From the NCBI RefSeq assembly GCF_014696715.1, contig NZ_JACJQO010000005.1:1-64000 (forward strand): DNA of 64,000 bases. Reading direction: 5' to 3'. The DNA comes from Pseudanabaena sp. FACHB-2040 (lineage in GTDB: Bacteria > Cyanobacteriota > Cyanobacteriia > Phormidesmidales > Phormidesmidaceae). The position numbers were made by a program, and so were the translations under genes. The notes below the pieces were generated by a model that saw nothing but the letters and a program-made list of their open reading frames with translations, was not told where the DNA came from and searched no databases. Positions 1 through 64,000 of the stretch are shown piece after piece. The stretch's first letter is position 1, and every line of letters starts with the position of its first letter.

Positions 1-76
<76 letters not shown>

Positions 77-449
77 GAAAATTCGAACCAGATGCTCTCA
101 TCCGGTTAACTCTCGCTTTGACCTAAGTCAAAACTCATTCTTAATTGACGAGAATTAATAAACTGGCTTCCAAACTTATTCTCTTGTCTAGGTTCCGCGT
201 TTCTTAAGTGCACTCCTTCATCTTACCCTGACAATACTCTTACTTTTTAGGTAAGTAGCCGTACTAACTTCGGGTATTTGCCCTACAGTTAGCGTAGCTA
301 TATTTATCAGTGCGCTAGATGTGGGGGTGCCTCTCTTGAGCGCTTTACCAATGTACCAAGCCGAAGAGGGTTTGACAACCCCTTTGGCAAAAAATATTTT
401 TACCGTTGCTTGCAGTACGCTCATGACATTCGTACTACAGGGCTTATGG
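77..449 (-). promoter_or_regulatory. rRNA operon leader region with a boxA-like element
   Basis: This stretch lies directly upstream of the 16S gene on the same strand, so it should hold the rRNA leader and promoter. On the minus strand, positions 195-184 read GAACCTAGACAA, which differs at two positions from the boxA antitermination sequence I recall for cyanobacterial rRNA operons (GAACCTTGAAAA). A TTGTCA is seen at about 230-235 on the minus strand, but I cannot pair it with a convincing -10. Open frames here overlap each other on both strands and look non-coding. Confidence 0.5.
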
Positions 450-1604
450 CTATGGAGCAGGCGTCGCAAAGGTGTCCCAATTTTGGATGGCCCGCTGAAG
501 CTGCCTAGGCAATTGGGCTGTGATCGCATCATCGTACTGGGTCATGCTGTATCGACCAAACAGCATCGTTACCGTGAAATGGTCAGCAGTTCCTGCCGGG
601 GCAGAGTAGCGTAAACCCTCGAAACGATCGATCTGGGCAGCCTGCATTTGCTGGACAAAGGCATTCACCTCCTCCGGGGAAACTTGTCGCAGCAGTACAG
701 GCGAAGAGCTTGCGCTACCCGAGTGGGGATAACGAACAAGACGACCATCCTGGAACAGAACGGTTTTCTCAGTGTGTCCGGCAATGCCACCGCTTTTAGT
801 AACGGTCACTAGAGCTTCTGGATCAACTTCATTTTCTAAAGGACGAGCCCCTGCTTCAATGAAATCGGGAATGACTGTAGCATCCTTAATCTGGCTAGCT
901 ACTTCGTTCAGACGAATCTCGGTGCCGTCTTGATTGGTGTGGTAGACCCACACATGTTGGGGCGCGGTGACGACAACCCGCCAGCCTGGAATGGCAATCA
1001 TAGTGCACATGGAATCAGCGGAAGGAGGTAGCCCAAAGCAACCGTCCCAAGTGCGGGGTTCTGCAGCAAGAATATTTAACTGCTCTAAGGGCAGTCCAGA
1101 AGTCTGTATGATTTCGTCTAGCACCCGACTGGCAGTTAGGCGAGGTAGCAGGTTGCTATCCGTGGGCTCTTCTTCAATCACTCGGGCGGCCGCATCAGTG
1201 CGATAAACGCGAATCACATCGCCATGGGACACCTCAACTCGCCAGCCACGAGTTTGGACTGCAGCACACAGAGCCACTGGATTGGGAATACCTAGGCAAC
1301 CATCTGGCCAAATTTCGGCGCTGGCTTGAATAATGTTGAAACCTTGAAGGGGTAGCCTAGTGTCTTGAGCAGCACGACGGATCACCCGGTTACGCACTAA
1401 GGGTGGTACTTGCGCCTCGGAGCGGTTTGCCCGGACGTTTCTGGCTTCGAATACGGTCTGGGTAGCAAGATCGCTCTGTAGTGGACTCTGGTGAGCCAGT
1501 GTAGAAGCTTGACTAACGATACCCCCTGAAATCACAGCGGCAAGCAGACCCAGGGTAGCCAAGCGGGAGTGGCTTAAGTTAGCTATGAATTTGAAGCGTG
1601 ACAT
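450..1604 (-). CDS. secreted protein with two DGC(L/F)G modules
   Basis: A 384-residue protein with an N-terminal signal-like segment (basic start, hydrophobic residues about 12-32), so it is probably exported. It contains two copies of one module, at about residues 65-150 and 152-240. Each has W-x-DGC(L/F)G, a second cysteine about 10 residues later, then GWRV-x-V and (V/W)VY(R/H)T(D/N). The two cysteines per module could form a disulfide outside the cytoplasm. A different C-terminal domain of about 135 residues follows. The same module occurs once in the SLH protein at 17695-18744. The ATG start is preceded by AAGGA. I recognise no enzymatic motif and assign no function. Confidence 0.8.
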   Translation of the reverse strand: MSRFKFIANLSHSRLATLGLLAAVISGGIVSQASTLAHQSPLQSDLATQTVFEARNVRANRSEAQVPPLVRNRVIRRAAQDTRLPLQGFNIIQASAEIWPDGCLGIPNPVALCAAVQTRGWRVEVSHGDVIRVYRTDAAARVIEEEPTDSNLLPRLTASRVLDEIIQTSGLPLEQLNILAAEPRTWDGCFGLPPSADSMCTMIAIPGWRVVVTAPQHVWVYHTNQDGTEIRLNEVASQIKDATVIPDFIEAGARPLENEVDPEALVTVTKSGGIAGHTEKTVLFQDGRLVRYPHSGSASSSPVLLRQVSPEEVNAFVQQMQAAQIDRFEGLRYSAPAGTADHFTVTMLFGRYSMTQYDDAITAQLPRQLQRAIQNWDTFATPAP

Positions 1605-1726
1605 AGTAATCCTTAACGTGGATCAGTGGTGGTAAGTGAGGTGACCCATCTCCTATCAGCCTAATTAGGCAGGAGACTTTCTTTAGAACGGTTACAAAAA
1701 CTGAGACGGGTAGCAGAAATATTGAT

Positions 1727-1945
1727 ATGGACTACTTTGTGCTGTGGGCCCTTGGCTTTGGCATTTTCTGGCTAGGGTTGCGGTTTGATGATGAGGTGCT
1801 TGTAATTGTTTCGGCACTGGTGGGTTCGATCCTTGTTATCTGGGGATTGACCTCTGCACCACTGCCGCTGCAGCTATTTGTTGAGGTCAGCTGTGTGGTG
1901 GCGCTTTCCTTCGTTTGTATGCGCTGCATTGAGCGCGGGAGCTAG
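1727..1945 (+). CDS. small two-helix membrane protein
   Basis: A 72-residue, strongly hydrophobic product with probably two membrane spans (about residues 3-20 and 24-62, the second perhaps split) and a short tail ending CMRCIERGS. It is divergent from the secreted protein at 450-1604, with about 120 bases between the starts. No family is recognised. A conflicting frame lies on the other strand, but the hydrophobic pattern favours this one. Confidence 0.55.
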   Translation: MDYFVLWALGFGIFWLGLRFDDEVLVIVSALVGSILVIWGLTSAPLPLQLFVEVSCVVALSFVCMRCIERGS

Positions 1946-2310
1946 GGTTTGCCCTGAGGACAGAGGAAGGGATAGGAGCCGACCTTTAGAAGCACACCGC
2001 CTAAAGGCCAGGGCAACATTGCCCTAAAGTTTGTCTTTAAGAAGCTTCTTATTGAAAATCTATTGCAACAGAGACGGAAAATCAGGTATGGTTTTGAGTA
2101 GAAATCCCAATGTGGATTTACTTCCTACATTGGCCTGACAGCCCATCTTTTTTCCATCAGCCAAAGGATTCTGGCTTTTTCAGAAGGCCAACTGGGCATT
2201 TTAAGTGAGAACACATTTCTGAAGTAGCTAACTTGCTTTCGGAATTATTCTTACTGAAGCTGGTGGTTAAGGTAGTCTCTTTTCCCGTTTACCTCAGACA
2301 GTCTTGAGAT
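1946..2310. other. intergenic stretch with small inverted repeats
   Basis: No convincing gene. Several short hairpins are visible: CCTTTAG/CTAAAGG around 1982-2006, GGGCAA/TTGCCC just after it, and CCAATGT/ACATTGG at 2107-2133 overlapping AAATCC/GGATTT. They may act in termination of the small membrane gene or in the leader of the next gene. I cannot tell whether a small RNA is made here. Confidence 0.35.
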
Positions 2311-2583
2311 ATGAAATCTGTAGAACCTGATTACGTACTGAGCGACATCCTCGAGTTTGACCGAATTGACCGCTGGAACATTTACAACCGTCTGCAGCAG
2401 CTGGCAATTTCCAGTCACTGCGCTACTGGTAAACCTCTACAGGTCAAGATAAGCACTGCTGGTGACGCTATTCAGCTGTGGAGCGTTATTCGTCAATGTA
2501 CGGCTCCTCGGCAGGTCAATGTGGATTATCTGGAAGACTGTTGGCACCTCAGAGTAGGACAGAGCCGTGATGCTGCTGCATGA
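2311..2583 (+). CDS. Asr1405/Asl0597-family-like protein
   Basis: A 90-residue soluble protein. The central RWxxYxRLQxLxIxSxC and the IQLWSVIR segment resemble a small protein family known from Nostoc as Asr1405/Asl0597, whose function is unknown; this is recalled and not searched. Its 3' end overlaps the start of the ferredoxin-like gene by about 14 bases, so the two are probably co-translated. Confidence 0.7.
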   Translation: MKSVEPDYVLSDILEFDRIDRWNIYNRLQQLAISSHCATGKPLQVKISTAGDAIQLWSVIRQCTAPRQVNVDYLEDCWHLRVGQSRDAAA

Positions 2584-3196
2584 GGAGCGATCAATCAATG
2601 GAAAGCAAGCGGCGACTCTACCTCAAGGACACATTCTCAAAGGGCGATACAGTGATGTGTTGCGATCTGAAAAGGGCAAGGTGAAAGGTATTCGGCTACA
2701 AACCTCAGATCAGGAGTATGCCGTTAAACTGCCCAAGTACCTTCGGCCCATGCTGGTGCGAGAGCTAGAGTTAGGGGCATTCATTCAAGTTTGGGCTTAC
2801 CCAGATGGGGTAGCTTGGGATGCCGTAAACATTCTGCCGCTGCCGCCCAGTGAGGTAGATGCCTTAGGCTTAGGTGCCTTGCCAACCCAGGCAAGCCAGA
2901 TGAGATCTTCTCGCACCTGCGTTCAAGTATGTCGTAAGGGGAGCTGCTGTAAGCGGGGGAGTGGCGAGCTTTGGCGGGCGCTACAGCAGGAGGTTGAAAC
3001 CAATCCGGAGTTTCAGGAAGTAGATCTGGAGGCAACGGGCTGTCTTAAAGCCTGCAAGCAAGGGCCTAACCTACGCCTTCCCTCTACAGGAGAGGTGATT
3101 AGCTGGGCTAGCCCTAAAGATGCCCCTGCTGTTCTCGCCCACATTAGCAAGCTAGCGAGGCAAAGAACTCAGTATGGACTTTGCGAAATTAAGTAA
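2570..3196 (+). CDS. thioredoxin-like [2Fe-2S] ferredoxin domain protein
   Basis: A 208-residue protein. The N-terminal ~100 residues are a beta-rich region (residues about 20-75) of unknown role. The C-terminal part is a thioredoxin-like [2Fe-2S] ferredoxin domain, with CVQVCRKGSCCKRGS near residue 117 and a second pair, GCLKACKQGPNLRL, near residue 158. This matches the usual C-x(8-12)-C and C-x3-C ligand layout of that family. It probably carries electrons or senses redox state. ATG 2570 is chosen over GTG 2567; an AGGA lies about ten bases upstream. It overlaps the preceding gene, and a strong hairpin follows at 3224-3256. Confidence 0.8.
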   Translation: MLLHEERSINGKQAATLPQGHILKGRYSDVLRSEKGKVKGIRLQTSDQEYAVKLPKYLRPMLVRELELGAFIQVWAYPDGVAWDAVNILPLPPSEVDALGLGALPTQASQMRSSRTCVQVCRKGSCCKRGSGELWRALQQEVETNPEFQEVDLEATGCLKACKQGPNLRLPSTGEVISWASPKDAPAVLAHISKLARQRTQYGLCEIK

Positions 3197-3223
3197 TCGA
3201 TTAGAAATGATTAGAAGGCCAAA

Positions 3224-3256
3224 TGGCCCTACAGTTTGTAGAAAACTGTAGGGCCA
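3224..3256. terminator. bidirectional hairpin terminator
   Basis: A perfect 14-bp inverted repeat (TGGCCCTACAGTTT and its complement) with a 5-base loop lies between the rightward ferredoxin gene and the leftward dps gene. Its position between convergent gene ends suggests it serves both, although a long T-run is missing. Confidence 0.65.
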
Positions 3257-3296
3257 CAAAGACCAGAAAACTCAGGGAGACTACTAGCGCTAATCA

Positions 3297-3833
3297 CTAC
3301 CAGCCCAATTTGAGGCTGTCCCGAGTCAGGAAATGCTGCAGGTGATAGGCCCGCTCCTCAGTCTTCAGCAAAATCTTTTCATAGAGGTAGCGAGTAGCCC
3401 GGTCTCCCATGCTCTCAGCCTGAGCAGCCGAGCGTCGCAGCATTTCAACAACAGCCTGCTCTGCCTTGAGATCGTGCTCAATCATTAAGCGGGCGCGGAA
3501 AGCATCATCAGACTCCTGCTCGAAGCAGCAAAGCTCGGCTAGCTTGCTAAAGGTCAGAGCAGGAATGCCGCCTAATCCATGCAAACGCTCTCCGACCTCA
3601 TGGGCGTGTTCTTGAACTTCTGCGTAACTTTCAGCAAAGTACTCATGCAGCATGTAGTACTCAGAACCTTCAACCACAAAATGGTGTTTCTGATATTGCA
3701 AATAGAGTGCAAGGAAGCTGGCGTAGGCAGCACTGAGTCCTTCACAAATCGGTTCGGTTACCGACTTTTCCAGCAGAATTGGATTATCTGCGATCTCTCC
3801 ATAAGACTGGATTAAGGTTTCGGTAATAGGCAT
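3297..3833 (-). CDS. dps: Dps-family ferritin-like DNA protection protein
   Basis: A 178-residue four-helix ferritin-like protein. The Dps ferroxidase signature is seen as the KHHFVVEG helix followed by [24 protein letters not shown], with the H, D/E and E positions of the inter-subunit iron site, and a late [11 protein letters not shown] helix. Dps dodecamers oxidise Fe(II) with peroxide, store iron and shield DNA. The start at 3833 is preceded by AAAGGAAA at good spacing; an upstream in-frame methionine lacks this. A Fur-family regulator is encoded divergently, which fits iron/peroxide control. A weak AT-rich Fur-box-like sequence lies at about 3985-4004. Confidence 0.88.
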
Positions 3834-4311
3834 TTTACTTTCCTTTGACAGCAATCGGTAGATGAGTGTTAAGCGTATCAAAACGGCTTTGTTTTGAGCT
3901 TACCTCTAATCCTTAGTTTTGGCTAAAAGCCTTCTATCACAAGAAGAATTTGCAATCATTAAGTCAGGGGTCGATAAATTGTAGTTGATAATTGATTGCG
4001 ATAAGTTAGCTACTTTAGCTTGAAGAAGTAATACACATTTCTAATAGTTTTTGCCTTGCTTTGCTAGAAAGATGAGCAAGCTGAAGACTGAATAGTTAAT
4101 CAGAGCCTGCGTTGGGGTAGACGGGCTCTATTTCTCCTCAGCAGAAGAGGAATAACTTGGATGCAGGAGTACTCATGGACAGTTGACCCAAGCAGGTACT
4201 CGTGGGTGAGGTGCAAAGAGATGACGTGAGGCTAGGGGTGCCCGTCAGCCAGTTTTTAGCCCCAACAGCCCTAATTTCAGCAGATTCGATAAATGAGAAC
4301 TCGAATGGGTT

Positions 4312-4330
4312 CATTCTCTTATTGAGAATG
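4312..4330. promoter_or_regulatory. candidate Fur-type operator (perfect 7-5-7 palindrome)
   Basis: CATTCTC, five bases TTATT, then GAGAATG form a perfect 19-bp inverted repeat about 160 bases upstream of the Fur-family start. Length and A/T-rich half sites resemble Fur/Zur/PerR boxes. It is likely an autoregulatory operator and may also reach the divergent dps gene. The flanking 3834-4489 region holds no other gene I can support. Confidence 0.55.
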
Positions 4331-4489
4331 ATTGCAAATACCCATGAAATCCTCTATCTTTGTAAAGGATTTTACTTGAGAGGCTTTTTCAATAGAACTC
4401 AGTGGTTGTCTTGGGTGTCATCCGAGAGGTCTGCTGCCAGTTTTGTTGGCCTCACCGCCAAGCTAGTATTCATGAGACTGCAGAAGCCC

Positions 4490-4939
4490 ATGGCAGAAGC
4501 ACACCAGAACGAGAAGATGTTGAAAGCACTGCTGAATCAGGAAGGGTTTCGCCTTACTAGCCAGCGTCAGAAAATTTTGGATCTGTTTAAGGCCTGCAGC
4601 GAAGGCCAGCATCTGAGTGCTGAAGAAATTCATCAGCAGTTGAGCTATCAGGGTGAAACCATTAGTCCCTCGACCGTGTACCGCACAATCCACGTCATGG
4701 TGGGACTTGGGCTTTTGCGGGAGCTGGAGCTAGCAGAAGGGAGGAAATACTATGAACTTAATGCCCCTTTTTTAAACCAGCATCACCATCTGGTGTGTGT
4801 GCAGTGCGGAGCAGTCACAGAGTTTGAAGAAAACATGATGGCTCAAGTCGGGGCAAGTCAAGCAGAGATCCGAGGCTATGCCCTTTTGGACTGTCAGTTC
4901 ACGATTTATGGTGTTTGCCCCAACTGCTACAGAGCCTAG
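4490..4939 (+). CDS. fur: Fur-family metalloregulator
   Basis: A 149-residue product with the Fur winged helix (FRLTSQRQKILDLF near residue 20, recognition region ISPSTVYRTIHVM near 63). The dimerisation/metal domain has HHHLVCVQCG near 103 and CPNC near the end, the two CxxC pairs of the structural zinc site. It should repress iron-uptake or peroxide-stress genes when metal-loaded. Which subfamily (Fur, Zur or PerR) cannot be settled by eye. The open frame extends upstream to 4202, but it would include the palindromic operator at 4312-4330; the start at 4490 puts RLTSQR at the usual distance from the N-terminus. Confidence 0.85.
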   Translation: MAEAHQNEKMLKALLNQEGFRLTSQRQKILDLFKACSEGQHLSAEEIHQQLSYQGETISPSTVYRTIHVMVGLGLLRELELAEGRKYYELNAPFLNQHHHLVCVQCGAVTEFEENMMAQVGASQAEIRGYALLDCQFTIYGVCPNCYRA

Positions 4940-5450
4940 TGCAGTATTGCAGGGAAAAAAATTAACTACTGAGAATCGATTCTAATAACTTGTTGAAGCA
5001 GACTGCAGCAGCTTTCTCCATATTAGAATTTATTCCTATTTAATCAATCATGAAGTCACTCGTCGGGATCCAAAGTTTCCCTTAACATCTTGGGTCTTCT
5101 ACCTTTCAGAGGTTGAACTTGATTCTGTTACAGATTCTCCTGTCTCCGGTTAGATGTACATCGCTACAGCAAGTACGACAATGCCGTCTAGGGTTACCGA
5201 TGCAAGCCTCTGATTGCACCTGGCTGGAGTTCCTGGCTCACAGAGATTACAAGCGGAAGCAGAAACCTTAAGTTTTTTGGAGCCGCATTTATTTTCAGCA
5301 AAACAGACGAGCTAGCGTTTAACACCTCATTTTCCCCTGGCTCTGGTTGGGGGATTTTTGTAGGTGTAAAAACTTTCATTTCACAGCTATTCAGTCAAGA
5401 TGCTAGAGCTCGTTCTCTAAAGAGGCATTAACCTGCTAAGTAACTTGAAC
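4940..5450. other. intergenic stretch with a Fur-box-like palindrome
   Basis: No gene is supported. At 4971-4988 the sequence reads GAGAATCGATTCTAATAA, containing the perfect 12-base palindrome AGAATCGATTCT. It resembles the operator upstream of fur and could be a second metal-regulator site. A 61-codon leftward frame at 5194-5379 has no family features and is not called. Confidence 0.35.
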
Positions 5451-5940
5451 ATGAACGATTTTGGCTTCTCGCTGCAGCTGCTGCCCGGATTGATCTCCGT
5501 TACCAAAGCTCACCACCAAGCAGGCCAGCAGCCCGACAATATCTGTGGACCTTATTGAGTAGCCGTGCTGTTGCAAACTGACAAAACAGCGTCGGTGCGA
5601 TCGCAATCCTTCCCCATCACCCCTGAGCAGGTTGGTCAAGTGGCCGGATCTGTTTTGCCGGTTGGCGATCCGGCTACCTGGCTGCCTGCAGGAGCCTCCT
5701 CTCGTCAGGACTACTGCCTAACCTTGCCTACCACCGAAAACCCGCAGAACGCAGACACCTCAGCCCAAGGTTTAGTGCAGGCAGCCACCCAAATCACGCA
5801 GGGAAAGTATGGCCTGCTGCCAGTTCAAATAGACTGGATCGGAGAACGGGTGCTAGAGATTTTGCAGCTCTGCCTGGAGCATCCCCAATGGAGTGCAGTG
5901 CCGCTAGCTAATCTCAGAACCGAGCACCTCTGGGGCTTAC
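5451..5940 (+). pseudogene. remnant of a CGP-motif (C39-like?) protein with an in-frame stop
   Basis: An ATG frame from 5451 reads to DNICGPY and then hits TGA at 5556-5558. The same frame continues without a shift for another ~125 codons with well-formed protein text (PVGDPATWLP, SRQDYCLTLP, KYGLLPV, RTEHLWGL). The stop sits where a tryptophan (TGG) would be expected after CGPY, so this looks like a nonsense-inactivated gene. The DN-x-CGP motif recalls the catalytic cysteine segment of papain/C39-like proteins and an actinobacterial DUF6885-like family; that assignment is weak. The coding resemblance ends at about 5940, where the opposite-strand remnant begins. Confidence 0.55.
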
Positions 5941-6151
5941 GCTCAGCATGTAGCCCTGCACCACCCACTATCATTGAAGCCGTATCGAGCGCCAGGGTAC
6001 CGCCATAGAAGTTTAGCCCCTTGCGGGTGTAGCCTTCGACTTTGTCAATGGGTACTACCTTGAGGCGAGAGACACCATGTAGGCCGGGCATCTCAAATCG
6101 GACATACTCAACGCCCTGCTCTTTTAGGCAGAGCCCCTGAGCGCATTTCAT
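5936..6151 (-). pseudogene. 5' fragment of a glutamine-synthetase-like gene
   Basis: About 72 codons from an ATG at 6151 resemble the N-terminal beta-grasp domain of glutamine-synthetase-family proteins: YVRFEMPGLHGVSRLKVVPI, then KGLNFYGGTLALD and a GxGLHAER segment. The resemblance stops at about 5936, and no ATP-binding or catalytic glutamine synthetase domain follows (families are about 440 residues). The fragment directly abuts the opposite-strand remnant at 5451-5940. This suggests a deletion or inversion joined two decaying genes. It is unlikely to be functional. Confidence 0.6.
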
Positions 6152-6370
6152 AGGCGTAGAGGAGGAGAGCGCTCGACTTAGAATTTTTTAACGGCCCGCT
6201 TCAACGGTCGTATTTCGTTGACTTGAACTTTTCCTCAGCCTATTGAGTCATTTTTCTTGAAGACAAGCCCTATAGCAGTAGGCGATCTAGTCCAGAAGGC
6301 ATAGTGTGTGAGTATGAGTGCTTATTCGAAAATAGAAGTGCTCAAATATAGATCCTCAATAAAGGTTTGT

Positions 6371-6622
6371 ATGATCGAATTTGGAAAAAAGACCCGGCAG
6401 TTCACGACTTCACCCATTGCTAACCTAGCCACAACCTTTTGTGAGCTGGCTGCTCAAAGAAGCGCCAAGCGTCTGGATATCGTCATGAAAGAGGCTCTGA
6501 GCCGACTGGCCTCTCATCAAATTTCAGTCGCTATTACTCAAGCTGTTAGCCAGTTAGAAAAAGACGGCCAGAAAGATAGCGCGAGCTGGCTGCAGTCATC
6601 CTGGCAGCAGTATCGGCTGTAG
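6371..6622 (+). CDS. hypothetical protein
   Basis: An 83-residue, mostly helical, soluble product with no recognised family. ATG 6371 is preferred over upstream in-frame starts because AAAGG lies five bases upstream. It is isolated, beside decayed remnants. Confidence is modest because coding potential rests on the open frame and start context alone. Confidence 0.45.
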   Translation: MIEFGKKTRQFTTSPIANLATTFCELAAQRSAKRLDIVMKEALSRLASHQISVAITQAVSQLEKDGQKDSASWLQSSWQQYRL

Positions 6623-7012
6623 CCGAGGATTGTCTATAGCTTGTGGGGAGACAGCGAGTGCTGGAAAAAGCATGTCCTGGCAATAAGTTTGCACCCAGAT
6701 AAATGAGGCTCCTTTGAAGCTCAAAGGATAGGGAAGAAGCTTTTGTCCAGTGTGTTTTAGCCCAGGCAGCGACAAAAAATATAGCCCGTATCGACTCTAC
6801 CGACTGAAAGCGGGGTTTGGGTGATAAGTAGGTACTGATGGCAAAGCTGCGACGCGGGTGACCGCTGCGGTTGCGCCTCAATCAGTGCCGAAAACTGTTT
6901 TGCCAAAAAATAGGGACGCAGGTAGAAGGAGAAGATTGGGGTGGGGCTTTGGGGTCTGGGCGATAGGAGCTGCAGATGCGAGATTTGAGGAGACCCCCTT
7001 AAAGAGCCTGCT
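6623..7012. other. non-coding or decayed stretch
   Basis: Open frames here overlap on both strands (6546-6881, 6757-7020, 6858-7040) with no recognisable motifs or ribosome-binding sites. I see no gene, RNA or repeat that I can support. Its position after two remnants suggests degraded sequence. Confidence 0.35.
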
Positions 7013-7276
7013 ATGGACATCAGCGATATCCAGTTCTTGACGAGTAGCGCAATCTATAGAGAATTGGCGTTGCGATCGCAAGAGTTTCTAACCTATCGGG
7101 CCTATCCTGAAGGCTCGGAGCTGCGCCAGTTATCAGAAGATACCTTTTTCAATTTAGCCGTCGAGTACATTACTCAGACGGGGGTGCCCCGATCGCAGGC
7201 AGAGCAGTTTTGCAATAATCCTGACCAGCTGACGGAGCTAGCGCTAAGGGTTCGCTCCATCCTGGGAGCAGGCTAG
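7013..7276 (+). CDS. hypothetical protein
   Basis: An 87-residue soluble, probably helical protein containing LTYRAYPEGSELRQLSEDTFFNLAVEYI-type text that reads as real protein. No known domain is recognised. An AAAGAG sequence precedes the ATG. It lies upstream of the membrane protease gene with 137 bases between, so it is not obviously in one operon. Confidence 0.55.
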   Translation: MDISDIQFLTSSAIYRELALRSQEFLTYRAYPEGSELRQLSEDTFFNLAVEYITQTGVPRSQAEQFCNNPDQLTELALRVRSILGAG

Positions 7277-7413
7277 CCGGGGTAAAGACCGTACTGAGGC
7301 TGCCGGAATTTACCCCTCTGGAATTATGAAAACCTACTTAACAGTTCGTTACGATCTAACAAGTTACGGAAAGCAGGGCAGCGACCCCTATTTCCCCAAA
7401 AGAGGTGCCCGGT

Positions 7414-8535
7414 ATGAACGGCAATTTGAAAGTCGGCAATTTATTTGGGATTCCGTTTTACGTGAATCTGTCCTGGTTTTTGGTGCTGGCCCTAGTGACC
7501 TGGAACTACGGTCGAGAGCTAGCCTTTGCGTTTCCGGCCCTGGGTAGCGCTACTCCTTGGCTGCTGGGGTTAATGGCGGCACTGCTGCTGTTTGCTTCGG
7601 TCTTGGCCCACGAGTTGGGTCACAGCTTTGCAGCGCGGCGGCAGGGAATTGGGGTGAACTCGATTACGCTGTTTCTATTTGGTGGGCTGGCCGCTTTAGA
7701 AAAAGAATCGACCACGCCTAGGGGAGCCTTTGAGGTTGCGATCGCAGGCCCACTCGTCAGCTTTATCCTGTTTGGCCTGTTTACCCTGGTCAACCTGGTG
7801 CTGCCGCTGACCGGACCTTTCGCCGCCATTGTAAGCCTGCTGGGCTACATCAACCTAGCTCTGGGTGTGTTTAACCTGATCCCTGGCCTGCCGCTAGATG
7901 GCGGTAACGTGCTCAAGGCTGCTGTTTGGCAGATCACGGGCAACCCCTACAAAGCTACTCGCATTGCCAGCCGCTCAGGTCAGTTGATTGGTTGGGTAGC
8001 CATCATCTCAGGTCTAGGATCGGTGCTGGGCTTATTCCCCTTCGGCAGCATCTGGAACCTGCTAATTGGTTTCTTCCTGCTACAAAATGCTAACCGTTCA
8101 GGTCAGTTTGCCACTGTGCAAGAGCGACTAGATGGCCTGACTGCTGAAGATGCTGTAGCTGCTACCAGCCCAGTAGTCGCCGCCGACGCCACCCTTAGAG
8201 AGTTTGCCGAAACCGTGTTTCTAGCAGGCACCAGCCAGTGGCAGAAATTCTTGGTGGTCAACGCCGAAGGGCAGCTTGCAGGCACCCTAAAAGTAGACGC
8301 CCTGCAGCGCGTCTCTCGTGATCTCTGGGCCGATACAGCCGTGGGCGACATCATGGAGCCTGAAACAATGACCACTGTAGAGTCGGACCAGTCTTTGCTC
8401 GACGTGGTTAAAGTGCTGGAGCAAAACCGTCTGCAGGCACTGCCCGTCATTGGTGAAAATGGTGTGCTAGTCGGGTTGTTAGAAAAGGCTTCGATTCAGT
8501 CGCTGGTGCAGCGCACTCAACCCAACCCTGCTTAA
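7414..8535 (+). CDS. M50-family site-2-type membrane metalloprotease with CBS domains
   Basis: A 373-residue protein. The N-terminal half is polytopic, with the zinc motif HELGH at about residue 65 and the second motif NLIPGLPLDGG at about 155, which supplies the third metal ligand. The C-terminal ~140 residues form a CBS pair (ADATLREFAETVF..., DIMEPETMTTV...LPVIGENGVLVGLL). This is the classical SpoIVFB/S2P-like group with CBS domains. Such enzymes cut substrates within the membrane, often to release regulators, and nucleotide binding to the CBS pair may gate activity. ATG 7414 is chosen because AGAGG lies nine bases upstream; GTG 7405 would sit on that motif. The substrate is unknown. Confidence 0.88.
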   Translation: MNGNLKVGNLFGIPFYVNLSWFLVLALVTWNYGRELAFAFPALGSATPWLLGLMAALLLFASVLAHELGHSFAARRQGIGVNSITLFLFGGLAALEKESTTPRGAFEVAIAGPLVSFILFGLFTLVNLVLPLTGPFAAIVSLLGYINLALGVFNLIPGLPLDGGNVLKAAVWQITGNPYKATRIASRSGQLIGWVAIISGLGSVLGLFPFGSIWNLLIGFFLLQNANRSGQFATVQERLDGLTAEDAVAATSPVVAADATLREFAETVFLAGTSQWQKFLVVNAEGQLAGTLKVDALQRVSRDLWADTAVGDIMEPETMTTVESDQSLLDVVKVLEQNRLQALPVIGENGVLVGLLEKASIQSLVQRTQPNPA

Positions 8536-8543
8536 CCCCACAC

Positions 8544-8624
8544 TGTAGAGACACGCTAAATTTTGTCTCTACACTCCACCCTAAATCCATGCGATTAAAC
8601 CCTGGCCTCGGTTAGGGTTTTTAT
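8544..8624. terminator. two hairpins between convergent genes
   Basis: TGTAGAGACA (8544-8553) pairs perfectly with 8564-8573. A second hairpin, AAACCCT/AGGGTTT at 8597-8620, runs into TTTATTTA. The second is a typical rightward rho-independent terminator for the protease gene; the first may serve the leftward cheR gene. Confidence 0.6.
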
Positions 8625-10504
8625 TTATGAGGATTGGTTGTAGGACTGCTTTCAAGGCATTCCTCCATGAGCAAAATGCCGCCTATCACCTGCTGCTGGC
8701 CATCGATTAGAGGGGTGCAGGTAACGCGGCAGCAGATGTTGCGCCCTAAGCGGTTAACTGCATTTAATACGACTTCATAAGAGGTGCTTTTAGCCCCATT
8801 TAGGCAGGCTCGAATAGGCTGCCTAAACTGCTCAGTGGGCAGGCCAATCTCCAGGTTGAGGAAGTTTTGGCCCAAGGCTTCTTCAGGCTGCAGCCCCCAT
8901 AGGTCTTTGGCCTTGTCGTTCCAGATGCGAATCAGCAGGTCGCGGTTGACGACGACCACACCGCCTTTGAGACTAGCCATAATCGACTCCAAAAAGGCGT
9001 TGCTCTGGTTTAACTCTTCGCTGCGGCGCTGCAGCTCCTCATTGACAGTCTGCAGCTCTTCGTTGGCCGACTGCAGCTCCTCATTCATCGTCTCCAGTTC
9101 CTCGTTGGTAGACTGGAGTTCTTCATTGGTGGTCTCCAGTTCTTCATTGCTGGACTGAAGTTCTTCGTTGGTCGTCTCTAGCTCTTCGTTGGTGGACTGG
9201 AGTTCTTCATAGGCCATCTCCAACTCTTGATTGGAGTGCTCTAGCTCTTCCTGCAAACGCTTGTAGCGCGAAACATCAATGAAGGTAATGCTAGTTCCTA
9301 AAACAACGTTGCCGGTTTCCATCAGGGGCATTACCTGCACGTCCATGTAAACAGTTTCACCGGGCGTAATCTGCCACTCCACATCACGCAGATTGATCGT
9401 GCGTCGTTCAGAATAGGCTTGCTCTATACAAGAGCGCAGCTCAACTGGGCGGTAAGACATCTCCAGGTCTTGAAAGAGGCGACCCACATCTCGCGTAGTG
9501 AGGTTAAACATCTTTCTACCTCGCTCATTGACAGAGCGCAGTTGGCCGCTGCTGTCAATGATGATTCGCGCTAGCGGGCCAGTTTCAAAAGTTGTCTCTA
9601 GCATCCGCATGTAGGTAGAAAGGACGCTAACATCCTCTTTACCGCCAGACTGTGCTATGAGGGTCATGCGATCGCGTAGATTCAGCCGAGGTACTTTGCT
9701 AAAAACCCGACACTTGAGATTGACTGGGGAAAAGGTTTGGGTATGGGTCATCAGCATCTCAGCTTTGCCCAAGAACAAAAAGCCATTGTCCCGCAGGGCA
9801 AAGTTAAACCGCGTCAAAATCTGATTTTGCGTCTCAGCATTGAAATACATCAAGGTGTTGCGGCACACCAGTAGATCAACTCTAGAAATAGGCGCATCTT
9901 GAATCAAATCATGGCGACCAAAAATTACCGACCGTCTCAGGTCTTTGTGAAAGGTATAGCGGTTGTCGGTCAGATCAAAAAACTGGCTGATCTGATCTGC
10001 GGAAAGCCCAGCTAGCTGTCGCTCTTGGTAGCTAGCTTGACGAGCCTGGTTGAGTGCCTCTTCATCGACATCGGTAGCATAAATCTTGACCCGCTGCCGA
10101 AACTGCTCGACACCCAGTGTTTCCGCCAGCAAAATAGCCAGGGTATACGCCTCTTCGCCAGAGGCACAGCCCGCACTCCAAAGGCGAATAGGCTCCTTCT
10201 CATCCTTGCGGCTGAGAATAAGGGGCAGCACGTCACTTCTGATATAGTCCCAAGCACTGGGATCGCGAAAAAACGAAGTGACGTTGATCAGCAGGGTATT
10301 AAACAGCTGATTAAATTCTTCCGGGTGAACCTCTAGATAGTCAACGTAGTCGCTAAAGGTCTTGATATTGACCATCTGCATCCGTCTGTTGACCCGGCGC
10401 ATTAAGCTAGAGCGCTTGTAGCCTGTAAAGTCAAAGCCCCGACTTCGCTTGAGATGGTTAAGAAGGGCTTCAAACTCAAGGTCTTCAGGAGGATTGGTCA
10501 CCAC
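8621..10504 (-). CDS. CheR-type methyltransferase with PAS domains
   Basis: A 627-residue protein. Residues about 5-270 are a CheR methyltransferase: the helical N-domain, then the SAM-binding region LWSAGCASGEEAYTLAI near 108 and DLLVCRNTLMYF near 208. A PAS domain follows at about 305-410. Next comes a long coiled coil of repeated EELQSTNEELETTN units (about 420-500) and a second PAS domain (about 505-615). This is the C-terminal half of the CheB-CheR-PAS architecture without CheB, and no receptor or kinase is adjacent. It may methylate a chemoreceptor or act as a sensory scaffold. The start is GTG. Nothing else in the window is chemotaxis-related. Confidence 0.88.
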   Translation of the reverse strand: MVTNPPEDLEFEALLNHLKRSRGFDFTGYKRSSLMRRVNRRMQMVNIKTFSDYVDYLEVHPEEFNQLFNTLLINVTSFFRDPSAWDYIRSDVLPLILSRKDEKEPIRLWSAGCASGEEAYTLAILLAETLGVEQFRQRVKIYATDVDEEALNQARQASYQERQLAGLSADQISQFFDLTDNRYTFHKDLRRSVIFGRHDLIQDAPISRVDLLVCRNTLMYFNAETQNQILTRFNFALRDNGFLFLGKAEMLMTHTQTFSPVNLKCRVFSKVPRLNLRDRMTLIAQSGGKEDVSVLSTYMRMLETTFETGPLARIIIDSSGQLRSVNERGRKMFNLTTRDVGRLFQDLEMSYRPVELRSCIEQAYSERRTINLRDVEWQITPGETVYMDVQVMPLMETGNVVLGTSITFIDVSRYKRLQEELEHSNQELEMAYEELQSTNEELETTNEELQSSNEELETTNEELQSTNEELETMNEELQSANEELQTVNEELQRRSEELNQSNAFLESIMASLKGGVVVVNRDLLIRIWNDKAKDLWGLQPEEALGQNFLNLEIGLPTEQFRQPIRACLNGAKSTSYEVVLNAVNRLGRNICCRVTCTPLIDGQQQVIGGILLMEECLESSPTTNPHK

Positions 10505-10591
10505 TTTATTCCAGCTTGGCCTGAACTAATCTAACCCAAGTTGGAGGGCCTAGGGGACAGGGAGACGTGAGGAACGTGTCCCCCCTTTCTG

Positions 10592-11020
10592 CTACACCGG
10601 GCGTTCCCAGCGAAACTTGCGCTCCGACTCCTGAATGGGCAAGTCGTTGATGCTGGCTTCGCGGCGCTGCATTAGACCGTTTGGGGCAAATTCCCACTGC
10701 TCGTTGCCGTAGGCGCGATACCACTGGCCCGATTCGTCGTGCCACTCGTATTCAAATTTGACTGAGATGCGGTTTTCGGTGTAGCTCCAGAGTTCTTTTT
10801 TGAGGCGGTAGTCTAGCTCTTTTTTCCACTTGCGAATGAGGAACTCGCGAATGTTGTCTCGACCTGAGAAGAACTCTGAGCGGTTGCGCCAGACGGAGTC
10901 GGGGGTGTAAGCCAGCGATACTTTTTCTGGGTCGCGGCTGTTCCAGGCATCTTCGGCGGCTTGAATTTTGGCCTTGGCCGTTTCTAGGGTAAACGGGGGC
11001 AGGGGCGGCTTGAATTCCAT
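10592..11020 (-). CDS. NTF2-like (DUF1348) protein
   Basis: A 142-residue protein resembling DUF1348, part of the nuclear transport factor 2-like/SnoaL fold. The features are [37 protein letters not shown] at about residues 15-55 and [23 protein letters not shown] near 90-115. The fold makes a cone-shaped pocket, and members are often small enzymes or binding proteins; the substrate is unknown. The family length is about 150, so this is complete. It may be transcribed with the small membrane gene 12 bases upstream on the same strand. Confidence 0.85.
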
Positions 11021-11032
11021 GGGAAAGGTTGC

Positions 11033-11167
11033 TCAGAAAAGACGGTGGATGATGGTAAAGCCTCCCTCTAGCACCTGCCAGAGCCCGATAAAGGCCAGTA
11101 CTAGGGTGATGAACTGGAGCCAGTTGGTGCGGGGAGGGGTGGTGGTAGGGAGAGGTTGGCGTTTCAT
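11033..11167 (-). CDS. 44-residue single-span membrane protein
   Basis: Starting at ATG 11167, the product has a short Pro/Thr-rich head, one hydrophobic span (WLQFITLVLAFIGLWQVL) and a short tail. An upstream extension would translate low-complexity G-rich DNA and is rejected. It lies 12 bases before the DUF1348 gene on the same strand, suggesting co-transcription. No family is recognised. Confidence 0.55.
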   Translation of the reverse strand: MKRQPLPTTTPPRTNWLQFITLVLAFIGLWQVLEGGFTIIHRLF

Positions 11168-11240
11168 GGGGAAGGGGGGGGAGATGGGGAGGGGGGAGGA
11201 GATGGGGAGGGGGGAGGAGATGGGGGAGATGGGGAGAGGG
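11168..11240. repeat. G-rich 18-bp tandem repeat
   Basis: GATGGGGAGGGGGGAGGA occurs at 11183-11200 and exactly again at 11201-11218, followed by shortened copies to about 11240. One strand is almost entirely purine, with many G4-G7 runs, so G-quadruplex formation is plausible. It sits just upstream of the small membrane gene's start. Confidence 0.8.
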
Positions 11241-11254
11241 TACAGGAGGCTTTT

Positions 11255-11348
11255 GTAGGATGGGCAAAGGGCGATAGCCCGTGCCCATCTTTTAGCGGTT
11301 TGGGCTGTGATGGGCACGCTTTGCTTTGCCCATCCTACGGGATCTTGT
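11255..11348. mobile_element. MITE/REP-like element with nested inverted repeats
   Basis: A 94-bp unit has perfect 15-bp terminal inverted repeats, GTAGGATGGGCAAAG at 11255-11269 and its complement at 11334-11348. A perfect inner 10-bp pair, CGTGCCCATC and its complement, lies at 11280-11289 and 11319-11328. There is no transposase inside, so it would be moved by an enzyme elsewhere. It lies between the small membrane gene and cynS. Confidence 0.65.
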
Positions 11349-11392
11349 TAGGTCTACTGTGGGGAGCGGGTGCGGAGGTTATGAATCGGCTG

Positions 11393-11842
11393 CTACCACT
11401 TTTTGTAGGGGAGGAACTTGCCGTTCATGATGACTTTGACGCGATCGCCTTTGGGGTCTTCTTCTTTTTCGACATCCAGAGTGAAGTCGATGGCGCTCAT
11501 GATGCCATCGCCGAATTTCTCGTGGATGACGGCTTTCATGGGCATGCCGTAGACCTGCATGATTTCGTAGAAGCGGTAGATCAGAGGGTCAGTAGGCACT
11601 AGAGGGCCAAGGCCCTTAACAGGCGATTCGGTGAGCTCGGGGGCGATGTCTGCACTGAGGCCTAGGGCTGTGACTAGGGCGGTGGCTTCTTCCATTGAGG
11701 CGCTGGCCTGGCGGTAGATGACAGAGGCGATCCAGACTTCGTCGCGGCCTAGCTTTTGCTCTAGGTCAGCGAAGGTGATGCCGGTGGCTTCTTTGGCGGT
11801 CAGCAGTTTTTTGGTGATTTCGGAAACTTCGGTTGTAGGCAT
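11393..11842 (-). CDS. cynS: cyanate hydratase (cyanase)
   Basis: A 149-residue protein of the usual cyanase length. The N-terminal helix-turn-helix-like region ([23 protein letters not shown]) is followed by the C-terminal catalytic domain. The known catalytic residues are visible: Arg and Glu in [12 protein letters not shown] and Ser in GIMSAIDF. It decomposes cyanate with bicarbonate to ammonia and CO2 in the cytoplasm. It is the last gene of a leftward operon encoding a cyanate-type ABC importer. The start at 11842 is preceded by GGAGGAAT; the upstream in-frame methionine lacks such a site. Confidence 0.95.
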
Positions 11843-11920
11843 GGGAGATTCCTCCAGTATTAGGTTTGGGGGTGTTGGGTCGTGCTTTGCTTGACTCAAC
11901 CTATGGAGATGAATGTGGAA

Positions 11921-12817
11921 CTAGCTGACAGAGGCGGGCTTGCGGATGCGGGACTCTTCTACGGCGCGGGTTTCGCGGGTGAGGTGCAGCTCCATCTCGG
12001 CTTTGAGGGTGTGGTAGGCGGGGTGCTCGTCTAGGCTTTCTCGGTGACGGGGTCGGGGAAAGGGCACATCAAGGATCTGGGCGATTTGGGCGGCGGGGCC
12101 ACGGGTCATCATCACGATTTTGTCGGAGAGCAGCAGGGCTTCTTCAATGCTGTGGGTAATTAAAATCACCGTTTTGCGCTGCTGCTCCCAGATCCGCTCG
12201 ACTTCGTCTTGTAGAAAGCCTCGGGTGAGGGCATCGAGTGCGCCAAAGGGTTCGTCCATCAACAAGATTTGGGGGTTGATGGCAAGGGAGCGGGCAATGC
12301 CGACTCGCTGCTTCATACCGCCCGATAGCTCGTGGGGATGCCGGCTTTCGGCCCCGGTGAGGCCGACTAGGTCGATGTATTCTTGCGCGATCGCATTTTG
12401 GCGAGCCGTCGAGAGCTTAGGATTGACGGTTTCAATCGCAAACCGAATGTTTTCGGCTACGGTCATCCACGGCATCAGTGCGTAGTTTTGGAAGACCACG
12501 CCTCGGTCGGGGCCAGGCCCAGTAATGAGGTTGCCGCCGATGGCCACTGCCCCGGTTGTGGGCTGAGATAGCCCTGCGATGATGTTGAGCAGGGTGGACT
12601 TGCCGCAGCCCGAAGGGCCAATGATGGAGACAAACGTGTTGGGTTCGATCTCCAGGTTGATGTCTTCTAGGGCAATGTAGTCGATAGAGGCGCGGCGGGT
12701 GGCCTTGCTCAGCCAGTCTTTTTTGCCGGGGTAGACCTTAGAGACGTTGTGGATAGACAGGTGAGCACTAGAGGACATGGCAGCCGCAGGTTGAGACTTT
12801 GAGAGATAGGTGGTCAT
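11921..12817 (-). CDS. cynD: nitrate/cyanate-type ABC transporter ATPase
   Basis: A 298-residue ABC ATPase with Walker [10 protein letters not shown], signature [16 protein letters not shown], Walker [13 protein letters not shown] and switch histidine [10 protein letters not shown]. It belongs to the NrtD/SsuB/TauB-like group. The ATG at 12817 overlaps the permease stop in an ATGA arrangement, showing translational coupling and fixing the start. There is no NrtC-like fused ATPase, so a homodimer is likely. The position between the permease and cynS points to cyanate as substrate. Confidence 0.92.
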
Positions 12818-13653
12818 AGCTGTCGTCCAAACGAGACCCAGGCTTGCAGCAAACCAAAGAGGCGATCGAGCACCAGACCGACCAGGCCAATCACCAAAAT
12901 GGCGACAATAATGCTGGTGATCTTGAGGTTGTTCCACTCGTTCCAGACAAAGTAGCCAATGCCAGAGCCGCCCACCAAGATCTCAGCCGCCACGATGACT
13001 AGCCAGGCGATGCCAATGCTAATGCGTAGGCCCGACACAATGTAGGGAGCCGCCGCAGGCAAGATCACCTTAGTCAACGTGCGCCAGCGAGAGGCTCCCA
13101 GGGTGCGCGACACGTCTAGGTAAGACTGGTCAACGTTGTGGACGCCAAATTTGGTGTTAATTAGCGTCGGCCAGATGCTGGTGATAGCGATGACAAAGAG
13201 AGCCGTTTTCTCTGAGTTTTTTAGCAGGGCTAGGCCTAGGGGCAGCCAGGCCAAGGGCGACACCGGCTTGAGGATCTGAATAAAGGGATCTACAGCCCGC
13301 GAGGTTACTTCAGAGAGGCCAATGACAATACCTAGGGGAATTGCGATCGCACTGCCAATCGCAAACCCCAGGAGCACCCGACGCAAGCTAGTCAGCAGCA
13401 GCCAGCCAATGCCCTTATCGTTGGGGCCGTAGTCAAAGAAGGGGTCGGAAACCCACCACCAAAAGTCCTTCAGGGTTTCACTGGCGGTAGGCATCAGCTG
13501 CGAGAAGACACCCATGCGAGCGCCAACTTCCCAAACTAGCAGCAGCCCGCCCAGCAGCAGCAGAAAGAGCAGAAATGCCCTTTGGTTAATGTTGAGCGTA
13601 AACGGTTTGGGTTTGGCCTCAACTGCGGTCGGCTGCAAGACTTGGTTGGTCAT
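12814..13653 (-). CDS. cynB: ABC transporter permease, NrtB/CynB-like
   Basis: A 279-residue inner-membrane protein with about six membrane spans. The EAA-like cytoplasmic loop is visible ([42 protein letters not shown], residues about 180-220), typical of the BPD_transp_1 family that pairs with NrtD/SsuB-type ATPases. It should form the translocation pore for cyanate. It is 9 bases downstream of the binding-protein gene and overlaps the ATPase gene. Confidence 0.92.
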
Positions 13654-13662
13654 GATAGCCTC

Positions 13663-15243
13663 CTACACTTTATACTGCTTGATTTGTTCGTCGATATAGG
13701 TGGCCGGATCAGCAGGGTCGAACTGGTCAAACTTGAGGTTCTCGACCCGCTCAGCATCGCTAGGCGGGCTTTGGCCCAGCTCTTTTTGCAGCTCTGCTGC
13801 CAGATCGGTGAGGAAAATGTCTTGAGCGATCTGGTCGTAGTTAGCCGTTTCGGTAGGCATCATGTCCCACCGCACTAGCTGGGCTGAGATCCACTTGGCA
13901 AAGCTTTTCCAGGGGTAGGGGTCAAAGCCGATACGGTCGGGCACGTTCAGCGTGTTGCCTTGGCCATCGTCAAAGGTGCCGGTGAGCACCGCTTCTACCA
14001 CAGGCAAAGGCTGGTTGAGGTACTGCCGCTCGATTAGGGCAGCGGCGATTTCTTTGCGGTTGGCCGCATCGTCGGCGTAGCCTGCCGCATCGACGATGGC
14101 TTTATTCACCGCCCGGAAGGTGTTGGGGTTGGTGTCGATCCACTCCTGGCTGGCGGCAAAGGCGCAGCAGGGGTGCCCGTCCCAGAGATCCTTAGTCAGC
14201 ATGTGGATGTAGCCCACGCCTTCGTAAACGGCCCGCTGGTTAAAGGGGTCGGGCATCAGCATGGCGTCGATTTCGCCTGCGGTCATCTTGGCAACGCTGT
14301 CTGGGGGCGGCACCGCAAAAATTTGCACGTCGGTATCGGGGTCGATGCCGCCAGTCGCCAGATAGTAGCGGATCAGCAGGTTGTGCATGGAGTAGGGGAA
14401 GGGCACCCCAATCTTGAAGCCCCGGAAGTCTTCTGGCCCCTGCACGTTGCCCTGGTGCTTAGACGCCACGGTGATGGCCTGACCGTTGATGTTCTCAATG
14501 CTGGCTAGCTTGATCGGGAAGGCCGCAGAGCCTAGCCCCATCGTGATTGCAATCGGCATGGGCGAGAGCATATGGTAGGCATCTAGCTCACCTGCGATCG
14601 CAGAGTCGCGCACCGCTGCCCAGTTAGGCATTTTCACCACCGAGACGTTGAGGCCATGCTTTTCGTAAAAGCCCAGCGGCTCAGACATTACAATCGGCGT
14701 GGCGCAGGTAATAGGAATAAAGCCGATTCTGAGGTCGGTTTTTTCTAGGTTGGTGGCGCTGGCCCCTGCAACAGAAGCATCGGTAGTCGGCGCTTCGCTG
14801 GTTTGCTGGCCGCAGCTCGCCATTGCGACGAGAGCTCCGGCGACCGCTACTTTTTTAAGAAATTCGCGGCGGCTAAAGTCGCTGTTGCGAATGGTGTTGC
14901 TAAAAAACTCCGTGGCATTGACGCCAAAGGCAGCAGCCATTGCCTGATCCAAACCGCCCGCTTCTTTGATCAGCGCCCGACAAAAAGCCTCGCGGGCCGG
15001 GTTGCCGCCGCCAATTTGTTGCAGCAACAGGGCTTCCCGCATTTCAACCTGAGTCAGGTTTTGAGCCAGATCCAGAGCCTGAGGTCGGTATACCCCCATT
15101 TTGATCAGGTCGTTGACCCAATCAGCAGGGTCTTGGGGCATGCTTTCCAAAAACTCCCAATGGTCCTGGGGGAAGTGGTTTCCGCCGCAGGCACATCGAA
15201 CCTCTGAAGCTGTTGGAAACGATGATTTAAGTGAAATTGACAT
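13663..15243 (-). CDS. cynA: cyanate-type ABC substrate-binding lipoprotein with pre-Tat extension
   Basis: A 526-residue protein. Residues about 155-500 are a CmpA/NrtA/SsuA-type periplasmic binding fold (DLRIGFIPITCATPIVMSEPLGFYEKHGL..., MPNWAAVRDSAIAGELDAYHML). A Tat signal SRREFLKK is at 124-131 and a lipobox ending MASC places Cys144 as the lipidated residue. Before it lies an unusual ~120-residue helical region with a CACGG motif near 17-21, which would normally block signal recognition. Either a downstream methionine (residue 102) is the true start, or the extension is real. The extension reads as conserved protein. First gene of the cyanate operon. Confidence 0.88.
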   Translation of the reverse strand: MSISLKSSFPTASEVRCACGGNHFPQDHWEFLESMPQDPADWVNDLIKMGVYRPQALDLAQNLTQVEMREALLLQQIGGGNPAREAFCRALIKEAGGLDQAMAAAFGVNATEFFSNTIRNSDFSRREFLKKVAVAGALVAMASCGQQTSEAPTTDASVAGASATNLEKTDLRIGFIPITCATPIVMSEPLGFYEKHGLNVSVVKMPNWAAVRDSAIAGELDAYHMLSPMPIAITMGLGSAAFPIKLASIENINGQAITVASKHQGNVQGPEDFRGFKIGVPFPYSMHNLLIRYYLATGGIDPDTDVQIFAVPPPDSVAKMTAGEIDAMLMPDPFNQRAVYEGVGYIHMLTKDLWDGHPCCAFAASQEWIDTNPNTFRAVNKAIVDAAGYADDAANRKEIAAALIERQYLNQPLPVVEAVLTGTFDDGQGNTLNVPDRIGFDPYPWKSFAKWISAQLVRWDMMPTETANYDQIAQDIFLTDLAAELQKELGQSPPSDAERVENLKFDQFDPADPATYIDEQIKQYKV

Positions 15244-15645
15244 GACAGAGACTTACCTGAATGAAGGCTCTCAACTAATAGATAGGGGCGCGATATTAAG
15301 CGCAGGCTGGTAGATCAGCAGTTGCGATTTGCACTGTTCAAAAACTCATGGGAGCACCTTAACAGGGTCGCTGAGAAGATACATTGGATCTTTTTTCGAA
15401 AGAGTAGGATTTTTTTTAGATTCTGTCTAAATCCAGCACTTAAACGCAGGGGAAAAGGCTTTATGAATAGATTTAAGATATTTGTTGTAGCTATTGCGAC
15501 AAAACCGCGCTTTTTTCTAGGAGATAAAGATAAGCCCCGCGACTTGATGTGTAGTCACGGGGCTTTAATGAGAAGAATTTGTTCTGACAGTTGCTATACA
15601 AATAGCTGAAGGAATGTGGCCGCAAACGGCATATCTTTCAGTAGC
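15244..15645. other. upstream region of the cyanate operon
   Basis: No gene is called here; a 95-codon rightward frame (15322-15609) is basic/aromatic and lacks start signals. The cyanate operon promoter must lie near 15250-15400. I looked for an NtcA site (GTA-N8-TAC) and found none. The right part carries the hairpin at 15532-15565. Confidence 0.4.
15532..15565 (-). terminator. hairpin after the 15646-16002 gene
   Basis: AAGCCCCG...GACT pairs with AGTC...CGGGGCTT across an 8-base loop, with one mismatched pair. Read leftward it is followed by TTATCTTTATC, suiting the end of the leftward gene that stops at 15646. Confidence 0.55.
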
Positions 15646-16002
15646 CTATGCAACAGTACTTGTCTTACGAGTAGGGCGTTTGCGTTCGCTTTTGCGAGTG
15701 CCGCCTGCCATCTCATATTCATAGCTGTCTTTGCCATATTTGGCAGCGACGGCAATCAGCATGCGCTCAGACAGGGTGCCAAGCTGCTTTTCGGTATCTT
15801 GGACGGTGCTACCTGCGCGATCTACAAAAGACAGAGATTCGTTGTAGGTAATGAGGTGGGAGCGTAGGGTGTCAATTAATAACAAATAGCTTTCTAGGGT
15901 CAGTCCGCCGCCTAGGTCAAGCTGGGGATTAATGGCCTTTAATCCAGCGGAACGGCGTTCGGCTTTTTCGAGAGCAGATGAACTGCGTTTTTGTCTGGTC
16001 AC
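15646..16002 (-). CDS. hypothetical protein with basic tail
   Basis: A 118-residue protein from a GTG start. It has a basic N-terminus, a helical middle (LTLESYLLLIDTLRSHLITYNESLSFVDRAG...), and a Lys/Arg-rich tail (RKSERKRPTRKTS). I recognise no family; the text reads as a real small helical protein. Basic ends could suggest nucleic-acid or membrane-surface contact, which is speculation. A hairpin terminator follows. Confidence 0.6.
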   Translation of the reverse strand: MTRQKRSSSALEKAERRSAGLKAINPQLDLGGGLTLESYLLLIDTLRSHLITYNESLSFVDRAGSTVQDTEKQLGTLSERMLIAVAAKYGKDSYEYEMAGGTRKSERKRPTRKTSTVA

Positions 16003-16196
16003 TGTAGTGCACCAAGAGTTGTTTTACTTTTTCAAAGTGGCATACCCAAAACAGGACTGTAACTGATATTTATGCGGGGTTTGTTTGTGCTCGGTGTGGG
16101 TCTGTTTTCCGTATATATGCGGTTAAGTGAATGACGCGTTCTGATGGTTTAGAGAATAACCGGGCTGTTTCTTAGGAAAAAGAAGCCGTTTGTTGA

Positions 16197-16412
16197 AAAT
16201 GGGAGGACAAATTCAAGGAACGCCGTGACGAATTCAACGATCGTCGCGATGAATTCGATGATCGTCGCGATGAATTCAAGGAATGGGAGGTCATTCATAA
16301 GAAACGCTTTAACGTTCTAAATAAAAATGAAAGCGTTTCTTATGAATGGGGCGATCAATTCAATAAACGTCGCGGCGGATTCAACAAACGCCGCGACGAA
16401 TTCAATGTGTGA
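16197..16412 (+). repeat. RRDEF heptad repeats split by a 19-bp hairpin
   Basis: Three near-identical 21-bp units (16221-16241, 16242-16262, 16263-16283) encode RRDEF-x-D-type heptads, and two diverged units follow at about 16365-16409. Between them lies a perfect 19-bp inverted repeat, 16292-16310 with 16330-16348, loop 19 bases. One frame stays open through everything from after a TGA at 16194-16196 to a TGA at 16410-16412, yet has no ATG, GTG or TTG start at its beginning. It may be a 5'-truncated coding fragment or a structured non-coding element. No known family is recognised. Confidence 0.6.
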
Positions 16413-16484
16413 GGGCTTGAACAGCAAAAAAGAAGATAGAGGAATAGATCAGTTACAGGCCTATTCCTCCATCCTCCTCACGAT

Positions 16485-16715
16485 CTAGTTCTGCTTGCGG
16501 GTCATCAGGCTAATGTACTCCCCACCTCTACCAGTGGGGATGGGGTCGAGCCAGGAGATGCGATCGCAATAGTGCAGCACCGCCATGCGGTTGATCGCCT
16601 CAATGACGGCAGCATAGTCGCCCAGCAAGATATGGCAGAGCTTTTCGGGCTGGTAAGAAGGGAGTTGGAAGTTTGAGGCGGTGTTGTCACTGTCTCCTGA
16701 GGATGATTGAAACAT
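16485..16715 (-). CDS. small hypothetical protein, paralogue of the one at the right edge
   Basis: A 76-residue product. The ATG at 16715 has GGAG eight bases upstream; a GTG at 16724 overlaps that motif. The C-terminus WLDPIPTGRGGEYISLMTRKQN is closely matched by the partial gene at the right edge (W-TQPQPIGATGEYISILIKR). No family or function is known to me. It lies beside the RAYT element and hairpin repeats. Confidence 0.6.
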   Translation of the reverse strand: MFQSSSGDSDNTASNFQLPSYQPEKLCHILLGDYAAVIEAINRMAVLHYCDRISWLDPIPTGRGGEYISLMTRKQN

Positions 16716-16970
16716 ACGGTTCACTCCGTTTTCGGTAAAGAAAACGGGGAACTTACTAGCTGTCTCTCATGAAGGTGTTACCAAAGACGCTAGATCCTAG
16801 AATGATTCCAGGTCGTCTCCAGCTTACCTATCCTAAGTTGGGATGATTTAGGGGATTTGAGAAGCGGCAACTTCTCTCTTCCCCGCCTAGAACCATTCCC
16901 CGCAAGAAAATCTTATAGGATGCGGCAGGGGAGTTCAACCGTATTCTGGGAATCTTAGCGCAGAGGGTAG

Positions 16971-17003
16971 AGAAGCCCGGTTTCTTCAAGAAACCGGGCT
17001 TCT
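16971..17003 (+). repeat. REP palindrome upstream of the RAYT gene
   Basis: AGAAGCCCGGTTTCTT and its reverse complement flank a single central C: a perfect 16+1+16 palindrome. The identical unit with central G lies at 17653-17685, so the two copies are exact reverse complements flanking the transposase gene. Confidence 0.9.
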
Positions 17004-17059
17004 TGGCTATTAGGGTTCTCTCCTGAGAGTAGGGAACTCTAGACCTGAAAGCTTTGGGA

Positions 17060-17638
17060 ATGATTAGAATGCCGCGTCGTCAGGTAGATTTTGTGCCAGG
17101 ACACCACTACCATCTCTACAACCGTGGCAATAATCGTCAAAATATTTTCTTTGAACGAGAAAATTACCTGTATTTCTTGCAGCAGTTTCGACGCTACCTA
17201 GTCGAGGATACGTTGGATGTGTTGGCTTACTGCTTAATGCCAAACCACTACCATTTCTTGGTGCGGCTGCGATCGCAAACCCTATCGCAACAGATGCAAG
17301 CCTTTTCGCTGTCTTATACCAAAGCCATAAATCGCCGCTATGGACGTTGTGGCTCTCTATTCCAAGGCAGATTTCGCTCAATTCATGTGAATTGCGATCG
17401 CTATTTGCTCTACCTGTCTCGCTATATCCATCTAAACCCAGTAGCCGCAGGCTTTGTAGAAGCCCCTGAAGCGTGGGAATTTTCCAGTTATCGGGAGTAT
17501 GTGGAACTTCGCCAAGGAACGCTACCCAAGCTGAACCCCATTCGTCAGGATGTAGGTACTGCCGAGGATTACCAGGCTTTTGTCCTAGCAAATGCCGTAC
17601 GTCTGCCCAAGCTCAGCCACCTCATGCTCGATGAGTAA
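17060..17638 (+). CDS. rayT: REP-associated tyrosine transposase (RAYT)
   Basis: A 192-residue Y1 HUH-type protein of the REP-associated tyrosine transposase family. The features are PGHHYHLYNRGNNRQNIFF near residue 13-31, the metal-binding HUH motif in MPNHYHFLVRL near 60-69, and SRYIHLNPVAAGFV near 126-140, whose tyrosine is the likely nucleophile. Such enzymes nick single-stranded DNA at REP hairpins and are thought to spread REP elements. Perfect REP palindromes lie on both sides (16971-17003, 17653-17685), so the module looks complete. ATG 17060 or 17069 may be the start. Confidence 0.92.
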   Translation: MIRMPRRQVDFVPGHHYHLYNRGNNRQNIFFERENYLYFLQQFRRYLVEDTLDVLAYCLMPNHYHFLVRLRSQTLSQQMQAFSLSYTKAINRRYGRCGSLFQGRFRSIHVNCDRYLLYLSRYIHLNPVAAGFVEAPEAWEFSSYREYVELRQGTLPKLNPIRQDVGTAEDYQAFVLANAVRLPKLSHLMLDE

Positions 17639-17652
17639 TCGCGAGAACCCTG

Positions 17653-17685
17653 AGAAGCCCGGTTTCTTGAAGAAACCGGGCTTCT
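17653..17685 (-). repeat. REP palindrome downstream of the RAYT gene
   Basis: A perfect 33-base palindrome with central G, the reverse complement of the upstream copy. It may also act as a terminator between the RAYT gene and the convergent SLH gene ending at 17695. Confidence 0.9.
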
Positions 17686-17694
17686 CTCCCTAGC

Positions 17695-18744
17695 TTAGTA
17701 GCTGAGGCACCACAGGTCGCGTGCGATCGCAGCGGCAGCATAGCCACGCGTTGCCGGAGCATTGGGCGCAAACCGCGTCCCCTCACCATTCATCGGTTCC
17801 GCCGCGCGGCAGTTCTCCGACATCACAGCAATCTCCTTAGCCGCCCAGTGACCCCGCGTATCCGAAAACGCAAAGGTAGGCTCCAAATTCGAAGCATCCC
17901 GGCCATCCCAGCGCCGCAGCTCAACCAGGTAAACGTCCATCTTCAGCAGCAAAGACATCAGCTCAGCCCGCGTCACCGGCTGCTCAGGGCGAAAGCTGCC
18001 ATCTGAGTAGCCTTGAATCAACCCCAACCCTTTCAAATATTGAATGGCACGCGCACTCCGGCGATTTGCCGCCACATCCCTAAAGGGAGCCGTTCCCAGC
18101 TCGTTAGGCAGAGGGGGGAGCTGTGCCGTTGCCTCCATCGCCGCATCCGCAGGCGACAGCGGAACCAGCTGCATCGCCTGCACAATGGCAACGGCCAGCT
18201 CTTCCCGAGTGATGGGCCTGTTGGGGTAAAACCGATTTTCCTCCGGAGACTCAACCAAAATGCCCTGGCTCGTAACATTAGCAATTTCAGGAGCATAGCG
18301 GCCATCAATATCGGTGTATTGCGGCACCTCAGACGGGGTTTCCTGGCGGACTCCCTGGCCACTGGCATCCGTGCGATAAACCCAGCTCGCGCTCCCATCG
18401 GTAATAGTTACCCGCCAACCCGGCGTGATCGCCATGAGGCAGCTTTCTGCCGGGCCACCTAAGCCCAAGCAGCCATCTGACCACTCCATTGCGGTAGCGC
18501 TGACCACTTCAAGACTGTCTTGGGACCGATCCTGCTCCTCGGCAACCTGTTCAAGAATGCGAGCTTGCACACCTTCGGGCAAACGCTCGGCTTGGGCCAG
18601 AGAATCCTCAGCCATAGATGGCTCTGCAAAGACCGAAGACTGACTTGGGTTGACCGCCAAATTGCGAATGCTAAAGCCAGGTTGCACCGCCCCGCCCAGC
18701 ATTGCCACCGCAGCCGCAATCGAAACCAATGCTATTCGATACAT
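17695..18744 (-). CDS. S-layer-homology protein with a DGCLG module
   Basis: A 349-residue exported protein. The signal peptide is MYRIALVSIAAAVAMLGGA. A single DGCLG module lies at about 75-140 (MEWSDGCLGLGGPAESC, GWRVTITDG, VYRTDASG). At least two SLH domains follow, with FYPNRPITREELAVAIV and GYSDGSFRPEQPVTRAELMSLL, and a third weaker one with FSDTRGHWAAKEI near the end. SLH domains bind the cell wall, so it probably sits at the envelope. Start 18744 has AAGGAG upstream; the longer frame to 18879 lacks one. It shares its module with the protein at 450-1604. Confidence 0.85.
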   Translation of the reverse strand: MYRIALVSIAAAVAMLGGAVQPGFSIRNLAVNPSQSSVFAEPSMAEDSLAQAERLPEGVQARILEQVAEEQDRSQDSLEVVSATAMEWSDGCLGLGGPAESCLMAITPGWRVTITDGSASWVYRTDASGQGVRQETPSEVPQYTDIDGRYAPEIANVTSQGILVESPEENRFYPNRPITREELAVAIVQAMQLVPLSPADAAMEATAQLPPLPNELGTAPFRDVAANRRSARAIQYLKGLGLIQGYSDGSFRPEQPVTRAELMSLLLKMDVYLVELRRWDGRDASNLEPTFAFSDTRGHWAAKEIAVMSENCRAAEPMNGEGTRFAPNAPATRGYAAAAIARDLWCLSY

Positions 18745-19004
18745 GGGTAAACTCCTTCCACACAGTTCAATCGAGGATGTTGCCGCTTCCTCGAAACGCA
18801 AGGTTTGAAGTGATTTAGGGGAGATGCTCCAGAAGGGCTTCAGCCGCTGAAGAGACCATTTCGCATTGCCCCAGCACAAATCAAAAACCTTTTAGGCACA
18901 CCCCAATTCTCCCTGGCCGATAAAGCTCATTGCTGGTGGTTACGGGAACTGAAACAGGTTTCTAGTATCGGTTTTGGCAGTTTTCCTTCTCTTTCTCATT
19001 CTGC

Positions 19005-20528
19005 CTATCGCTGTTCCTCTTCTCTTACCTGTTCTGCCTGTCGCTGTTCTTCCCCGGCTCGTTCTTGTTTTCGGCCCACTTCCTCGCTAGCTTCAGAAAC
19101 AGATTCTGATGAATTTGGTTGCACCTCATTAGGTACCTCAGAAGGCCTAACCAATGGCTCTGGTAGGGGTGGCGGCTCAACTGGTAGAGCTGGGTCTACA
19201 GGGCTAGGAGGAGGGATAGGGGGAGTGGGCTCTTCAGGTGGGGGGGTGGGCTCTTCACTGGGCTGCTCGACCGCTGTTGGGTCGGTAGTGGTGTCAGGTT
19301 CGGTAACGGCTTCTGGTGTGGGTGTCGGTATGGGTGTGGGTGTAGGTATGGCCGTGGGCGTAGGTGTTAGCGTGGGCGTAGATGTCGGTCTGGGTGTTGG
19401 CGTGGGTGTGGGCGTAGGCGTGGGCATAGGTGTGGATGTAGATGGAGCGGTTTGATTGCGCCATTGTCCATACCCTACCCCCAGTACCAATGGGACCAAT
19501 ACGCTCATAGCAACCGCTCCAGGCAGCCACCAAGAAAAGCGCGATTTACCGTGTGGCTGCGGAGAGGTTGAGTTTCTTGTGCCTAGTTCAGAGACAGCGC
19601 GTGGGGCAGGCACCGTCGCATTCCCAAAAGATGCCGGAACTGTAGGCCGATACCCTGGCGCAACGACAACGGTGCGAACTTGGCTGAGGGGCGCAGACTC
19701 AACTCCAGAGTTATGAGAGGAAACGGGCAATAGCGCTAGCCAGTCTCTCACCTGCTGGGGCCGATCATGAGGCTCTACAGCCATACCTCGCATGACTGCG
19801 GCACTCACGCCTGGGCTCACCGCTGGCACAATCTCGTGGGGCAACCGTAGAGGAACCCGGTCCCGCAAAATAGCAGCAGTGGGAACTTGGGCAGTCAGCA
19901 AGGTATAAAGAGTAGCCGCAAGACCATAGACATCGGTGGCTGGTGAGCGCTGAGCTTGCTGGAGGTACTGCTCAATCGGGGCATAGCCCTCCGACACAAT
20001 GTGGGTATGGGTTTGGACAACGCCTGGGGTAAATTCTCTAGCAATGCCGAAGTCAATCAGCATGACCCGCTGAGTTTCGGGCTGCAAAATCAGGTTCTGA
20101 GGCTTGATATCCCGATGCAGTAAGCCCGCCCGGTGGATTGCCTCAGCAGCTTCGCCAACTTGACGAATGCAGGAAAGGGCATGGGCTTCGGGCAGCGGTC
20201 GATTGGGCTGAACCAGCGTGTCTAGGGTCTGGCCGGGAATATAGTCCATCACGATGTAGGGCAGGTCATCTTCTGTAAAGAAATCAACGACCCGCACAAT
20301 ATTCGGATGGAAGCACCTAGCTAGCCGTCTGGCTTCATCTTGAAACTGCCTCTGGTGCGCCAGAAATTGAGGCTCTTGGCGTAAAGCATCGTTGACAGTC
20401 TTAATGACAACGTCCTGCGTCAGCACATTGTTTCTAGCTTTGTAGGTGATACCAAAGCCACCACGGCCCAGCTCCTGGTCAATGGTGTACTTCCCCTGCT
20501 GCAGAGATTTACCGGTAAGAGAGCTCAT
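19005..20528 (-). CDS. serine/threonine protein kinase with Pro/Thr-rich tail
   Basis: A 507-residue Hanks-type kinase. Residues 12-270 carry the P-loop LGRGGFGITYKA, lysine in VVIKTV, catalytic loop HRDIKPQN and IDFGIARE (DFG). A transmembrane span WWLPGAVAMSVLVPLVLGVGYG lies at about 335-357. The outer part is a long PTPTPTP-type repeat, then Pro/Glu-rich sequence and a Glu/Gln/Arg-rich helical end. The kinase faces the cytoplasm, the low-complexity part probably the periplasm. The substrate is unknown; no two-component or phosphatase gene is adjacent. Confidence 0.9.
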   Translation of the reverse strand: MSSLTGKSLQQGKYTIDQELGRGGFGITYKARNNVLTQDVVIKTVNDALRQEPQFLAHQRQFQDEARRLARCFHPNIVRVVDFFTEDDLPYIVMDYIPGQTLDTLVQPNRPLPEAHALSCIRQVGEAAEAIHRAGLLHRDIKPQNLILQPETQRVMLIDFGIAREFTPGVVQTHTHIVSEGYAPIEQYLQQAQRSPATDVYGLAATLYTLLTAQVPTAAILRDRVPLRLPHEIVPAVSPGVSAAVMRGMAVEPHDRPQQVRDWLALLPVSSHNSGVESAPLSQVRTVVVAPGYRPTVPASFGNATVPAPRAVSELGTRNSTSPQPHGKSRFSWWLPGAVAMSVLVPLVLGVGYGQWRNQTAPSTSTPMPTPTPTPTPTPRPTSTPTLTPTPTAIPTPTPIPTPTPEAVTEPDTTTDPTAVEQPSEEPTPPPEEPTPPIPPPSPVDPALPVEPPPLPEPLVRPSEVPNEVQPNSSESVSEASEEVGRKQERAGEEQRQAEQVREEEQR

Positions 20529-21023
20529 AGATTACATCCCTCTTTAGTCGCGCTTGCTAGAGAATAGCGGAAATGTTGAAAATTCGTTAAAACCTATCGA
20601 GTTATTAACGGAAAAACCATCTTAACAGGGGTGAACCTACCCTTCCTTCAGAATGACTAAAGAGGGTTGTATAGAGCTAATTTCACGTTTTATGTTCCCT
20701 AATCGTGGGCCAAGATGGCTCTTCCTTCCAGTAGGGGGTTCTCTGTGCCACAAATGAGCGCCGTAGAGCGGGCACTGCTGAGAGAAAGTCCTACAATTTG
20801 CATTACACATTGAGAGCAATGCTTCACCAAGCATCAAATTAGTAGGCATTGGTTCAATCTTGGGAGGTAGAAAGTAAGGCTCAAGAGCAATGTCTACCTT
20901 ACCCTTCTACCCTAGAGGGTAGTGCCTACCCTAGCACTGTCTATTTAATCTAACGGCCGATATAGGCACCGCCATACAATGCAGCATTAGCATTAATTTT
21001 CAGCCGTAATTTAGATAGAGCAA
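20529..21023. other. intergenic stretch with short palindrome
   Basis: No supported gene. A 70-codon leftward frame (20637-20849) has a composition unlike its neighbours. CTACCCTAGAGGGTAG near 20907-20922 is a perfect 16-base palindrome in a run of TACCCT-like words. The promoters of the flanking divergent genes must lie here. Confidence 0.4.
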
Positions 21024-21350
21024 ATGACATCTCAATTAAACCGTGATCTAGAGCAACTTCAAACGAAAGAAGCCACACTGTTTGATCGCACCTTTCGAGA
21101 CAGTAAAGGCAACATCGTTATAGCGCAGATGCCAAACCTGCCAGTTCTGGTGGGGTTGACAGCAGCCTTTCTTCAATTCGTGCTCCCTACTGGCAACCTT
21201 CAGACAGCGGCAGCACTGGTTGCGTTCGGCGCTTTATTTACTTGGGCATGGCAAGAACTTTTTGAGGGAGTCAACTACTTCCGTCGAGCACTCGGCTTGA
21301 TTTCGTTAGTAGGCGTCATTGCGCTAGGATTTAGCTTCGTGGGAGTATAG
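21024..21350 (+). CDS. hypothetical two/three-span membrane protein
   Basis: A 108-residue protein. A charged N-terminus (residues 1-35) precedes hydrophobic segments at about 36-56, 60-77 and 86-107. The charged head has DRTFRDSKGNIVIAQMPNLP, which looks conserved, but I recognise no named family. It is probably an inner or thylakoid membrane protein. It stands alone. Confidence 0.6.
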   Translation: MTSQLNRDLEQLQTKEATLFDRTFRDSKGNIVIAQMPNLPVLVGLTAAFLQFVLPTGNLQTAAALVAFGALFTWAWQELFEGVNYFRRALGLISLVGVIALGFSFVGV

Positions 21351-21379
21351 ATTCCCCTGAAGAAAACTCACAAAAAATA

Positions 21380-21418
21380 GCTCAGCCCCGTAGTTGGGTT
21401 GAAACCTACGGGCTGAGC
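21380..21418 (-). terminator. terminator of the response-regulator gene
   Basis: GCTCAGCCC-GTAG pairs with CTAC-GGGCTGAGC with one bulged base and a 12-base loop. Read leftward it is followed by TATTTTTTG, which fits the leftward gene that ends at 21503 and not the rightward one. Confidence 0.7.
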
Positions 21419-21502
21419 CAAATAGAAATGGAGAGCCGATGTTGACAGCGGGAAGTTAGAGATGCGATCGCAACTCCACCTAGAGCTTTAAAGATAGTCG
21501 CC

Positions 21503-22279
21503 CTACCCTGCTGCCGCTAGGCCTTCTGCTTCTGCTACCCGCCACGCCTGCGGCGACACCTCATGCATCTGCCGAAACTGGCGGGTGAAGTAGCTTACGT
21601 CGCCATAGCCCACGGCATTAGCAATTTGATTCACCGGCTGGGCTGTTGTCGTTAGCAAAAGCCGCGCCTGTGCCATCCGCCTGTCAATAATCCACCGCTT
21701 CACCGTGCGGCCCGTCTCTGTCTGCACTAGGTTTGTTAAATAAGCTGCAGAATACCCCGCTGCCTGCGCCACATCCGTGAGGCTAATCGGCTGATGGTAA
21801 TGCGCCTCGATAAAGCGAAACACTGGGGCCAGCTTTGGACTGTCAGGAAAAATGCTGATAGCCGCTGCTGGGGTCAAATCCGACTTCTCACGGTACCAGC
21901 GCCTTAGAACCTCCTGCCGCTCCAGACGAGTTGTGACTGCCGAAAGAAACTGCTCCACCGTACAGGGTTTTGTGAGGTAGTCATCTGCCCCCAATGCCAT
22001 GCCCTGACGCAGATCAGCCATCGTTACCTTAGCTGTCAAAAAGATAAAGGGAATAGCTGCTGTTGCCACATCTTGGCGCAGTGTAGAGAGCACCTGATAG
22101 CCATCTAAATCCGGCATCATAATATCGCAAACAATCAAGTCAGGAAGCGTGCTTTGCGCCAGCTCAATACCCTCAATGCCGCTATCGGCCGCCAGCGCCG
22201 CAAACCCTTCAAAGGTTAAACAGCGAGAAAAAATCTCCCGCGTTTGGGTCTCATCTTCAATCACCAAAACTTGTTTCAT
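21503..22279 (-). CDS. response regulator with AraC-type DNA-binding domain
   Basis: A 258-residue protein. The receiver domain spans about 1-118: acidic pair ED near 8-9, phosphoacceptor Asp in DLIVCDIMMPDLDG, threonine in FLTAK and lysine in DDYLTKP. A linker is followed by an AraC/XylS double helix-turn-helix at about 155-250 (ISLTDVAQAAGYSAAYLTNLVQTETG, NQIANAVGYGDVSYFTRQFRQ). It is divergent from the PAS histidine kinase at 22560 with 280 bases between, so the two are the likely cognate pair. Its own terminator follows. Target genes are unknown. Confidence 0.9.
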   Translation of the reverse strand: MKQVLVIEDETQTREIFSRCLTFEGFAALAADSGIEGIELAQSTLPDLIVCDIMMPDLDGYQVLSTLRQDVATAAIPFIFLTAKVTMADLRQGMALGADDYLTKPCTVEQFLSAVTTRLERQEVLRRWYREKSDLTPAAAISIFPDSPKLAPVFRFIEAHYHQPISLTDVAQAAGYSAAYLTNLVQTETGRTVKRWIIDRRMAQARLLLTTTAQPVNQIANAVGYGDVSYFTRQFRQMHEVSPQAWRVAEAEGLAAAG

Positions 22280-22559
22280 GGGAAAATTCTCAGGCACACC
22301 AGCAGATAAACCACAGCAAAGAGACCGCCCCTTCCTAGGGCGTGGTTGCTGATTCTAAAGTTTTTTCCTACTTCCTTTGATAGGCTTTTTGGGGTAAGGT
22401 TTGTGGTGTAAGAGACTACAGTCTTCTTCTCAGCAGTTGCCTGCATTGCTCAAAAACTCATCTAGGCAAAGGCAGCTTTTCTCAGAAGAATTCATGCCGC
22501 TTCCTGTTGTCTGTTTTTCAAACATTCAAGCAATAGAGTTCTCTTAAGTCATTTTGGCT

Positions 22560-24293
22560 ATGCGGCAATACTACTGGTTGTCTCGCGACCTGTCTGAGGC
22601 ACTGCCCGCTCAACCCAGCGGATCAGGCAGTTATGGCAGCTTCGACTCGACTCTGATTTCGGTCAGCACCCTGCGGTCGGCTCTGGTACTCGAAAACGGC
22701 ACCCTACCCCAGCACAGCACCTACCAAGACCTAGCCAACTTTTTTCATGCCCATCCCAACGCCACTGGGGTTCTGGTAATCTTTGCCGATCCGTCCCTGG
22801 CTGCTCAGCCTATTGGCGTAATTTCGCGGCACCGCTTCTTGACCTGGCAGCTCCAGCAGCAGCGGTGGCTAGAGGCCCTAAGCTCACCCCTAGAAACCAT
22901 TCCTCTCTGGTGGCAAGAGACTCAAAGCTACCTGCTGATTGACCCACAAATGCCGCTGCAGGATGTCATTTCCCTAATCCTGGAGCGCAACCCCAGCAGC
23001 CTGCACGAGCCGTTGGTGCTGCGGGAACCAGAAGGGGCGAGCATAGTAGATACCAGCCGCCTGTTTGCTGCCTATACCCGTTTGGCCCGTTCAGAACAGG
23101 CTACTCTCACTGATCCGGATGTAGAAAATTTGCGGCGACAGCACCAGCTCATCCTCAACGCCATTGGGGAAGGGGTTTACGGCGTTGATTTACAGGGGCT
23201 CGCCACCTTCGTCAACCCGGCAGCCACCCAGATGATTGGCTGGGAAGCTGCGGAGCTAATCGGCCAGTCGATGCACAAGGTGCTGCACCACTCCCACCCC
23301 GACCGCAGCCCCTACCCCCGCGAGCAGTGCCCGATCTATGCCGCCTTTCAAGACGGCATTATTCACCGCGTTTCAGAAGAAGTCTTTTGGCGCAAAGACG
23401 GCACCAGCTTTCCGGTTGAATATCTCAGTACGCCCATGCGGGATGAGCAGGGCAACCTGATCGGGGCGGTGGTGACGTTTCGCGATATCACTCAGCGCAA
23501 GTGGGCCGAAGCGGTTTTGCAGCGCACCAATGAGGAGCTAGAGCAGCGGGTACGCGATCGCACTGTCGAACTGCGCCAGGCCAATGAGCAGCTCAAGGAA
23601 CTGAGTGAGTTGCGATCGCGCGTCGTCTCGATGGTCTGCCACGAGTTTCGCAACCCGCTCAACAACATCCTGCTGTCGGTATCGTCGATGGGCCGCTACA
23701 GCGACCAACTTACTCCTGATCAAAAAGAAAAATACCTGCTGGGCATCACCGACAACGTCGAGCGCATGACCCAAATGATCGACGCCATTTTGCTAATCGG
23801 CAAAGTCGAAACTAAAGGCATTGAGGTGCGACCCAGCTCCTTTGACCTAGTAGCTTTCTGCCGAGACTTAGCAGCAGAGCTAGAGCCCGAACCAGAGCAT
23901 CGCCGCATTCAGTTTGCCTGTCGCTCCAAGCAGTTGCCCGTCACTCTCGACAAGCAAATGCTGCGCTCCATCTTGACCAATATCCTATCCAACTCCATCC
24001 GCTACTCCCCTGCCCACAGCCCCATCCAGTTTCGGATCTCCAAGCGCAACCAGCACGCCACCTTTCAGATCAAAGACCAAGGCATCGGCATTCCCCCAGA
24101 AGACTTGCCCTATCTGTTTGAACCCTTTCACCGAGGCCGCAACGTCAGCAACATCGCCGGAACCGGCTTAGGGCTAAACATCGTTAAGCGATTCCTAGAC
24201 CTACAGCACGGCACCGTTAAGGTAGACAGCCAGGTCGGCAGCGGCACTACATTTACGATCACCCTACCCATTCATCAAGGAGTTGCTAGGTAG
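22560..24293 (+). CDS. PAS-domain sensor histidine kinase
   Basis: A 577-residue kinase. The N-terminal ~190 residues look like a degenerate CBS-type pair (LVLENGTLPQHSTYQDLANFF..., PIGVISRHRFL). A PAS domain spans about 195-315 with a short coiled coil after it. The H-box is MVCHEFRNPLNN near 365. The ATPase has the N box ILTNILSNSIRYSP, the G1 box KDQGIGIP and the G2 box GTGLGLNIVKRFLDL. No membrane span is seen, so it is probably cytoplasmic. It is divergent from the AraC-type response regulator. Its 3' end overlaps the convergent gene ending at 24275 by 19 bases. Confidence 0.9.
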   Translation: MRQYYWLSRDLSEALPAQPSGSGSYGSFDSTLISVSTLRSALVLENGTLPQHSTYQDLANFFHAHPNATGVLVIFADPSLAAQPIGVISRHRFLTWQLQQQRWLEALSSPLETIPLWWQETQSYLLIDPQMPLQDVISLILERNPSSLHEPLVLREPEGASIVDTSRLFAAYTRLARSEQATLTDPDVENLRRQHQLILNAIGEGVYGVDLQGLATFVNPAATQMIGWEAAELIGQSMHKVLHHSHPDRSPYPREQCPIYAAFQDGIIHRVSEEVFWRKDGTSFPVEYLSTPMRDEQGNLIGAVVTFRDITQRKWAEAVLQRTNEELEQRVRDRTVELRQANEQLKELSELRSRVVSMVCHEFRNPLNNILLSVSSMGRYSDQLTPDQKEKYLLGITDNVERMTQMIDAILLIGKVETKGIEVRPSSFDLVAFCRDLAAELEPEPEHRRIQFACRSKQLPVTLDKQMLRSILTNILSNSIRYSPAHSPIQFRISKRNQHATFQIKDQGIGIPPEDLPYLFEPFHRGRNVSNIAGTGLGLNIVKRFLDLQHGTVKVDSQVGSGTTFTITLPIHQGVAR

Positions 24294-25546
24294 GAGAAGC
24301 CCCCAAAGTTGGAAATAAGCGCAATGTTGGTGTGCTCTAGAGTCTCCACCAGCCAGGGCACTTCCTTGCAGTGCTTTTGCTCATGCAGATTAAACAGCAC
24401 CGAAAAACACCGCTCTAGCCAGGGCCTAGCCATGGAGCAAAACAGCACCACTCGCAGCAACAGCCCCACCGTTAGGGTATGGCCGATGTCGTTGAGCAGG
24501 TAGCGGAAGGTACGAAATTCCGGGCGTTTGTTTAGCGGTCGATCGACCACTAGGTAGTTCAAAATTTTCCGGCAGGTCTCTACCAAAATAAAGTCGTTGA
24601 GCCGCTGATCGTCAAAGTCCGACAGAGTATCGCGCAGGTAGGTGCGAAGCTGCCGCGTGAAGTGATTGTCGGCATACTTGGGTTCGATCGCGGCGATCGG
24701 CTGGATCAGGTATTCTACAAACTCGTCTTTAAAGTCGCGGAAAGAGCGAGTAGTTTTGCTGAAAGTCACAAACCAAGAGGCCCAGTCCTTTTGGGTGCGA
24801 TGACCATCAAACTTGCCCGTATAGTGGTTCAGGGCATCGCTAAGGGTGTGGTCGTTTAGCAACGTAGGGTTGACGACGCGCGCCTTACGAGAGTGGCCCT
24901 GAAGATTGCTCTGGTAGCGAATCAGGTTTAACCGCAGATCCTTTTCGGCTTTGCGGCGTAGGTCAAGGACGTTTTGCTTTTGCTCCTGGCTGCTGTCTTT
25001 GGTTAACAGGCTGTTGTCGTAGAGAAAAGGGTAGTGGCGAATGCGCTGCCCCAGCAGTTCTTCTTCTAAGGAAGGAGCCTGATCAGTAGTCTTAGGTTCC
25101 AGAAAGAACTGCTTCAGGCGACTTAGAGTAGCGTACTGGTCACTGGTGGTAAAGTCGCGCACCAGCGCCCGAATTTTTTTGCTCTCTAGCGAGTAGGGCA
25201 TCGCCTCAGGCAAATCTTCAAACACACTGATCAACTCTGGAATAGCCCAATGGTAGCGGGCCTCGGTATACCAAGGGTTGATCAGCGTGTAGCAGCAGCG
25301 GTTGAGCGTGTATTTGAACTGGCGATCGGCGTGAGAGCGCTGGGCTAGAGAAGTCAGTGCTGACCAAACTTCCGGATCAGGGTAGCCCAAAGCTTCGACA
25401 AACAGCTTACGAAACCGCGCGATTACCTGATCGGGCGGCTCTGATTGGCGAGACTCTTGCCAGTGCTGGTAGAGCACTTCCTCCAACTTGCTGGGAGGTG
25501 CACTGGTGTAATTGGACCAGGAATCAATCGAATCCCAGAGGCTCAT
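24275..25546 (-). CDS. conserved-looking hypothetical protein
   Basis: A 423-residue soluble protein, mostly helical, with many Trp, Tyr, Arg and Asp residues (HYPFLYDNSLLTKDSSQEQ, LRLNLIRYQSNLQGHSRK near 200-225). It lacks a signal peptide and has at most one hydrophobic stretch near 365-385. The text is clearly protein-like, but I recognise no named domain. It is convergent with the histidine kinase and alone on its strand. AGGA lies about ten bases before the start. Confidence 0.7.
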   Translation of the reverse strand: MSLWDSIDSWSNYTSAPPSKLEEVLYQHWQESRQSEPPDQVIARFRKLFVEALGYPDPEVWSALTSLAQRSHADRQFKYTLNRCCYTLINPWYTEARYHWAIPELISVFEDLPEAMPYSLESKKIRALVRDFTTSDQYATLSRLKQFFLEPKTTDQAPSLEEELLGQRIRHYPFLYDNSLLTKDSSQEQKQNVLDLRRKAEKDLRLNLIRYQSNLQGHSRKARVVNPTLLNDHTLSDALNHYTGKFDGHRTQKDWASWFVTFSKTTRSFRDFKDEFVEYLIQPIAAIEPKYADNHFTRQLRTYLRDTLSDFDDQRLNDFILVETCRKILNYLVVDRPLNKRPEFRTFRYLLNDIGHTLTVGLLLRVVLFCSMARPWLERCFSVLFNLHEQKHCKEVPWLVETLEHTNIALISNFGGFSYLATP

Positions 25547-25774
25547 GGCAATTTCCTGATTGAGTTGGCCTGACTAACTCCAAGCTGCCGAGAATGGTCT
25601 GCCCATCCTAAACACCTAAAACCCATAACCGCACAAGCGGTACGGGTAACTGGGTTAAAATGGATACTAAAAGGGAGGGAAGCCCTAGTAGTTAGCGCTT
25701 TAGGACACTTTTACAGGTGTCTACCCAATAATACTGGGAACTTCTCCAAAACTTTTTGTCAAAGGCTGACATTT

Positions 25775-27289
25775 TCAGAAAAAGTTGTGCTCGATTTGCT
25801 CTACCACAGTTACGGCCGAGTAGCTGACCCCGGCTGTGCCCTCGCCAGGATGAGTAGAATCGCCAACTAACCATACCCCTGCAAGCGGAGTTCGATTGGC
25901 AAAGCCAAAGGGGCCGTAAGTGCTGACACGCATTCCCAAGCCCCCCACAGATCCCTGGTCGCGGGCCGTAAACCGAGCAAAGGTGCGGGGAGTGGCCGCT
26001 TCAACATGGACTATATGTTCGGGGCGCAGATCAAAGAAAGTGCCTAGACGTGCGATCGCACGTTCCGTATATTCACGCTTCATGACCTCATAATCGGCAC
26101 AATGCCACCAGGCCGCAGCCTCCGTAAATGACGAAGCAATGATCGTGGCTTTGCCCTCTGGAGCCCGACCGTCACCGGGGCGGCTGACCGAGACAAACAG
26201 CGAGTTGTTTTCGGCAATGGGGCCGTCGTAGTCGTAGAGAAACTGCAGATGAGGCGGACAATCGGGCGGAATGGCTGCCTGATCAACGCCTAAGTATATG
26301 ACAAACGCGCCAGATGCAGACGGCAATTTCTCTACCCGGCGAGCGTAGCCCGAGGGAGCCTGATCAGCCAAAAGCTGCATTAGGTTTTGCACAGTGACGT
26401 TGGCAACAACGTGATCGGCAGGCTCTGCCCAGGTTTTACCGCTCTTTTGGTCGCGCACTGTTACCCCAGTAGCCTGGCCCTGCTCAAGGTGAATTTGCTC
26501 GACCGTGTGGCGCAGATGCAGCTTACCTCCATCTCGCGCTAGGGCGGCGACGATGCGATCGCTCAACACCTGCATACTGCCGTGCAGGTGAAACAGCCCC
26601 TGCGGAGCCTGGGAAACGCTGAGGGCTGTAGCGGCATAGAGCAGTGCCGTTTCATCAGCGTCCACCTGGGAGTACAGCTTTAGCTGCATGTCCAAGAACG
26701 TCTTTAGGCGGCGGTCATTATACAGACCGTAGGCCCGCAGCAGTTGCCCTACTGTAGAGAAGGTAAAGGGCACCGTCAGCAGCGTGTTGGGCCGCAGGGC
26801 CTGCACCAGCCGCCACAGATCGCCAGCACTGCGAGGCGGCAACACCGGCCGCCGCGACTGAAACTGCCAGCTCGGTCGAAACAAATTTGCCAGCAATTGC
26901 CAAAAGGGTTCGCTGCCCGGAAACTGCCGCTGCCGCTCGGCCCGCCAACATTCAGGGTCACGCCAGATGTTAATCGGCGAGGCTTCACCCGGCAAGTACA
27001 CCGCACAAGACGGGTCACAGGGCGTTGCTTCCGGCAAAGGAATATCGAGTTCAGAAAAGATCTGGTGGTGAATGCCCCCCGGCTCTAGCCCAGCCACCTG
27101 GGTAGCGCCCACATCGAAGGTAAAGCCCCGCCGCTTAAAGGTAGACGCGCAGCCCCCCGGCACCAGCGCCTGGTCAAACACTTTGACTGAGTAACCGCGC
27201 CGCGCCAGCAGCGCCGCCGCTGTCAGCCCCCCAATGCCAGCACCAATCACAACGACAGATTTGCTTGAAGCAGAAGAGGAACTGACCAT
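25775..27289 (-). CDS. crtD: carotenoid C-3',4'-desaturase-like oxidoreductase
   Basis: A 504-residue flavoprotein of the phytoene desaturase/CrtISO superfamily. The Rossmann motif VVVIGAGIGGLTAAALLARRG is at about 12-32, followed by FDQALVPGGCAS and FDVGATQVAG; the C-terminal FAD motif GVWLVGDSTHPGEGTAGV is near 475. Cyanobacterial CrtD acts in making myxol-type carotenoid glycosides; length and sequence style fit CrtD better than CrtH, but I could not compare directly. It stands alone. Confidence 0.78.
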   Translation of the reverse strand: MVSSSSASSKSVVVIGAGIGGLTAAALLARRGYSVKVFDQALVPGGCASTFKRRGFTFDVGATQVAGLEPGGIHHQIFSELDIPLPEATPCDPSCAVYLPGEASPINIWRDPECWRAERQRQFPGSEPFWQLLANLFRPSWQFQSRRPVLPPRSAGDLWRLVQALRPNTLLTVPFTFSTVGQLLRAYGLYNDRRLKTFLDMQLKLYSQVDADETALLYAATALSVSQAPQGLFHLHGSMQVLSDRIVAALARDGGKLHLRHTVEQIHLEQGQATGVTVRDQKSGKTWAEPADHVVANVTVQNLMQLLADQAPSGYARRVEKLPSASGAFVIYLGVDQAAIPPDCPPHLQFLYDYDGPIAENNSLFVSVSRPGDGRAPEGKATIIASSFTEAAAWWHCADYEVMKREYTERAIARLGTFFDLRPEHIVHVEAATPRTFARFTARDQGSVGGLGMRVSTYGPFGFANRTPLAGVWLVGDSTHPGEGTAGVSYSAVTVVEQIEHNFF

Positions 27290-27751
27290 CTTTATGTTAC
27301 ATTTCTTTACCTTTCTTTCAGTTTACTCACTTCTCAGCAAACACAGACAGCCCACAAGAGACTGACCCAGTAGGTTAGCTTCAAGCGCAGCGCGACCCAA
27401 CACTCATACCAGGTCTTACAGTCTCTACACCAAAGGATTAGCAGCCCCAAAGATAGCTTCAACGTCAGGCCAGGGAAAACGGACGATTTGAGCATCTGGC
27501 TGCCCGTAAACCGCTCAAGCTGATAGCCGTCGTCTTCTCATGCCAACGGCCTCCAAGCTGAGGTGTTGCTCTGAATCATACTCAAGCTTACGTAAAGGCA
27601 ATTGAACCGTTTTTTCTCTGGCCCGGTCTAAAGGGAAAGACTTTTATAAAACGCAAAAAATTATTAAGTTTTGTGATGACGAAATAAAGGAATTCCCACA
27701 AAATTAAGGCAAGTGCATGCATTCGCTGGAACAGCTAAGGGGGCTTTAAGC
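27290..27751. other. intergenic region upstream of the RND operon
   Basis: About 460 bases without a convincing gene or hairpin. It must contain the promoters of the divergent crtD and RND genes. I see no clear operator. Confidence 0.4.
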
Positions 27752-28990
27752 ATGGCAAAGGGCGTGATCCTGGGGCTGGTGGCAGGACTGCTGCTGCTCC
27801 CAGGCTGTAGTAATCAGGAACAACAAGGTCAATCGGGGCGCGGCGGGCCGGACGAGTCGGGAGCCATTGTGGTAGATGTCGCCGTGGCTCAGCCAGGCAC
27901 CGATACCACGGCCCGCACCTACACCGGCAGCACTGCGCCGCAGCGGCTGGTGTCGCTGCGATCGCAAACCGAGGGCCGCTTAGTCAACCTTAGTGTCGAT
28001 GTCGGCGATGCGGTCTCTTCAGGGCAAACCTTAGGCCAAGTTGATGCAGCCATACTCCAGGCCGCCGTGGGCCAGTCCAACGCAGAATTGGCTGCCCAAG
28101 AATTTGAAGTCGCCCAAGCCGAAGCCCAACTGGCCGATGCTCGCACCTTAGTTGCCCAAGCTCAGGCCGAATTCCAGCAGGCAGAAGCCGATGCAGAGCG
28201 CCTGCAGACCCTAGCAGAACGGGGGGCAATTTCCGCTCAAGAAGCCCAGCGCAGCCAGACAACTCTAGAAACCGCCCGTCAAGCCCTGCTCTCAGCTCAA
28301 GAGCAGGCGCGAACCCGCCAGCAGGCGATCGCCTCAGCTGCTCAGCGGGTAGAAGCCCAGCGAGCTTTGGTGCAGGAGGGGCGGCAGCGGCTGTCTAACA
28401 GCACCCTAACTTCCCCCCTGTCCGGCATTGTGCTGAGACGGCTAGCCGAGCCCGGAGACTTTCTCCAAGCAGGTCAAGAGGTGCTAGAGCTGGGCAATTT
28501 CTCCGAGGTTCAGGTGCAAATTCAGGTTTCAGATCGCGATCGCAGCTCTTTTTCCCTGGGCCAAACGGTTGAAATTCAGCTCGATGCCTTTCCTGACCAG
28601 CGCTTTACTGGGCAGGTCAGCCGCATTTCCCCGGTCGCCGATCCTGCTTCCCGGCAGATTCCGATTGAGATTATCCTGTCTAACCCAGATGGCAACATCG
28701 GTAGCGGACTACTGGCCCGAGTGACGGTCTCTGCCGGTCCCGACGCGCCTATCCGAGTGCCCGAAAGCGCTCTGGAAACTAGCGAAACCGAAGAAGATAC
28801 GGTTTTTGTCGTAGCCACAGCCGGAGACGCACCTACCGTAGAGCCTCGGCCAGTTCGTTTAGGCCAGCGGGCCAACGGCGAGGTCGAGATTCTAGACGGG
28901 CTGCAGCCGGGAGAAGCTTACGTGATTCGCAGCAGCCAACCGCTCCAGCCAGGCCAGGCGGTTGAGCGCAGCCTACTGTCTGAGTCTTGA
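27752..28990 (+). CDS. RND efflux periplasmic adaptor lipoprotein
   Basis: A 412-residue membrane-fusion protein. The signal peptide ends in LLLLPGC, so the cysteine at about 20 is probably lipidated. The order is lipoyl-like half motif (VSLRSQTEGRLVNLSVDVGDAVSSGQTLGQVD), long alpha-hairpin (residues about 100-215, Ala/Gln/Glu-rich), second lipoyl half (LSGIVLRRLAEPGDFLQAGQ), beta-barrel and a C-terminal membrane-proximal domain. It links an inner-membrane pump to the outer-membrane channel. The pump gene follows after 98 bases. ATG 27752 has AAGGGGG upstream. No TolC-like gene is present here. Confidence 0.92.
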   Translation: MAKGVILGLVAGLLLLPGCSNQEQQGQSGRGGPDESGAIVVDVAVAQPGTDTTARTYTGSTAPQRLVSLRSQTEGRLVNLSVDVGDAVSSGQTLGQVDAAILQAAVGQSNAELAAQEFEVAQAEAQLADARTLVAQAQAEFQQAEADAERLQTLAERGAISAQEAQRSQTTLETARQALLSAQEQARTRQQAIASAAQRVEAQRALVQEGRQRLSNSTLTSPLSGIVLRRLAEPGDFLQAGQEVLELGNFSEVQVQIQVSDRDRSSFSLGQTVEIQLDAFPDQRFTGQVSRISPVADPASRQIPIEIILSNPDGNIGSGLLARVTVSAGPDAPIRVPESALETSETEEDTVFVVATAGDAPTVEPRPVRLGQRANGEVEILDGLQPGEAYVIRSSQPLQPGQAVERSLLSES

Positions 28991-29088
28991 TCAAGCGATC
29001 TTTTGCCTAACGCTTAATTTCAGTTTCGGGTACGGAGTTTGCCTAAAATGTGCGGCTAGTACCCCCCTGCTCCTTCACCTGCAAGCTC

Positions 29089-32000
29089 ATGACAAAAGCA
29101 TCCGCAGCCCCTAGATTCAGCCTCAGCAGCATCGCCATTCGAAGGCACATCGGTACCCTGATGCTGACCTTGGCCCTCATTGTGTTGGGGGTATTCATTA
29201 CCCTGCGCACCCCGGTGGACCTACTGCCCTCAATCACCTACCCCCGGATTGGCCTGCGGCTAGATGCCCCTGGCATTTCCCCAGAAGTAGCTATTGACGA
29301 AATTACTCGCCCTCTAGAAGAGGCCCTGTCGGCAACCGAAGGCGTAATTCAGGTTTTCTCTCAAACCCGCGAGGGCCGGGTCAGCCTTGATCTTTACTTC
29401 GAGCCAGGGGGCAACATTGACCAGGCCCTGAACGACGCAACCGCTACCCTAAACCGGGCGCGGGGCAATCTGCCCGATACAGTGGAAGCACCTCGGCTGT
29501 TTAAGGTAGACCCTTCTCAGCTGCCGGTCTATGAGATGGCTCTGACCTCTTCCTCTCTGCCGATCGAAAACCTGCGCGTTTTCGCCGAAGAAGATCTGGC
29601 CAGGGAACTGGCGCGGGTACCAGGGGTCGCTAGCGTAGATGTCTCTGGCGGTGTAGAAGAGGAAGTGCAGGTCAACATTGATCTGCAGCGCCTCCAGGCC
29701 ACTCGGGTAACCCTGCCCGATGTGCTAAACACCCTAACAGCCCGTAACCAAGATACTTCGGGGGGGCGTCTGCGCGGCGGCGAAACCGAGGTGCCAACCC
29801 GACTGGTGGGCCGCTTTGAATCAGCAGAGGAGCTGCAGAATCTAGCTATTCCCGTGGCTGATACTGACCCACCTCAGCAGATTTACCTGAGAGATGTCGC
29901 CACGATTGAAGACGGCACTGCCGAGCAGCGGATTTTTGTTAACTTAAACGGCACTCCGGCAGTGAAAGTCAGCATTCAAAAGCAGCCGGATGCCAATACA
30001 GTGCAGGTAGTCGAAGGGCTGCAGGAACGGCTAGAGAGTATGCGGCAGGCCGGTCTAATGCCTCAGGATATGCAGATGACGGCTACGCTAGATGAGTCTC
30101 GCTTCATTCGCAACTCGATCAACAATGTGGCCATGTCGGGCCTGACGGGTGCAGCCCTGGCCGCAGTGGCAGTGCTGATGTTCCTGGGGTCGCTGCGGCA
30201 AACCCTGATCATTGTGCTGGCCATTCCCCTAGCCACCCTGGCTGCTCTGATGCTAATGGGGCTGTTTGGGCTGACGCTGAACGTGTTTAGCTTGGGGGGT
30301 CTGGCTCTGGGTGTAGGCATCGTAGTGGACAACTCCATCGTCATGCTGGAGAACATCACCAAGCGAATTGAGGAGGCAGATTTACTAGAGCAGGCCAACT
30401 ACAGCGGCAGCAACAGCCATAACGGTAGCAACGGCCACGACGGTCACAATGGTAGCAACGGCCACAATGGCGGCAACGGTCATCCCAGCGGGGCAGGGCG
30501 TAATCGGGAAATTCTGCGGCAAGCAGAGGAAAGCAGCCAGGAGCTAGAGTCAGCTCTGCTGGCTTCGACCACAACCAACTTGGTGGCGGTCTTGCCCTTC
30601 CTGCTGATTGGGGGGTTTGTGGCGCTGCTGTTTAATGAGCTGATTTTGACAATCAGCTTTTCGGTGGCGGCATCAATGGTGGTGGCGCTAACGGTGGTGC
30701 CAGCTCTGGCTTCCCGGCTGTTAATGATCCGCAGCAAAAACTCCCTGCGAAATATGGGACCATTTCGCTGGTTTAGCCAGCGGCTAGAAGGGCTAACCCT
30801 GCGCTATGGCAAAATTTTGACCTGGATCTTGCAGCGGCGATTGCTAATTATTGGGGCCGCAGTTCTCATCTTCGGCGGCAGCAGCTTCTGGATGGTGGGC
30901 CAGATTCCCCAAGAAATTTTGCCCCGCATTAGCAATGGACAGGCCAACCTTAATGCTCAGTTTCCAGCCGGAACCACGGTGGAGGGCAACCGCCGAGTGA
31001 TGGCAGCGGTCGATGAACTGCTAATGGCTCAGCCAGAGACAGAGTTTGTCTTTACTACGGCGGGCGGCAGCCTGTTTGGCACCTCTACTAACGAGAATAC
31101 TGCACGCGGATCTAGCACCATTATTCTCAAGCCCGATACCAATGTGCCTGCTTTTGTTGAGCGCATGAGCGCTGAAGTCAGTCAGCTGCCCCTGGTAGAC
31201 ACTACACTGCGGCTCAATCCGGGCAGCGTGCGAGGTCTGATTCTAAGCAATTCGCCTGTGCGGGCCGATGTTGACGTCATGCTCCAGGGAGAAGACACTC
31301 GCGCTCTGAACGAGGCTGGTCAACAGGTTCTAGCAGCCCTCGGCCAAAACGCGACCTTGGCCCGCTATCGACGCGATGGTGAGGAGCCTCAACCAGAGAT
31401 CCAGATTCGGCCTGACTGGGCTAGGGTGGCCGACCTGAGTCTGACCAGCCAGGAGATTGGGGCCACTATCGAGACGGCACTGAACGGTAGCGTGCCGACG
31501 CAGCTACAGCGGGGCAATCGGCTGGTCGATATTCAGGTGCAGCTTGCCCCCGGATCAGTACAGCGACCTGAGCAGCTACAGCAAATTCCGATATTTGCCA
31601 GCGGCGGGCAGTTGCTGCAGCTAGGCGATCTGGCACAGGTTGAAGTTGGCGAAGCTCCCGGTGAAATCCAGCGGATCAACCAACGGCAGGTCTTTCTGAT
31701 CGCGGGCAGTCTGGCTGAAGATGCCAGTCTCGGTGATGCGCTGGCTGAAGTTGATGACATCTTGGCCGATCTAGAGCTGCCGGAAGGGGTCACGATTCTC
31801 CCCAGCAGCAGCGGTGAGGCAAATCAGGAACTGCAGCGATCGTTGGGCACCTTGGGGGGTCTGGCAGCCTTCCTGGTCTTTGTGGTCATGGCTGTGCAGT
31901 ACAACTCCTTAATCGACCCTCTGGTGATCATGCTGACAGTGCCCTTGGCCCTGGCAGGTGGCATTTTGGGGCTGTTCCTGACCCAGACTGCGATCGGCGC

Positions 32001-32406
32001 AACGGTAATTGTAGGGGCCGTGCTGCTGGTGGGAATTGTGGTTAACAACGCCATCATTATGGTGGAACTGGCTAATCAGATTTGCGATCGCACCGGCTGT
32101 TCCCGCACCGCTGCCATTCTGCAGGCGGCCCCCCAACGACTGCGCCCCATTCTAATGACCACCATCACTACCGTATTGGGTCTGTTTCCCCTGGCCTTGG
32201 GCCTTGGGGAAGGGTCGGAGTTCCTACAACCCCTAGGCATCGTCGTGTTCTCTGGGCTTTCCTTGGCGACCGTGCTGACCCTGTTCATCATTCCCTGCTT
32301 CTACACTCTGCTGCACGAGCCTTGGTGGAACCGGCGCGAACCGCTGCCGCCCCAGCGGGAACCACGCACCAACCTGGAAGAAGACCCCGCCTACAGCCGC
32401 TACTAG
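29089..32406 (+). CDS. RND-family efflux transporter with Asn/Gly/His-rich insert
   Basis: A 1105-residue AcrB/MdtB-type pump with about twelve membrane spans and two large periplasmic loops (residues about 40-330 and 570-870). GIVVDNSIVMLENI near 410 marks span 4, which carries the proton-relay acidic residues. An insert of ~40 residues, rich in Asn-Gly-Ser/His, lies just after it (about 430-470) and is unusual for the family. It should export hydrophobic compounds with the adaptor lipoprotein upstream; the substrate is unknown. The start at 29089 is the second methionine, followed by a polar head and span 1. A hairpin terminator follows at 32418-32443. Confidence 0.92.
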   Translation: MTKASAAPRFSLSSIAIRRHIGTLMLTLALIVLGVFITLRTPVDLLPSITYPRIGLRLDAPGISPEVAIDEITRPLEEALSATEGVIQVFSQTREGRVSLDLYFEPGGNIDQALNDATATLNRARGNLPDTVEAPRLFKVDPSQLPVYEMALTSSSLPIENLRVFAEEDLARELARVPGVASVDVSGGVEEEVQVNIDLQRLQATRVTLPDVLNTLTARNQDTSGGRLRGGETEVPTRLVGRFESAEELQNLAIPVADTDPPQQIYLRDVATIEDGTAEQRIFVNLNGTPAVKVSIQKQPDANTVQVVEGLQERLESMRQAGLMPQDMQMTATLDESRFIRNSINNVAMSGLTGAALAAVAVLMFLGSLRQTLIIVLAIPLATLAALMLMGLFGLTLNVFSLGGLALGVGIVVDNSIVMLENITKRIEEADLLEQANYSGSNSHNGSNGHDGHNGSNGHNGGNGHPSGAGRNREILRQAEESSQELESALLASTTTNLVAVLPFLLIGGFVALLFNELILTISFSVAASMVVALTVVPALASRLLMIRSKNSLRNMGPFRWFSQRLEGLTLRYGKILTWILQRRLLIIGAAVLIFGGSSFWMVGQIPQEILPRISNGQANLNAQFPAGTTVEGNRRVMAAVDELLMAQPETEFVFTTAGGSLFGTSTNENTARGSSTIILKPDTNVPAFVERMSAEVSQLPLVDTTLRLNPGSVRGLILSNSPVRADVDVMLQGEDTRALNEAGQQVLAALGQNATLARYRRDGEEPQPEIQIRPDWARVADLSLTSQEIGATIETALNGSVPTQLQRGNRLVDIQVQLAPGSVQRPEQLQQIPIFASGGQLLQLGDLAQVEVGEAPGEIQRINQRQVFLIAGSLAEDASLGDALAEVDDILADLELPEGVTILPSSSGEANQELQRSLGTLGGLAAFLVFVVMAVQYNSLIDPLVIMLTVPLALAGGILGLFLTQTAIGATVIVGAVLLVGIVVNNAIIMVELANQICDRTGCSRTAAILQAAPQRLRPILMTTITTVLGLFPLALGLGEGSEFLQPLGIVVFSGLSLATVLTLFIIPCFYTLLHEPWWNRREPLPPQREPRTNLEEDPAYSRY

Positions 32407-32417
32407 ACAAAGCAAAG

Positions 32418-32443
32418 CAGGGCACTCTTAAATGAGTGCCCTG
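32418..32443 (+). terminator. hairpin after the RND pump gene
   Basis: A perfect 10-bp stem, CAGGGCACTC with its complement, and a TTAAAT loop lie 11 bases after the stop codon. The T-tract is poor. A second, imperfect hairpin of GTCTCT/AGAGAC type follows near 32459-32485. The rest of the region to 32722 shows nothing I can name. Confidence 0.6.
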
Positions 32444-32722
32444 ACCAGTTGGCTCCTCGTTGTCTCTCTACTCAGTAGAGACAGTAGTCACAAAAAGGGG
32501 GTGGGGGGCAGGCATTGCCTCGGGCACGGCGTCCGGGGACAATGCCTGATGTGTTCAAGATAGGTAGGAAAGGGGAATTTCTAGGGAAGGGGTTTGGACG
32601 CGTCTCCACTCCCTGCGTCTTCTTCCAGGCAGATCCCAATTCCTCCCCCATAGAGGGTGTCTGCCAGAGCTGAGGCTGTTTACGCTGCACATGGCCTGCT
32701 TGTGTTTTTTGCAACCTAGTCT

Positions 32723-34297
32723 ATGGATCTGATACCAGCTGAAACCCCATTAGCAGAAGAGCTGCTGCAGATTAAGGTAGGTCGAGTGGCGCTGCCGCTG
32801 GTGCTCGATACAGAGCCCAAAGTTGCAGTGCCGCCTCAGGAAGATAAGGATTCGATCCGCGACAGTCTGCAGGCGTCTACGCTGGATGGGCTGTTTGCCA
32901 CGATCTTTACGACGACGACAGGCGGCGTGCTTCTCAGCAACCTGCTGGTGGAGCTTCAGGCTAGCCCAACCCAGATTGGTCTGCTGGCCTCAATTCCGAT
33001 GCTGGCAAACCTGCTGCAGCCGCTTGGGGCCTATTTGTCTAACCGCAGCCGCAGCCGCCGCTGGTACAACCTGGTGGTGTATACGCTGGCGCGGCTGCCG
33101 TGGTTTGGTCTGGTGGGGGGCATTGCGATCGCAGCTCTGGGCCACCTCTCTTCAGACCAGCTGGTTATGCTCACTTTGAGCATGGTCTTTTTTACGAGCT
33201 TTATCGGTGCTTTGGGCAGTGCTTCGTGGCTGAGCTGGTTGGCCGCTCTGGTGCCGCACCGGCTGCGGGGGCGGTACTTTGGCTTTCGCAATAGCGTCGC
33301 CAGTCTCACCAGTCTGATAGCCATTCCCATTGGGGGTCTAATTGTCTCTCGCTGGCCGGGGGGAACGCTCCAGGGCTATGGTCTGGTGCTGATGCTAGGC
33401 ATTGCAGCCGGTTTTGTCAGCTTGGCCTTTCAGGCGCTGATGATGGATGTAGACCCGCAGGAGCAGATTCACCTGATTGAGGTGGGAAAGCGGCGGGGCA
33501 AAGGAGCAGAGGCGCAGAGGAGTGGGGGAAATGGAGAGCAGAGGAGTAAGGGGGAAGCAGGAACGCGGGGAAGTACGGGCGCGGAGGAAGCTTCGATTTG
33601 GCAGAACGGAAATTTTCTGCGATTTTTGGTTTACTTTGCGGTTTGGATGTTTGCGGTTAACCTCAGTGCTCCGTTCTTTAACCTGTACCTGCTGGATAAT
33701 CTGGGGCTAGATGTCAGTTTGGTGACGCTCTACAACAGCCTCTCAGCAGGGGCCAACCTGCTGTTGCTGCTGGTGTGGGGCCGCATTGCGGATCGGATGG
33801 GTAACCGCTTTTTGCTCTTGCTGGTGGGCATTATCGTTGCCGTCACGCCTATTCTCTGGTTGGCAACGGGACCCAATACGCTGTCTCTGGTGCTGTGGCT
33901 GCCGCTGCTGCATATGTTGGGTGGGGGCACCTGGGCCGCCATTGATCTGTGCAATAACAACCTGCAGATGGGCATTGCGCCAATGCGGCACCACGCTAGC
34001 TATTTTGCGATCGCAGCTGCCATTGCTGGAGTCAGCGGTGCCCTCGGCACCACTGCAGGCGGCTTTTTGGCAGAGACTCCTCGCTATGGCGGCATTTTAG
34101 GCGTTTTTGCGCTGTCTAGCGTGCTGCGGCTGATCGCGTTGCTGCCGCTCGTTTTCGTTCGCGAGGGTCGCTCTATCCGGCAGGTCTTCAAGACTTGGCT
34201 GCCCCTTCCAGGCGGCCGGTTAATCCCCTTTGCCTACCGCGCAGTAGGGCCTCAACTTCCTGTTGAGCAAAGCTTGCCAGATCCTCCTGACGAGTAG
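32723..34297 (+). CDS. MFS transporter with purine-rich insert
   Basis: A 524-residue major facilitator protein with about 12 membrane spans, a cytoplasmic start and the usual two six-span halves. The central cytoplasmic loop (residues about 253-292) is enlarged by low-complexity Arg/Gly/Glu/Gln sequence (KRRGKGAEAQRSGGNGEQ...), encoded by purine-rich DNA at about 33486-33590. It looks like a repeat inserted in frame. Signature-like RGRYFGFRNSVASL near 175 resembles cyanobacterial MFS proteins of unknown substrate. It may be transcribed with the RND genes, although a terminator-like hairpin separates them. Confidence 0.85.
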   Translation: MDLIPAETPLAEELLQIKVGRVALPLVLDTEPKVAVPPQEDKDSIRDSLQASTLDGLFATIFTTTTGGVLLSNLLVELQASPTQIGLLASIPMLANLLQPLGAYLSNRSRSRRWYNLVVYTLARLPWFGLVGGIAIAALGHLSSDQLVMLTLSMVFFTSFIGALGSASWLSWLAALVPHRLRGRYFGFRNSVASLTSLIAIPIGGLIVSRWPGGTLQGYGLVLMLGIAAGFVSLAFQALMMDVDPQEQIHLIEVGKRRGKGAEAQRSGGNGEQRSKGEAGTRGSTGAEEASIWQNGNFLRFLVYFAVWMFAVNLSAPFFNLYLLDNLGLDVSLVTLYNSLSAGANLLLLLVWGRIADRMGNRFLLLLVGIIVAVTPILWLATGPNTLSLVLWLPLLHMLGGGTWAAIDLCNNNLQMGIAPMRHHASYFAIAAAIAGVSGALGTTAGGFLAETPRYGGILGVFALSSVLRLIALLPLVFVREGRSIRQVFKTWLPLPGGRLIPFAYRAVGPQLPVEQSLPDPPDE

Positions 34298-34320
34298 ATC
34301 TAGCCATTCACAGATTTCCT

Positions 34321-35766
34321 TCAGCCCAAAATCAGCCCCGAGCGAGGCGGCAGCTTTAGGTGAACCTCATCGCCTGCAGACGAAAAATCTCCATCCTGAT
34401 AGGAGAACAGTGTCTTCCAAGCATCCGAGCCCGCAATCTCAACCTTGGCCTCAGCAGCTGAATCACCGGTATTAACGGCTACTAATATCGACTCCTCGGG
34501 CGAGGTACGGGTATGGGTATACACATCGCCTTCAGCTAAAACACAGTCGTAAGTACCTACCCGCAGCGCCGGGTGAGCATGGCGCAGGGCAATCAATTCA
34601 CGATGCAGCTTGAGCAAGTCCTGATTCCATTTCTCTTCCGCCGGAAAAACGCGGCGAGAGTCGGGGTCTAGCCCCCCTGCTAGCCCCACTTCATCGCCAT
34701 AGTAGACACTAGGAGCCCCTGGAAAAGTCATCTGCAGCAGCACCGCCAGCGCCATGCTGGCCTCATCCCCATCGGCTACCCCCAAAATCCGGGCAGTATC
34801 GTGGCTAGAGAGAATGTTGAGCTGAGTCTGCTGAATCTGCCAGTCATATAGCTCTAGAAGGGCCTGAATCTTAGCTGCGTAGCCAGCAGCATCTAAGGCT
34901 GGGTAAGGAAAGTAATGGGGTTCTTCTACTAAAGGCAGCAGTACCCGGTCCTTTGCGGTAAAAGCGATCGTAGGGCCAGTAAAGAGGTAGTTCATTACCC
35001 CATCAAACTGGGTGCCATCTAGCCAAAAGCTAGCGTCGCGCCAGACCTCACCCACAATGTAGGCTTCTGGGTTAATCGCTTTAACTCGAGTGCGAAACTC
35101 CTGCCAAAACCCTTCCGTCTTCACCTCAAACGGCACATCCAAACGCCAACCATCAATGCCCTGCTTAATCCAATATTCGGCCACCCGCATGATGTATTCC
35201 CGAACATTGGGATTGTCGTGGTTGAAACTAGGCAGCGCTCGATTGCCTACCCAGCCTATGTAGTTAGCCGCTTGTGAGCCATCATAGGCAGATAGCGGCC
35301 AGCCCTCCACCCTAAACCAATCCAACCAGGGAGAATGGGGACCATTTTCTAAAACATCATTGAAGTAGAAAAAGCCCCGACTGCTGTGATTAAACACGCC
35401 ATCTAAGACAACTCGGATCTGGCGCTGATGGGCAGCCTTTAGCAACTCATAAAAAGCCGTATCTCCCCCCAATAAGGGATCGACCCGGTAGTAATCATGG
35501 GTGTGATAACGGTGATTGCTGGCTGACTGAAAAATGGGAGTAAAGTAGATGGCATTAACGCCCAGGTCTTGCAGATAATCCAGCCTGTCGATGACGCCCC
35601 AAAGGTTGCCTCCTTTGTAGCCAAAGGGTGTCGGCGGCGCATCCCAGTCTTCTAGGGGGACTGCCATTGCTGGATCATCTACCTGCCGATGGGTACGGGC
35701 AAAGCGATCAGGAAAAATCTGATAGAAAACGGCGTGTTTGACCCAATCTGGCGTTTGGATGTCCAT
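34321..35766 (-). CDS. alpha-amylase-family glycoside hydrolase
   Basis: A 481-residue GH13 enzyme resembling neopullulanase/cyclomaltodextrinase/maltogenic amylases. The four conserved regions are visible: DGVFNHSSRG near 132, GWRLDVPFEV near 200 (nucleophile Asp), GEVWRDASFWLDG near 232 (acid/base Glu) and LSSHDTARIL near 320 (third Asp). A C-terminal beta-domain follows. There is no signal peptide, so it is probably a cytoplasmic alpha-1,4 glucan-cleaving enzyme. The start at 35766 is preceded by an AGGTGAGG-type site. The neighbouring MFS transporter is convergent. Confidence 0.9.
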   Translation of the reverse strand: MDIQTPDWVKHAVFYQIFPDRFARTHRQVDDPAMAVPLEDWDAPPTPFGYKGGNLWGVIDRLDYLQDLGVNAIYFTPIFQSASNHRYHTHDYYRVDPLLGGDTAFYELLKAAHQRQIRVVLDGVFNHSSRGFFYFNDVLENGPHSPWLDWFRVEGWPLSAYDGSQAANYIGWVGNRALPSFNHDNPNVREYIMRVAEYWIKQGIDGWRLDVPFEVKTEGFWQEFRTRVKAINPEAYIVGEVWRDASFWLDGTQFDGVMNYLFTGPTIAFTAKDRVLLPLVEEPHYFPYPALDAAGYAAKIQALLELYDWQIQQTQLNILSSHDTARILGVADGDEASMALAVLLQMTFPGAPSVYYGDEVGLAGGLDPDSRRVFPAEEKWNQDLLKLHRELIALRHAHPALRVGTYDCVLAEGDVYTHTRTSPEESILVAVNTGDSAAEAKVEIAGSDAWKTLFSYQDGDFSSAGDEVHLKLPPRSGLILG

Positions 35767-35787
35767 TGACCTCACCTCTGACTTCAA

Positions 35788-36175
35788 TGAAAGACTACCG
35801 TCATCTAAAAAAAGTGACTAGACTCTCAGCGCCAAATAGTCCGTAAGATAGAGCTCGTGTTATCAGAAGGGATAGCTTCCTCTCGTATAACGTAAGGTTA
35901 TTTAAGATACCTAATGAGTGCCAGAAGGTAGGGTTGGGGAGATTTTCTAATTAAGTGTTTTTTCCCAGTGTGCAATGGCTTGTGCTTGAGAAGTTGTATC
36001 GCTGTCCCCTAGATAGCTAAACTTTTAACACAAACTAAATGTATAAGAGGAAACAGTCTGGCGAAACAATTCCTGCCGTTACTGCCAAAAAGGGTTGAAC
36101 CCTGAATTAAAGCTTAGTGGGCATCTCTTGATAATTCGGATACCCTTTTTCAAGGAGCAATGCTTATTTATTTTG
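35788..36175. other. intergenic region
   Basis: About 390 bases with no supported gene. A 13-codon frame at 36160-36201 has a strong AAGGAG site and overlaps the start region of the next gene in another frame; it could be a leader peptide or chance. No clear repeat is seen. Confidence 0.3.
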
Positions 36176-36385
36176 ATGGGTGCCCCTTTGTTAATTCGTA
36201 ACAGTTTGCAGGCTGGTCTTAAGGTGAGAATTTACTATCCAGAGTATGTGTCTGGAAAAACCGGGGTAATTTTGACTCAGGAAGTTGAGTGCGATGGCTC
36301 AGCATCTGGCTATTGGCTAGTTCAAGTTTTAGATAGTGATATTGTGGTGGCTCTACTGCCAGAGGAATGTGCGTTGGTGACTTGA
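36176..36385 (+). CDS. small SH3-like hypothetical protein
   Basis: A 69-residue product. Its core (VRIYYPEYVSGKTGVILTQEVE..., YWLVQVLDSDIVVALLPEECALV) reads as a small beta-barrel or SH3/KOW-like fold. The start is uncertain: ATG 36176 lacks an obvious ribosome site, while a strong AAGGAG serves a different frame at 36160. TTG 36204 is another option. No family is known to me. Confidence 0.5.
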   Translation: MGAPLLIRNSLQAGLKVRIYYPEYVSGKTGVILTQEVECDGSASGYWLVQVLDSDIVVALLPEECALVT

Positions 36386-36438
36386 TAGGCGGAAGGTAGA
36401 GGGTGGAAGGTAAAGGGTTCCTCTCTCCTGGCTTGTCT

Positions 36439-36903
36439 CTAGGTTTCAACAATTTGGGTGGTGATGCCAATCCAGGTAGTGGGGTCGTATTGCCCGACTA
36501 TGTAGGCAGATATTGCGATCGCACCTACTCGATAAACAGTCAAGCTGTGCAGATGGGTTTGCAGCAGGTCGCGCAGGTGTTGGTACTGCTGGGCCAGGGT
36601 TAGGGCATCGGCACCCTGCCAAGCGCAGTAAGTGCCAGGAACATCACAGGTAACCCGATCAAAAAAGGAATTAACTGAGCGTTCTTCAAGGGGAGTGCTT
36701 TGAGGCAGATTGAGGTGCTGCCGTAGGGCCTCTAGGCTGAGGGAAGGGATCTCCCAAATAACGACTTCTAGCGGAGCGTCGGTTTCGCTGGGGTAGAGAA
36801 GGGGAGCGATGGTCGTTGGCGCAGCCTCTCCGGGGGATCTGGACTGGTTTTTTGGTGCGATCGCATCTCTCAAAGCTTGAACAAACGCATCCCGGTCAGG
36901 CAT
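36439..36903 (-). CDS. nuiA: NuiA-family nuclease inhibitor
   Basis: A 154-residue protein similar to Anabaena NuiA, the inhibitor of the sugar-non-specific nuclease NucA. Matching segments are LLYPSETDAPLEVVIWE near 36-52, VNSFFDRV near 79, and the end TVYRVGAIAISAYIVG...GITTQIVET. From what I recall of the NucA-NuiA structure, Glu24 and the C-terminal Thr135 of NuiA contact the catalytic metal. Both seem conserved here: the Glu of PSET, and the final Thr. No NucA gene is in the window. Start ATG 36903 is chosen over TTG 36939. Confidence 0.8.
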   Translation of the reverse strand: MPDRDAFVQALRDAIAPKNQSRSPGEAAPTTIAPLLYPSETDAPLEVVIWEIPSLSLEALRQHLNLPQSTPLEERSVNSFFDRVTCDVPGTYCAWQGADALTLAQQYQHLRDLLQTHLHSLTVYRVGAIAISAYIVGQYDPTTWIGITTQIVET

Positions 36904-37103
36904 AGCTGGCTCCAGTCTGATGAAGCGTTGGTGGGTCAACGCCCCACTATCTTACTGATTCTCTAAAGTGGCTTCGGGGCAGCAGCGGCCTCTTGACTGC
37001 TTTGAGGTGGAGTCTTCAACTCAGATTCTTAACATTTCTTTAGAATATTAAAGGGCTGTACGCTACCCACTTCACTATTTACCCTCGCTGCCTCTCTTTG
37101 CCC

Positions 37104-38591
37104 ATGCGAACTTTGATCTGGTACCGCAACGACCTCCGACTTCACGACCACGAACCGCTCTATCGGGCTTTGCAGCAGGAGGGGCAAATTATACCGCTGT
37201 ACTGTTTTGATCCTCGTCAATGGGGACAGACCGCCTTTGGATTTGCCAAAACGGGGTCGCACCGCACTCAGTTTTTGCTGGAGAGCCTGGCTGATCTGCG
37301 GCAGTCCTGGCAAGCGTTGGGGGGAGATCTGATTCTGCGGCAGGGCCTGCCTGAGGCGGTGATTCCTGAACTGGTGCAGCAGCTAGAGATCGATGCCGTC
37401 TACTGGCATGAAGAAATAACCGCAGAGGAGCGGGCCGTTGCAGAGATTTTGACAGCAAAGCTGGAGTCGTTGGGAGTCAGGGTTCGCAGTTTCTGGGGAG
37501 CCACGCTGTACCGCCCCGACAATCTCCCCTTTGCCCTCAGCCAGGTGCCAGAAGTATTTACCCAGTTCCGTAAGCGGGTGGAGCAAGACAGCGCCGTTGA
37601 TCCCCTGTTTCCGGTTCCCAAGCAAGTCTCTCTAGTAGAGGGAGTGCCGCCTGGAGAATTGCCAACGCTGGAGAGCCTGGGTTTGGCGACTCCCACGCCC
37701 GACGAAAGAGCCGTTTTGCAGTTTGTAGGCGGCGAAACAACAGCCCTGAAGCGTCTACATCACTACCTTTGGGGCACGGACTGCCTGAAGCGCTACAAGG
37801 AAACCCGCAATGGCCTGCTAGGGGCTGACTATTCCTCCAAATTTTCTCCCTGGCTGGCTTTGGGCTGCCTGTCGCCCCGCAAGATTTACGAAGAGGTGCA
37901 GCACTACGAGGCCAACCGATTTAAAAACGACTCGACCTACTGGCTGGTGTTTGAGCTGCTCTGGCGAGACTACTTTCGCTTTATCTGTGCCAAGCACGGC
38001 AATAAGGTGTTTTACCCCTCTGGGCTGCGGGGCCTGTCGATTGAGTGGAAGCAGGATTGGGAACGGTTTGAGCTTTGGCGGCAGGGCAAAACCGGGTTTC
38101 CTTTTATCGATGCCAATATGCAGGAGCTGGCTGCAACCGGCTTTATGTCCAACCGGGGGCGGCAAAATGTAGCCAGCTTTCTGACCAAAAAACTGGGCAT
38201 CGACTGGCGTATGGGAGCCGAGTGGTTCGAGTCCTGCTTGATTGATCACGACGTTTGCAGCAACTACGGCAACTGGAACTACACAGCGGGCGTGGGCAAC
38301 GATGCTCGGGGCTTTCGCTATTTCAATATTCCTAAGCAGGCCAAGGACTACGATCCCCAGGGAGCTTACGTTAAACACTGGCTGCCCCAGCTAGCCCAGA
38401 TCCCGGCTAAGCAGGTACATGCGCCTTGGCGGCTGCAGGCAGTCGAACAAACTCGTTTTGGCGTTCGCATCGGTGTTGACTACCCCGCTCCCATCGTGGA
38501 CCTAGAGAAGTCGGTGCGGGCCAACGAGGAAATCTATAATCGCGCTTTAAACCGACCTCCGGCTAGCCAGCGGCGGGAACGGTGGCGGTAA
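37104..38591 (+). CDS. cryD: DASH-family cryptochrome/photolyase
   Basis: A 495-residue photolyase-superfamily protein. The N-terminal antenna domain is WYRNDLRLHDHEPL near 6-19 and LYCFDPRQWG near 33-42. The FAD-binding region has YKETRNGLLGADYSSKFSPWLALGCLSP near 233-258 and WELLWRDYFRF. The end, GNWNYTAGVGNDARGFRYFNIPKQAKDYDP, is typical of DASH cryptochromes. These repair UV lesions in single-stranded DNA and may sense light. The overlapping small gene at 38563-38703 lies on the other strand. Confidence 0.9.
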   Translation: MRTLIWYRNDLRLHDHEPLYRALQQEGQIIPLYCFDPRQWGQTAFGFAKTGSHRTQFLLESLADLRQSWQALGGDLILRQGLPEAVIPELVQQLEIDAVYWHEEITAEERAVAEILTAKLESLGVRVRSFWGATLYRPDNLPFALSQVPEVFTQFRKRVEQDSAVDPLFPVPKQVSLVEGVPPGELPTLESLGLATPTPDERAVLQFVGGETTALKRLHHYLWGTDCLKRYKETRNGLLGADYSSKFSPWLALGCLSPRKIYEEVQHYEANRFKNDSTYWLVFELLWRDYFRFICAKHGNKVFYPSGLRGLSIEWKQDWERFELWRQGKTGFPFIDANMQELAATGFMSNRGRQNVASFLTKKLGIDWRMGAEWFESCLIDHDVCSNYGNWNYTAGVGNDARGFRYFNIPKQAKDYDPQGAYVKHWLPQLAQIPAKQVHAPWRLQAVEQTRFGVRIGVDYPAPIVDLEKSVRANEEIYNRALNRPPASQRRERWR

Positions 38592-38703
38592 CTAGGTCTG
38601 GCTGTAGCAGATATGCGATCGCACCTAGCAGCAGCACCAGCAGCGTGATCCCCAGCAGCCACAGGGGCCAGGGACGGGATTGAGACTGAGAGGGTAGGCT
38701 CAT
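38563..38703 (-). CDS. 46-residue single-span membrane protein
   Basis: On the minus strand an ATG at 38703 opens a 46-codon frame ending at TAG 38563. The product has a polar head (MSLPSQSQSRPWP), one span (LWLLGITLLVLLLGAIAYLL) and a short tail. It overlaps the 3' end of the convergent cryptochrome gene by 29 bases. The hydrophobic core with charged/polar ends looks real, but I recognise no family and the ribosome site is weak (AGG). Confidence 0.5.
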   Translation of the reverse strand: MSLPSQSQSRPWPLWLLGITLLVLLLGAIAYLLQPDLVTATVPAAG

Positions 38704-38915
38704 CGGTTAACCTGTCTATTTACAGGATCAGAAATATTGTCCTTCAACCCACAGATAGATAGCTACAGAAGTTTTGGAATTTATTAAGGGTTATAGGCTA
38801 AAAGCATTGTTATACCGGATATAAGACTAGTTCTAAGACTGGCTCTAAGAACTAGTTGATCGGGTATTTGTACGTCTTGCTTGATTTGATACGCAGCTAG
38901 ACTGAGGTCTTAGAC

Positions 38916-39293
38916 ATGGCAACAACAACTGTTCTGCAGTTTATGCAGAAGACAGCCGACGATACAGCAATTCGAGAGCAGCTAGAGCAACTGCTAGGCG
39001 TGGGCGACGGCGACATCAGCACAGAAGCCGCTCTTGATCCCCAAGAAACTGAAGCCCTAAAGGGAGAGCGAGCCCCGGTTGTAGCCGAGTTTGCGGCTCA
39101 GCATGGCTATCCCTTCTCGGTAGAGGAGCTAATTACCGTAGTAGACGCCTTTCAAAAGCACCAGACAGGGCAACTGTCGGATGAGGAGTTTGGCAGAGTG
39201 CTAGGTGTTTCCACTGAACGGGCCGTGAAGCAAGAGGGTGGGCTGCGGCGGCTAACCCGCTATCTCAGCCGGACCTACCTGGGATTGGGCTAG
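38916..39293 (+). CDS. Nif11-like domain protein
   Basis: A 125-residue acidic protein. The N-terminal VLQFMQKTADDTAIREQLEQLL, and AAQHGYPFSVEELI about 50 residues later, resemble the Nif11 domain (helical repeats with a xGYxFSxEEL end). Nif11 proteins include leader peptides of RiPP natural products as well as plain small proteins. Here no double-glycine cleavage site or modifying enzyme is seen, so a RiPP role is not supported. A GAGG sequence lies upstream. Confidence 0.65.
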   Translation: MATTTVLQFMQKTADDTAIREQLEQLLGVGDGDISTEAALDPQETEALKGERAPVVAEFAAQHGYPFSVEELITVVDAFQKHQTGQLSDEEFGRVLGVSTERAVKQEGGLRRLTRYLSRTYLGLG

Positions 39294-39330
39294 GAAAGCT
39301 ATCAGCTCAGGGGTCAGGATGAGCGGGAGC

Positions 39331-41265
39331 CTACACCTGACCTAGATAGCCTCTGGGGGTGATTACGCGCCCGGCATAAGTAAAAGTGCTGCGGTTGCCG
39401 ATGAGCACTGTTGTCAGCATGTCGATAGGGTGTTGCAACATCTCTGCCAGCGTGGTCACCTGCACCGATTCTTCTGGCCGATAGACGGACTGAACTAGGG
39501 CAACTGAAGTCTCTGGAGCACGGTAGCGCAGGAAAATCTCCTGCGCTACTTCAATTTGCTGGGTACGGGTTTTTGATTTGGGGTTGTAGAGAGCCACTAC
39601 AAAATCGGCCTGGGCAGCTGCTTCTAGTCGCCGCTGGATCACGTCCCAGGGAGTCAGCAGATCGCTCAAGCTGATGGCACAGAAGTCGTGCATAAGCGGG
39701 GCTCCCACCCGTGCTGCCGCCGACTGAAGCGCGGAGATGCCGGGAAACACCTGCACTCCCGGTCTTATGCCATCCCAATTTAGGGTTTTTAGCTGCTCTA
39801 GCACCAGTCCGGCCATGCCGTAGATGCCGCAGTCCCCTGATGAGATCACAGCTACCGTCAGACCCCAGTGGGCCAGTGCGATCGCACGTTCGGCCCGCTG
39901 TCGCTCCTGGGTAATTGGCAAGGCTTCGACGATCTGCCCCGGTCGTAGCAACGGGCGGATCAGATCCACGTAAAGAGCGTAGCCGATCACAGCATCGGCT
40001 TGGCTAATAGCAGCTTTGGCTGCAGGGGTAATCTGGTCGAGGCTGCCAGGGCCGGTGCCCACTAGCCAGAGATTGCCTGTGCGGCCTGTGTATTCCTGAT
40101 CAGCCTGGGCCACTGCCACAGTTACCGCCCCTGGTTGATCTTCGTGGCGGATCACCTGTTTCGTGACGCGCAGTTCTGCCAGGTTAGCGGTTTGAGGAGC
40201 CTCTGCCAGAACTGACTCGGCACTAGAGTGAGCGGCGGTAAGAGCTGCCGCCTCGGCCACGCTAGGGGTGCCTACGGCGTTTTCGACTACCGAGGAGGGA
40301 TTGGGCACAGAGATTAGTTTGAGCTGCTCAGAGGAGAAGCAGCGCAGGGGCCAGCCCCGTTCTTGGCAGAGCCCGACTAGACCCGCTTCGTCGGCCTTTA
40401 GATCGAGGGTGGCGATGCCTGCGATCGCACCTACCGCCAAATGATTGGCTGCAAACACCTGGGTAATCGCCAGATCAATCAGCGCCTGTGAAGTGCCGCG
40501 TTCGCAGCCAATGCCCACCCATAAAACGCGGGGATGCCACTGCACTTTGGGTGGCCCCTCTTCAGCAAAGCGCCGCTGAATTGGGCTGATCCAGACTCGG
40601 GCTGAGGCTTCTGTCGGGTTTGTCTCTTCCGGCCAGCCGAACTGAAAGGGATGCTCGGCAGGCAGAGCTGACTGCCACAGAGCCGATCCGGCCTCTTGCA
40701 GCACTTGAACCGGCTGATTGCGTGCGATCGCAGCGCTAACCCCAGTCCAGTTGCCCGCCCCCCTAACCCAACCCCAAGGCGCTCCGAGCACATCAATTCC
40801 TGGCAAATTGCGGTGGTGGGCGCTGCCTGTCAGCACCGGGGTCGCCTCCAGGTAATGGGCCACAGTCCGGGCTAGCTGATCTGCGCCGCCCTGATGACCG
40901 CCGCACAGACTGATTGCAAACTGGCCTGCCTCGTCTACCACTACAACAGCAGGATCGGTGGCTTTACTGCCCAGCAGCGGGGCAATCAGCCGCACCACAG
41001 CTCCAGTCGCTAGGCTAAATACTAAGGCCTGGTGCTGCGGCCAAAGCTGCTCAAGGGCCTGTCGCAGCGTTCCCTCGTAGACCTTCACCGTTAGCCCTAA
41101 AGACGGAGCGAGGCTCGATACCAGAGCCGGGGGTATCCAGAGAGGAGTTTGGGTGGCGCTGCAAAAGGGAGTGAGAACAGTGAAGGCGGCAGGGGTGGTT
41201 GCGATCGCACAGATCGAGTTTGGCTTATTCTCCAACGTCGGTAGGGGCAACAAGTTTGAAGTCAT
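39331..41265 (-). CDS. cobJ: CbiG-CobJ fusion (cobalamin biosynthesis)
   Basis: A 644-residue fusion. The first ~330 residues are CbiG-like (AIATTPAAFTVLTPF, ISLCGGHQGGADQLAR, GIGCERGTSQALIDLAI), the hydrolase that opens the cobalt-precorrin-5A lactone ring. A ~70-residue linker follows. The last ~250 are a precorrin/cobalt-precorrin-3B C17-methyltransferase, with LVGTGPGSLDQIT near 410 and VAVISSGDCGIYGMAG near 475. This fused arrangement is known in cyanobacteria. The start at 41265 has AAGGA upstream. I see no cobalamin riboswitch in front. Confidence 0.92.
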   Translation of the reverse strand: MTSNLLPLPTLENKPNSICAIATTPAAFTVLTPFCSATQTPLWIPPALVSSLAPSLGLTVKVYEGTLRQALEQLWPQHQALVFSLATGAVVRLIAPLLGSKATDPAVVVVDEAGQFAISLCGGHQGGADQLARTVAHYLEATPVLTGSAHHRNLPGIDVLGAPWGWVRGAGNWTGVSAAIARNQPVQVLQEAGSALWQSALPAEHPFQFGWPEETNPTEASARVWISPIQRRFAEEGPPKVQWHPRVLWVGIGCERGTSQALIDLAITQVFAANHLAVGAIAGIATLDLKADEAGLVGLCQERGWPLRCFSSEQLKLISVPNPSSVVENAVGTPSVAEAAALTAAHSSAESVLAEAPQTANLAELRVTKQVIRHEDQPGAVTVAVAQADQEYTGRTGNLWLVGTGPGSLDQITPAAKAAISQADAVIGYALYVDLIRPLLRPGQIVEALPITQERQRAERAIALAHWGLTVAVISSGDCGIYGMAGLVLEQLKTLNWDGIRPGVQVFPGISALQSAAARVGAPLMHDFCAISLSDLLTPWDVIQRRLEAAAQADFVVALYNPKSKTRTQQIEVAQEIFLRYRAPETSVALVQSVYRPEESVQVTTLAEMLQHPIDMLTTVLIGNRSTFTYAGRVITPRGYLGQV

Positions 41266-41609
41266 TGAATCCTTAAAGGTCACATGCCCAGACAATGCCT
41301 GAGCTAGAATCAAGGCCCGACAGGCAGATTCCAGAGTCTTTATTATCCCTGGGATAGCCGCTCACAGCACAAATCATTCCAACGTGGAAAAACAATATTG
41401 ATGAGTTCGATAAGCGCAATTCGCTGCACTTTGCAAGATTGACCCGTTCCCGTGTCTAGGGCACAATAATGCGACCCACAAAACAGAGCGCCCCGACCGA
41501 GCCTGTCCTCCTTACCGCACTGCATGTTCGAAAGGAAGAGGGACATCGAAACGTCAGCCGGGCGCTACTTCCTAATGTTTATTTGCGGGACTTTTTAGAG
41601 GAATAGCCT
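41266..41609. other. intergenic region upstream of cobJ
   Basis: No supported gene; the leftward frame at 41343-41546 has no family features. I read this stretch for a B12 riboswitch and found no convincing match. It must contain the promoters of cobJ and the DUF2811 gene. Confidence 0.4.
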
Positions 41610-41825
41610 GTGACCACACCCACGATGATGCCCAGAGTTAGCTTGCTTGCAGAAATTCCTGAGGAACTCCATGAAGCCCTTCAAAACTACCTAGACACCC
41701 ACCCAGCCTGGAGCCAGCACCGCGTCTTTTGTGCGGCCCTGTCCCTGTTTCTAATGCAGAACGGCACTCGCGATCGCAGCGTCAACCAGATCTATCTTGA
41801 CGCCCTCTTTGACTACGTCAACTAG
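41610..41825 (+). CDS. DUF2811 protein
   Basis: A 71-residue protein from a GTG with AGAGGA upstream. LLAEIPEELHEALQNYLDTHPAWSQHRVFCAALSLFLMQNG matches what I know of DUF2811, a short helical, ribbon-helix-helix-like family of cyanobacteria with unknown role. A strong hairpin follows. Confidence 0.75.
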   Translation: MTTPTMMPRVSLLAEIPEELHEALQNYLDTHPAWSQHRVFCAALSLFLMQNGTRDRSVNQIYLDALFDYVN

Positions 41826-41839
41826 CGATAGAGACAAAA

Positions 41840-41877
41840 CGACAGGCGAGACGAATCTTGGTTCGTCTCGCCTGTCG
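41840..41877. terminator. strong hairpin between convergent genes
   Basis: A perfect 16-bp stem (CGACAGGCGAGACGAA with its complement) and a TCTTGG loop lie between the DUF2811 gene and the leftward coiled-coil gene. It probably ends transcription in both directions. Confidence 0.7.
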
Positions 41878-41909
41878 CTACTACAACCGATGAAAATCAC
41901 CCGGAGAGG

Positions 41910-42689
41910 TTAGTCAACCCAGCCAATCTCATCGTTAGACAACATGCTGTTTGTAGTAGGCCCTGGCTGAAAGGACGCCTCCGGCAAAGACTTGGCTCTA
42001 GAAGCTTGCGATCGCGGACCATAGATCTGGCGATCGACAATATCAGCCCCTACACGTCTTCTAGTTGAAGCAGGCGTTTGAGCAGGCTGAGACTTGGCCT
42101 CAGTCACTTTAAGAATGTCTTTTTTAGCCGTCTCCAACTCTGCCGTAACCTGCGTTAACTGGCTCGTTTTTGCCTCAGCTTCAGCGTTAGCCTTCTCTAG
42201 CAGATCCTTTAGCTCAAAGAGCCGCTCCTGCTGCTTGCCCAAATCTTCCTGCAATCCGTTAACCTGCTTTTGCAGCGTTGCCTCCCGTGCCTGAGCCTGC
42301 TGCAGAGCCTGCTCTAATTCAGACACCTTTGCAGCTACCCCCAAATCAGGCGTAGCAGAGTCTGAGCTGGGCTTGGCCTCTGGAGCAGCTGCTTTTTCCA
42401 CAGCCGGTTTCTCCACAGCTGCTGGCTTTTCTGCTTTTTCTGCTGCTGGTTTTTCTGCTGCTGGCTTTTCTGCCGCCGGTTTAGCCGCTGCGCTGCGCCG
42501 CCCAGTGGTGCGTCTGCTGGGAGCTGTGCGGGTCTTAGCCGGTTTAGCCGCCGCTTCCGGCGGGGCATCTGGTTTAGCTTCTTTCTTAGCCGCTTCTGGC
42601 TCAGGCCCTTTCGGCTCAGGTTCTTGCTTTTGGCCCTCCTCCTTTTGGACTTCCTCTTTCAACATGTCAGACAGTCGTTTTTTAGTCAT
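41910..42689 (-). CDS. disordered/coiled-coil partner of ParA (McdB-like candidate)
   Basis: A 259-residue protein. A basic start ([16 protein letters not shown]) is followed by a long Ala/Pro/Lys/Glu low-complexity part with [15 protein letters not shown] repeats (residues about 15-110). A coiled coil spans about 120-195, and a basic tail ends ...NDEIGWVD. A tryptophan stands third from the end. McdB proteins that position carboxysomes are disordered/coiled-coil, follow a ParA-type McdA, and carry an essential C-terminal tryptophan. The ATG overlaps the parA stop by 4 bases. The fit is suggestive, not proven; the ParA could serve another cargo. Confidence 0.6.
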
Positions 42690-43342
42690 GGCGTCTTCCA
42701 GTCTCGCTGTATTTCATCGGCAACACGGCAGTAGTCAGCCCGGGCTTCGGATGCATTTCTTCCCCGCCATTGGGTGATGGGCACACCTTCCAAAGCGGCC
42801 CGCTCATGGGCCTTATAAGCCCGGATAAACGCATGACAGGCAGGGATCTTGAGTTCAAATAACGTATTTTGGGCCTCCAGCGCTTCCCCTAAACTGCGAG
42901 AATCCACTTTAGTCAGCAGCACTCGGTGGGCCACCCCACTGGGCAAAACGGCTTCCTTAACAGTCGTAATCAGTGCTGCCAGGTCCATCGGAGCCGGAGG
43001 AGTGGGCAACAACACGTAGTCAGCAATCGGAATAACCGCAGCTAGGCTCTTAGAGTCTAGGGCGGGCGGAGTGTCTACCACAACCAGCGAGTAGTTCTCC
43101 ACAGCTTTGAGTCTGCTCAAAAGTTTGGGGTTTGTCTCTTGCACAGACTCAAACTCCAGCGCTACAGAACTGCGCTCAATCCACCAACTCGCCGAAGCCT
43201 GAGGGTCAGCATCTACCAGCAAAACAGGCCGAGTCTGTGCAAAAACTGCAGATAGATTGATGGCGGTCGTGGTCTTGCCCACGCCGCCTTTACCGTTGAG
43301 CACAACCAGGACTTTTGCCTTTCCCGGTAAATCAGCTCCCAT
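42686..43342 (-). CDS. ParA/McdA-type ATPase
   Basis: A 218-residue ParA-family ATPase with deviant Walker A KGGVGKTT near 18, DADPQASAS (Walker A') near 44, and VVVDTPP (Walker B) near 86. Such ATPases bind DNA non-specifically in the ATP form and move plasmids, chromosomes or protein cargo. No parB or parS is seen; instead a coiled-coil gene overlaps by 4 bases. It is preceded by a HAD gene 45 bases upstream, which looks co-transcribed. McdA of type 2 also keeps the full Walker motif, so a carboxysome role is possible. Confidence 0.85.
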
Positions 43343-43387
43343 GCCCCATCCTTAATCGATTGCTCATTCGCAGTAGGCTCAGGAAGA

Positions 43388-44017
43388 CTATACCGTACTG
43401 GCAATTTCAATGAGCGTTTGAGGCACATCAATTAAGAAATCAGGTCGGTGCCGCTCCAGCGCTACTCGACTATTGAAGCCCCAGGTCACCGCAATAACCC
43501 GAATTCCAACCCGATGAGAAGCATCTACATCTCGGGTCTCATCTCCCACATAGAGCACCTCTGCTGGCTTAAGCCGTTGTCGCCGCAGCAGCTGCCGCAG
43601 CACCCGGTTTTTGCCAAAAACGCTGGCCCCCGTCTCCACAAATTGGAAGCAGGGCTGGAGGCTGTGAACTTCAAGAAACAGATGAACATTCTCAGCAGAA
43701 TTAGAGGTGACAATACCTAAGCAATGTCCCTCACTCTTAAGCTTCAACAGCGCTTCGGCCATGCCCGGATTAAGGGTGAGATGGGGAATTTCGGCCTGCA
43801 AATCACGCCGTACCCGTCGCAGCAACCGCACCAGCTTGAGCAAAGGAACATGAGTCTGACGCAGAAGCTGCTCAGCGCTCAAATCCCTAAGCCGCTTTAT
43901 CTCTTCTGTCGTTACAGGCTCTATGCCAAATTCGGGGGCCAGCCGATTACTAATTTCGACGATGGCCCCCAAAGTATCTGCAATCGTACCGTCGAAATCA
44001 AATAAAAAAGTGGTCAC
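43388..44017 (-). CDS. HAD-family phosphatase
   Basis: A 209-residue haloacid dehalogenase-type phosphatase close to phosphoglycolate phosphatase (subfamily IA). The motifs are FLFDFDGTIADT near 4 (nucleophile Asp), VTSNSAENV near 110 (motif II), a lysine in VFGKNRVL, and YVGDETRDVDAS near 165. The cap is a helical insert (residues 15-85). It probably hydrolyses small phosphate esters. The start is GTG. It is 13 bases downstream of the FAD oxidoreductase gene and upstream of parA on the same strand. Confidence 0.85.
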   Translation of the reverse strand: MTTFLFDFDGTIADTLGAIVEISNRLAPEFGIEPVTTEEIKRLRDLSAEQLLRQTHVPLLKLVRLLRRVRRDLQAEIPHLTLNPGMAEALLKLKSEGHCLGIVTSNSAENVHLFLEVHSLQPCFQFVETGASVFGKNRVLRQLLRRQRLKPAEVLYVGDETRDVDASHRVGIRVIAVTWGFNSRVALERHRPDFLIDVPQTLIEIASTV

Positions 44018-44030
44018 AATCGTTTAGAAG

Positions 44031-46163
44031 TTAGCCTCCCCAGGGTCTCCATTCGTTCCAGTCCTCATTGAAAATTGAGGTGTCTGGGAACATGACTGGA
44101 TTGCCGCTGTCCACAATCTCCTGCCGGAGTTCCTCTAACAGAGGTTCAGGGGCAGGCAAATTATCTACCAGTTCGTACGGATAGACGTCCTGATTGAGCA
44201 CAAAGTTGACGGTGTGACCGGCAGCTGCCCCCACAGACCACTCAAAAGAGTGTACTCGATAGGCCGCTGCAGCGCTGTAGCTGGCAGCAATGCTCTTACT
44301 AGACACCAGCATATTATCGATTTTTTGAGGGATCATGGCCCTTAGAGGAATTTGGGCGGGATAGGCCTGCCCGTGGGCAGCCCGCACGCCCGGTCGCTCG
44401 ATGTTACCGGGTTGCTCCGGCGGAGCATCAGCCATGCAGGGGTGAAAGTCAATGGCGTATTGAGCAATGCCGACCGAATCAGGGTAGATACGGGAGCGAG
44501 TGCGAATGGGAATCTGCTCGGCAGGTGTCTGCTGCTCAAAGACCTGAGTAGCCGATAGACCTGACAGATAGCGGCGTAAAGACAGGTAGCCGACCGGGCC
44601 AAGGGCCTGCGCATATTCCTCTTGAGTGAAGTCGTTCCAGGAGAAGTCGGCCTCGCTGATCATAAAGCCGCTTTCATAGCCATAGGCGGGCCGCCCGATG
44701 ATGCGACGACCTTCTCGAATGTAGGGGTACTTAGACAGCCCGTGAGCCGTGCCCATAGGAGCATCAAAGCCCTGCAGGTAGCGGTTATTAGGGAAGGGCT
44801 CTTTGACGCTGTCATCCAGACGAGAGTCAGTGGTTCCAGCCACTAGCCAGTAGTAGTAGCCGATGGCGTTTTCTTCGCCCCGCCGCAGGGTTTCAGTGCG
44901 CAGACCGCCCATCCAGCCACCAGGTTCTAGCTGATTGGTTGCCTCTAGCTGGTCATGGGTGAGAATCAGGTTGTCAACAGCGGTGCCGGGGCGGTAATCG
45001 TTGCCCCAGGTCCAGTTCTGCATGGAGATGTCGCCAGGGCTGGTTCGAGGAGATCCCAAAACGTTGCGCTGCTCAGGGGGATTGGGGCTCCAAAGCCTGC
45101 GGTAGGTGAAAACAAAGTCAAAGTAGTCGGCAGGTGTGAAGTTTTGCCGGGGGTTTTCGTAGCTGTAGTAGGGCTCGTAGGTCGGGTAAAAGGCGGGCAT
45201 CTGCTGAGGCTGGGGGTCCTCAGTGTTTTCCATCGCGAAGGTGTAGGTGAAGCCCTGAGTGCAGTAGGGGTCGCGCTCAGTAACAGGGGAGGAGGGGTTG
45301 AGCGGCGAACGGGGATCGAGCCCCAATTCGTAGGGCACGTCAGCCAGGGCCACCAGTTCTCCGGTTTCGGTTGCCTCTAGCACGTACCAGTCTGCCGCCC
45401 GTCTAGCAGCGGCTCCAGCAGCAGGGGCCGGGGGCACAAATTGAAAAACCTGCTTAGTAAACCGCGCTGAATCTTCGTAGCGGTAGGCATCTTCGATGAT
45501 GGCGGACAGGGGTTCTGTATTGAGCGGCGGGGTGCCAGGAGCCGGGCTGTGCTGAATGGCAATGACGCTCTCAATCAGGCGGCCATCTGGGCTGAGAGTG
45601 AGGTCTTTGACCACCGTGGAGGGGAACCATTTCAGTTCGCCGCCGCCTCGGCGCTCGGCCTGCTGCAGCATGTTCGTCAAGATTTCGTTGGCATCGTAGG
45701 GCATGAAGCAGGAGGCGCTCACCCAGCACTCGCCGGGATTGAGCTTGCCGTAGAGCTGCTCAACACGATTGCGCAGCTCTAGATACCCTTTGGAGTAAAA
45801 CAAGAGCTGTCGCTGCTTGCGCGACTCATCCAGCGCTGTGGTGCCTTGGGACGAAATTTGGCCACCGACCCAGTCGGTCAACTCGGTCATGCAGACGGTG
45901 CGCCCCGACAGCAGGCTCTCATAAGCGGCAGCCGTACCCGCTAGCCCGCCCCCGACAATGAGAATTTCACATTCGACAGTGGCATCAAAGGGTCGGGGCA
46001 GAATTGGCTGAGGCCGTTGAGCCACTTCTTGGGAAGTGTTAGCAGGGCTAGCCTGGGGCGTGGCTACCTGGGCTCCCGCGCTAAGCCCAGACACGGGCAG
46101 GGAGATCAAGGTGAGGGAGGAGGCGATAAGTCGTGCGATCGCAGTCCGACGGGGGCGGCTCAT
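44031..46163 (-). CDS. secreted FAD-dependent oxidoreductase
   Basis: A 710-residue protein with a signal peptide (MSRPRRTAIARLIASSLTLISLPVSGLSAGAQ), a ~30-residue linker, then an FAD-binding Rossmann motif CEILIVGGGLAGTAAAYESLLSG near 66-88. FAD_oxidored-type signatures (DWVGGQISSQGTTALDES, MPYDANEILTNML) follow, and conserved TSKSIAASYSAAAAYRVHSFEWSVG text lies near the end. The family includes secreted xanthan-lyase-associated and other uncharacterised flavoenzymes; the substrate is unknown. It heads the leftward HAD-parA group with 13 bases to HAD. Confidence 0.8.
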   Translation of the reverse strand: MSRPRRTAIARLIASSLTLISLPVSGLSAGAQVATPQASPANTSQEVAQRPQPILPRPFDATVECEILIVGGGLAGTAAAYESLLSGRTVCMTELTDWVGGQISSQGTTALDESRKQRQLLFYSKGYLELRNRVEQLYGKLNPGECWVSASCFMPYDANEILTNMLQQAERRGGGELKWFPSTVVKDLTLSPDGRLIESVIAIQHSPAPGTPPLNTEPLSAIIEDAYRYEDSARFTKQVFQFVPPAPAAGAAARRAADWYVLEATETGELVALADVPYELGLDPRSPLNPSSPVTERDPYCTQGFTYTFAMENTEDPQPQQMPAFYPTYEPYYSYENPRQNFTPADYFDFVFTYRRLWSPNPPEQRNVLGSPRTSPGDISMQNWTWGNDYRPGTAVDNLILTHDQLEATNQLEPGGWMGGLRTETLRRGEENAIGYYYWLVAGTTDSRLDDSVKEPFPNNRYLQGFDAPMGTAHGLSKYPYIREGRRIIGRPAYGYESGFMISEADFSWNDFTQEEYAQALGPVGYLSLRRYLSGLSATQVFEQQTPAEQIPIRTRSRIYPDSVGIAQYAIDFHPCMADAPPEQPGNIERPGVRAAHGQAYPAQIPLRAMIPQKIDNMLVSSKSIAASYSAAAAYRVHSFEWSVGAAAGHTVNFVLNQDVYPYELVDNLPAPEPLLEELRQEIVDSGNPVMFPDTSIFNEDWNEWRPWGG

Positions 46164-46314
46164 AAATCTATTTCTTCGGGTGTCTAACTTAAGGTGTCTA
46201 ACTTTTTTCCTACTAGCTTAAGGGGAAACGGCCCCCTGTTGGTTATAACCGTAGCTGGCTTAAGGATTGATAGACTGACTTTCCTTGCAGACAGACTGTT
46301 CCTGCCTTCGCTAT

Positions 46315-47490
46315 CTATAGGGGGGCCGATCGCTGCGTTTGAGCTAGGGCTGCGGTAACTGCCTGCTGCTGATCTCGCAGCGTAATCCAGCGATGATAGG
46401 TACGATTGTGAATGGCAACCGAGTGGCCCATCATGCGCGCTGAGACGGTGTCGGGCAAGCCAAAATGAATGGTGCGAACGGCCCAGGCATGGCGCAAATC
46501 GTAAGGTGAAAAGGGAATCTGGTAACGGCGAAACTGGGTAGAAACCTGCTGCCCAATCCGCTGCAGGGTGGTTTGATTGAGGTCGATCTGCAGCTCAGGC
46601 AAATTAACAAACCTGAGATGAAAGCGCTCTACCCACTCAGGATAAAAGGGCCAGACATCGTGCAGCCCAGTCTTGGTGGTCTCCAGCACCGACACAACCG
46701 CCTCTGCCTCTTCGCTTTGCAGGCGGCTGTAGTCACAAAAGAAGACTTCGTGGTTACGAAGCCCATAGGTGGCCATAATGCCGTAAACAAACCGCCAGGC
46801 TGGATTGGGAATGCGGCTGTACCAGGCGACGATCTCTTCATCCGTTGGGAGCTGCCGCCGCTGAGTGTGGCTGTTGCCGTAGGCTCCCCAAAATTGTTTG
46901 AGATCCGTCGGCAGCTGGAGGCCGCAAAAGTCTGCAAAAGCAGCCAGCGCAGTACAGCAGATCTGACGGCTGCGAGAGTGGGGCCGCGTTGACTGCACCG
47001 TCATGTAGATAGCCTCTGTCAAGCTCAGACGAGAATGTTGTTGAGTTACCTCTACCAGCTTTTTGAGATAGGGAACATAGGCTTTTTCCCAAGTAGTGAT
47101 TTGGGAAGCGGGCAGCGTTTCTCGGTGCTGATCAAAGGTTAAGAAATATTGCTTAAAGGCTGCAATTTTTTCCTCTAAACCAACTCCCACTAGGGGTTTG
47201 CCTTGGGCTAAGGGCAGATATTCCTGCCAGTTGAAAGTTCGCTCAATCAGCCGAGCTGCAACGACTTTGGCCTCCTGCTCAATCTGCTTAAGTCCAACTT
47301 TGGTGGCAGGCAGACTTAGCGGTATGCGCTGTTGATACGGCTTAAGCCGGGGACTTTGGGGCCGGGGGGGCAGGGTTCCTCGCAGGTTTAAAGTTTCGCC
47401 TCGACGCTCAATTTGCAGACCTAGTCGGGCTGCTTTGAGGCGAGCATTAATCTGACAGATTTGCGGATCGAGCGGGTGGGGCTGGCTCAT
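46315..47490 (-). CDS. tyrosine recombinase/integrase
   Basis: A 391-residue site-specific recombinase. The catalytic set is present: Arg in YGLRNHEVFF near 242, the HxxR box LRHAWAVR near 335, His in MMGHS near 356, and the nucleophile tyrosine in NRTYHRWI near 366. An N-terminal arm-binding-like segment (residues 1-60, basic with RLKAARLGLQIERRG) and a SAM-like core-binding domain precede it. No excisionase, att repeats or cargo are visible beside it, so it may be a chromosomal or domesticated enzyme. Confidence 0.88.
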   Translation of the reverse strand: MSQPHPLDPQICQINARLKAARLGLQIERRGETLNLRGTLPPRPQSPRLKPYQQRIPLSLPATKVGLKQIEQEAKVVAARLIERTFNWQEYLPLAQGKPLVGVGLEEKIAAFKQYFLTFDQHRETLPASQITTWEKAYVPYLKKLVEVTQQHSRLSLTEAIYMTVQSTRPHSRSRQICCTALAAFADFCGLQLPTDLKQFWGAYGNSHTQRRQLPTDEEIVAWYSRIPNPAWRFVYGIMATYGLRNHEVFFCDYSRLQSEEAEAVVSVLETTKTGLHDVWPFYPEWVERFHLRFVNLPELQIDLNQTTLQRIGQQVSTQFRRYQIPFSPYDLRHAWAVRTIHFGLPDTVSARMMGHSVAIHNRTYHRWITLRDQQQAVTAALAQTQRSAPL

Positions 47491-47703
47491 AGGGCCAAAA
47501 CGGCATTATTAAATCTAACCAGACAGGAATCAGGGGGAGTTTGCTACAAACCTGTGAAATACTTTAAATTGTCCTTAGCTTCTAGGAACTGAGCTGAAGT
47601 TTAAGCTGAAGTTCAAACGATAGCCCCTCAACGGCCGTGTGCCGATTGAAAATTGTTACGATATAAGAATCAAGAGTTAGAGACGTAGGGAATGTAGCGT
47701 GTC

Positions 47704-48867
47704 ATGGGCCGTGTTGGGGTTTTATTGCTGAATCTTGGTGGACCGGAACAGCTGGAAGACGTTCGCCCATTTCTGTTCAACCTGTTTTCGGACCCAGAGA
47801 TCATTCGTCTGCCGCTCCCCTGGCTGCAACGTCCCTTGGCGTGGCTAATTTCCAGTAGTCGGGCTAAGAAGTCTCAGGAAAACTATCAGCAGATTGGCGG
47901 CGGCTCGCCGCTGCGCCAGATTACCGAGCAGCAGGCCGAAGCTTTGAAGGAAAGCCTTAAAAGCAAAGGTCAAGAGGCCGAAGTCTATATCGGCATGCGC
48001 TACTGGTACCCGTTTACGGAAGAAGCGATTGCCCGCATCAAGCGCGACAACGTTGAAGAATTAGTCGTGCTGCCGCTCTATCCTCAGTTTTCGATTAGCA
48101 CCAGTGGTTCTAGCTTCCGCTTGATGGAGCGGCTCTGGCTAGAAGATCCCTCGCTACAGCGAATCAACTACACCGTTATCCCCTCCTGGTATGACCGTCC
48201 TGGCTACGTTCAGGCAATGGCTGATTTGATTGCCCAGGAGCTAGACCAGCTGCCTGAGCCCAATCAGGGCCATATCTTTTTCAGCGCCCACGGGGTGCCG
48301 GTGAGCTATGTCAAGGAGGCAGGCGATCCCTACCAGAGAGAGATCGAAAACTGCACTACCTTGATCATGAAGGCGCTTAACCGTCCTAACGCTCACACTC
48401 TGGCTTACCAAAGCCGGGTTGGCCCAGTGGAGTGGCTACAGCCCTATACGGAAGATGCGATCGCAACACTAGCCGAACAGAGCGTTAAACAGCTCGTCGT
48501 TGTTCCCATTAGCTTTGTCTCTGAGCACATTGAAACCCTTCAAGAAATTGATATCGAGTACCGGGAAATTGCTGAAGAGGCCGGTATCGAAACCTTCAAA
48601 CGGGTGCCCGCGCTTAACACTCACCCTGGCTTTGTAGCCGACATGGCTGACATGGTTTTAGAAGCGCTTAATTCGCCCCGCACGCTGTTCTCCGACGTCG
48701 TGCAGCCCGACAAACAGGTCAGAATTTATCCGCAAGATCGCTCTGCCTGGGGCATGACGCCCTTTGCTGAAGTCTGGAATGGTCGGCTAGCAATGTTAGG
48801 GTTTCTAGCGCTGCTGCTAGAGCTAATGAGTGGCCGAGGGCCGCTGCATTTGGTGGGTTTGCTATAG
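47704..48867 (+). CDS. hemH: ferrochelatase with CAB-like C-terminal domain
   Basis: A 387-residue protein. The ferrochelatase part has [25 protein letters not shown] near 3-27, a [10 protein letters not shown] metal-site motif near 199-208 and [19 protein letters not shown] near 262-280. It inserts iron into protoporphyrin IX to make haem. The last ~45 residues carry [22 protein letters not shown], a chlorophyll a/b-binding-like helix typical of cyanobacterial and plastid enzymes that anchors it in the thylakoid. It is divergent from the integrase. Confidence 0.95.
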
Positions 48868-48889
48868 CTATCGGTCAATCGAGCACTCG

Positions 48890-49492
48890 CTAATCGGGCG
48901 GTAAATGTTGACTACCGCTTTGGGTATCTGGCTCTGGCATCGGCTTAGCCGCTCTCCAGTGCTGCCAAATATTTGAGGTGCGAATTACCAGCCAGAGCAG
49001 CAGCAGGGCAATGATCCCCCCCTGCTGGGGCGAGTCAAACGCCAAAATTGCCAGGAACACGCACAGAGCGTCTAGCACAAAAAAAGCCCAGAGGGGCGGT
49101 CGCCGAGGTCGGTAGAACCAGCCGATCTGCATTAGCTGGATCACCAGCGCCAGGAGCGCACTGATCAGACCCATCAAAAAAAACAGCCATCCTTCTAGAA
49201 ACACCGTGCGGGCAACGGCAATCCCCGCGATGGCCCCGACAAACGGGCTGAGAACCAGCTCAGTGGTTTGCACCAGGCGCTGGCCCACAGGATCTTTAGA
49301 CAAAACTAGCTCCACCAAAGACCAGCTCACTAGCAAACCCAGCACCCACGCTGGCGGCACCTGAGAGAGCAGGGGCACATTGGCCCAAAGCATATCTCCC
49401 GACATCAGCCCAATCATCAGCAGCGGCAGGGCCAAGCGTAAACCTGTTGCGGCAGAGATGGATAAAACGGCCAGAAGCTCAGGAAGAATCAC
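48890..49492 (-). CDS. DUF4126 membrane protein
   Basis: A 200-residue protein with about four to five membrane spans. The start LAVLSISAATGLRLALPLLMIGL and the KDPVGQRLVQTTELVLSPFVGAIAGI middle resemble DUF4126, an uncharacterised membrane family. A polar tail ends the protein. It is convergent with hemH, 22 bases between. Confidence 0.75.
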   Translation of the reverse strand: MILPELLAVLSISAATGLRLALPLLMIGLMSGDMLWANVPLLSQVPPAWVLGLLVSWSLVELVLSKDPVGQRLVQTTELVLSPFVGAIAGIAVARTVFLEGWLFFLMGLISALLALVIQLMQIGWFYRPRRPPLWAFFVLDALCVFLAILAFDSPQQGGIIALLLLWLVIRTSNIWQHWRAAKPMPEPDTQSGSQHLPPD

Positions 49493-49747
49493 GCAAACCT
49501 ACTATAGGTTTTGAAGGAACACAAGCTAAAAGAACACAGGCTTTGAGAATTCTGAACAGGCAACTCATCAGCGCCCTTCCAGTGAAGCAGTGCCTCGCCT
49601 TGAAACTCCACCTTAGAACACAGATAACCTTCTCTTAAGTTATCAAGACACAGTTTGACTGTGCAGCCTAGAGGGCAGCCTCCCCCCAGACCGCACAGCC
49701 CAGCTAAATTCTGCCAATATAGAGAAATTCATGCCGTGGACACTGCA

Positions 49748-50335
49748 ATGGGGGGTCGCAATGATAAAACAGGGACGCAGGAGCTAACGCTGCACCTGAG
49801 CATTTTGGGTGGCATTGTGCTGGTACTCTGGGGGGTCTATCTAGCCAATCTGCTGCTGTTTTCGAGGCAGCTAATTAACCTGGGAATTATGCCCAGAAGC
49901 GCCGTTGGCCTTAGAGGAATTGTCTTTGCCCCGCTGCTGCACGATAGCCCTTCTCACCTCATTGCCAACACTGTGCCTCTGATCACCCTAGGGTGGCTTA
50001 CCCTGCTGCGCGGTCTGCGAGAATTTTGGCTCACCACTGCCCTAGTCATGCTTACTGCCGGTTTAGGAACCTGGCTGCTAGGAGCGCCTACCTCAGTTCA
50101 CATTGGGGCCAGTGGCGTTATCTTTGGCTACTTTGGGTTTCTGCTGCTGCGAGGGTACTTTGAGCGCAGCGTAGGGGCAATTTCCCTGTCCCTGTTGGTG
50201 GGACTGCTTTATGGAGGGCTCATCGGGGGAGTACTGCCCGGCAGTTCAGGCGTTTCTTGGGAGAGCCACCTGTTTGGCTTTTTGGGAGGTGCGATCGCAG
50301 CCCGCCTTCTAGCCCGTCCCCGTCATCTCAGTTAG
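49748..50335 (+). CDS. rhomboid-family intramembrane serine protease
   Basis: A 195-residue membrane protein with about six spans. The catalytic serine sits in GASGVIFGYFGFLLLRG near 118, the histidine in ESHLFGFLGG near 177, and the HLIANTVPL motif near 71 gives the usual His/Asn. Rhomboids cut membrane proteins within the lipid bilayer. ATG 49748 avoids a Pro-rich, unlikely N-extension. Its 3' end overlaps the convergent hrcA by 8 bases. Confidence 0.88.
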   Translation: MGGRNDKTGTQELTLHLSILGGIVLVLWGVYLANLLLFSRQLINLGIMPRSAVGLRGIVFAPLLHDSPSHLIANTVPLITLGWLTLLRGLREFWLTTALVMLTAGLGTWLLGAPTSVHIGASGVIFGYFGFLLLRGYFERSVGAISLSLLVGLLYGGLIGGVLPGSSGVSWESHLFGFLGGAIAARLLARPRHLS

Positions 50336-51428
50336 CGTAGCCTGGGCCTCTTTGACTGAGAGCCTCCGAGAGGTAGTCTGCTGCCGCCTCTACCACCGCC
50401 ACCGCATTTTCATAGACCATTCGGGTGGGGCCTAAAATGCCTACGCTCCCCACAGGCACCGCATCCTTCAAGTACGTCGAAGCCACCAAGGCGCAGCCCT
50501 GCATAGGCTCCAGCGGATTTTCTGAGCCAATCCAAACCCGCACTCGCCTGTTGTCTTCCACCGTTGCAGGCTCAAAAAACAGCGGCCAAAGCTGGGCCTG
50601 ATCTTCCTCTAACAGCTGCACAATTGCCTGCACCTGTTGAGTATCTGAAAACTCTGGCTGCCGCAGCACCTCAGCTAGCCCGCTAATGACCAGCTGAGTC
50701 GGCGCAGGGATTCGGGTCCGGCGGACGAGCTCTAGAATGGCATTCTGCAGGGTATCTGCGTAGCGCCGAAACTCATGATCCACGTCAGTCCAGTCGAGGG
50801 TAGCCACATCCGAGAGATGTCGTCCTCGCAGATGGCGAGTCAAGAAGTTAGACAGTATTTCCAGTTCTCGGCCTAGGGTATCTTCTTCCTCTAGCGGCGG
50901 CTGCAAACTATAAGGCAGACGAATCACCACAGACTGAGTTACTAAAGAATCCAACAGCACCACCAGCAAAATCTGGCCAGGATCTACCTGAATGAGCTGC
51001 AGATGCCGAATTTGGGCAGTTGTGGCCTGAGGCACCGTAATTAGAGCTAAGTAGCCGCTCAGGCTAGATAAGACCTGAGTAGCGCCTCGCAGCAACGCCT
51101 CAAAGCTCCACCCCTCCCAGTCCAACTCCCCCGCCAGCAGCACATCAACCTGCCGCCCCAGCGATTGGGTCGGACTCATCAGCTGATCTACATATAGGCG
51201 GTAGCCAAAGTCAGAAGGAACTCGACCGGCAGAAGTGTGGGGTTGAAAGAGCAGCCCCGACTTTTCTAGAAAGCCCATCGCATTTCTGACCGTCGCGGGG
51301 CTGACATTGAGGTTGTACTCCTGGACTAGGGCTTGAGACCCTACAGGCTCAGCGGTTGCTACATAGCGACGCACCGTTGCCCACAGAACCTGCTGTTGAC
51401 GAAGATTGAGCTTTAGGGAAGGCTGCAT
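50328..51428 (-). CDS. hrcA: heat-inducible transcription repressor HrcA
   Basis: A 366-residue HrcA. The winged helix covers residues 5-75 (LNLRQQQVLWATVRRYVATAEPVGSQAL, NVSPATVRNAMGFLEKSGLLFQPHTSAGRVPSD), and a GAF-like dimerisation domain with insert follows. HrcA represses groESL/dnaK-type genes by binding the CIRCE palindrome and depends on GroEL for activity. I see no CIRCE site or chaperone gene in this window. ATG 51428 is preferred to the longer frame to 51449. Confidence 0.93.
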   Translation of the reverse strand: MQPSLKLNLRQQQVLWATVRRYVATAEPVGSQALVQEYNLNVSPATVRNAMGFLEKSGLLFQPHTSAGRVPSDFGYRLYVDQLMSPTQSLGRQVDVLLAGELDWEGWSFEALLRGATQVLSSLSGYLALITVPQATTAQIRHLQLIQVDPGQILLVVLLDSLVTQSVVIRLPYSLQPPLEEEDTLGRELEILSNFLTRHLRGRHLSDVATLDWTDVDHEFRRYADTLQNAILELVRRTRIPAPTQLVISGLAEVLRQPEFSDTQQVQAIVQLLEEDQAQLWPLFFEPATVEDNRRVRVWIGSENPLEPMQGCALVASTYLKDAVPVGSVGILGPTRMVYENAVAVVEAAADYLSEALSQRGPGYAN

Positions 51429-51560
51429 GAAGCGGTCAGGAAACGACAACCCAACAGATCTTTTGAATTACATTAGCAGAACTTTAACTCTAGTCGTTTT
51501 TATGACCGTTAGCAGGTAATCTCAATACCGCTTCAGCAGATCTTTAGACAGGGGCCGCCT

Positions 51561-52046
51561 CTAGACGTCTTTACTGTGGGTATAGAACTCACCAACTCTA
51601 AAGCTAGTCGTGTTTTCTAGCTGCTTGAGCATAGAGCGGGTAATCAGTTTGCCCTGTTCTACCAGAACTTCTCCCGTGATTGGGTGCAGCAAGTCCTGAT
51701 CGGCTCGGCGGCCAATCAGCGCTTCAATGTCCTGCAGAGAGTTGATATACATACCCGGAGGTAGCTCTACGACAACCCCATTGCCAACTACCCGAGACTG
51801 GCAGGCCAAACGCGAATTGGGTTTGCAGGAGGTAATGACTTCTAAAGTGCGCTGTTCTCGCCGATTAATCGGGGTTAGAGCATCCATGCCCTCCTTGACA
51901 AAAATGTGACAGGTTGCGCACATGCCCCGTCCCCCGCACTCCTTTAAGACATCCAAGTCCTTGTTGAGGAGAACTGACAGGAGGTTGCCATTGGTTTCAA
52001 TAGAGCTTTCCTGAGCGATTGGCTCTAACCGAACGATTTTTGCCAT
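51561..52046 (-). CDS. [2Fe-2S] ferredoxin with C-terminal extension
   Basis: A 161-residue protein. The plant-type [2Fe-2S] domain has the ligands in LKECGGRGMCATCHIF near 34-49 (C-x5-C-x2-C) and the fourth in RLACQS near 78-83. The spacing is closer to adrenodoxin-like than to photosynthetic ferredoxin. About 65 extra residues follow (YINSLQDIEALIGRRADQDLLHP...), a cyanobacterial variant of unknown partner. It is co-directional with the roadblock-like gene upstream, with 79 bases between. Confidence 0.85.
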   Translation of the reverse strand: MAKIVRLEPIAQESSIETNGNLLSVLLNKDLDVLKECGGRGMCATCHIFVKEGMDALTPINRREQRTLEVITSCKPNSRLACQSRVVGNGVVVELPPGMYINSLQDIEALIGRRADQDLLHPITGEVLVEQGKLITRSMLKQLENTTSFRVGEFYTHSKDV

Positions 52047-52125
52047 AGTTTTTTTCCGAGGTAGGGGTTGCGAGGGAAAAGGGGCAGCAGGTTAGACCAG
52101 TTCCAGCGGCAGGACAAGGACAAGC

Positions 52126-52938
52126 TTAAGCATCCGCAGGGAGCAACAGGCTCTTTTGGCGAGGATCGAGGGCTTGTTCTGTGAGGATGGTGGCAAAATC
52201 ACGAATGGTCTTACCGCAGTGCTTTACAAAAGCCTGAACCCAATCTTTGAGCCACTGCTGCTGCTCTAGCGTCAGGCTCGCTCCAGCAAGAGCAGCTTCG
52301 GTAGTGAGCCTGAAATGCCCTGAGCGGTCAATCTCAACAGATTCAAGCCAGGAATGAGCCGGACGTGCCGATCTCCAAGCGTTAGCTACTATTACTTTGC
52401 CCAAATATTGAGTGGTGAAATCGCTCAGGTGATTTAAGGCGGCCATCATTTCATCCCAGAGAACTGTCTGGCTGCGGGCCAAGGCCAGACTAGGCAGTGC
52501 TGCTAGCTCATCATTAGCGGAGGGATCTGAGCTAGCCTCAAGCGAGTAGCTTTGATTATTCAGGGTGACACAGCCTGCCAGGAGCCGGAAAGTCGCAACC
52601 GAAGTGGCTAAATCTTCTGTCAGCGTCACTTTTAACTGCTTGAGGGCAGTGACATAGGCTTCAAAAGGAACTTGGTTGCTGGTCAGCACCAGCAGAATAA
52701 CGCCATCGGTAAGCTTGTAAATGTGAGCCTGCCGGCTGCCAAAGCGAAAGGAAAAGGCTTCAAAATCAGCTGGAGTAGTACTAACTACCTGTTGAATACC
52801 CTGGGCTAGAGCTTCTTTCTGCTGTGAGTTTAAGATAGTGTCGAGGCCGCAGAAAAAGGGCCGAGTGCGGCCATCCATCAGGGCCACTCCCGTTATACCG
52901 GGCAGATTCAGGAAATTCTGAATAACTTGCCGTTTCAT
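52126..52938 (-). CDS. conserved-looking protein with roadblock/LC7-like start
   Basis: A 270-residue soluble protein. The N-terminal ~110 residues (FLNLPGITGVALMDGRTRPFF..., AHIYKLTDGVILLVLTSNQVPFE) resemble a roadblock/LC7 domain. The C-terminal part (DEMMAALNHLSDFTTQYLGKVIVANAWRSARP...) is another alpha/beta module. Roadblock proteins often regulate small GTPases, but none is near. Function unknown. It is divergent from rbcR. Confidence 0.65.
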   Translation of the reverse strand: MKRQVIQNFLNLPGITGVALMDGRTRPFFCGLDTILNSQQKEALAQGIQQVVSTTPADFEAFSFRFGSRQAHIYKLTDGVILLVLTSNQVPFEAYVTALKQLKVTLTEDLATSVATFRLLAGCVTLNNQSYSLEASSDPSANDELAALPSLALARSQTVLWDEMMAALNHLSDFTTQYLGKVIVANAWRSARPAHSWLESVEIDRSGHFRLTTEAALAGASLTLEQQQWLKDWVQAFVKHCGKTIRDFATILTEQALDPRQKSLLLPADA

Positions 52939-53150
52939 ACAAACTCAAGCTTTCACTCCAATAAGTTTCGGTCAGTGGCCTGAAACGAGTAATCTAGGGA
53001 AGGCAGATTGTACCGAATCGCTAAGTTAGCTAAGGTTGCCCAGTCTTAGCCAGACGATGATGGCAGATATCCTATCTGTGCGATTGTTAGGATGTGTCAC
53101 CTTACTGCCACTGGCATCTTAGGGATTCTTAACATTTAGGGTTAGTTCCG

Positions 53151-54164
53151 ATGTCTGACCTTCCTTTTACTCTGGATCAATTGCGAATTCTCAAAGCCAT
53201 TGCGGCAGAGGGTAGCTTCAAGCGGGCAGCGGATAGCCTGTACGTGTCCCAACCTGCAGTTAGCCTTCAGGTGCAGAACCTCGAGCGCCAGCTCGATGTG
53301 CCGTTGTTTGACCGGGGAGGTCGACGGGCGCAGTTGACCGAAGCAGGGCACCTGCTGCTGAGCTATGGAGACCGCATTCTCAGCCTCTGCCAGGAAACCT
53401 GTCGGGCCATCGAAGACTTGCAGAATCTGCAGGGAGGAACCTTGATTGTGGGGGCTAGCCAAACCACAGGTACCTACCTGTTGCCCCGAATGATCGGTAT
53501 GTTTCGCCAAAAATACCCTGATGTAGCGGTTCAACTGCATGTCCATTCCACCCGGCGGACGTCTTGGAGCGTAGCCAATGGTCAGGTTGATCTGGCCATT
53601 ATTGGCGGGGAGGTGCCTCCAGAACTACAAGATTCTCTAGAAATAGTTCCCTATGCGGAGGATGAACTCGCACTGATTATGCCCGTTTTTCATCCTTTGG
53701 CGATGAATGAGGTGATTCAGCGCGAAGACCTCTACAAGCTGCAGTTTATTGCCCTAGATTCTCAGTCTACGATTCGCAAGGTCATCGATCAGGTGCTGAC
53801 CCGCTGCGGCATTGAGACCCGTCGCCTGAAGGTAGAGATGGAGCTGAACTCAATTGAGGCAATTAAGACGGCGGTGCAGTCGGGGTTGGGTGTGGCCTTT
53901 GTGTCTAACTCGGCGATTGAAAAAGAGCTGCAGATGGGCGTTTTGCACCGAGCCAAGATTGACTCTGTAGTGGTGAACCGAGCGCTATCGGTAATTTTTA
54001 ATCCCAACCGCTATCGCTCAAAGGCGGCTGAGGCCTTTACCCACGAAATTTTGCCCCAGTTCACCAATCAAACTTTAGAATTTAGAAAATCTAACGGCGA
54101 AAAGAATGGGGCAAAGCCAGAGATTGTTCGGCCTGCAATAGAAGTTCCTCCAACCGGCTCCTGA
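53151..54164 (+). CDS. rbcR: LysR-type regulator RbcR
   Basis: A 337-residue LysR regulator. The HTH lies at residues 5-65 ([42 protein letters not shown]) and the effector domain at about 95-305. The sequence closely resembles RbcR/Ycf30, which controls RuBisCO genes in cyanobacteria and plastids, and differs from the NdhR/CmpR style. Sensing of a Calvin-cycle metabolite is known for relatives. No rbc gene is in the window. A hydrophilic tail of about 30 residues ends the protein. Confidence 0.85.
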
Positions 54165-54186
54165 TGTTTTGAAGTGACAGTCATTC

Positions 54187-55614
54187 ATGGAGATTTTCTG
54201 CACTCGACCCAGCTGTCCTCGACCGGTCAATGTTTTTCCGGACTTAGACAGTGGCAATACGATTAAAACAGTGCAGCAAAAGTTTTGTATGACCTGTGGA
54301 ATGCCGCTGCTTTTGGGCAGCCGCTACCTGCCTCAAAAGCTTCTTGGTCAGGGTGGATTTGGCACTGCGTTTTTGGCCCGCGATCGCTACACGCCAACGC
54401 TGCGCTCCTGTGTGGTGAAGCTGTTTCAGCCAACCGGGCAGCTCAGTCCTGCTCAGCTACAGACGGCTCAAGACCTGTTTGAGCGTGAGGCAGCGGTACT
54501 GGAGGAATTGGGAAATCACCACCCTCAAATTCCAAATCTGTATGCGTTTTTTTCGCTGCAGGTGTCGGGGCTGCGGCCAGGAGTTCAGGAGGAATATTTT
54601 TACCTAGTTCAAGAGTTTATTGACGGCCAGAATCTAGAGCAATTGCTAGAGCAGAATGGGGCTTTTACCGAGGCTGAAGTGCAGGAAATTTTGGTTTCAC
54701 TGCTTAAGGTGCTGGAGTTTGTTCATCAGCACGGCACAATTCACCGAGATATTAAGCCTTCAAACATCATGCGCGATCGCAACCAGCGACTCTACCTACT
54801 CGACTTCGGTGCAGTCAAACAGGTGGCTAAAGCAGGCAGCCCTAATCTCAAGTCAACCGGCATTTACTCAATGGGCTATGCGCCGCCTGAGCAAATGGCG
54901 GGGGGAGCCGTCTATCCAGCAACCGATCTCTATGCGCTAGCCGTGACCTGTATCTCTTTGCTGACCGGCAAACCTCCTGAAGACCTCTATGATGGCTATC
55001 AAAATAGCTGGAAGTGGGAGCAGTATGCCACTGTAAAGCCAGTTTTGGCCCAGGTGCTTAATCGGCTGCTGGCCCCGGCGCCTCAGCAGCGCTACGACTC
55101 TGCAGCAGAGGCGCTGGCTGCTTTAGCGGGTCCTATTAGCCAGCCAGCCCCAATGCCCTCTCCGACGCCCCCGCCAACGCCGCTGCAGCCAGCCCCATCT
55201 AGTTCTCCACCGGCTGTCGCCAAAGTGCCTGGGACTCCGGCTTCGGCCCCGGCGGCCCAACCTTTTTCCCTGGCCCAGTTTTTAGGAGGGGCGCTATTTA
55301 CAGGGTTTGAGGGGGGGCTGCTGGCCATTGCCAGCCTTAGCCTGCTGGGCACCACTTTGATGGGCAGTGGAGCCTGGTTGCTGCTCCTAGGCGTGCTGGT
55401 GCTGCTGCAGTTAAAACGCACGATTGAGCGGCTTGACTTGGTCATTATTGCAGCGGTAACGCTGGCAATGGTGCTGCTGTTTCCCCCACTGCGCAGCGTG
55501 CTGGCGGGATTTAGCACGCCGCTACAGTGGGTTCTGGCTTTAGCTATTATGGCTGGGCTGATGGCGGCTGCGATCGCAACTCTTTTCCGCCTGCTCTTTC
55601 GCCTATTTTCCTAG
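54187..55614 (+). CDS. serine/threonine kinase with N-terminal zinc-ribbon-like motif
   Basis: A 475-residue kinase. CTRPSCPRP at about 5-13 and CMTCGMPL near 35-42 form a four-cysteine ribbon. The kinase domain spans about 45-315 with LLGQGGFGTAFLARD, VVKLF, HRDIKPSNIM and LLDFGAVK. A Pro-rich linker (about 318-350) and three hydrophobic segments follow (about 365-475). This layout is common in cyanobacterial kinases. It starts 22 bases after rbcR and may be co-transcribed. It differs from the kinase at 19005-20528 in having the membrane part at the C-terminus and no repeat tail. Confidence 0.9.
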   Translation: MEIFCTRPSCPRPVNVFPDLDSGNTIKTVQQKFCMTCGMPLLLGSRYLPQKLLGQGGFGTAFLARDRYTPTLRSCVVKLFQPTGQLSPAQLQTAQDLFEREAAVLEELGNHHPQIPNLYAFFSLQVSGLRPGVQEEYFYLVQEFIDGQNLEQLLEQNGAFTEAEVQEILVSLLKVLEFVHQHGTIHRDIKPSNIMRDRNQRLYLLDFGAVKQVAKAGSPNLKSTGIYSMGYAPPEQMAGGAVYPATDLYALAVTCISLLTGKPPEDLYDGYQNSWKWEQYATVKPVLAQVLNRLLAPAPQQRYDSAAEALAALAGPISQPAPMPSPTPPPTPLQPAPSSSPPAVAKVPGTPASAPAAQPFSLAQFLGGALFTGFEGGLLAIASLSLLGTTLMGSGAWLLLLGVLVLLQLKRTIERLDLVIIAAVTLAMVLLFPPLRSVLAGFSTPLQWVLALAIMAGLMAAAIATLFRLLFRLFS

Positions 55615-55618
55615 GGGA

Positions 55619-56326
55619 CTAAGCCTGCTGCCGCGATATATGAGTTGCAGGAACCGCCAAATAGCCCTCGCCATGGACCTGAATCAGCCCTCGCTGGCGC
55701 AGCTTACCCATTAACCGAGTGACCGTTACCCGAGTTGAGCCGATAGCGCTGCCAATTTGGGCATGGGTTAGCGTCCAGGGCAAATAGTAGCCATCCTCAT
55801 AAGACTCACCAAACTCCTCGATCAGCAGCGTTAAGAAACCCAGCAGCCGATCAATGGTGCGGCGCTGGCCCAAAGTACTTAGCCAAAGCAACTTACGCTG
55901 GTGCTGATAGCGAAAGGCATCTAAAACTTCGCGGCGGAAATGGGGCCAATTCTCCAAGTCATGCCAGTACAGCCAAATCACTGTAGTCTGATCGATATGG
56001 GCAAACCCCTGCAGGGAAAAGGGAGACTGGGCCACAATTTCAAAGGGCTGCCCCGCTCCTACAAAGCCCAAAAAAGCTTCTTCGCTAGGGGCCAACGCCA
56101 GTCTAGACTGCACGCCTTTACCTGGCTTGCCGCTGGCGCTGAGTTGGGCACTGCCCACGAGGCGCACGGCCCCCCGCTGCACTAGATACAAAAGCCCTGG
56201 GCGAGCCGGAATGCGCTCATCCTTATTAAAAGTCCTCGCCCGATAATGTTCCTGGGCCCAGTCAGTAATGCGCTGCCAGGTTAGGAAAGGGCGAGCGTTG
56301 CTGTCGGGTTGCGATGATGAAAACAT
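55619..56326 (-). CDS. Crp/Fnr-family transcription regulator
   Basis: A 235-residue regulator. The N-terminal cyclic-nucleotide-binding-like fold lacks a clear cAMP-binding set (SAQLSASGKPGKGV...). The C-terminal winged HTH is LTHAQIGSAIGSTRVTVTRLMGKLRQRGLI, similar to NtcA (TRVTVTRLLG). Target genes are unknown; it could be a redox or nitrogen-type regulator, but NtcA itself has a different start. It is convergent with the kinase gene, with 4 bases between stops. Confidence 0.85.
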   Translation of the reverse strand: MFSSSQPDSNARPFLTWQRITDWAQEHYRARTFNKDERIPARPGLLYLVQRGAVRLVGSAQLSASGKPGKGVQSRLALAPSEEAFLGFVGAGQPFEIVAQSPFSLQGFAHIDQTTVIWLYWHDLENWPHFRREVLDAFRYQHQRKLLWLSTLGQRRTIDRLLGFLTLLIEEFGESYEDGYYLPWTLTHAQIGSAIGSTRVTVTRLMGKLRQRGLIQVHGEGYLAVPATHISRQQA

Positions 56327-56684
56327 AGCTGAGAACGCGGAGCGATAACTGCAAAGTTAGGAAGAACTGAGGCCAGGTATCATGGACTACCCTGTGAGAT
56401 GACGATGATCCAAGGAACTGCAGTCATGCGGCTGAGAAACTCACTCACCGCTTCGAGAGCACTCTGGCACGAGATAAATGCCCTAGGGCAGCGCCAAGCG
56501 TCATTTAGCAAGCGAAGACAGCCTAAATTCGAGATTTAGCCCCGCAGACCCCTTAATACTAAAACATGACTCCGTGCTTTTTCCCCTAAATCAAATCTTT
56601 CTGGGCAAAGATTAGACCGGAAGATGCACAATTCGTATCCGTACAGGTTGGTCTGCCCTCCCTAAGGATCCCCACAATGGAGGC
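56327..56684. other. intergenic region
   Basis: About 360 bases without a supported gene. CTAAAT/ATTTAG at about 56522-56540 is a small hairpin. The promoters of the divergent Crp-type gene and the ArgRS-like gene must lie here. Confidence 0.35.
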
Positions 56685-57569
56685 GTGACTAAGCCTAAAA
56701 CTCCATTCAAAATGCCATATCTCTCTATCAAAGCAGTGTTACAAAAGTCACTGAACAGTGTGTTTTACCAGGTTGCCTCCCAATGGTCGGAAATCCAGCC
56801 TAATCAGCTAGACTGCTCTCAATATTTGCCGGTTACGCTGCACCTGCGGCGGCAGCCTTTTCCCCTTGAATATGTTTCCCCGCTGCCCCTTCAGCTAGCA
56901 GCAATCTTAAAGCAGCCCATTCAAGAGATGACTTCATTGGTTATTGAGGGGGTTATTGAGGGCTTGCAGGGGGAATCAGTCCTGGGCTCAGATACTCCAT
57001 CCTCACTAGAGCTTTCTATTATGCAAAGGATCACCCTCTTGCCCTCTGCCTCGGGGCAGCTGGGGCTACAGCTTGATCGCGCCGCGCTGATGCTTTGGTT
57101 AAACCTCCTCGTCGCCTTGCCCTGGCCAGAGACACAAGCAGCCTATCCACCAGCGCAGGTCTCAGCAGTCGGGCTATCTCCCTTAAGTGAGCGGCTGCAC
57201 CTCTCTCCCCTGGCCCTAATTCAACACACCCATGCCCGTTGCTTGGGTCTGGCGACTGAACTTCCTAGCAGCAGTGCGAGTCTTACAGAGACCAAGGCAG
57301 CGCCTACCCCAGAGACAGAATCTAGTGCCACAGCAACAGTGATTTGGGCTTTGGCAGATTTAGTTGATGCGCTGGCCGCAGCCGGGGAGTCGGTGGCTCT
57401 ACTGCAGCGGGGCTGTTTTTTAAGCGAGGCAGTGTATGAGTGGCTCAAGCCTTTCTACCAAGAGAGGACAGCAAATCCGGCTTTGGCCAGCCTGATCCTG
57501 CAGGCAGTTCAACAGACGCTACAGCATTTGCTACAGCAGCTAGGCCATTCTGCCCCTGGGGCTGTATGA
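56685..57569 (+). CDS. ArgRS-like protein lacking the catalytic domain (DALR domain)
   Basis: A 294-residue protein. Residues about 10-90 (YVSPLPLQLAAILKQPIQEMTSLVIEGV) resemble the arginyl-tRNA synthetase N-terminal additional domain. Residues about 180-290 resemble the DALR anticodon-binding domain, with the ArgRS-like signature LIQHTHARCLGL and an all-helical end (LSEAVYEWLKPFYQERTANPALASLIL...). The class-I catalytic Rossmann domain with HIGH/KMSK is absent, so it cannot charge tRNA on its own. It may bind tRNA-Arg or be a regulatory fragment. The GTG start is very close to GGAGG; ATG 56712 is an alternative. Confidence 0.72.
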   Translation: MTKPKTPFKMPYLSIKAVLQKSLNSVFYQVASQWSEIQPNQLDCSQYLPVTLHLRRQPFPLEYVSPLPLQLAAILKQPIQEMTSLVIEGVIEGLQGESVLGSDTPSSLELSIMQRITLLPSASGQLGLQLDRAALMLWLNLLVALPWPETQAAYPPAQVSAVGLSPLSERLHLSPLALIQHTHARCLGLATELPSSSASLTETKAAPTPETESSATATVIWALADLVDALAAAGESVALLQRGCFLSEAVYEWLKPFYQERTANPALASLILQAVQQTLQHLLQQLGHSAPGAV

Positions 57570-57681
57570 GCGATCGCACCCGTCCTATAAGAAAAACTAA
57601 CGTTAAAGAAAGGCTCAAACAGGTGACAAGCCAAAATTCTTCTTCTATACTTACAAACGTGTGTGAGGAGCGAACCAGAAG

Positions 57682-57722
57682 AGGTACCGAGACGAAACAC
57701 GGCCAGTCGTCGGTACCTTTTC
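57682..57722 (+). terminator. rho-independent terminator
   Basis: AGGTACCGA pairs with TCGGTACCT around a loop and is followed by TTTTCTG. It lies about 110 bases after the ArgRS-like gene. Confidence 0.65.
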
Positions 57723-57778
57723 TGATTTTTGGCATTTATTGCTCTCTGATCTGATTTTTGGCATTTATTGCTCTCTGA
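57722..57778. repeat. 29-bp tandem duplication
   Basis: CTGATTTTTGGCATTTATTG plus GCTCTCTGA-type sequence occurs twice in a row (57722-57750 and 57751-57778). It looks like a recent slippage duplication next to the terminator. No gene is seen in the region to 57929. Confidence 0.8.
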
Positions 57779-57929
57779 GAGGTTAGACGCCGAGATTTAG
57801 GGCGGCTGCCTCTTCACTTCTGCGAGCACTCTCCTCACAAGCACTATTTTTGTAAGCACCAAAATCAGCATTCCTGCGATTCCTGTGCAAGGAATTGAGA
57901 ACTGTTTATGCCTCTTTAGATTTTCCTCT

Positions 57930-58820
57930 TCAAATATGCTGTTGCAACACAGCAGCAATTGTCTCAGCCACCAGGGCAGGGTATTCCACCATTGCCATAT
58001 GTCCGCAGTTGGCTAGTTCAAACACGTTGCCGTTGTCAGCCTCAAAGAGGCTGTGAAAACTGGCTAAATATCGGACAAACTTCAGCTCCATCACCCGGTC
58101 TTGGTCTCCCGCCAAGAAATAGACAGGTTGAGACAGGCCTGAGACAATTCTGGGCAGCAGATGTACCTCTTCCTCAGTGGTTGACTCTAGCAGCGATCCC
58201 AGGGCGGCTTCGGGGTGGGCTTGGAGCAAGTCTATCAAGCGCTGACGGCCCCACTGCCGCTGCAGTGGTCGAGCCACCATCATGCGGGTAAAGGCCAGAT
58301 CAGCCCCCGGAAAATGCTGAAACCAGCGGGGTCGAAACTGAACAATCTGCTGGCCTGCGGCTCGAAACCGCTCAAACTCTCGCCGCAGATAAATACCGCC
58401 CCCTGCATTAACACAGATCACCCCTTTGATCCGCTCTGGGTAACAGTAGGCAGCCCAGAGGGCAACGCTAGCCCCTAAAGAATGCCCCACTAGCCAAACT
58501 GGCTTGAGATCGAGCTGCGCTAGAAGCTCTCCTAGGTCTCTGGCGTAGGCCGCCAAACTAAAGGGGGAATAAGAGGCACCCAAGCGTTGGGCCAGCGGCA
58601 GCATGCCCATTTGGTACTGATCTAAGAACTGACAGGAGTTGCCAAAGCCGCGCAGATCGTAGCTCAGGCATTGGCAGTAAGGCTTAAGCTGGTCAATCAC
58701 GGGTGACCAGTACTGCTGGCTTAACAACCAGCCGTGAATAAAGACTAGGGTATTAGAAAAGCCTTCAGGGGCTGTGAGGCTGTAGCTGTGGGGAACCCCC
58801 CGGAGGGTAATACTTGGCAT
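57930..58820 (-). CDS. alpha/beta-hydrolase
   Basis: A 296-residue hydrolase. The oxyanion region is LVFIHGWLLSQQYW near 26-39, the nucleophile elbow WLVGHSLGASVALWAAYC near 109-126, an acid residue in LAGDQDRVMELKF near 232-244 and the final His in ELANCGHMAMVEYP near 271-284. This is the Pfam Abhydrolase_1 fold with a lid insert. There is no signal peptide, so it is cytoplasmic. The substrate is unknown. Confidence 0.88.
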   Translation of the reverse strand: MPSITLRGVPHSYSLTAPEGFSNTLVFIHGWLLSQQYWSPVIDQLKPYCQCLSYDLRGFGNSCQFLDQYQMGMLPLAQRLGASYSPFSLAAYARDLGELLAQLDLKPVWLVGHSLGASVALWAAYCYPERIKGVICVNAGGGIYLRREFERFRAAGQQIVQFRPRWFQHFPGADLAFTRMMVARPLQRQWGRQRLIDLLQAHPEAALGSLLESTTEEEVHLLPRIVSGLSQPVYFLAGDQDRVMELKFVRYLASFHSLFEADNGNVFELANCGHMAMVEYPALVAETIAAVLQQHI

Positions 58821-58855
58821 GACCTGATCCTAACCCGAACGGTTGACCCTTTGGC

Positions 58856-59578
58856 TTAACCCTTGCCCAGAAGCCGGTAGCGCACTCCCTCAGCAATCTT
58901 TTGCCCCAGATACTCTGGTATCAGGCTCTCATTAGGTCCCAAAAGATAAAGAATTAGCCGGGTGCGTCCCCGCCAAACCAACAGGTTAGCGTTGACAACT
59001 AAAAGATCCTCCTGCCAAATGGCGTACATGACTTTGTAAAATAGCCCTGGCTGGTTATCGGCCTCGATCAGCAGGGCCGGCAGGTGAAAAACGGGATCGA
59101 CGTAAAATTCAGTTTCTACCTGCTCTAGTCCGGCATCGAGATTAAATTCGACCGTCAGCATCTCCTCAACCTCAAAGCGGCCCGCCAGCGCTTCACGGAC
59201 GGCGCGGCAGACGTTGTCAGCGGTTTGTCCGGTGAGGGCTTTGCCGCCGCGAGAGACAACTAGCTTGATGAACACCAGCATGGGGGGATAGATCTGACCA
59301 TAAAGGCTGAGGTTGTGGATGGTCAGACCATAGGCAGCCAACACGCCAAAGATATCGCTAAGCAGGAAGGACTGGTTGCGGTAGGCAAAGTGGAGGGCGC
59401 TACGGTTGCCCTCGGGCTTGATTTCGATGACTGCTTTCTTGCTCTTATAGAGCTGATAGGCCAGGCGCAGGTTTTGGAGCTGGATCTCGCTGCTCACAAA
59501 TTGCTCATAAAATTGGGGAAACGCCCGGTTGAAGCGCTTCAGTAGCTCAATGGTCGAAGATTTTAGGCCAGCAGTCAT
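58856..59578 (-). CDS. double-ACT-domain-like protein
   Basis: A 240-residue protein. The first ACT-like segment is FAYRNQSFLLSDIFGVLAAYGLTIHNLSLYGQ at about 63-94, and the second ALLIEADNQPGLFYKVMYAIWQEDLLVVNANLLVWRGRTRLIL at about 173-215. Both have the beta-alpha-beta pattern that in GlnD, amino-acid kinases and ACR proteins binds amino acids. No enzyme domain is attached. It may sense an amino acid or regulate a partner. ATG 59578 is chosen; GTG 59608 would add ten residues. Confidence 0.65.
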   Translation of the reverse strand: MTAGLKSSTIELLKRFNRAFPQFYEQFVSSEIQLQNLRLAYQLYKSKKAVIEIKPEGNRSALHFAYRNQSFLLSDIFGVLAAYGLTIHNLSLYGQIYPPMLVFIKLVVSRGGKALTGQTADNVCRAVREALAGRFEVEEMLTVEFNLDAGLEQVETEFYVDPVFHLPALLIEADNQPGLFYKVMYAIWQEDLLVVNANLLVWRGRTRLILYLLGPNESLIPEYLGQKIAEGVRYRLLGKG

Positions 59579-59608
59579 TGTCGGGGCAAGGAACTCTATG
59601 GACGTCAC

Positions 59609-59898
59609 GTTAACACTTGACTCGTAAGCTAGCGACGAAAGGCCCTGATGCCAGAGGAGGCTCTCCAGTTCATGGAGGTGGCCTGGGTCCTATGTATGAG
59701 GTTGCCCAAGAAATTCTCTTTGAGTTAGACGTTTCTAGATAGTCTTAGTCAACGGTTGGGTTAATCATACCCCTGTACTAATCTCGCAGCTTCACCAACA
59801 CCTCATCAACTACTCCGCATCTGTACGCAGGTCAAGCCAGTCGGTATGGGATGTGATGGAAACAGAGCATTGTTGTTTCCCTAGATGAGGACTGGAAG
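59609..59898. other. intergenic region
   Basis: About 290 bases with no supported gene or strong hairpin. The promoters of the flanking divergent genes must be here. Confidence 0.35.
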
Positions 59899-60264
59899 AT
59901 GAGTCTAACTCAGAATGAGCGTGAGAAAATTCGCCGATATTTCGGCTATCCGGCAGCGACCGGGTGGACCAACCAGATCCAGTTATTTTGCGATCGCTTC
60001 AGTGTCACTCAGCCAGAAGCAGAAGAGACAGTGCGATCGCTGTTGCGGCAGATTGAGCAGATCAACTTACAGCTGCAGCAGACTTTAGGAGATGAGCAGG
60101 CGGGGCAAAAGCCGCTTAATTCTTCAACAGGGCAAGAGGTAAGCGTTTTGAGGCGAGAGCAGCGGCAGCACGTACAGACCTTGTCAGGATTCTTGGGTCT
60201 GCCTATTCATAGAGCTGTGTTTGGGGGTGAGGGGTGGCAGTCCTCCCGACGGGTAGCTAGGTAG
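59899..60264 (+). CDS. hypothetical protein
   Basis: A 121-residue soluble protein. The first ~75 residues (NEREKIRRYFGYPAATGWTNQIQLFCDRFSVTQ...VRSLLRQIEQINLQLQQTLG) look helical and real; the end contains HRAVFGGEGWQSSRRVAR, which is basic. No family is recognised. A strong hairpin follows. Confidence 0.55.
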   Translation: MSLTQNEREKIRRYFGYPAATGWTNQIQLFCDRFSVTQPEAEETVRSLLRQIEQINLQLQQTLGDEQAGQKPLNSSTGQEVSVLRREQRQHVQTLSGFLGLPIHRAVFGGEGWQSSRRVAR

Positions 60265-60308
60265 TAGGCCACAATAGGGCCATCACTCCCTCTAAATCAA
60301 GACCTATC

Positions 60309-60333
60309 AGCACTCTGGCATAGCCAGAGTGCT
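60309..60333 (+). terminator. hairpin terminator
   Basis: AGCACTCTGGC, loop ATA, then the perfect complement: an 11-bp stem just after the 59899-60264 gene. The T-run is poor (GTTCTATG). Confidence 0.6.
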
Positions 60334-60443
60334 GTTCTATGTGTGGGAACGAAACACTAGTTCTAGAGAGAGGGAATTTTGCAGAAGAGAATATACTATT
60401 TGAGTAGTGCTCTCTGTCTTGTCTCTACACTACCGGCACCTGC

Positions 60444-60965
60444 ATGGGCTTTTGGAAAAGTTTGTTTGTCAACTCAGACGCAACATCGTCTCCTAAGTCA
60501 ACCCAGTCGAGTTCTGTCTTGGCAGAGGTGCAGAGCGACGATGGCAGTACCCGCATTTTTTTTAGTACAGACCGCGATATAGACCTGTACGAGTTAGAGG
60601 AACTGTGCAACGCCGTTGGGTGGGCTAGGCGGCCCATTCGCAAAGTCAAAAAGGCTATTCAGCACAGCTTTTTAGTGGTGACGATGTGGGAGCAGCGCGG
60701 TAGCCGTCGCCGGTTAATTGGCTTTTCCCGAGCTACGTCAGACCACGCTTTTAACGCCACTATCTGGGATGTCGTCGTACATCCCGAATTTCAAGGGCAG
60801 GGTTTGGGGAAAGCGCTCATGAAGCAGCTTGTCAAAAAACTGCGGAGTGAAGACATCAGTAACGTAACCCTGTTTGCCGATCCCCAAGTCGTGGATTTTT
60901 ATCGGGGACTGGGCTTTATGGCTGACCCGGAAGGAATCAAAGGCATGTTTTGGTATCCGGACTAG
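60444..60965 (+). CDS. GNAT acetyltransferase (Ycf52-like)
   Basis: A 173-residue protein of the GNAT family. The acetyl-CoA motif [23 protein letters not shown] is near residues 110-130 and the end is [30 protein letters not shown]. The length and end resemble plastid-encoded Ycf52/nuclear NSI-type proteins and cyanobacterial N-acetyltransferases reported to act on serotonin or proteins; substrate unproven. The N-terminal ~55 residues carry a variable Ser/Asp-rich stretch. Confidence 0.8.
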
Positions 60966-61029
60966 GCTGTGCCTGCTCATCCGCCAATTAAGAGCAGAAG
61001 TTGGGCGGCGACCCAAGATTCCTTCAAAG

Positions 61030-61440
61030 CTAGAGCGCTGCTATTTGCCGAGCTTCTCGCACCCAGACCGAGATCTGGCCAGGATCGGGGCATAGGTCTG
61101 ACCGGTTAAGGGTGGTGACATGGAATCGGCGGATCTGAGTGTGGAGCGTGCCTAAAGCGGTTTGGGCTAGCTGGCTCACGGACATGACGCCAGCGTGAAG
61201 CAGCAGACCATTGTACTGACAGCCCACGCTGGGAACTCGGGCGAGATCTGCTAGAGCCACCCACTTGTTGATGTAGCGTAGCGGCTGGTGGAGTTGACGC
61301 GCCAAGGACTGGCGCGCCTCAGCGTTCTGGCTGCGTTTGAGCAGTTGGGCTGTGGTCTCAATGCCCAGATGAGCTAGCTGCTGTTCGAATTCGGAGGTCA
61401 TGCCGGGCAGTTGGCCCAAGTTCCAGTTTTGAGGACGCAT
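61030..61440 (-). CDS. DUF4332 protein
   Basis: A 136-residue helical protein. The LPGMTSEFEQQLAHLGIETTAQLLKRSQN and LADLARVPSVGCQYNGLLLHAGVMSVSQLAQTALGTLHTQI segments look like paired helix-hairpin-helix units, as in DUF4332 proteins. HhH folds often bind DNA without sequence preference; here the role is unknown. ATG 61440 is preferred to an upstream start at 61476. It lies beside tRNA-Pro. Confidence 0.75.
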   Translation of the reverse strand: MRPQNWNLGQLPGMTSEFEQQLAHLGIETTAQLLKRSQNAEARQSLARQLHQPLRYINKWVALADLARVPSVGCQYNGLLLHAGVMSVSQLAQTALGTLHTQIRRFHVTTLNRSDLCPDPGQISVWVREARQIAAL

Positions 61441-61498
61441 CTTTATAATGGGCTTGCCGACGAAAGGCAAAAGCAAGTTATACTGATTACGAGTTTAA

Positions 61499-61572
61499 CG
61501 GGATGTAGCGCAGCTTGGTAGCGCGCCTGCTTTGGGAGCAGGATGTCGCAGGTTCAAATCCTGTCATCCCGA
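61499..61572 (+). tRNA. tRNA-Pro (anticodon TGG)
   Basis: A 74-base cloverleaf: acceptor CGGGATG/CATCCCG with A discriminator, D-arm GCGCAGCTTGGTAGCGC, anticodon stem CCTGC/GCAGG with loop TTTGGGA (anticodon TGG), and T-arm CAGGTTCAAATCCTG. The CCA end is not encoded. It reads CCA codons (with wobble). Confidence 0.96.
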
Positions 61573-61920
61573 TTCGGTTGTATCAATACTTTTGGCGACA
61601 TCTGCCCCAAAGCAGACGCGCTTCAGTCGGTGTGTTGTGTCCAATCTGTGTCCAATGTGCCTTAGTAGTATGCTGTAACGCTACATACTACAGCCATGAT
61701 CACAGCTTGCCAGTACAGGTGTATCGCTTCACTCAGAATCGGCTGTAGGCTCTCAGCAGCACTATTCAGGATTGAACCCACACACCAAATAAGCCCACAA
61801 GCGTACATAACCTTGTGGGTGAACTGGTGCTAGGCATCCTTGCTTAGGCTGTAGCTTGAGATATGGGATCTGACAGGCAGCAGGAATCAGAGCTTAGCTA
61901 CCCCTCTTGTCTTTGAGAAA
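61573..61920. other. tRNA-proximal stretch with 10-bp direct repeat
   Basis: No gene is supported. TGTGTCCAAT occurs at 61636-61645 and again at 61647-61656, separated by one base. Such doublets remind me of sequences near tyrosine-integrase att sites at tRNA 3' ends, but no integrase or second tRNA end is seen in the window. The region changes from chromosomal-like to AT-rich here. Confidence 0.35.
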
Positions 61921-61921
61921 T

Positions 61922-62106
61922 TAAAACTATTAAAACGTTTATATTTCTGCTGTAGAGAGGGTATACCCCTCCTACACTTCAAACATAAAAATGATTTAAT
62001 AGTTTTAATTATTGAAAGAGAGAAGGTATATCCCTCCCCTACTCAGAAAATAAAAATATTTAAAGTGTTTTATTTTTCAAATGTAGAAGCTATCCCTCTA
62101 ACTCAG
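61922..62106. repeat. three-copy ~65-bp AT-rich tandem repeat
   Basis: Imperfect units at about 61922-61984, 61985-62050 and 62051-62106. Each begins with TAAAA(A/C)T-type A/T runs and ends with a (G)GTATA(C/T)CCCTCC-like block (GGGTATACCCCTCC, AGGTATATCCCTCC, AGCTATCCCTCT) followed by TAC/ACTCAG. They lie just upstream of the 62145 gene and may be regulatory or iteron-like. The length is regular enough to exclude chance. Confidence 0.7.
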
Positions 62107-62144
62107 CACCCCATTCTGTAACAAAACAATCTTGGGATCTAGAA

Positions 62145-62672
62145 ATGGGCACTCAATTGGCTGTTGCTTATTGCTTGGTAAGTGAAGAACACAACTCTAG
62201 AGCTTTTGAGTCCTGGAATGATGCCACAGCTTTGCTTGATGAAATAATTGATAACGAAGGTTTTGATATATCTGAATTAAGAGTGAGTACGTGTAAACAT
62301 GGATGGTACCTAGATTTACTGATGAGAATTTGCAAGGGGACTCAGATTCAAAATCTTGAATTTGCGAGTGTACGCGATTTTTGGAGTGTCATATGTGCTG
62401 AGCAATTAGAAGCAGCAAAAGAGAGTTTGGAAAAAGTTTTGGAGTTTCTTGAATCAGGTATTCCAAATTTAGGAGAATGGGAGGACGACAAAGTTGAGGA
62501 TTTGAGGAAGGATCTAAACGCCTTTGAACAAGCTGATGTAGATTTTAGAATCGATGATTATGGATTTGATGCAAATCAAAGTTTTTGTTCTCACATCAAA
62601 ACGCTTCACTTTACAGTAAACGAAGCATTAGAGAAGGGGAAATGTCTTTTGTATTTCTTTTGCCCTTCATAG
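62145..62672 (+). CDS. AT-rich orphan hypothetical protein
   Basis: A 175-residue acidic, mostly helical protein (FESWNDATALLDEIIDNEGFDISEL, ESLEKVLEFLESGIP, WEDDKVEDLRKDLNAFEQ). No family is recognised. Base use is clearly more AT-rich than the rest of the window, a sign of transfer or relaxed selection. It lies between the tandem repeat and the pentapeptide-repeat gene, downstream of tRNA-Pro. Confidence 0.55.
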   Translation: MGTQLAVAYCLVSEEHNSRAFESWNDATALLDEIIDNEGFDISELRVSTCKHGWYLDLLMRICKGTQIQNLEFASVRDFWSVICAEQLEAAKESLEKVLEFLESGIPNLGEWEDDKVEDLRKDLNAFEQADVDFRIDDYGFDANQSFCSHIKTLHFTVNEALEKGKCLLYFFCPS

Positions 62673-62729
62673 AACAAATCAATTCATACGTCTTGCTCGA
62701 AGATAGCAACTATGAGTTTGACTAAAGAA

Positions 62730-63779
62730 TCACTCCTCAGAATCACAGCTTTCATCAGTGGAAAAAACGGCTCCTGCTGCTATTGGGTCAAACCCTTCTG
62801 GAAATTGAGTATCAGCGTTGTAAATCGCGTTTTTAAAGTTTGCGCCATCGATAATGGCCCTTCTCAAATCAGTTACTCTCAAGTCAGCACCTTGAAGGTT
62901 TGCACGAGTCAAGTTGGTATACCATAGTCGTGCGTTGCAAAGGCGGGAGTTAATAAGACTTGCTTCTAGAAAACTGGAATCTGTAGTAATTGAATTCTCA
63001 AAGATTGCCCCGTCTAAAACTGCTCTAGAGAAATCTGCTGAGATTTCAGAGTCACTAATGTTTAAACCCGTTAGGTCTTGATCTGCTAAGTCTAATCCAT
63101 ATCCTCGAATGCCTACGGCAGAAGAATAAGCTGCCAGTAAATACATACCTACATCAGGAGGAGAAAAGCCTTCTGGAAGCTGTGTTCGAGCATCATAAAT
63201 AACGTTTTCAAAAGATGTCGAATTAAAGTTGGCTCCTCTCAAGTCAGTTTCTAGGAGGTATACATTTTGCAAGCTAGCATTCGTAAAATCTGTATTGGTT
63301 AAATCTGATTTTGAAAAGTCAGAATCTCCAATTTCAGCATCTACAAAACGAGCGCCAGATGAATTAGTGCTTCTAAAATAGCTTGCTATGTTTGCATTAC
63401 TGAAATTAGCTCCTCTTAAATCCGCATTGTCTAAAGTGTCATAAATCAAGCTGGCATTTTCAAAGTTGGCAAGCTGTAAATTTGCACTAGACAAATCTAC
63501 TTCTCTGATGACTGAATATCTTAAATTTGCCCCTGGTAAATTAACATGAGTCAATTTAGAGCGTAATATTTCAGAAGCTCTTAAGGAAGCACCTGCTAAA
63601 TTTGCACCAGACATATCAGTGCTAGAAATAGTACAGCGATCGCATCTTCCAGTTTCAATAATCCTATTAATTACTATTCGAGGCGTTGGTTCTGGTATGT
63701 AGAGATCAGCTACAGCATTGCGAGAGAGTGCTGCAATGGAAATCAGAAACGCCAATCCTGCAAAGTACGCTTTTTTCAT
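62730..63779 (-). CDS. secreted pentapeptide-repeat protein
   Basis: A 349-residue protein with a signal peptide (MKKAYFAGLAFLISIAALSRNAVA). Many A(N/D)Lxx-type pentapeptide repeats follow (MSGANLAGASLRASEILRSKLTHVNLPGANLRYS..., NLTRANLQGADLRVTDLRRAIIDGANFKNAIYN), which form a right-handed quadrilateral beta-helix. Two repeat ends carry a near-identical motif (Y-AxTQLPEGFSPPDVG / YNADTQFPEGFDPIAAG). The role is unknown; it should be exported. The AT-rich composition matches the region after the tRNA. Confidence 0.85.
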   Translation of the reverse strand: MKKAYFAGLAFLISIAALSRNAVADLYIPEPTPRIVINRIIETGRCDRCTISSTDMSGANLAGASLRASEILRSKLTHVNLPGANLRYSVIREVDLSSANLQLANFENASLIYDTLDNADLRGANFSNANIASYFRSTNSSGARFVDAEIGDSDFSKSDLTNTDFTNASLQNVYLLETDLRGANFNSTSFENVIYDARTQLPEGFSPPDVGMYLLAAYSSAVGIRGYGLDLADQDLTGLNISDSEISADFSRAVLDGAIFENSITTDSSFLEASLINSRLCNARLWYTNLTRANLQGADLRVTDLRRAIIDGANFKNAIYNADTQFPEGFDPIAAGAVFSTDESCDSEE

Positions 63780-63902
63780 ATAAGTAACTTTCTCAATATG
63801 GACACGTAATAATCTCTTCTAAACAAAGTTCCCCAATCCTTCTAAAAGGAAACCCCTCCCAAATTATGAGAGGGGTTTGAGTTATGGAATTGAAATCTCG
63901 AT

Positions 63903-64000
63903 TTAGCTTTCCGTATTGGGAGCGCTGCGTTTAATCAAGATGCTGATGTACTCGCCGGTTGCTCCTATAGGTTGCGGCTGAGTCCAGAAATTCTTGTCGG
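63903..64000 (-). CDS. hypothetical protein, C-terminal part (runs off the window)
   Basis: On the minus strand an open frame enters at the right edge and ends at TAA 63903. Its end, WTQPQPIGATGEYISILIKRSAPNTES, closely resembles the C-terminus of the small protein at 16485-16715 (WLDPIPTGRGGEYISLMTRKQN). The start lies outside the window. No function is known. Confidence 0.55.
   Translation of the reverse strand, partial: DKNFWTQPQPIGATGEYISILIKRSAPNTES

Follow-up and report, generated by a model that had tools for sequence, protein, structure and literature searches.

A stand-alone family of core-less arginyl-tRNA synthetase relatives in Cyanobacteriia, encoded beside a divergent Crp/NtcA-like regulator

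In the window (the whole stretch of 64,000 nucleotides of Pseudanabaena sp. FACHB-2040 DNA that was analyzed), an ORF of 294 aa with a GTG start (56685-57569, + strand) encodes a protein that joins the N-terminal and the DALR domains of arginyl-tRNA synthetase (ArgRS) and lacks the catalytic core. The protein is a member of a cyanobacterial family of stand-alone proteins of ~260-370 aa, which evolves fast and has a Crp/NtcA-like regulator as divergent neighbor. The reading that we prefer, to which we give a probability of about one half, is that these proteins are relics of a type-B ArgRS kept, without the core, as non-catalytic binding proteins in a regulatory unit with Crp. The features considered are the following.

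56685..57569, + strand: core-less ArgRS-derived stand-alone protein, with a likely real start at ATG 56712
56718..57116, + strand: ArgRS N-terminal (Add1-like) domain, residues 12-144 (from hhalign, the structure match to 3gdz_D and residue mapping)
57177..57566, + strand: DALR anticodon-binding-type domain, residues 165-294 (from profile, structure and residue mapping)
56327..56684, no strand: shared intergenic region with one GTAN8TAC (GTATCATGGACTAC, GTA at about 56377)
55619..56326, - strand: Crp/NtcA-like regulator, divergent from the ArgRS-relic gene (from synteny and alignment)
53151-55614, + strand: LysR gene and Ser/Thr kinase beside crp, on the other side from the ArgRS-relic gene (from the neighborhood)

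Taken alone, the window protein has no over-threshold match in Pfam or NCBIfam and no sequence match in PDB, and a single-sequence scan of the genome contigs found no relative, results that we attribute to the low sensitivity of single-sequence searches. The curated cut-off of DALR_1 (PF05746) is not reached, though relatives of the protein do match this domain, and its DALR_1 membership is through descent and not by direct match. One phmmer candidate, a cysteine synthase ORF (L059:4214-5179), was dropped as a chance match. The family was reached by weak matches and DALR_1 matches in related genomes, which led to ORFs of ~260-330 aa. Thirteen of these relatives (alignment A1) align along their whole length and have 14 to 24% identity with the window protein; a larger alignment (A3) has 52 rows. 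A profile of A1-type relatives recovers the window ORF together with members across the class Cyanobacteriia. Profile matches at E 0.01 are found in 227 of 291 genomes, a count that includes matches inside ArgRS itself, and 137 genomes, chosen by frame length, were taken as holding listed stand-alone copies. Intact frames of the family occur in over a hundred genomes. Members mostly start with a motif like M-x-x-L/F-S-L/F-K, and the first such start in the window protein is MPYLSIK, at ATG 56712. This motif and the extent of the conserved region make ATG 56712 the likely real start; residues 1-10 have low confidence in the AlphaFold2 model.

Downstream of the gene, a terminator-like palindrome was spotted by eye at 57682-57722 on the + strand (GGTACCGA ... 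TCGGTACC, then TTTT), with a loop longer than the scan used allows. A perfect tandem duplication of 29 bp lies at 57721-57778.

The first-pass annotation had described ArgRS-like N-terminal and DALR domains around a missing HIGH/KMSK catalytic core, and both statements hold. Within A1, DALR_1 is matched by 8 of the 13 members (best E 9.7e-12) and Arg_tRNA_synt_N by 4 of 13 (best E 1.3e-9), with E-values up to 1 accepted. In A3, 27 of 52 members match DALR_1 (PF05746) at E 0.001, and none of the 52 matches a synthetase catalytic Pfam domain at the same threshold. The profile-profile comparison by hhalign with 17 cyanobacterial ArgRS gave two local matches in the correct order, one per end: the N-terminus of the family falls on ArgRS columns 53-116 (E 2.9e-4, or 8.8e-5 with A1) and the C-terminus on columns 482-595 (E 9.5e-7), with no match between the two blocks, so that the catalytic core is skipped. 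The class I core with its HIGH and KMSK-type motifs is absent, and 294 aa are too short for it. DALR-type profile matches are also found inside ArgRS of other classes, down to E 5.8e-21.

The structure prediction agrees with this architecture. The AlphaFold2 model of the window protein (from the 52 rows of A3) is compact and confident, with pLDDT 86.8 and pTM 0.88. It aligns with the whole Thermus ArgRS 1iq0 (Z 16.7, 230 residues, rmsd 3.9 A) at both ends, model residues 14..294 against chain residues 1..592, which excludes an unrelated fold. Residues 12..144 align with the isolated ArgRS N-domain 3gdz_D (Z 10.2, 99 residues); with the N-terminal hhalign block, this excludes a similarity limited to the DALR part. 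ArgRS entries lead the structure ranking, followed by DALR-bearing GlyRS at about 9 and by other folds, none of which exceeds about 7. Foldseek with the same model returned weak E-values only, yet ArgRS made up 4 of the 5 best matches, and VIA-align resolved this. Residue by residue, the N-domain carries YVSPLPLQLA (Y63; the family motif is YxSAIALxLA) and SGQLGLQL at the GFIN position of ArgRS, the DALR signature IQHTHARC occupies residues 179-186, and the C-terminal LGHSAPGAV lies at the LGISAPExM position. The window protein thus shows all that defines the stand-alone ArgRS-relic family: both domains without the core, the ARC(C) motif and the divergent Crp neighbor. A full-length argS elsewhere in the genome, which the first-pass annotation had proposed to look for, does exist (G000:C17), as a 586-aa frame with DALR_1 at E 3.6e-36 and a KEMHVGH motif.

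Which ArgRS the family comes from depends on two very different types present in cyanobacteria, which are 25% identical (L203-L207, L217, L218). Type A is the usual cyanobacterial ArgRS, ends in LERM or similar and has no KMSK by pattern. Type B has KMSKR, its C-terminus is mostly SAPESM or PRESM, and it is 38% identical to the ArgRS of non-photosynthetic classes. Matches of the family profile to type A have E 1e-6 to 1e-15; those to type B of cyanobacteria have E 1e-28 to 1e-32 and include both domains. The start of the DALR domain points the same way: it reads [QH]xxHARCCSLL in the family and HARCCSILRK or similar in cyanobacterial type B (7 of 7), against VRVRGIS in type A and ARICS or ARACS in other classes, so that ARCC is common to all seven type-B sequences and most of the family, and is found neither in type A nor in other classes. 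In the tree, the family and cyanobacterial type B fall on one side with support 95/93. The AU test rejects neither a grouping with type A (p 0.22) nor one with other classes (p 0.29), and for this reason and because of the long branches we grade descent from type B as probable. Type B would be the older type, kept as sole ArgRS in a few lineages, and an origin from type A is disfavored. All 14 genomes tested from three groups (f5, f13 and f29) have type B as their sole ArgRS, and none has a stand-alone copy. The type-B genomes probably include Gloeobacter violaceus PCC 7421 and the Synechococcus JA strains, and so what appear to be the deepest cyanobacterial branches. In non-photosynthetic classes, almost all listed profile matches are in frames of ArgRS length; none of them resembles a stand-alone copy, and one frame of 161 aa is cut off by the contig start.

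The residues that read tRNA-Arg have a different history from the fold. In E. coli ArgRS, the residues F36, Q40, A78 and N84 hold the identity base A20 of tRNA-Arg and F82 stacks on this base; N84/N79 is central (PMC8975779). At the positions of F36, Q40, A78, F82 and N84, the window protein has Q, V, S, Q and G, so that all five residues of the A20-reading pocket are changed. The Asn of the N84 position is absent from all 52 family members and invariant in 24 of 24 cyanobacterial ArgRS of types A and B; type A keeps all five residues invariant, and type B keeps the Asn. Most family members have Trp in place of the pocket Phe, and none of the aligned sequences retains three of the five residues. 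The C-terminal Met of ArgRS is replaced by Leu in 41 of 52 members, while most members retain HARC where the DALR domain starts. The family proteins have a net charge close to zero or below it, which says little because the ends of ArgRS are similar. The ArgRS fold has persisted while the identity readout decayed, and canonical tRNA-Arg recognition is not to be assumed.

These changes bear directly on the binding of tRNA-Arg without charging proposed in the first-pass annotation, which in its canonical form finds no support. A regulator that senses the arginine or nitrogen status by holding (uncharged) tRNA-Arg in the geometry of ArgRS could still be imagined from the HARC signature and from the retention of both tRNA-touching domains, which align jointly with the whole ArgRS over the 230 residues given above; the lost pocket, the missing Asn and the Met to Leu change make it an unlikely reading. 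An accessory of the housekeeping type-A ArgRS, or of its complex with Arg-tRNA, that tunes charging in trans is far less credible. Types A and B share only ~25% identity, gene linkage to argS is not seen, and bacterial ArgRS is usually monomeric. What speaks for such an accessory is the shared ancestry of the domains and the existence of aminoacyl-tRNA synthetase paralogues that act on their parent enzymes (PMC9437257).

The rate of evolution was compared with that of the neighboring regulator. In pairwise comparisons, dN/dS lies at 0.20-0.42 in the family and at 0.01-0.04 in Crp, about a tenfold difference. Purifying selection acts on the family, and these values indicate a functional protein that changes fast, either weakly constrained or adapting. 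A remnant in decay, wholly or nearly without function, would explain the very fast evolution, the loss of the catalytic core and identity residues, and the clean loss of the gene in Nodosilinea-like loci, where the neighbors are in place. We consider it improbable, because dN/dS is below 0.45 in every tested pair, frames are intact across so many genomes, the model is compact and confident, and the gene has a fixed place beside Crp; selection and fixed context take weight from a pure relic. A chance ORF or an annotation artefact is ruled out by profile homology, structure, synteny and dN/dS.

The Crp/NtcA-like regulator is the sole recurrent neighbor found for the family gene. It is 75 to 81% identical to the window copy across 10 aligned loci and divergent from the family gene in 10 of the 13 loci of the initial set. 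The Crp gene was used to collect 80 named loci, and in 53 of these a family member (E 1e-5) lies upstream of crp on the opposite strand. The pairing is also present in named Leptolyngbyaceae, Leptolyngbya PCC 6406 (L118) among them, and at other loci. In the 291 sampled genomes of the class, both genes were found in 105 of those parsed, and they are divergent neighbors in 101 of these 105; of the four exceptions, three have the two genes on separate contigs and the fourth is a genuine separation. In 32 genomes the family is present and this Crp absent, in 43 the reverse holds, and therefore neither gene strictly requires the other. A K+ channel gene and queA were considered as partners and rejected, since the arrangement (family gene after the K+ channel, beside queA) belongs to one Crp-less group only and does not recur elsewhere. 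The regulator scores 51 bits as NtcA (cut-off 245) and 88 as PtrA (cut-off 300) and is neither of them, but it has the same recognition helix, IGSTRVTVTRL, as the NtcA of this genome. In the part of the literature covered, we found no description of this Crp-family regulator.

On the other side of crp, the LysR gene looks like rbcR, judging from its sequence, and the Ser/Thr kinase has a 4-Cys prefix. In the 80 loci, the kinase is near crp in 27 and LysR in 40. The Nodosilinea-like loci retain the order RbcR-Crp-alpha/beta hydrolase with the family gene missing, and a search of the gaps for a remnant of it found none. A 250-aa ORF with no Pfam match (58856-59608, - strand) adjoins the alpha/beta hydrolase and has ~89% identity in Nodosilinea-like loci.

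The conserved pairing, absent from the first-pass annotation, favors the regulator that had been suggested there, and only its specific ligand, tRNA-Arg, loses weight with the A20 pocket. It also raises the question of a PipX-like protein co-factor of the divergent Crp regulator, for which the ArgRS folds would be a protein-binding scaffold only. The nearly constant divergent arrangement with the only recurrent neighbor, and a fold retained while the RNA-specific residues decayed, would suit such a co-factor. A regulator held at 75-81% identity while its partner drifts to ~20% is unlike a tight co-evolving interface, and each gene is also found alone in the genomes counted above. We hold this co-factor to be rather unlikely, slightly less so than the sensor of tRNA-Arg.

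The intergenic region adds a link to nitrogen control on the crp side. GTAN8TAC is the NtcA consensus (PMC3898017). Of 59 non-redundant intergenic regions, 22 contain it, whereas dinucleotide shuffles give 3.2 +/- 1.8 and other spacings of the GTA/TAC motif give 2-6. Most of these sites have a TAN3T box 21-22 nt later, reading towards crp, which would correspond to the layout of NtcA-activated promoters (class II spacing) at the crp promoter. In loci with crp alone, the motif is rarer and scattered (5 of 24). These observations point to NtcA-type control of crp, whether exerted by NtcA or by the product of crp. A site shared by both genes was considered and rejected, since the spacing to TAN3T mostly fits the crp promoter and not that of the ArgRS-relic gene. 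The single GTAN8TAC of the window is without the usual -10 spacing and may be a chance occurrence.

We suggest, for the type-B relic kept beside Crp, the following course. An ancestral type-B ArgRS would have lost the whole catalytic core, with the N-terminal tRNA-elbow domain and the DALR domain kept, while type A (here the gene at G000:C17) would do the charging in most cyanobacteria. The relic would then be a binding protein, with an RNA arm or a protein partner on the DALR/N-domain scaffold, and would form one regulatory unit with the divergent Crp/NtcA-like regulator, in a locus whose setting may be carbon/nitrogen, as the RbcR-like gene and the Ser/Thr kinase are often present. The binding or regulatory accessory role, the ligand and the pathway shared with Crp are what we infer from these comparisons; candidate ligands would be the anticodon arm bound through DALR, another RNA or a protein. 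A more specific version, in which a displaced ArgRS was cut to its two binding domains and recruited beside Crp to link translation-derived signals to carbon/nitrogen control, is a tentative proposal. If this recruitment is true, an essential enzyme gave way to a second one and its parts were exapted, in a locus tied to cyanobacterial RuBisCO/nitrogen regulators. In any case, an anonymous 'DALR-domain' or unannotated ORF can now be placed in a defined family, for which we give a probable origin, a recurrent regulatory neighbor and a testable loss of identity residues, and the family gives a handle on an apparently uncharacterized and highly conserved Crp-family regulator.

That synthetase paralogues can take on new roles is well known, and core-less ArgS-related proteins are already known by annotation (NrtL, DALR-domain proteins). 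The literature on DALR in cyanobacteria, NrtL and core-less ArgRS paralogues, covered in part, gave no description of the family. Within this partial coverage, we also found no earlier account of the pairing with Crp, of the probable origin in a displaced ArgRS or of the identity-residue loss.

Among known systems, cyanobacterial type-B ArgRS is the closest, with the N-domain, DALR, ARCC at the DALR start, a C-terminal APxx and the best profile scores; the family differs from it by the absence of the ~330-residue catalytic core, of the A20-reading Asn and usually of the final Met. The NCBIfam model NF045898, 'ArgS-related anticodon-binding protein NrtL', is ArgS-related like the family and has 327 positions. 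Two family members tested against it match one end each (the N-terminal part in one, the C-terminal part in the other) with 29-29.5 bits, far from the cut-off of 340 bits, and there is no match for the window ORF and none over threshold in the genome. We found no paper describing NrtL. The annotation 'DALR anticodon-binding domain-containing' (PF05746, DALR_1) is silent on the N-domain and on the Crp pairing. HisZ keeps the fold of the catalytic domain and acts on HisG, and the relic family differs from it by the deleted catalytic domain. Like the relic family, HisZ is synthetase-derived and has lost aminoacylation; it has a new regulatory role (PMC9437257), which in the relic family is putative.
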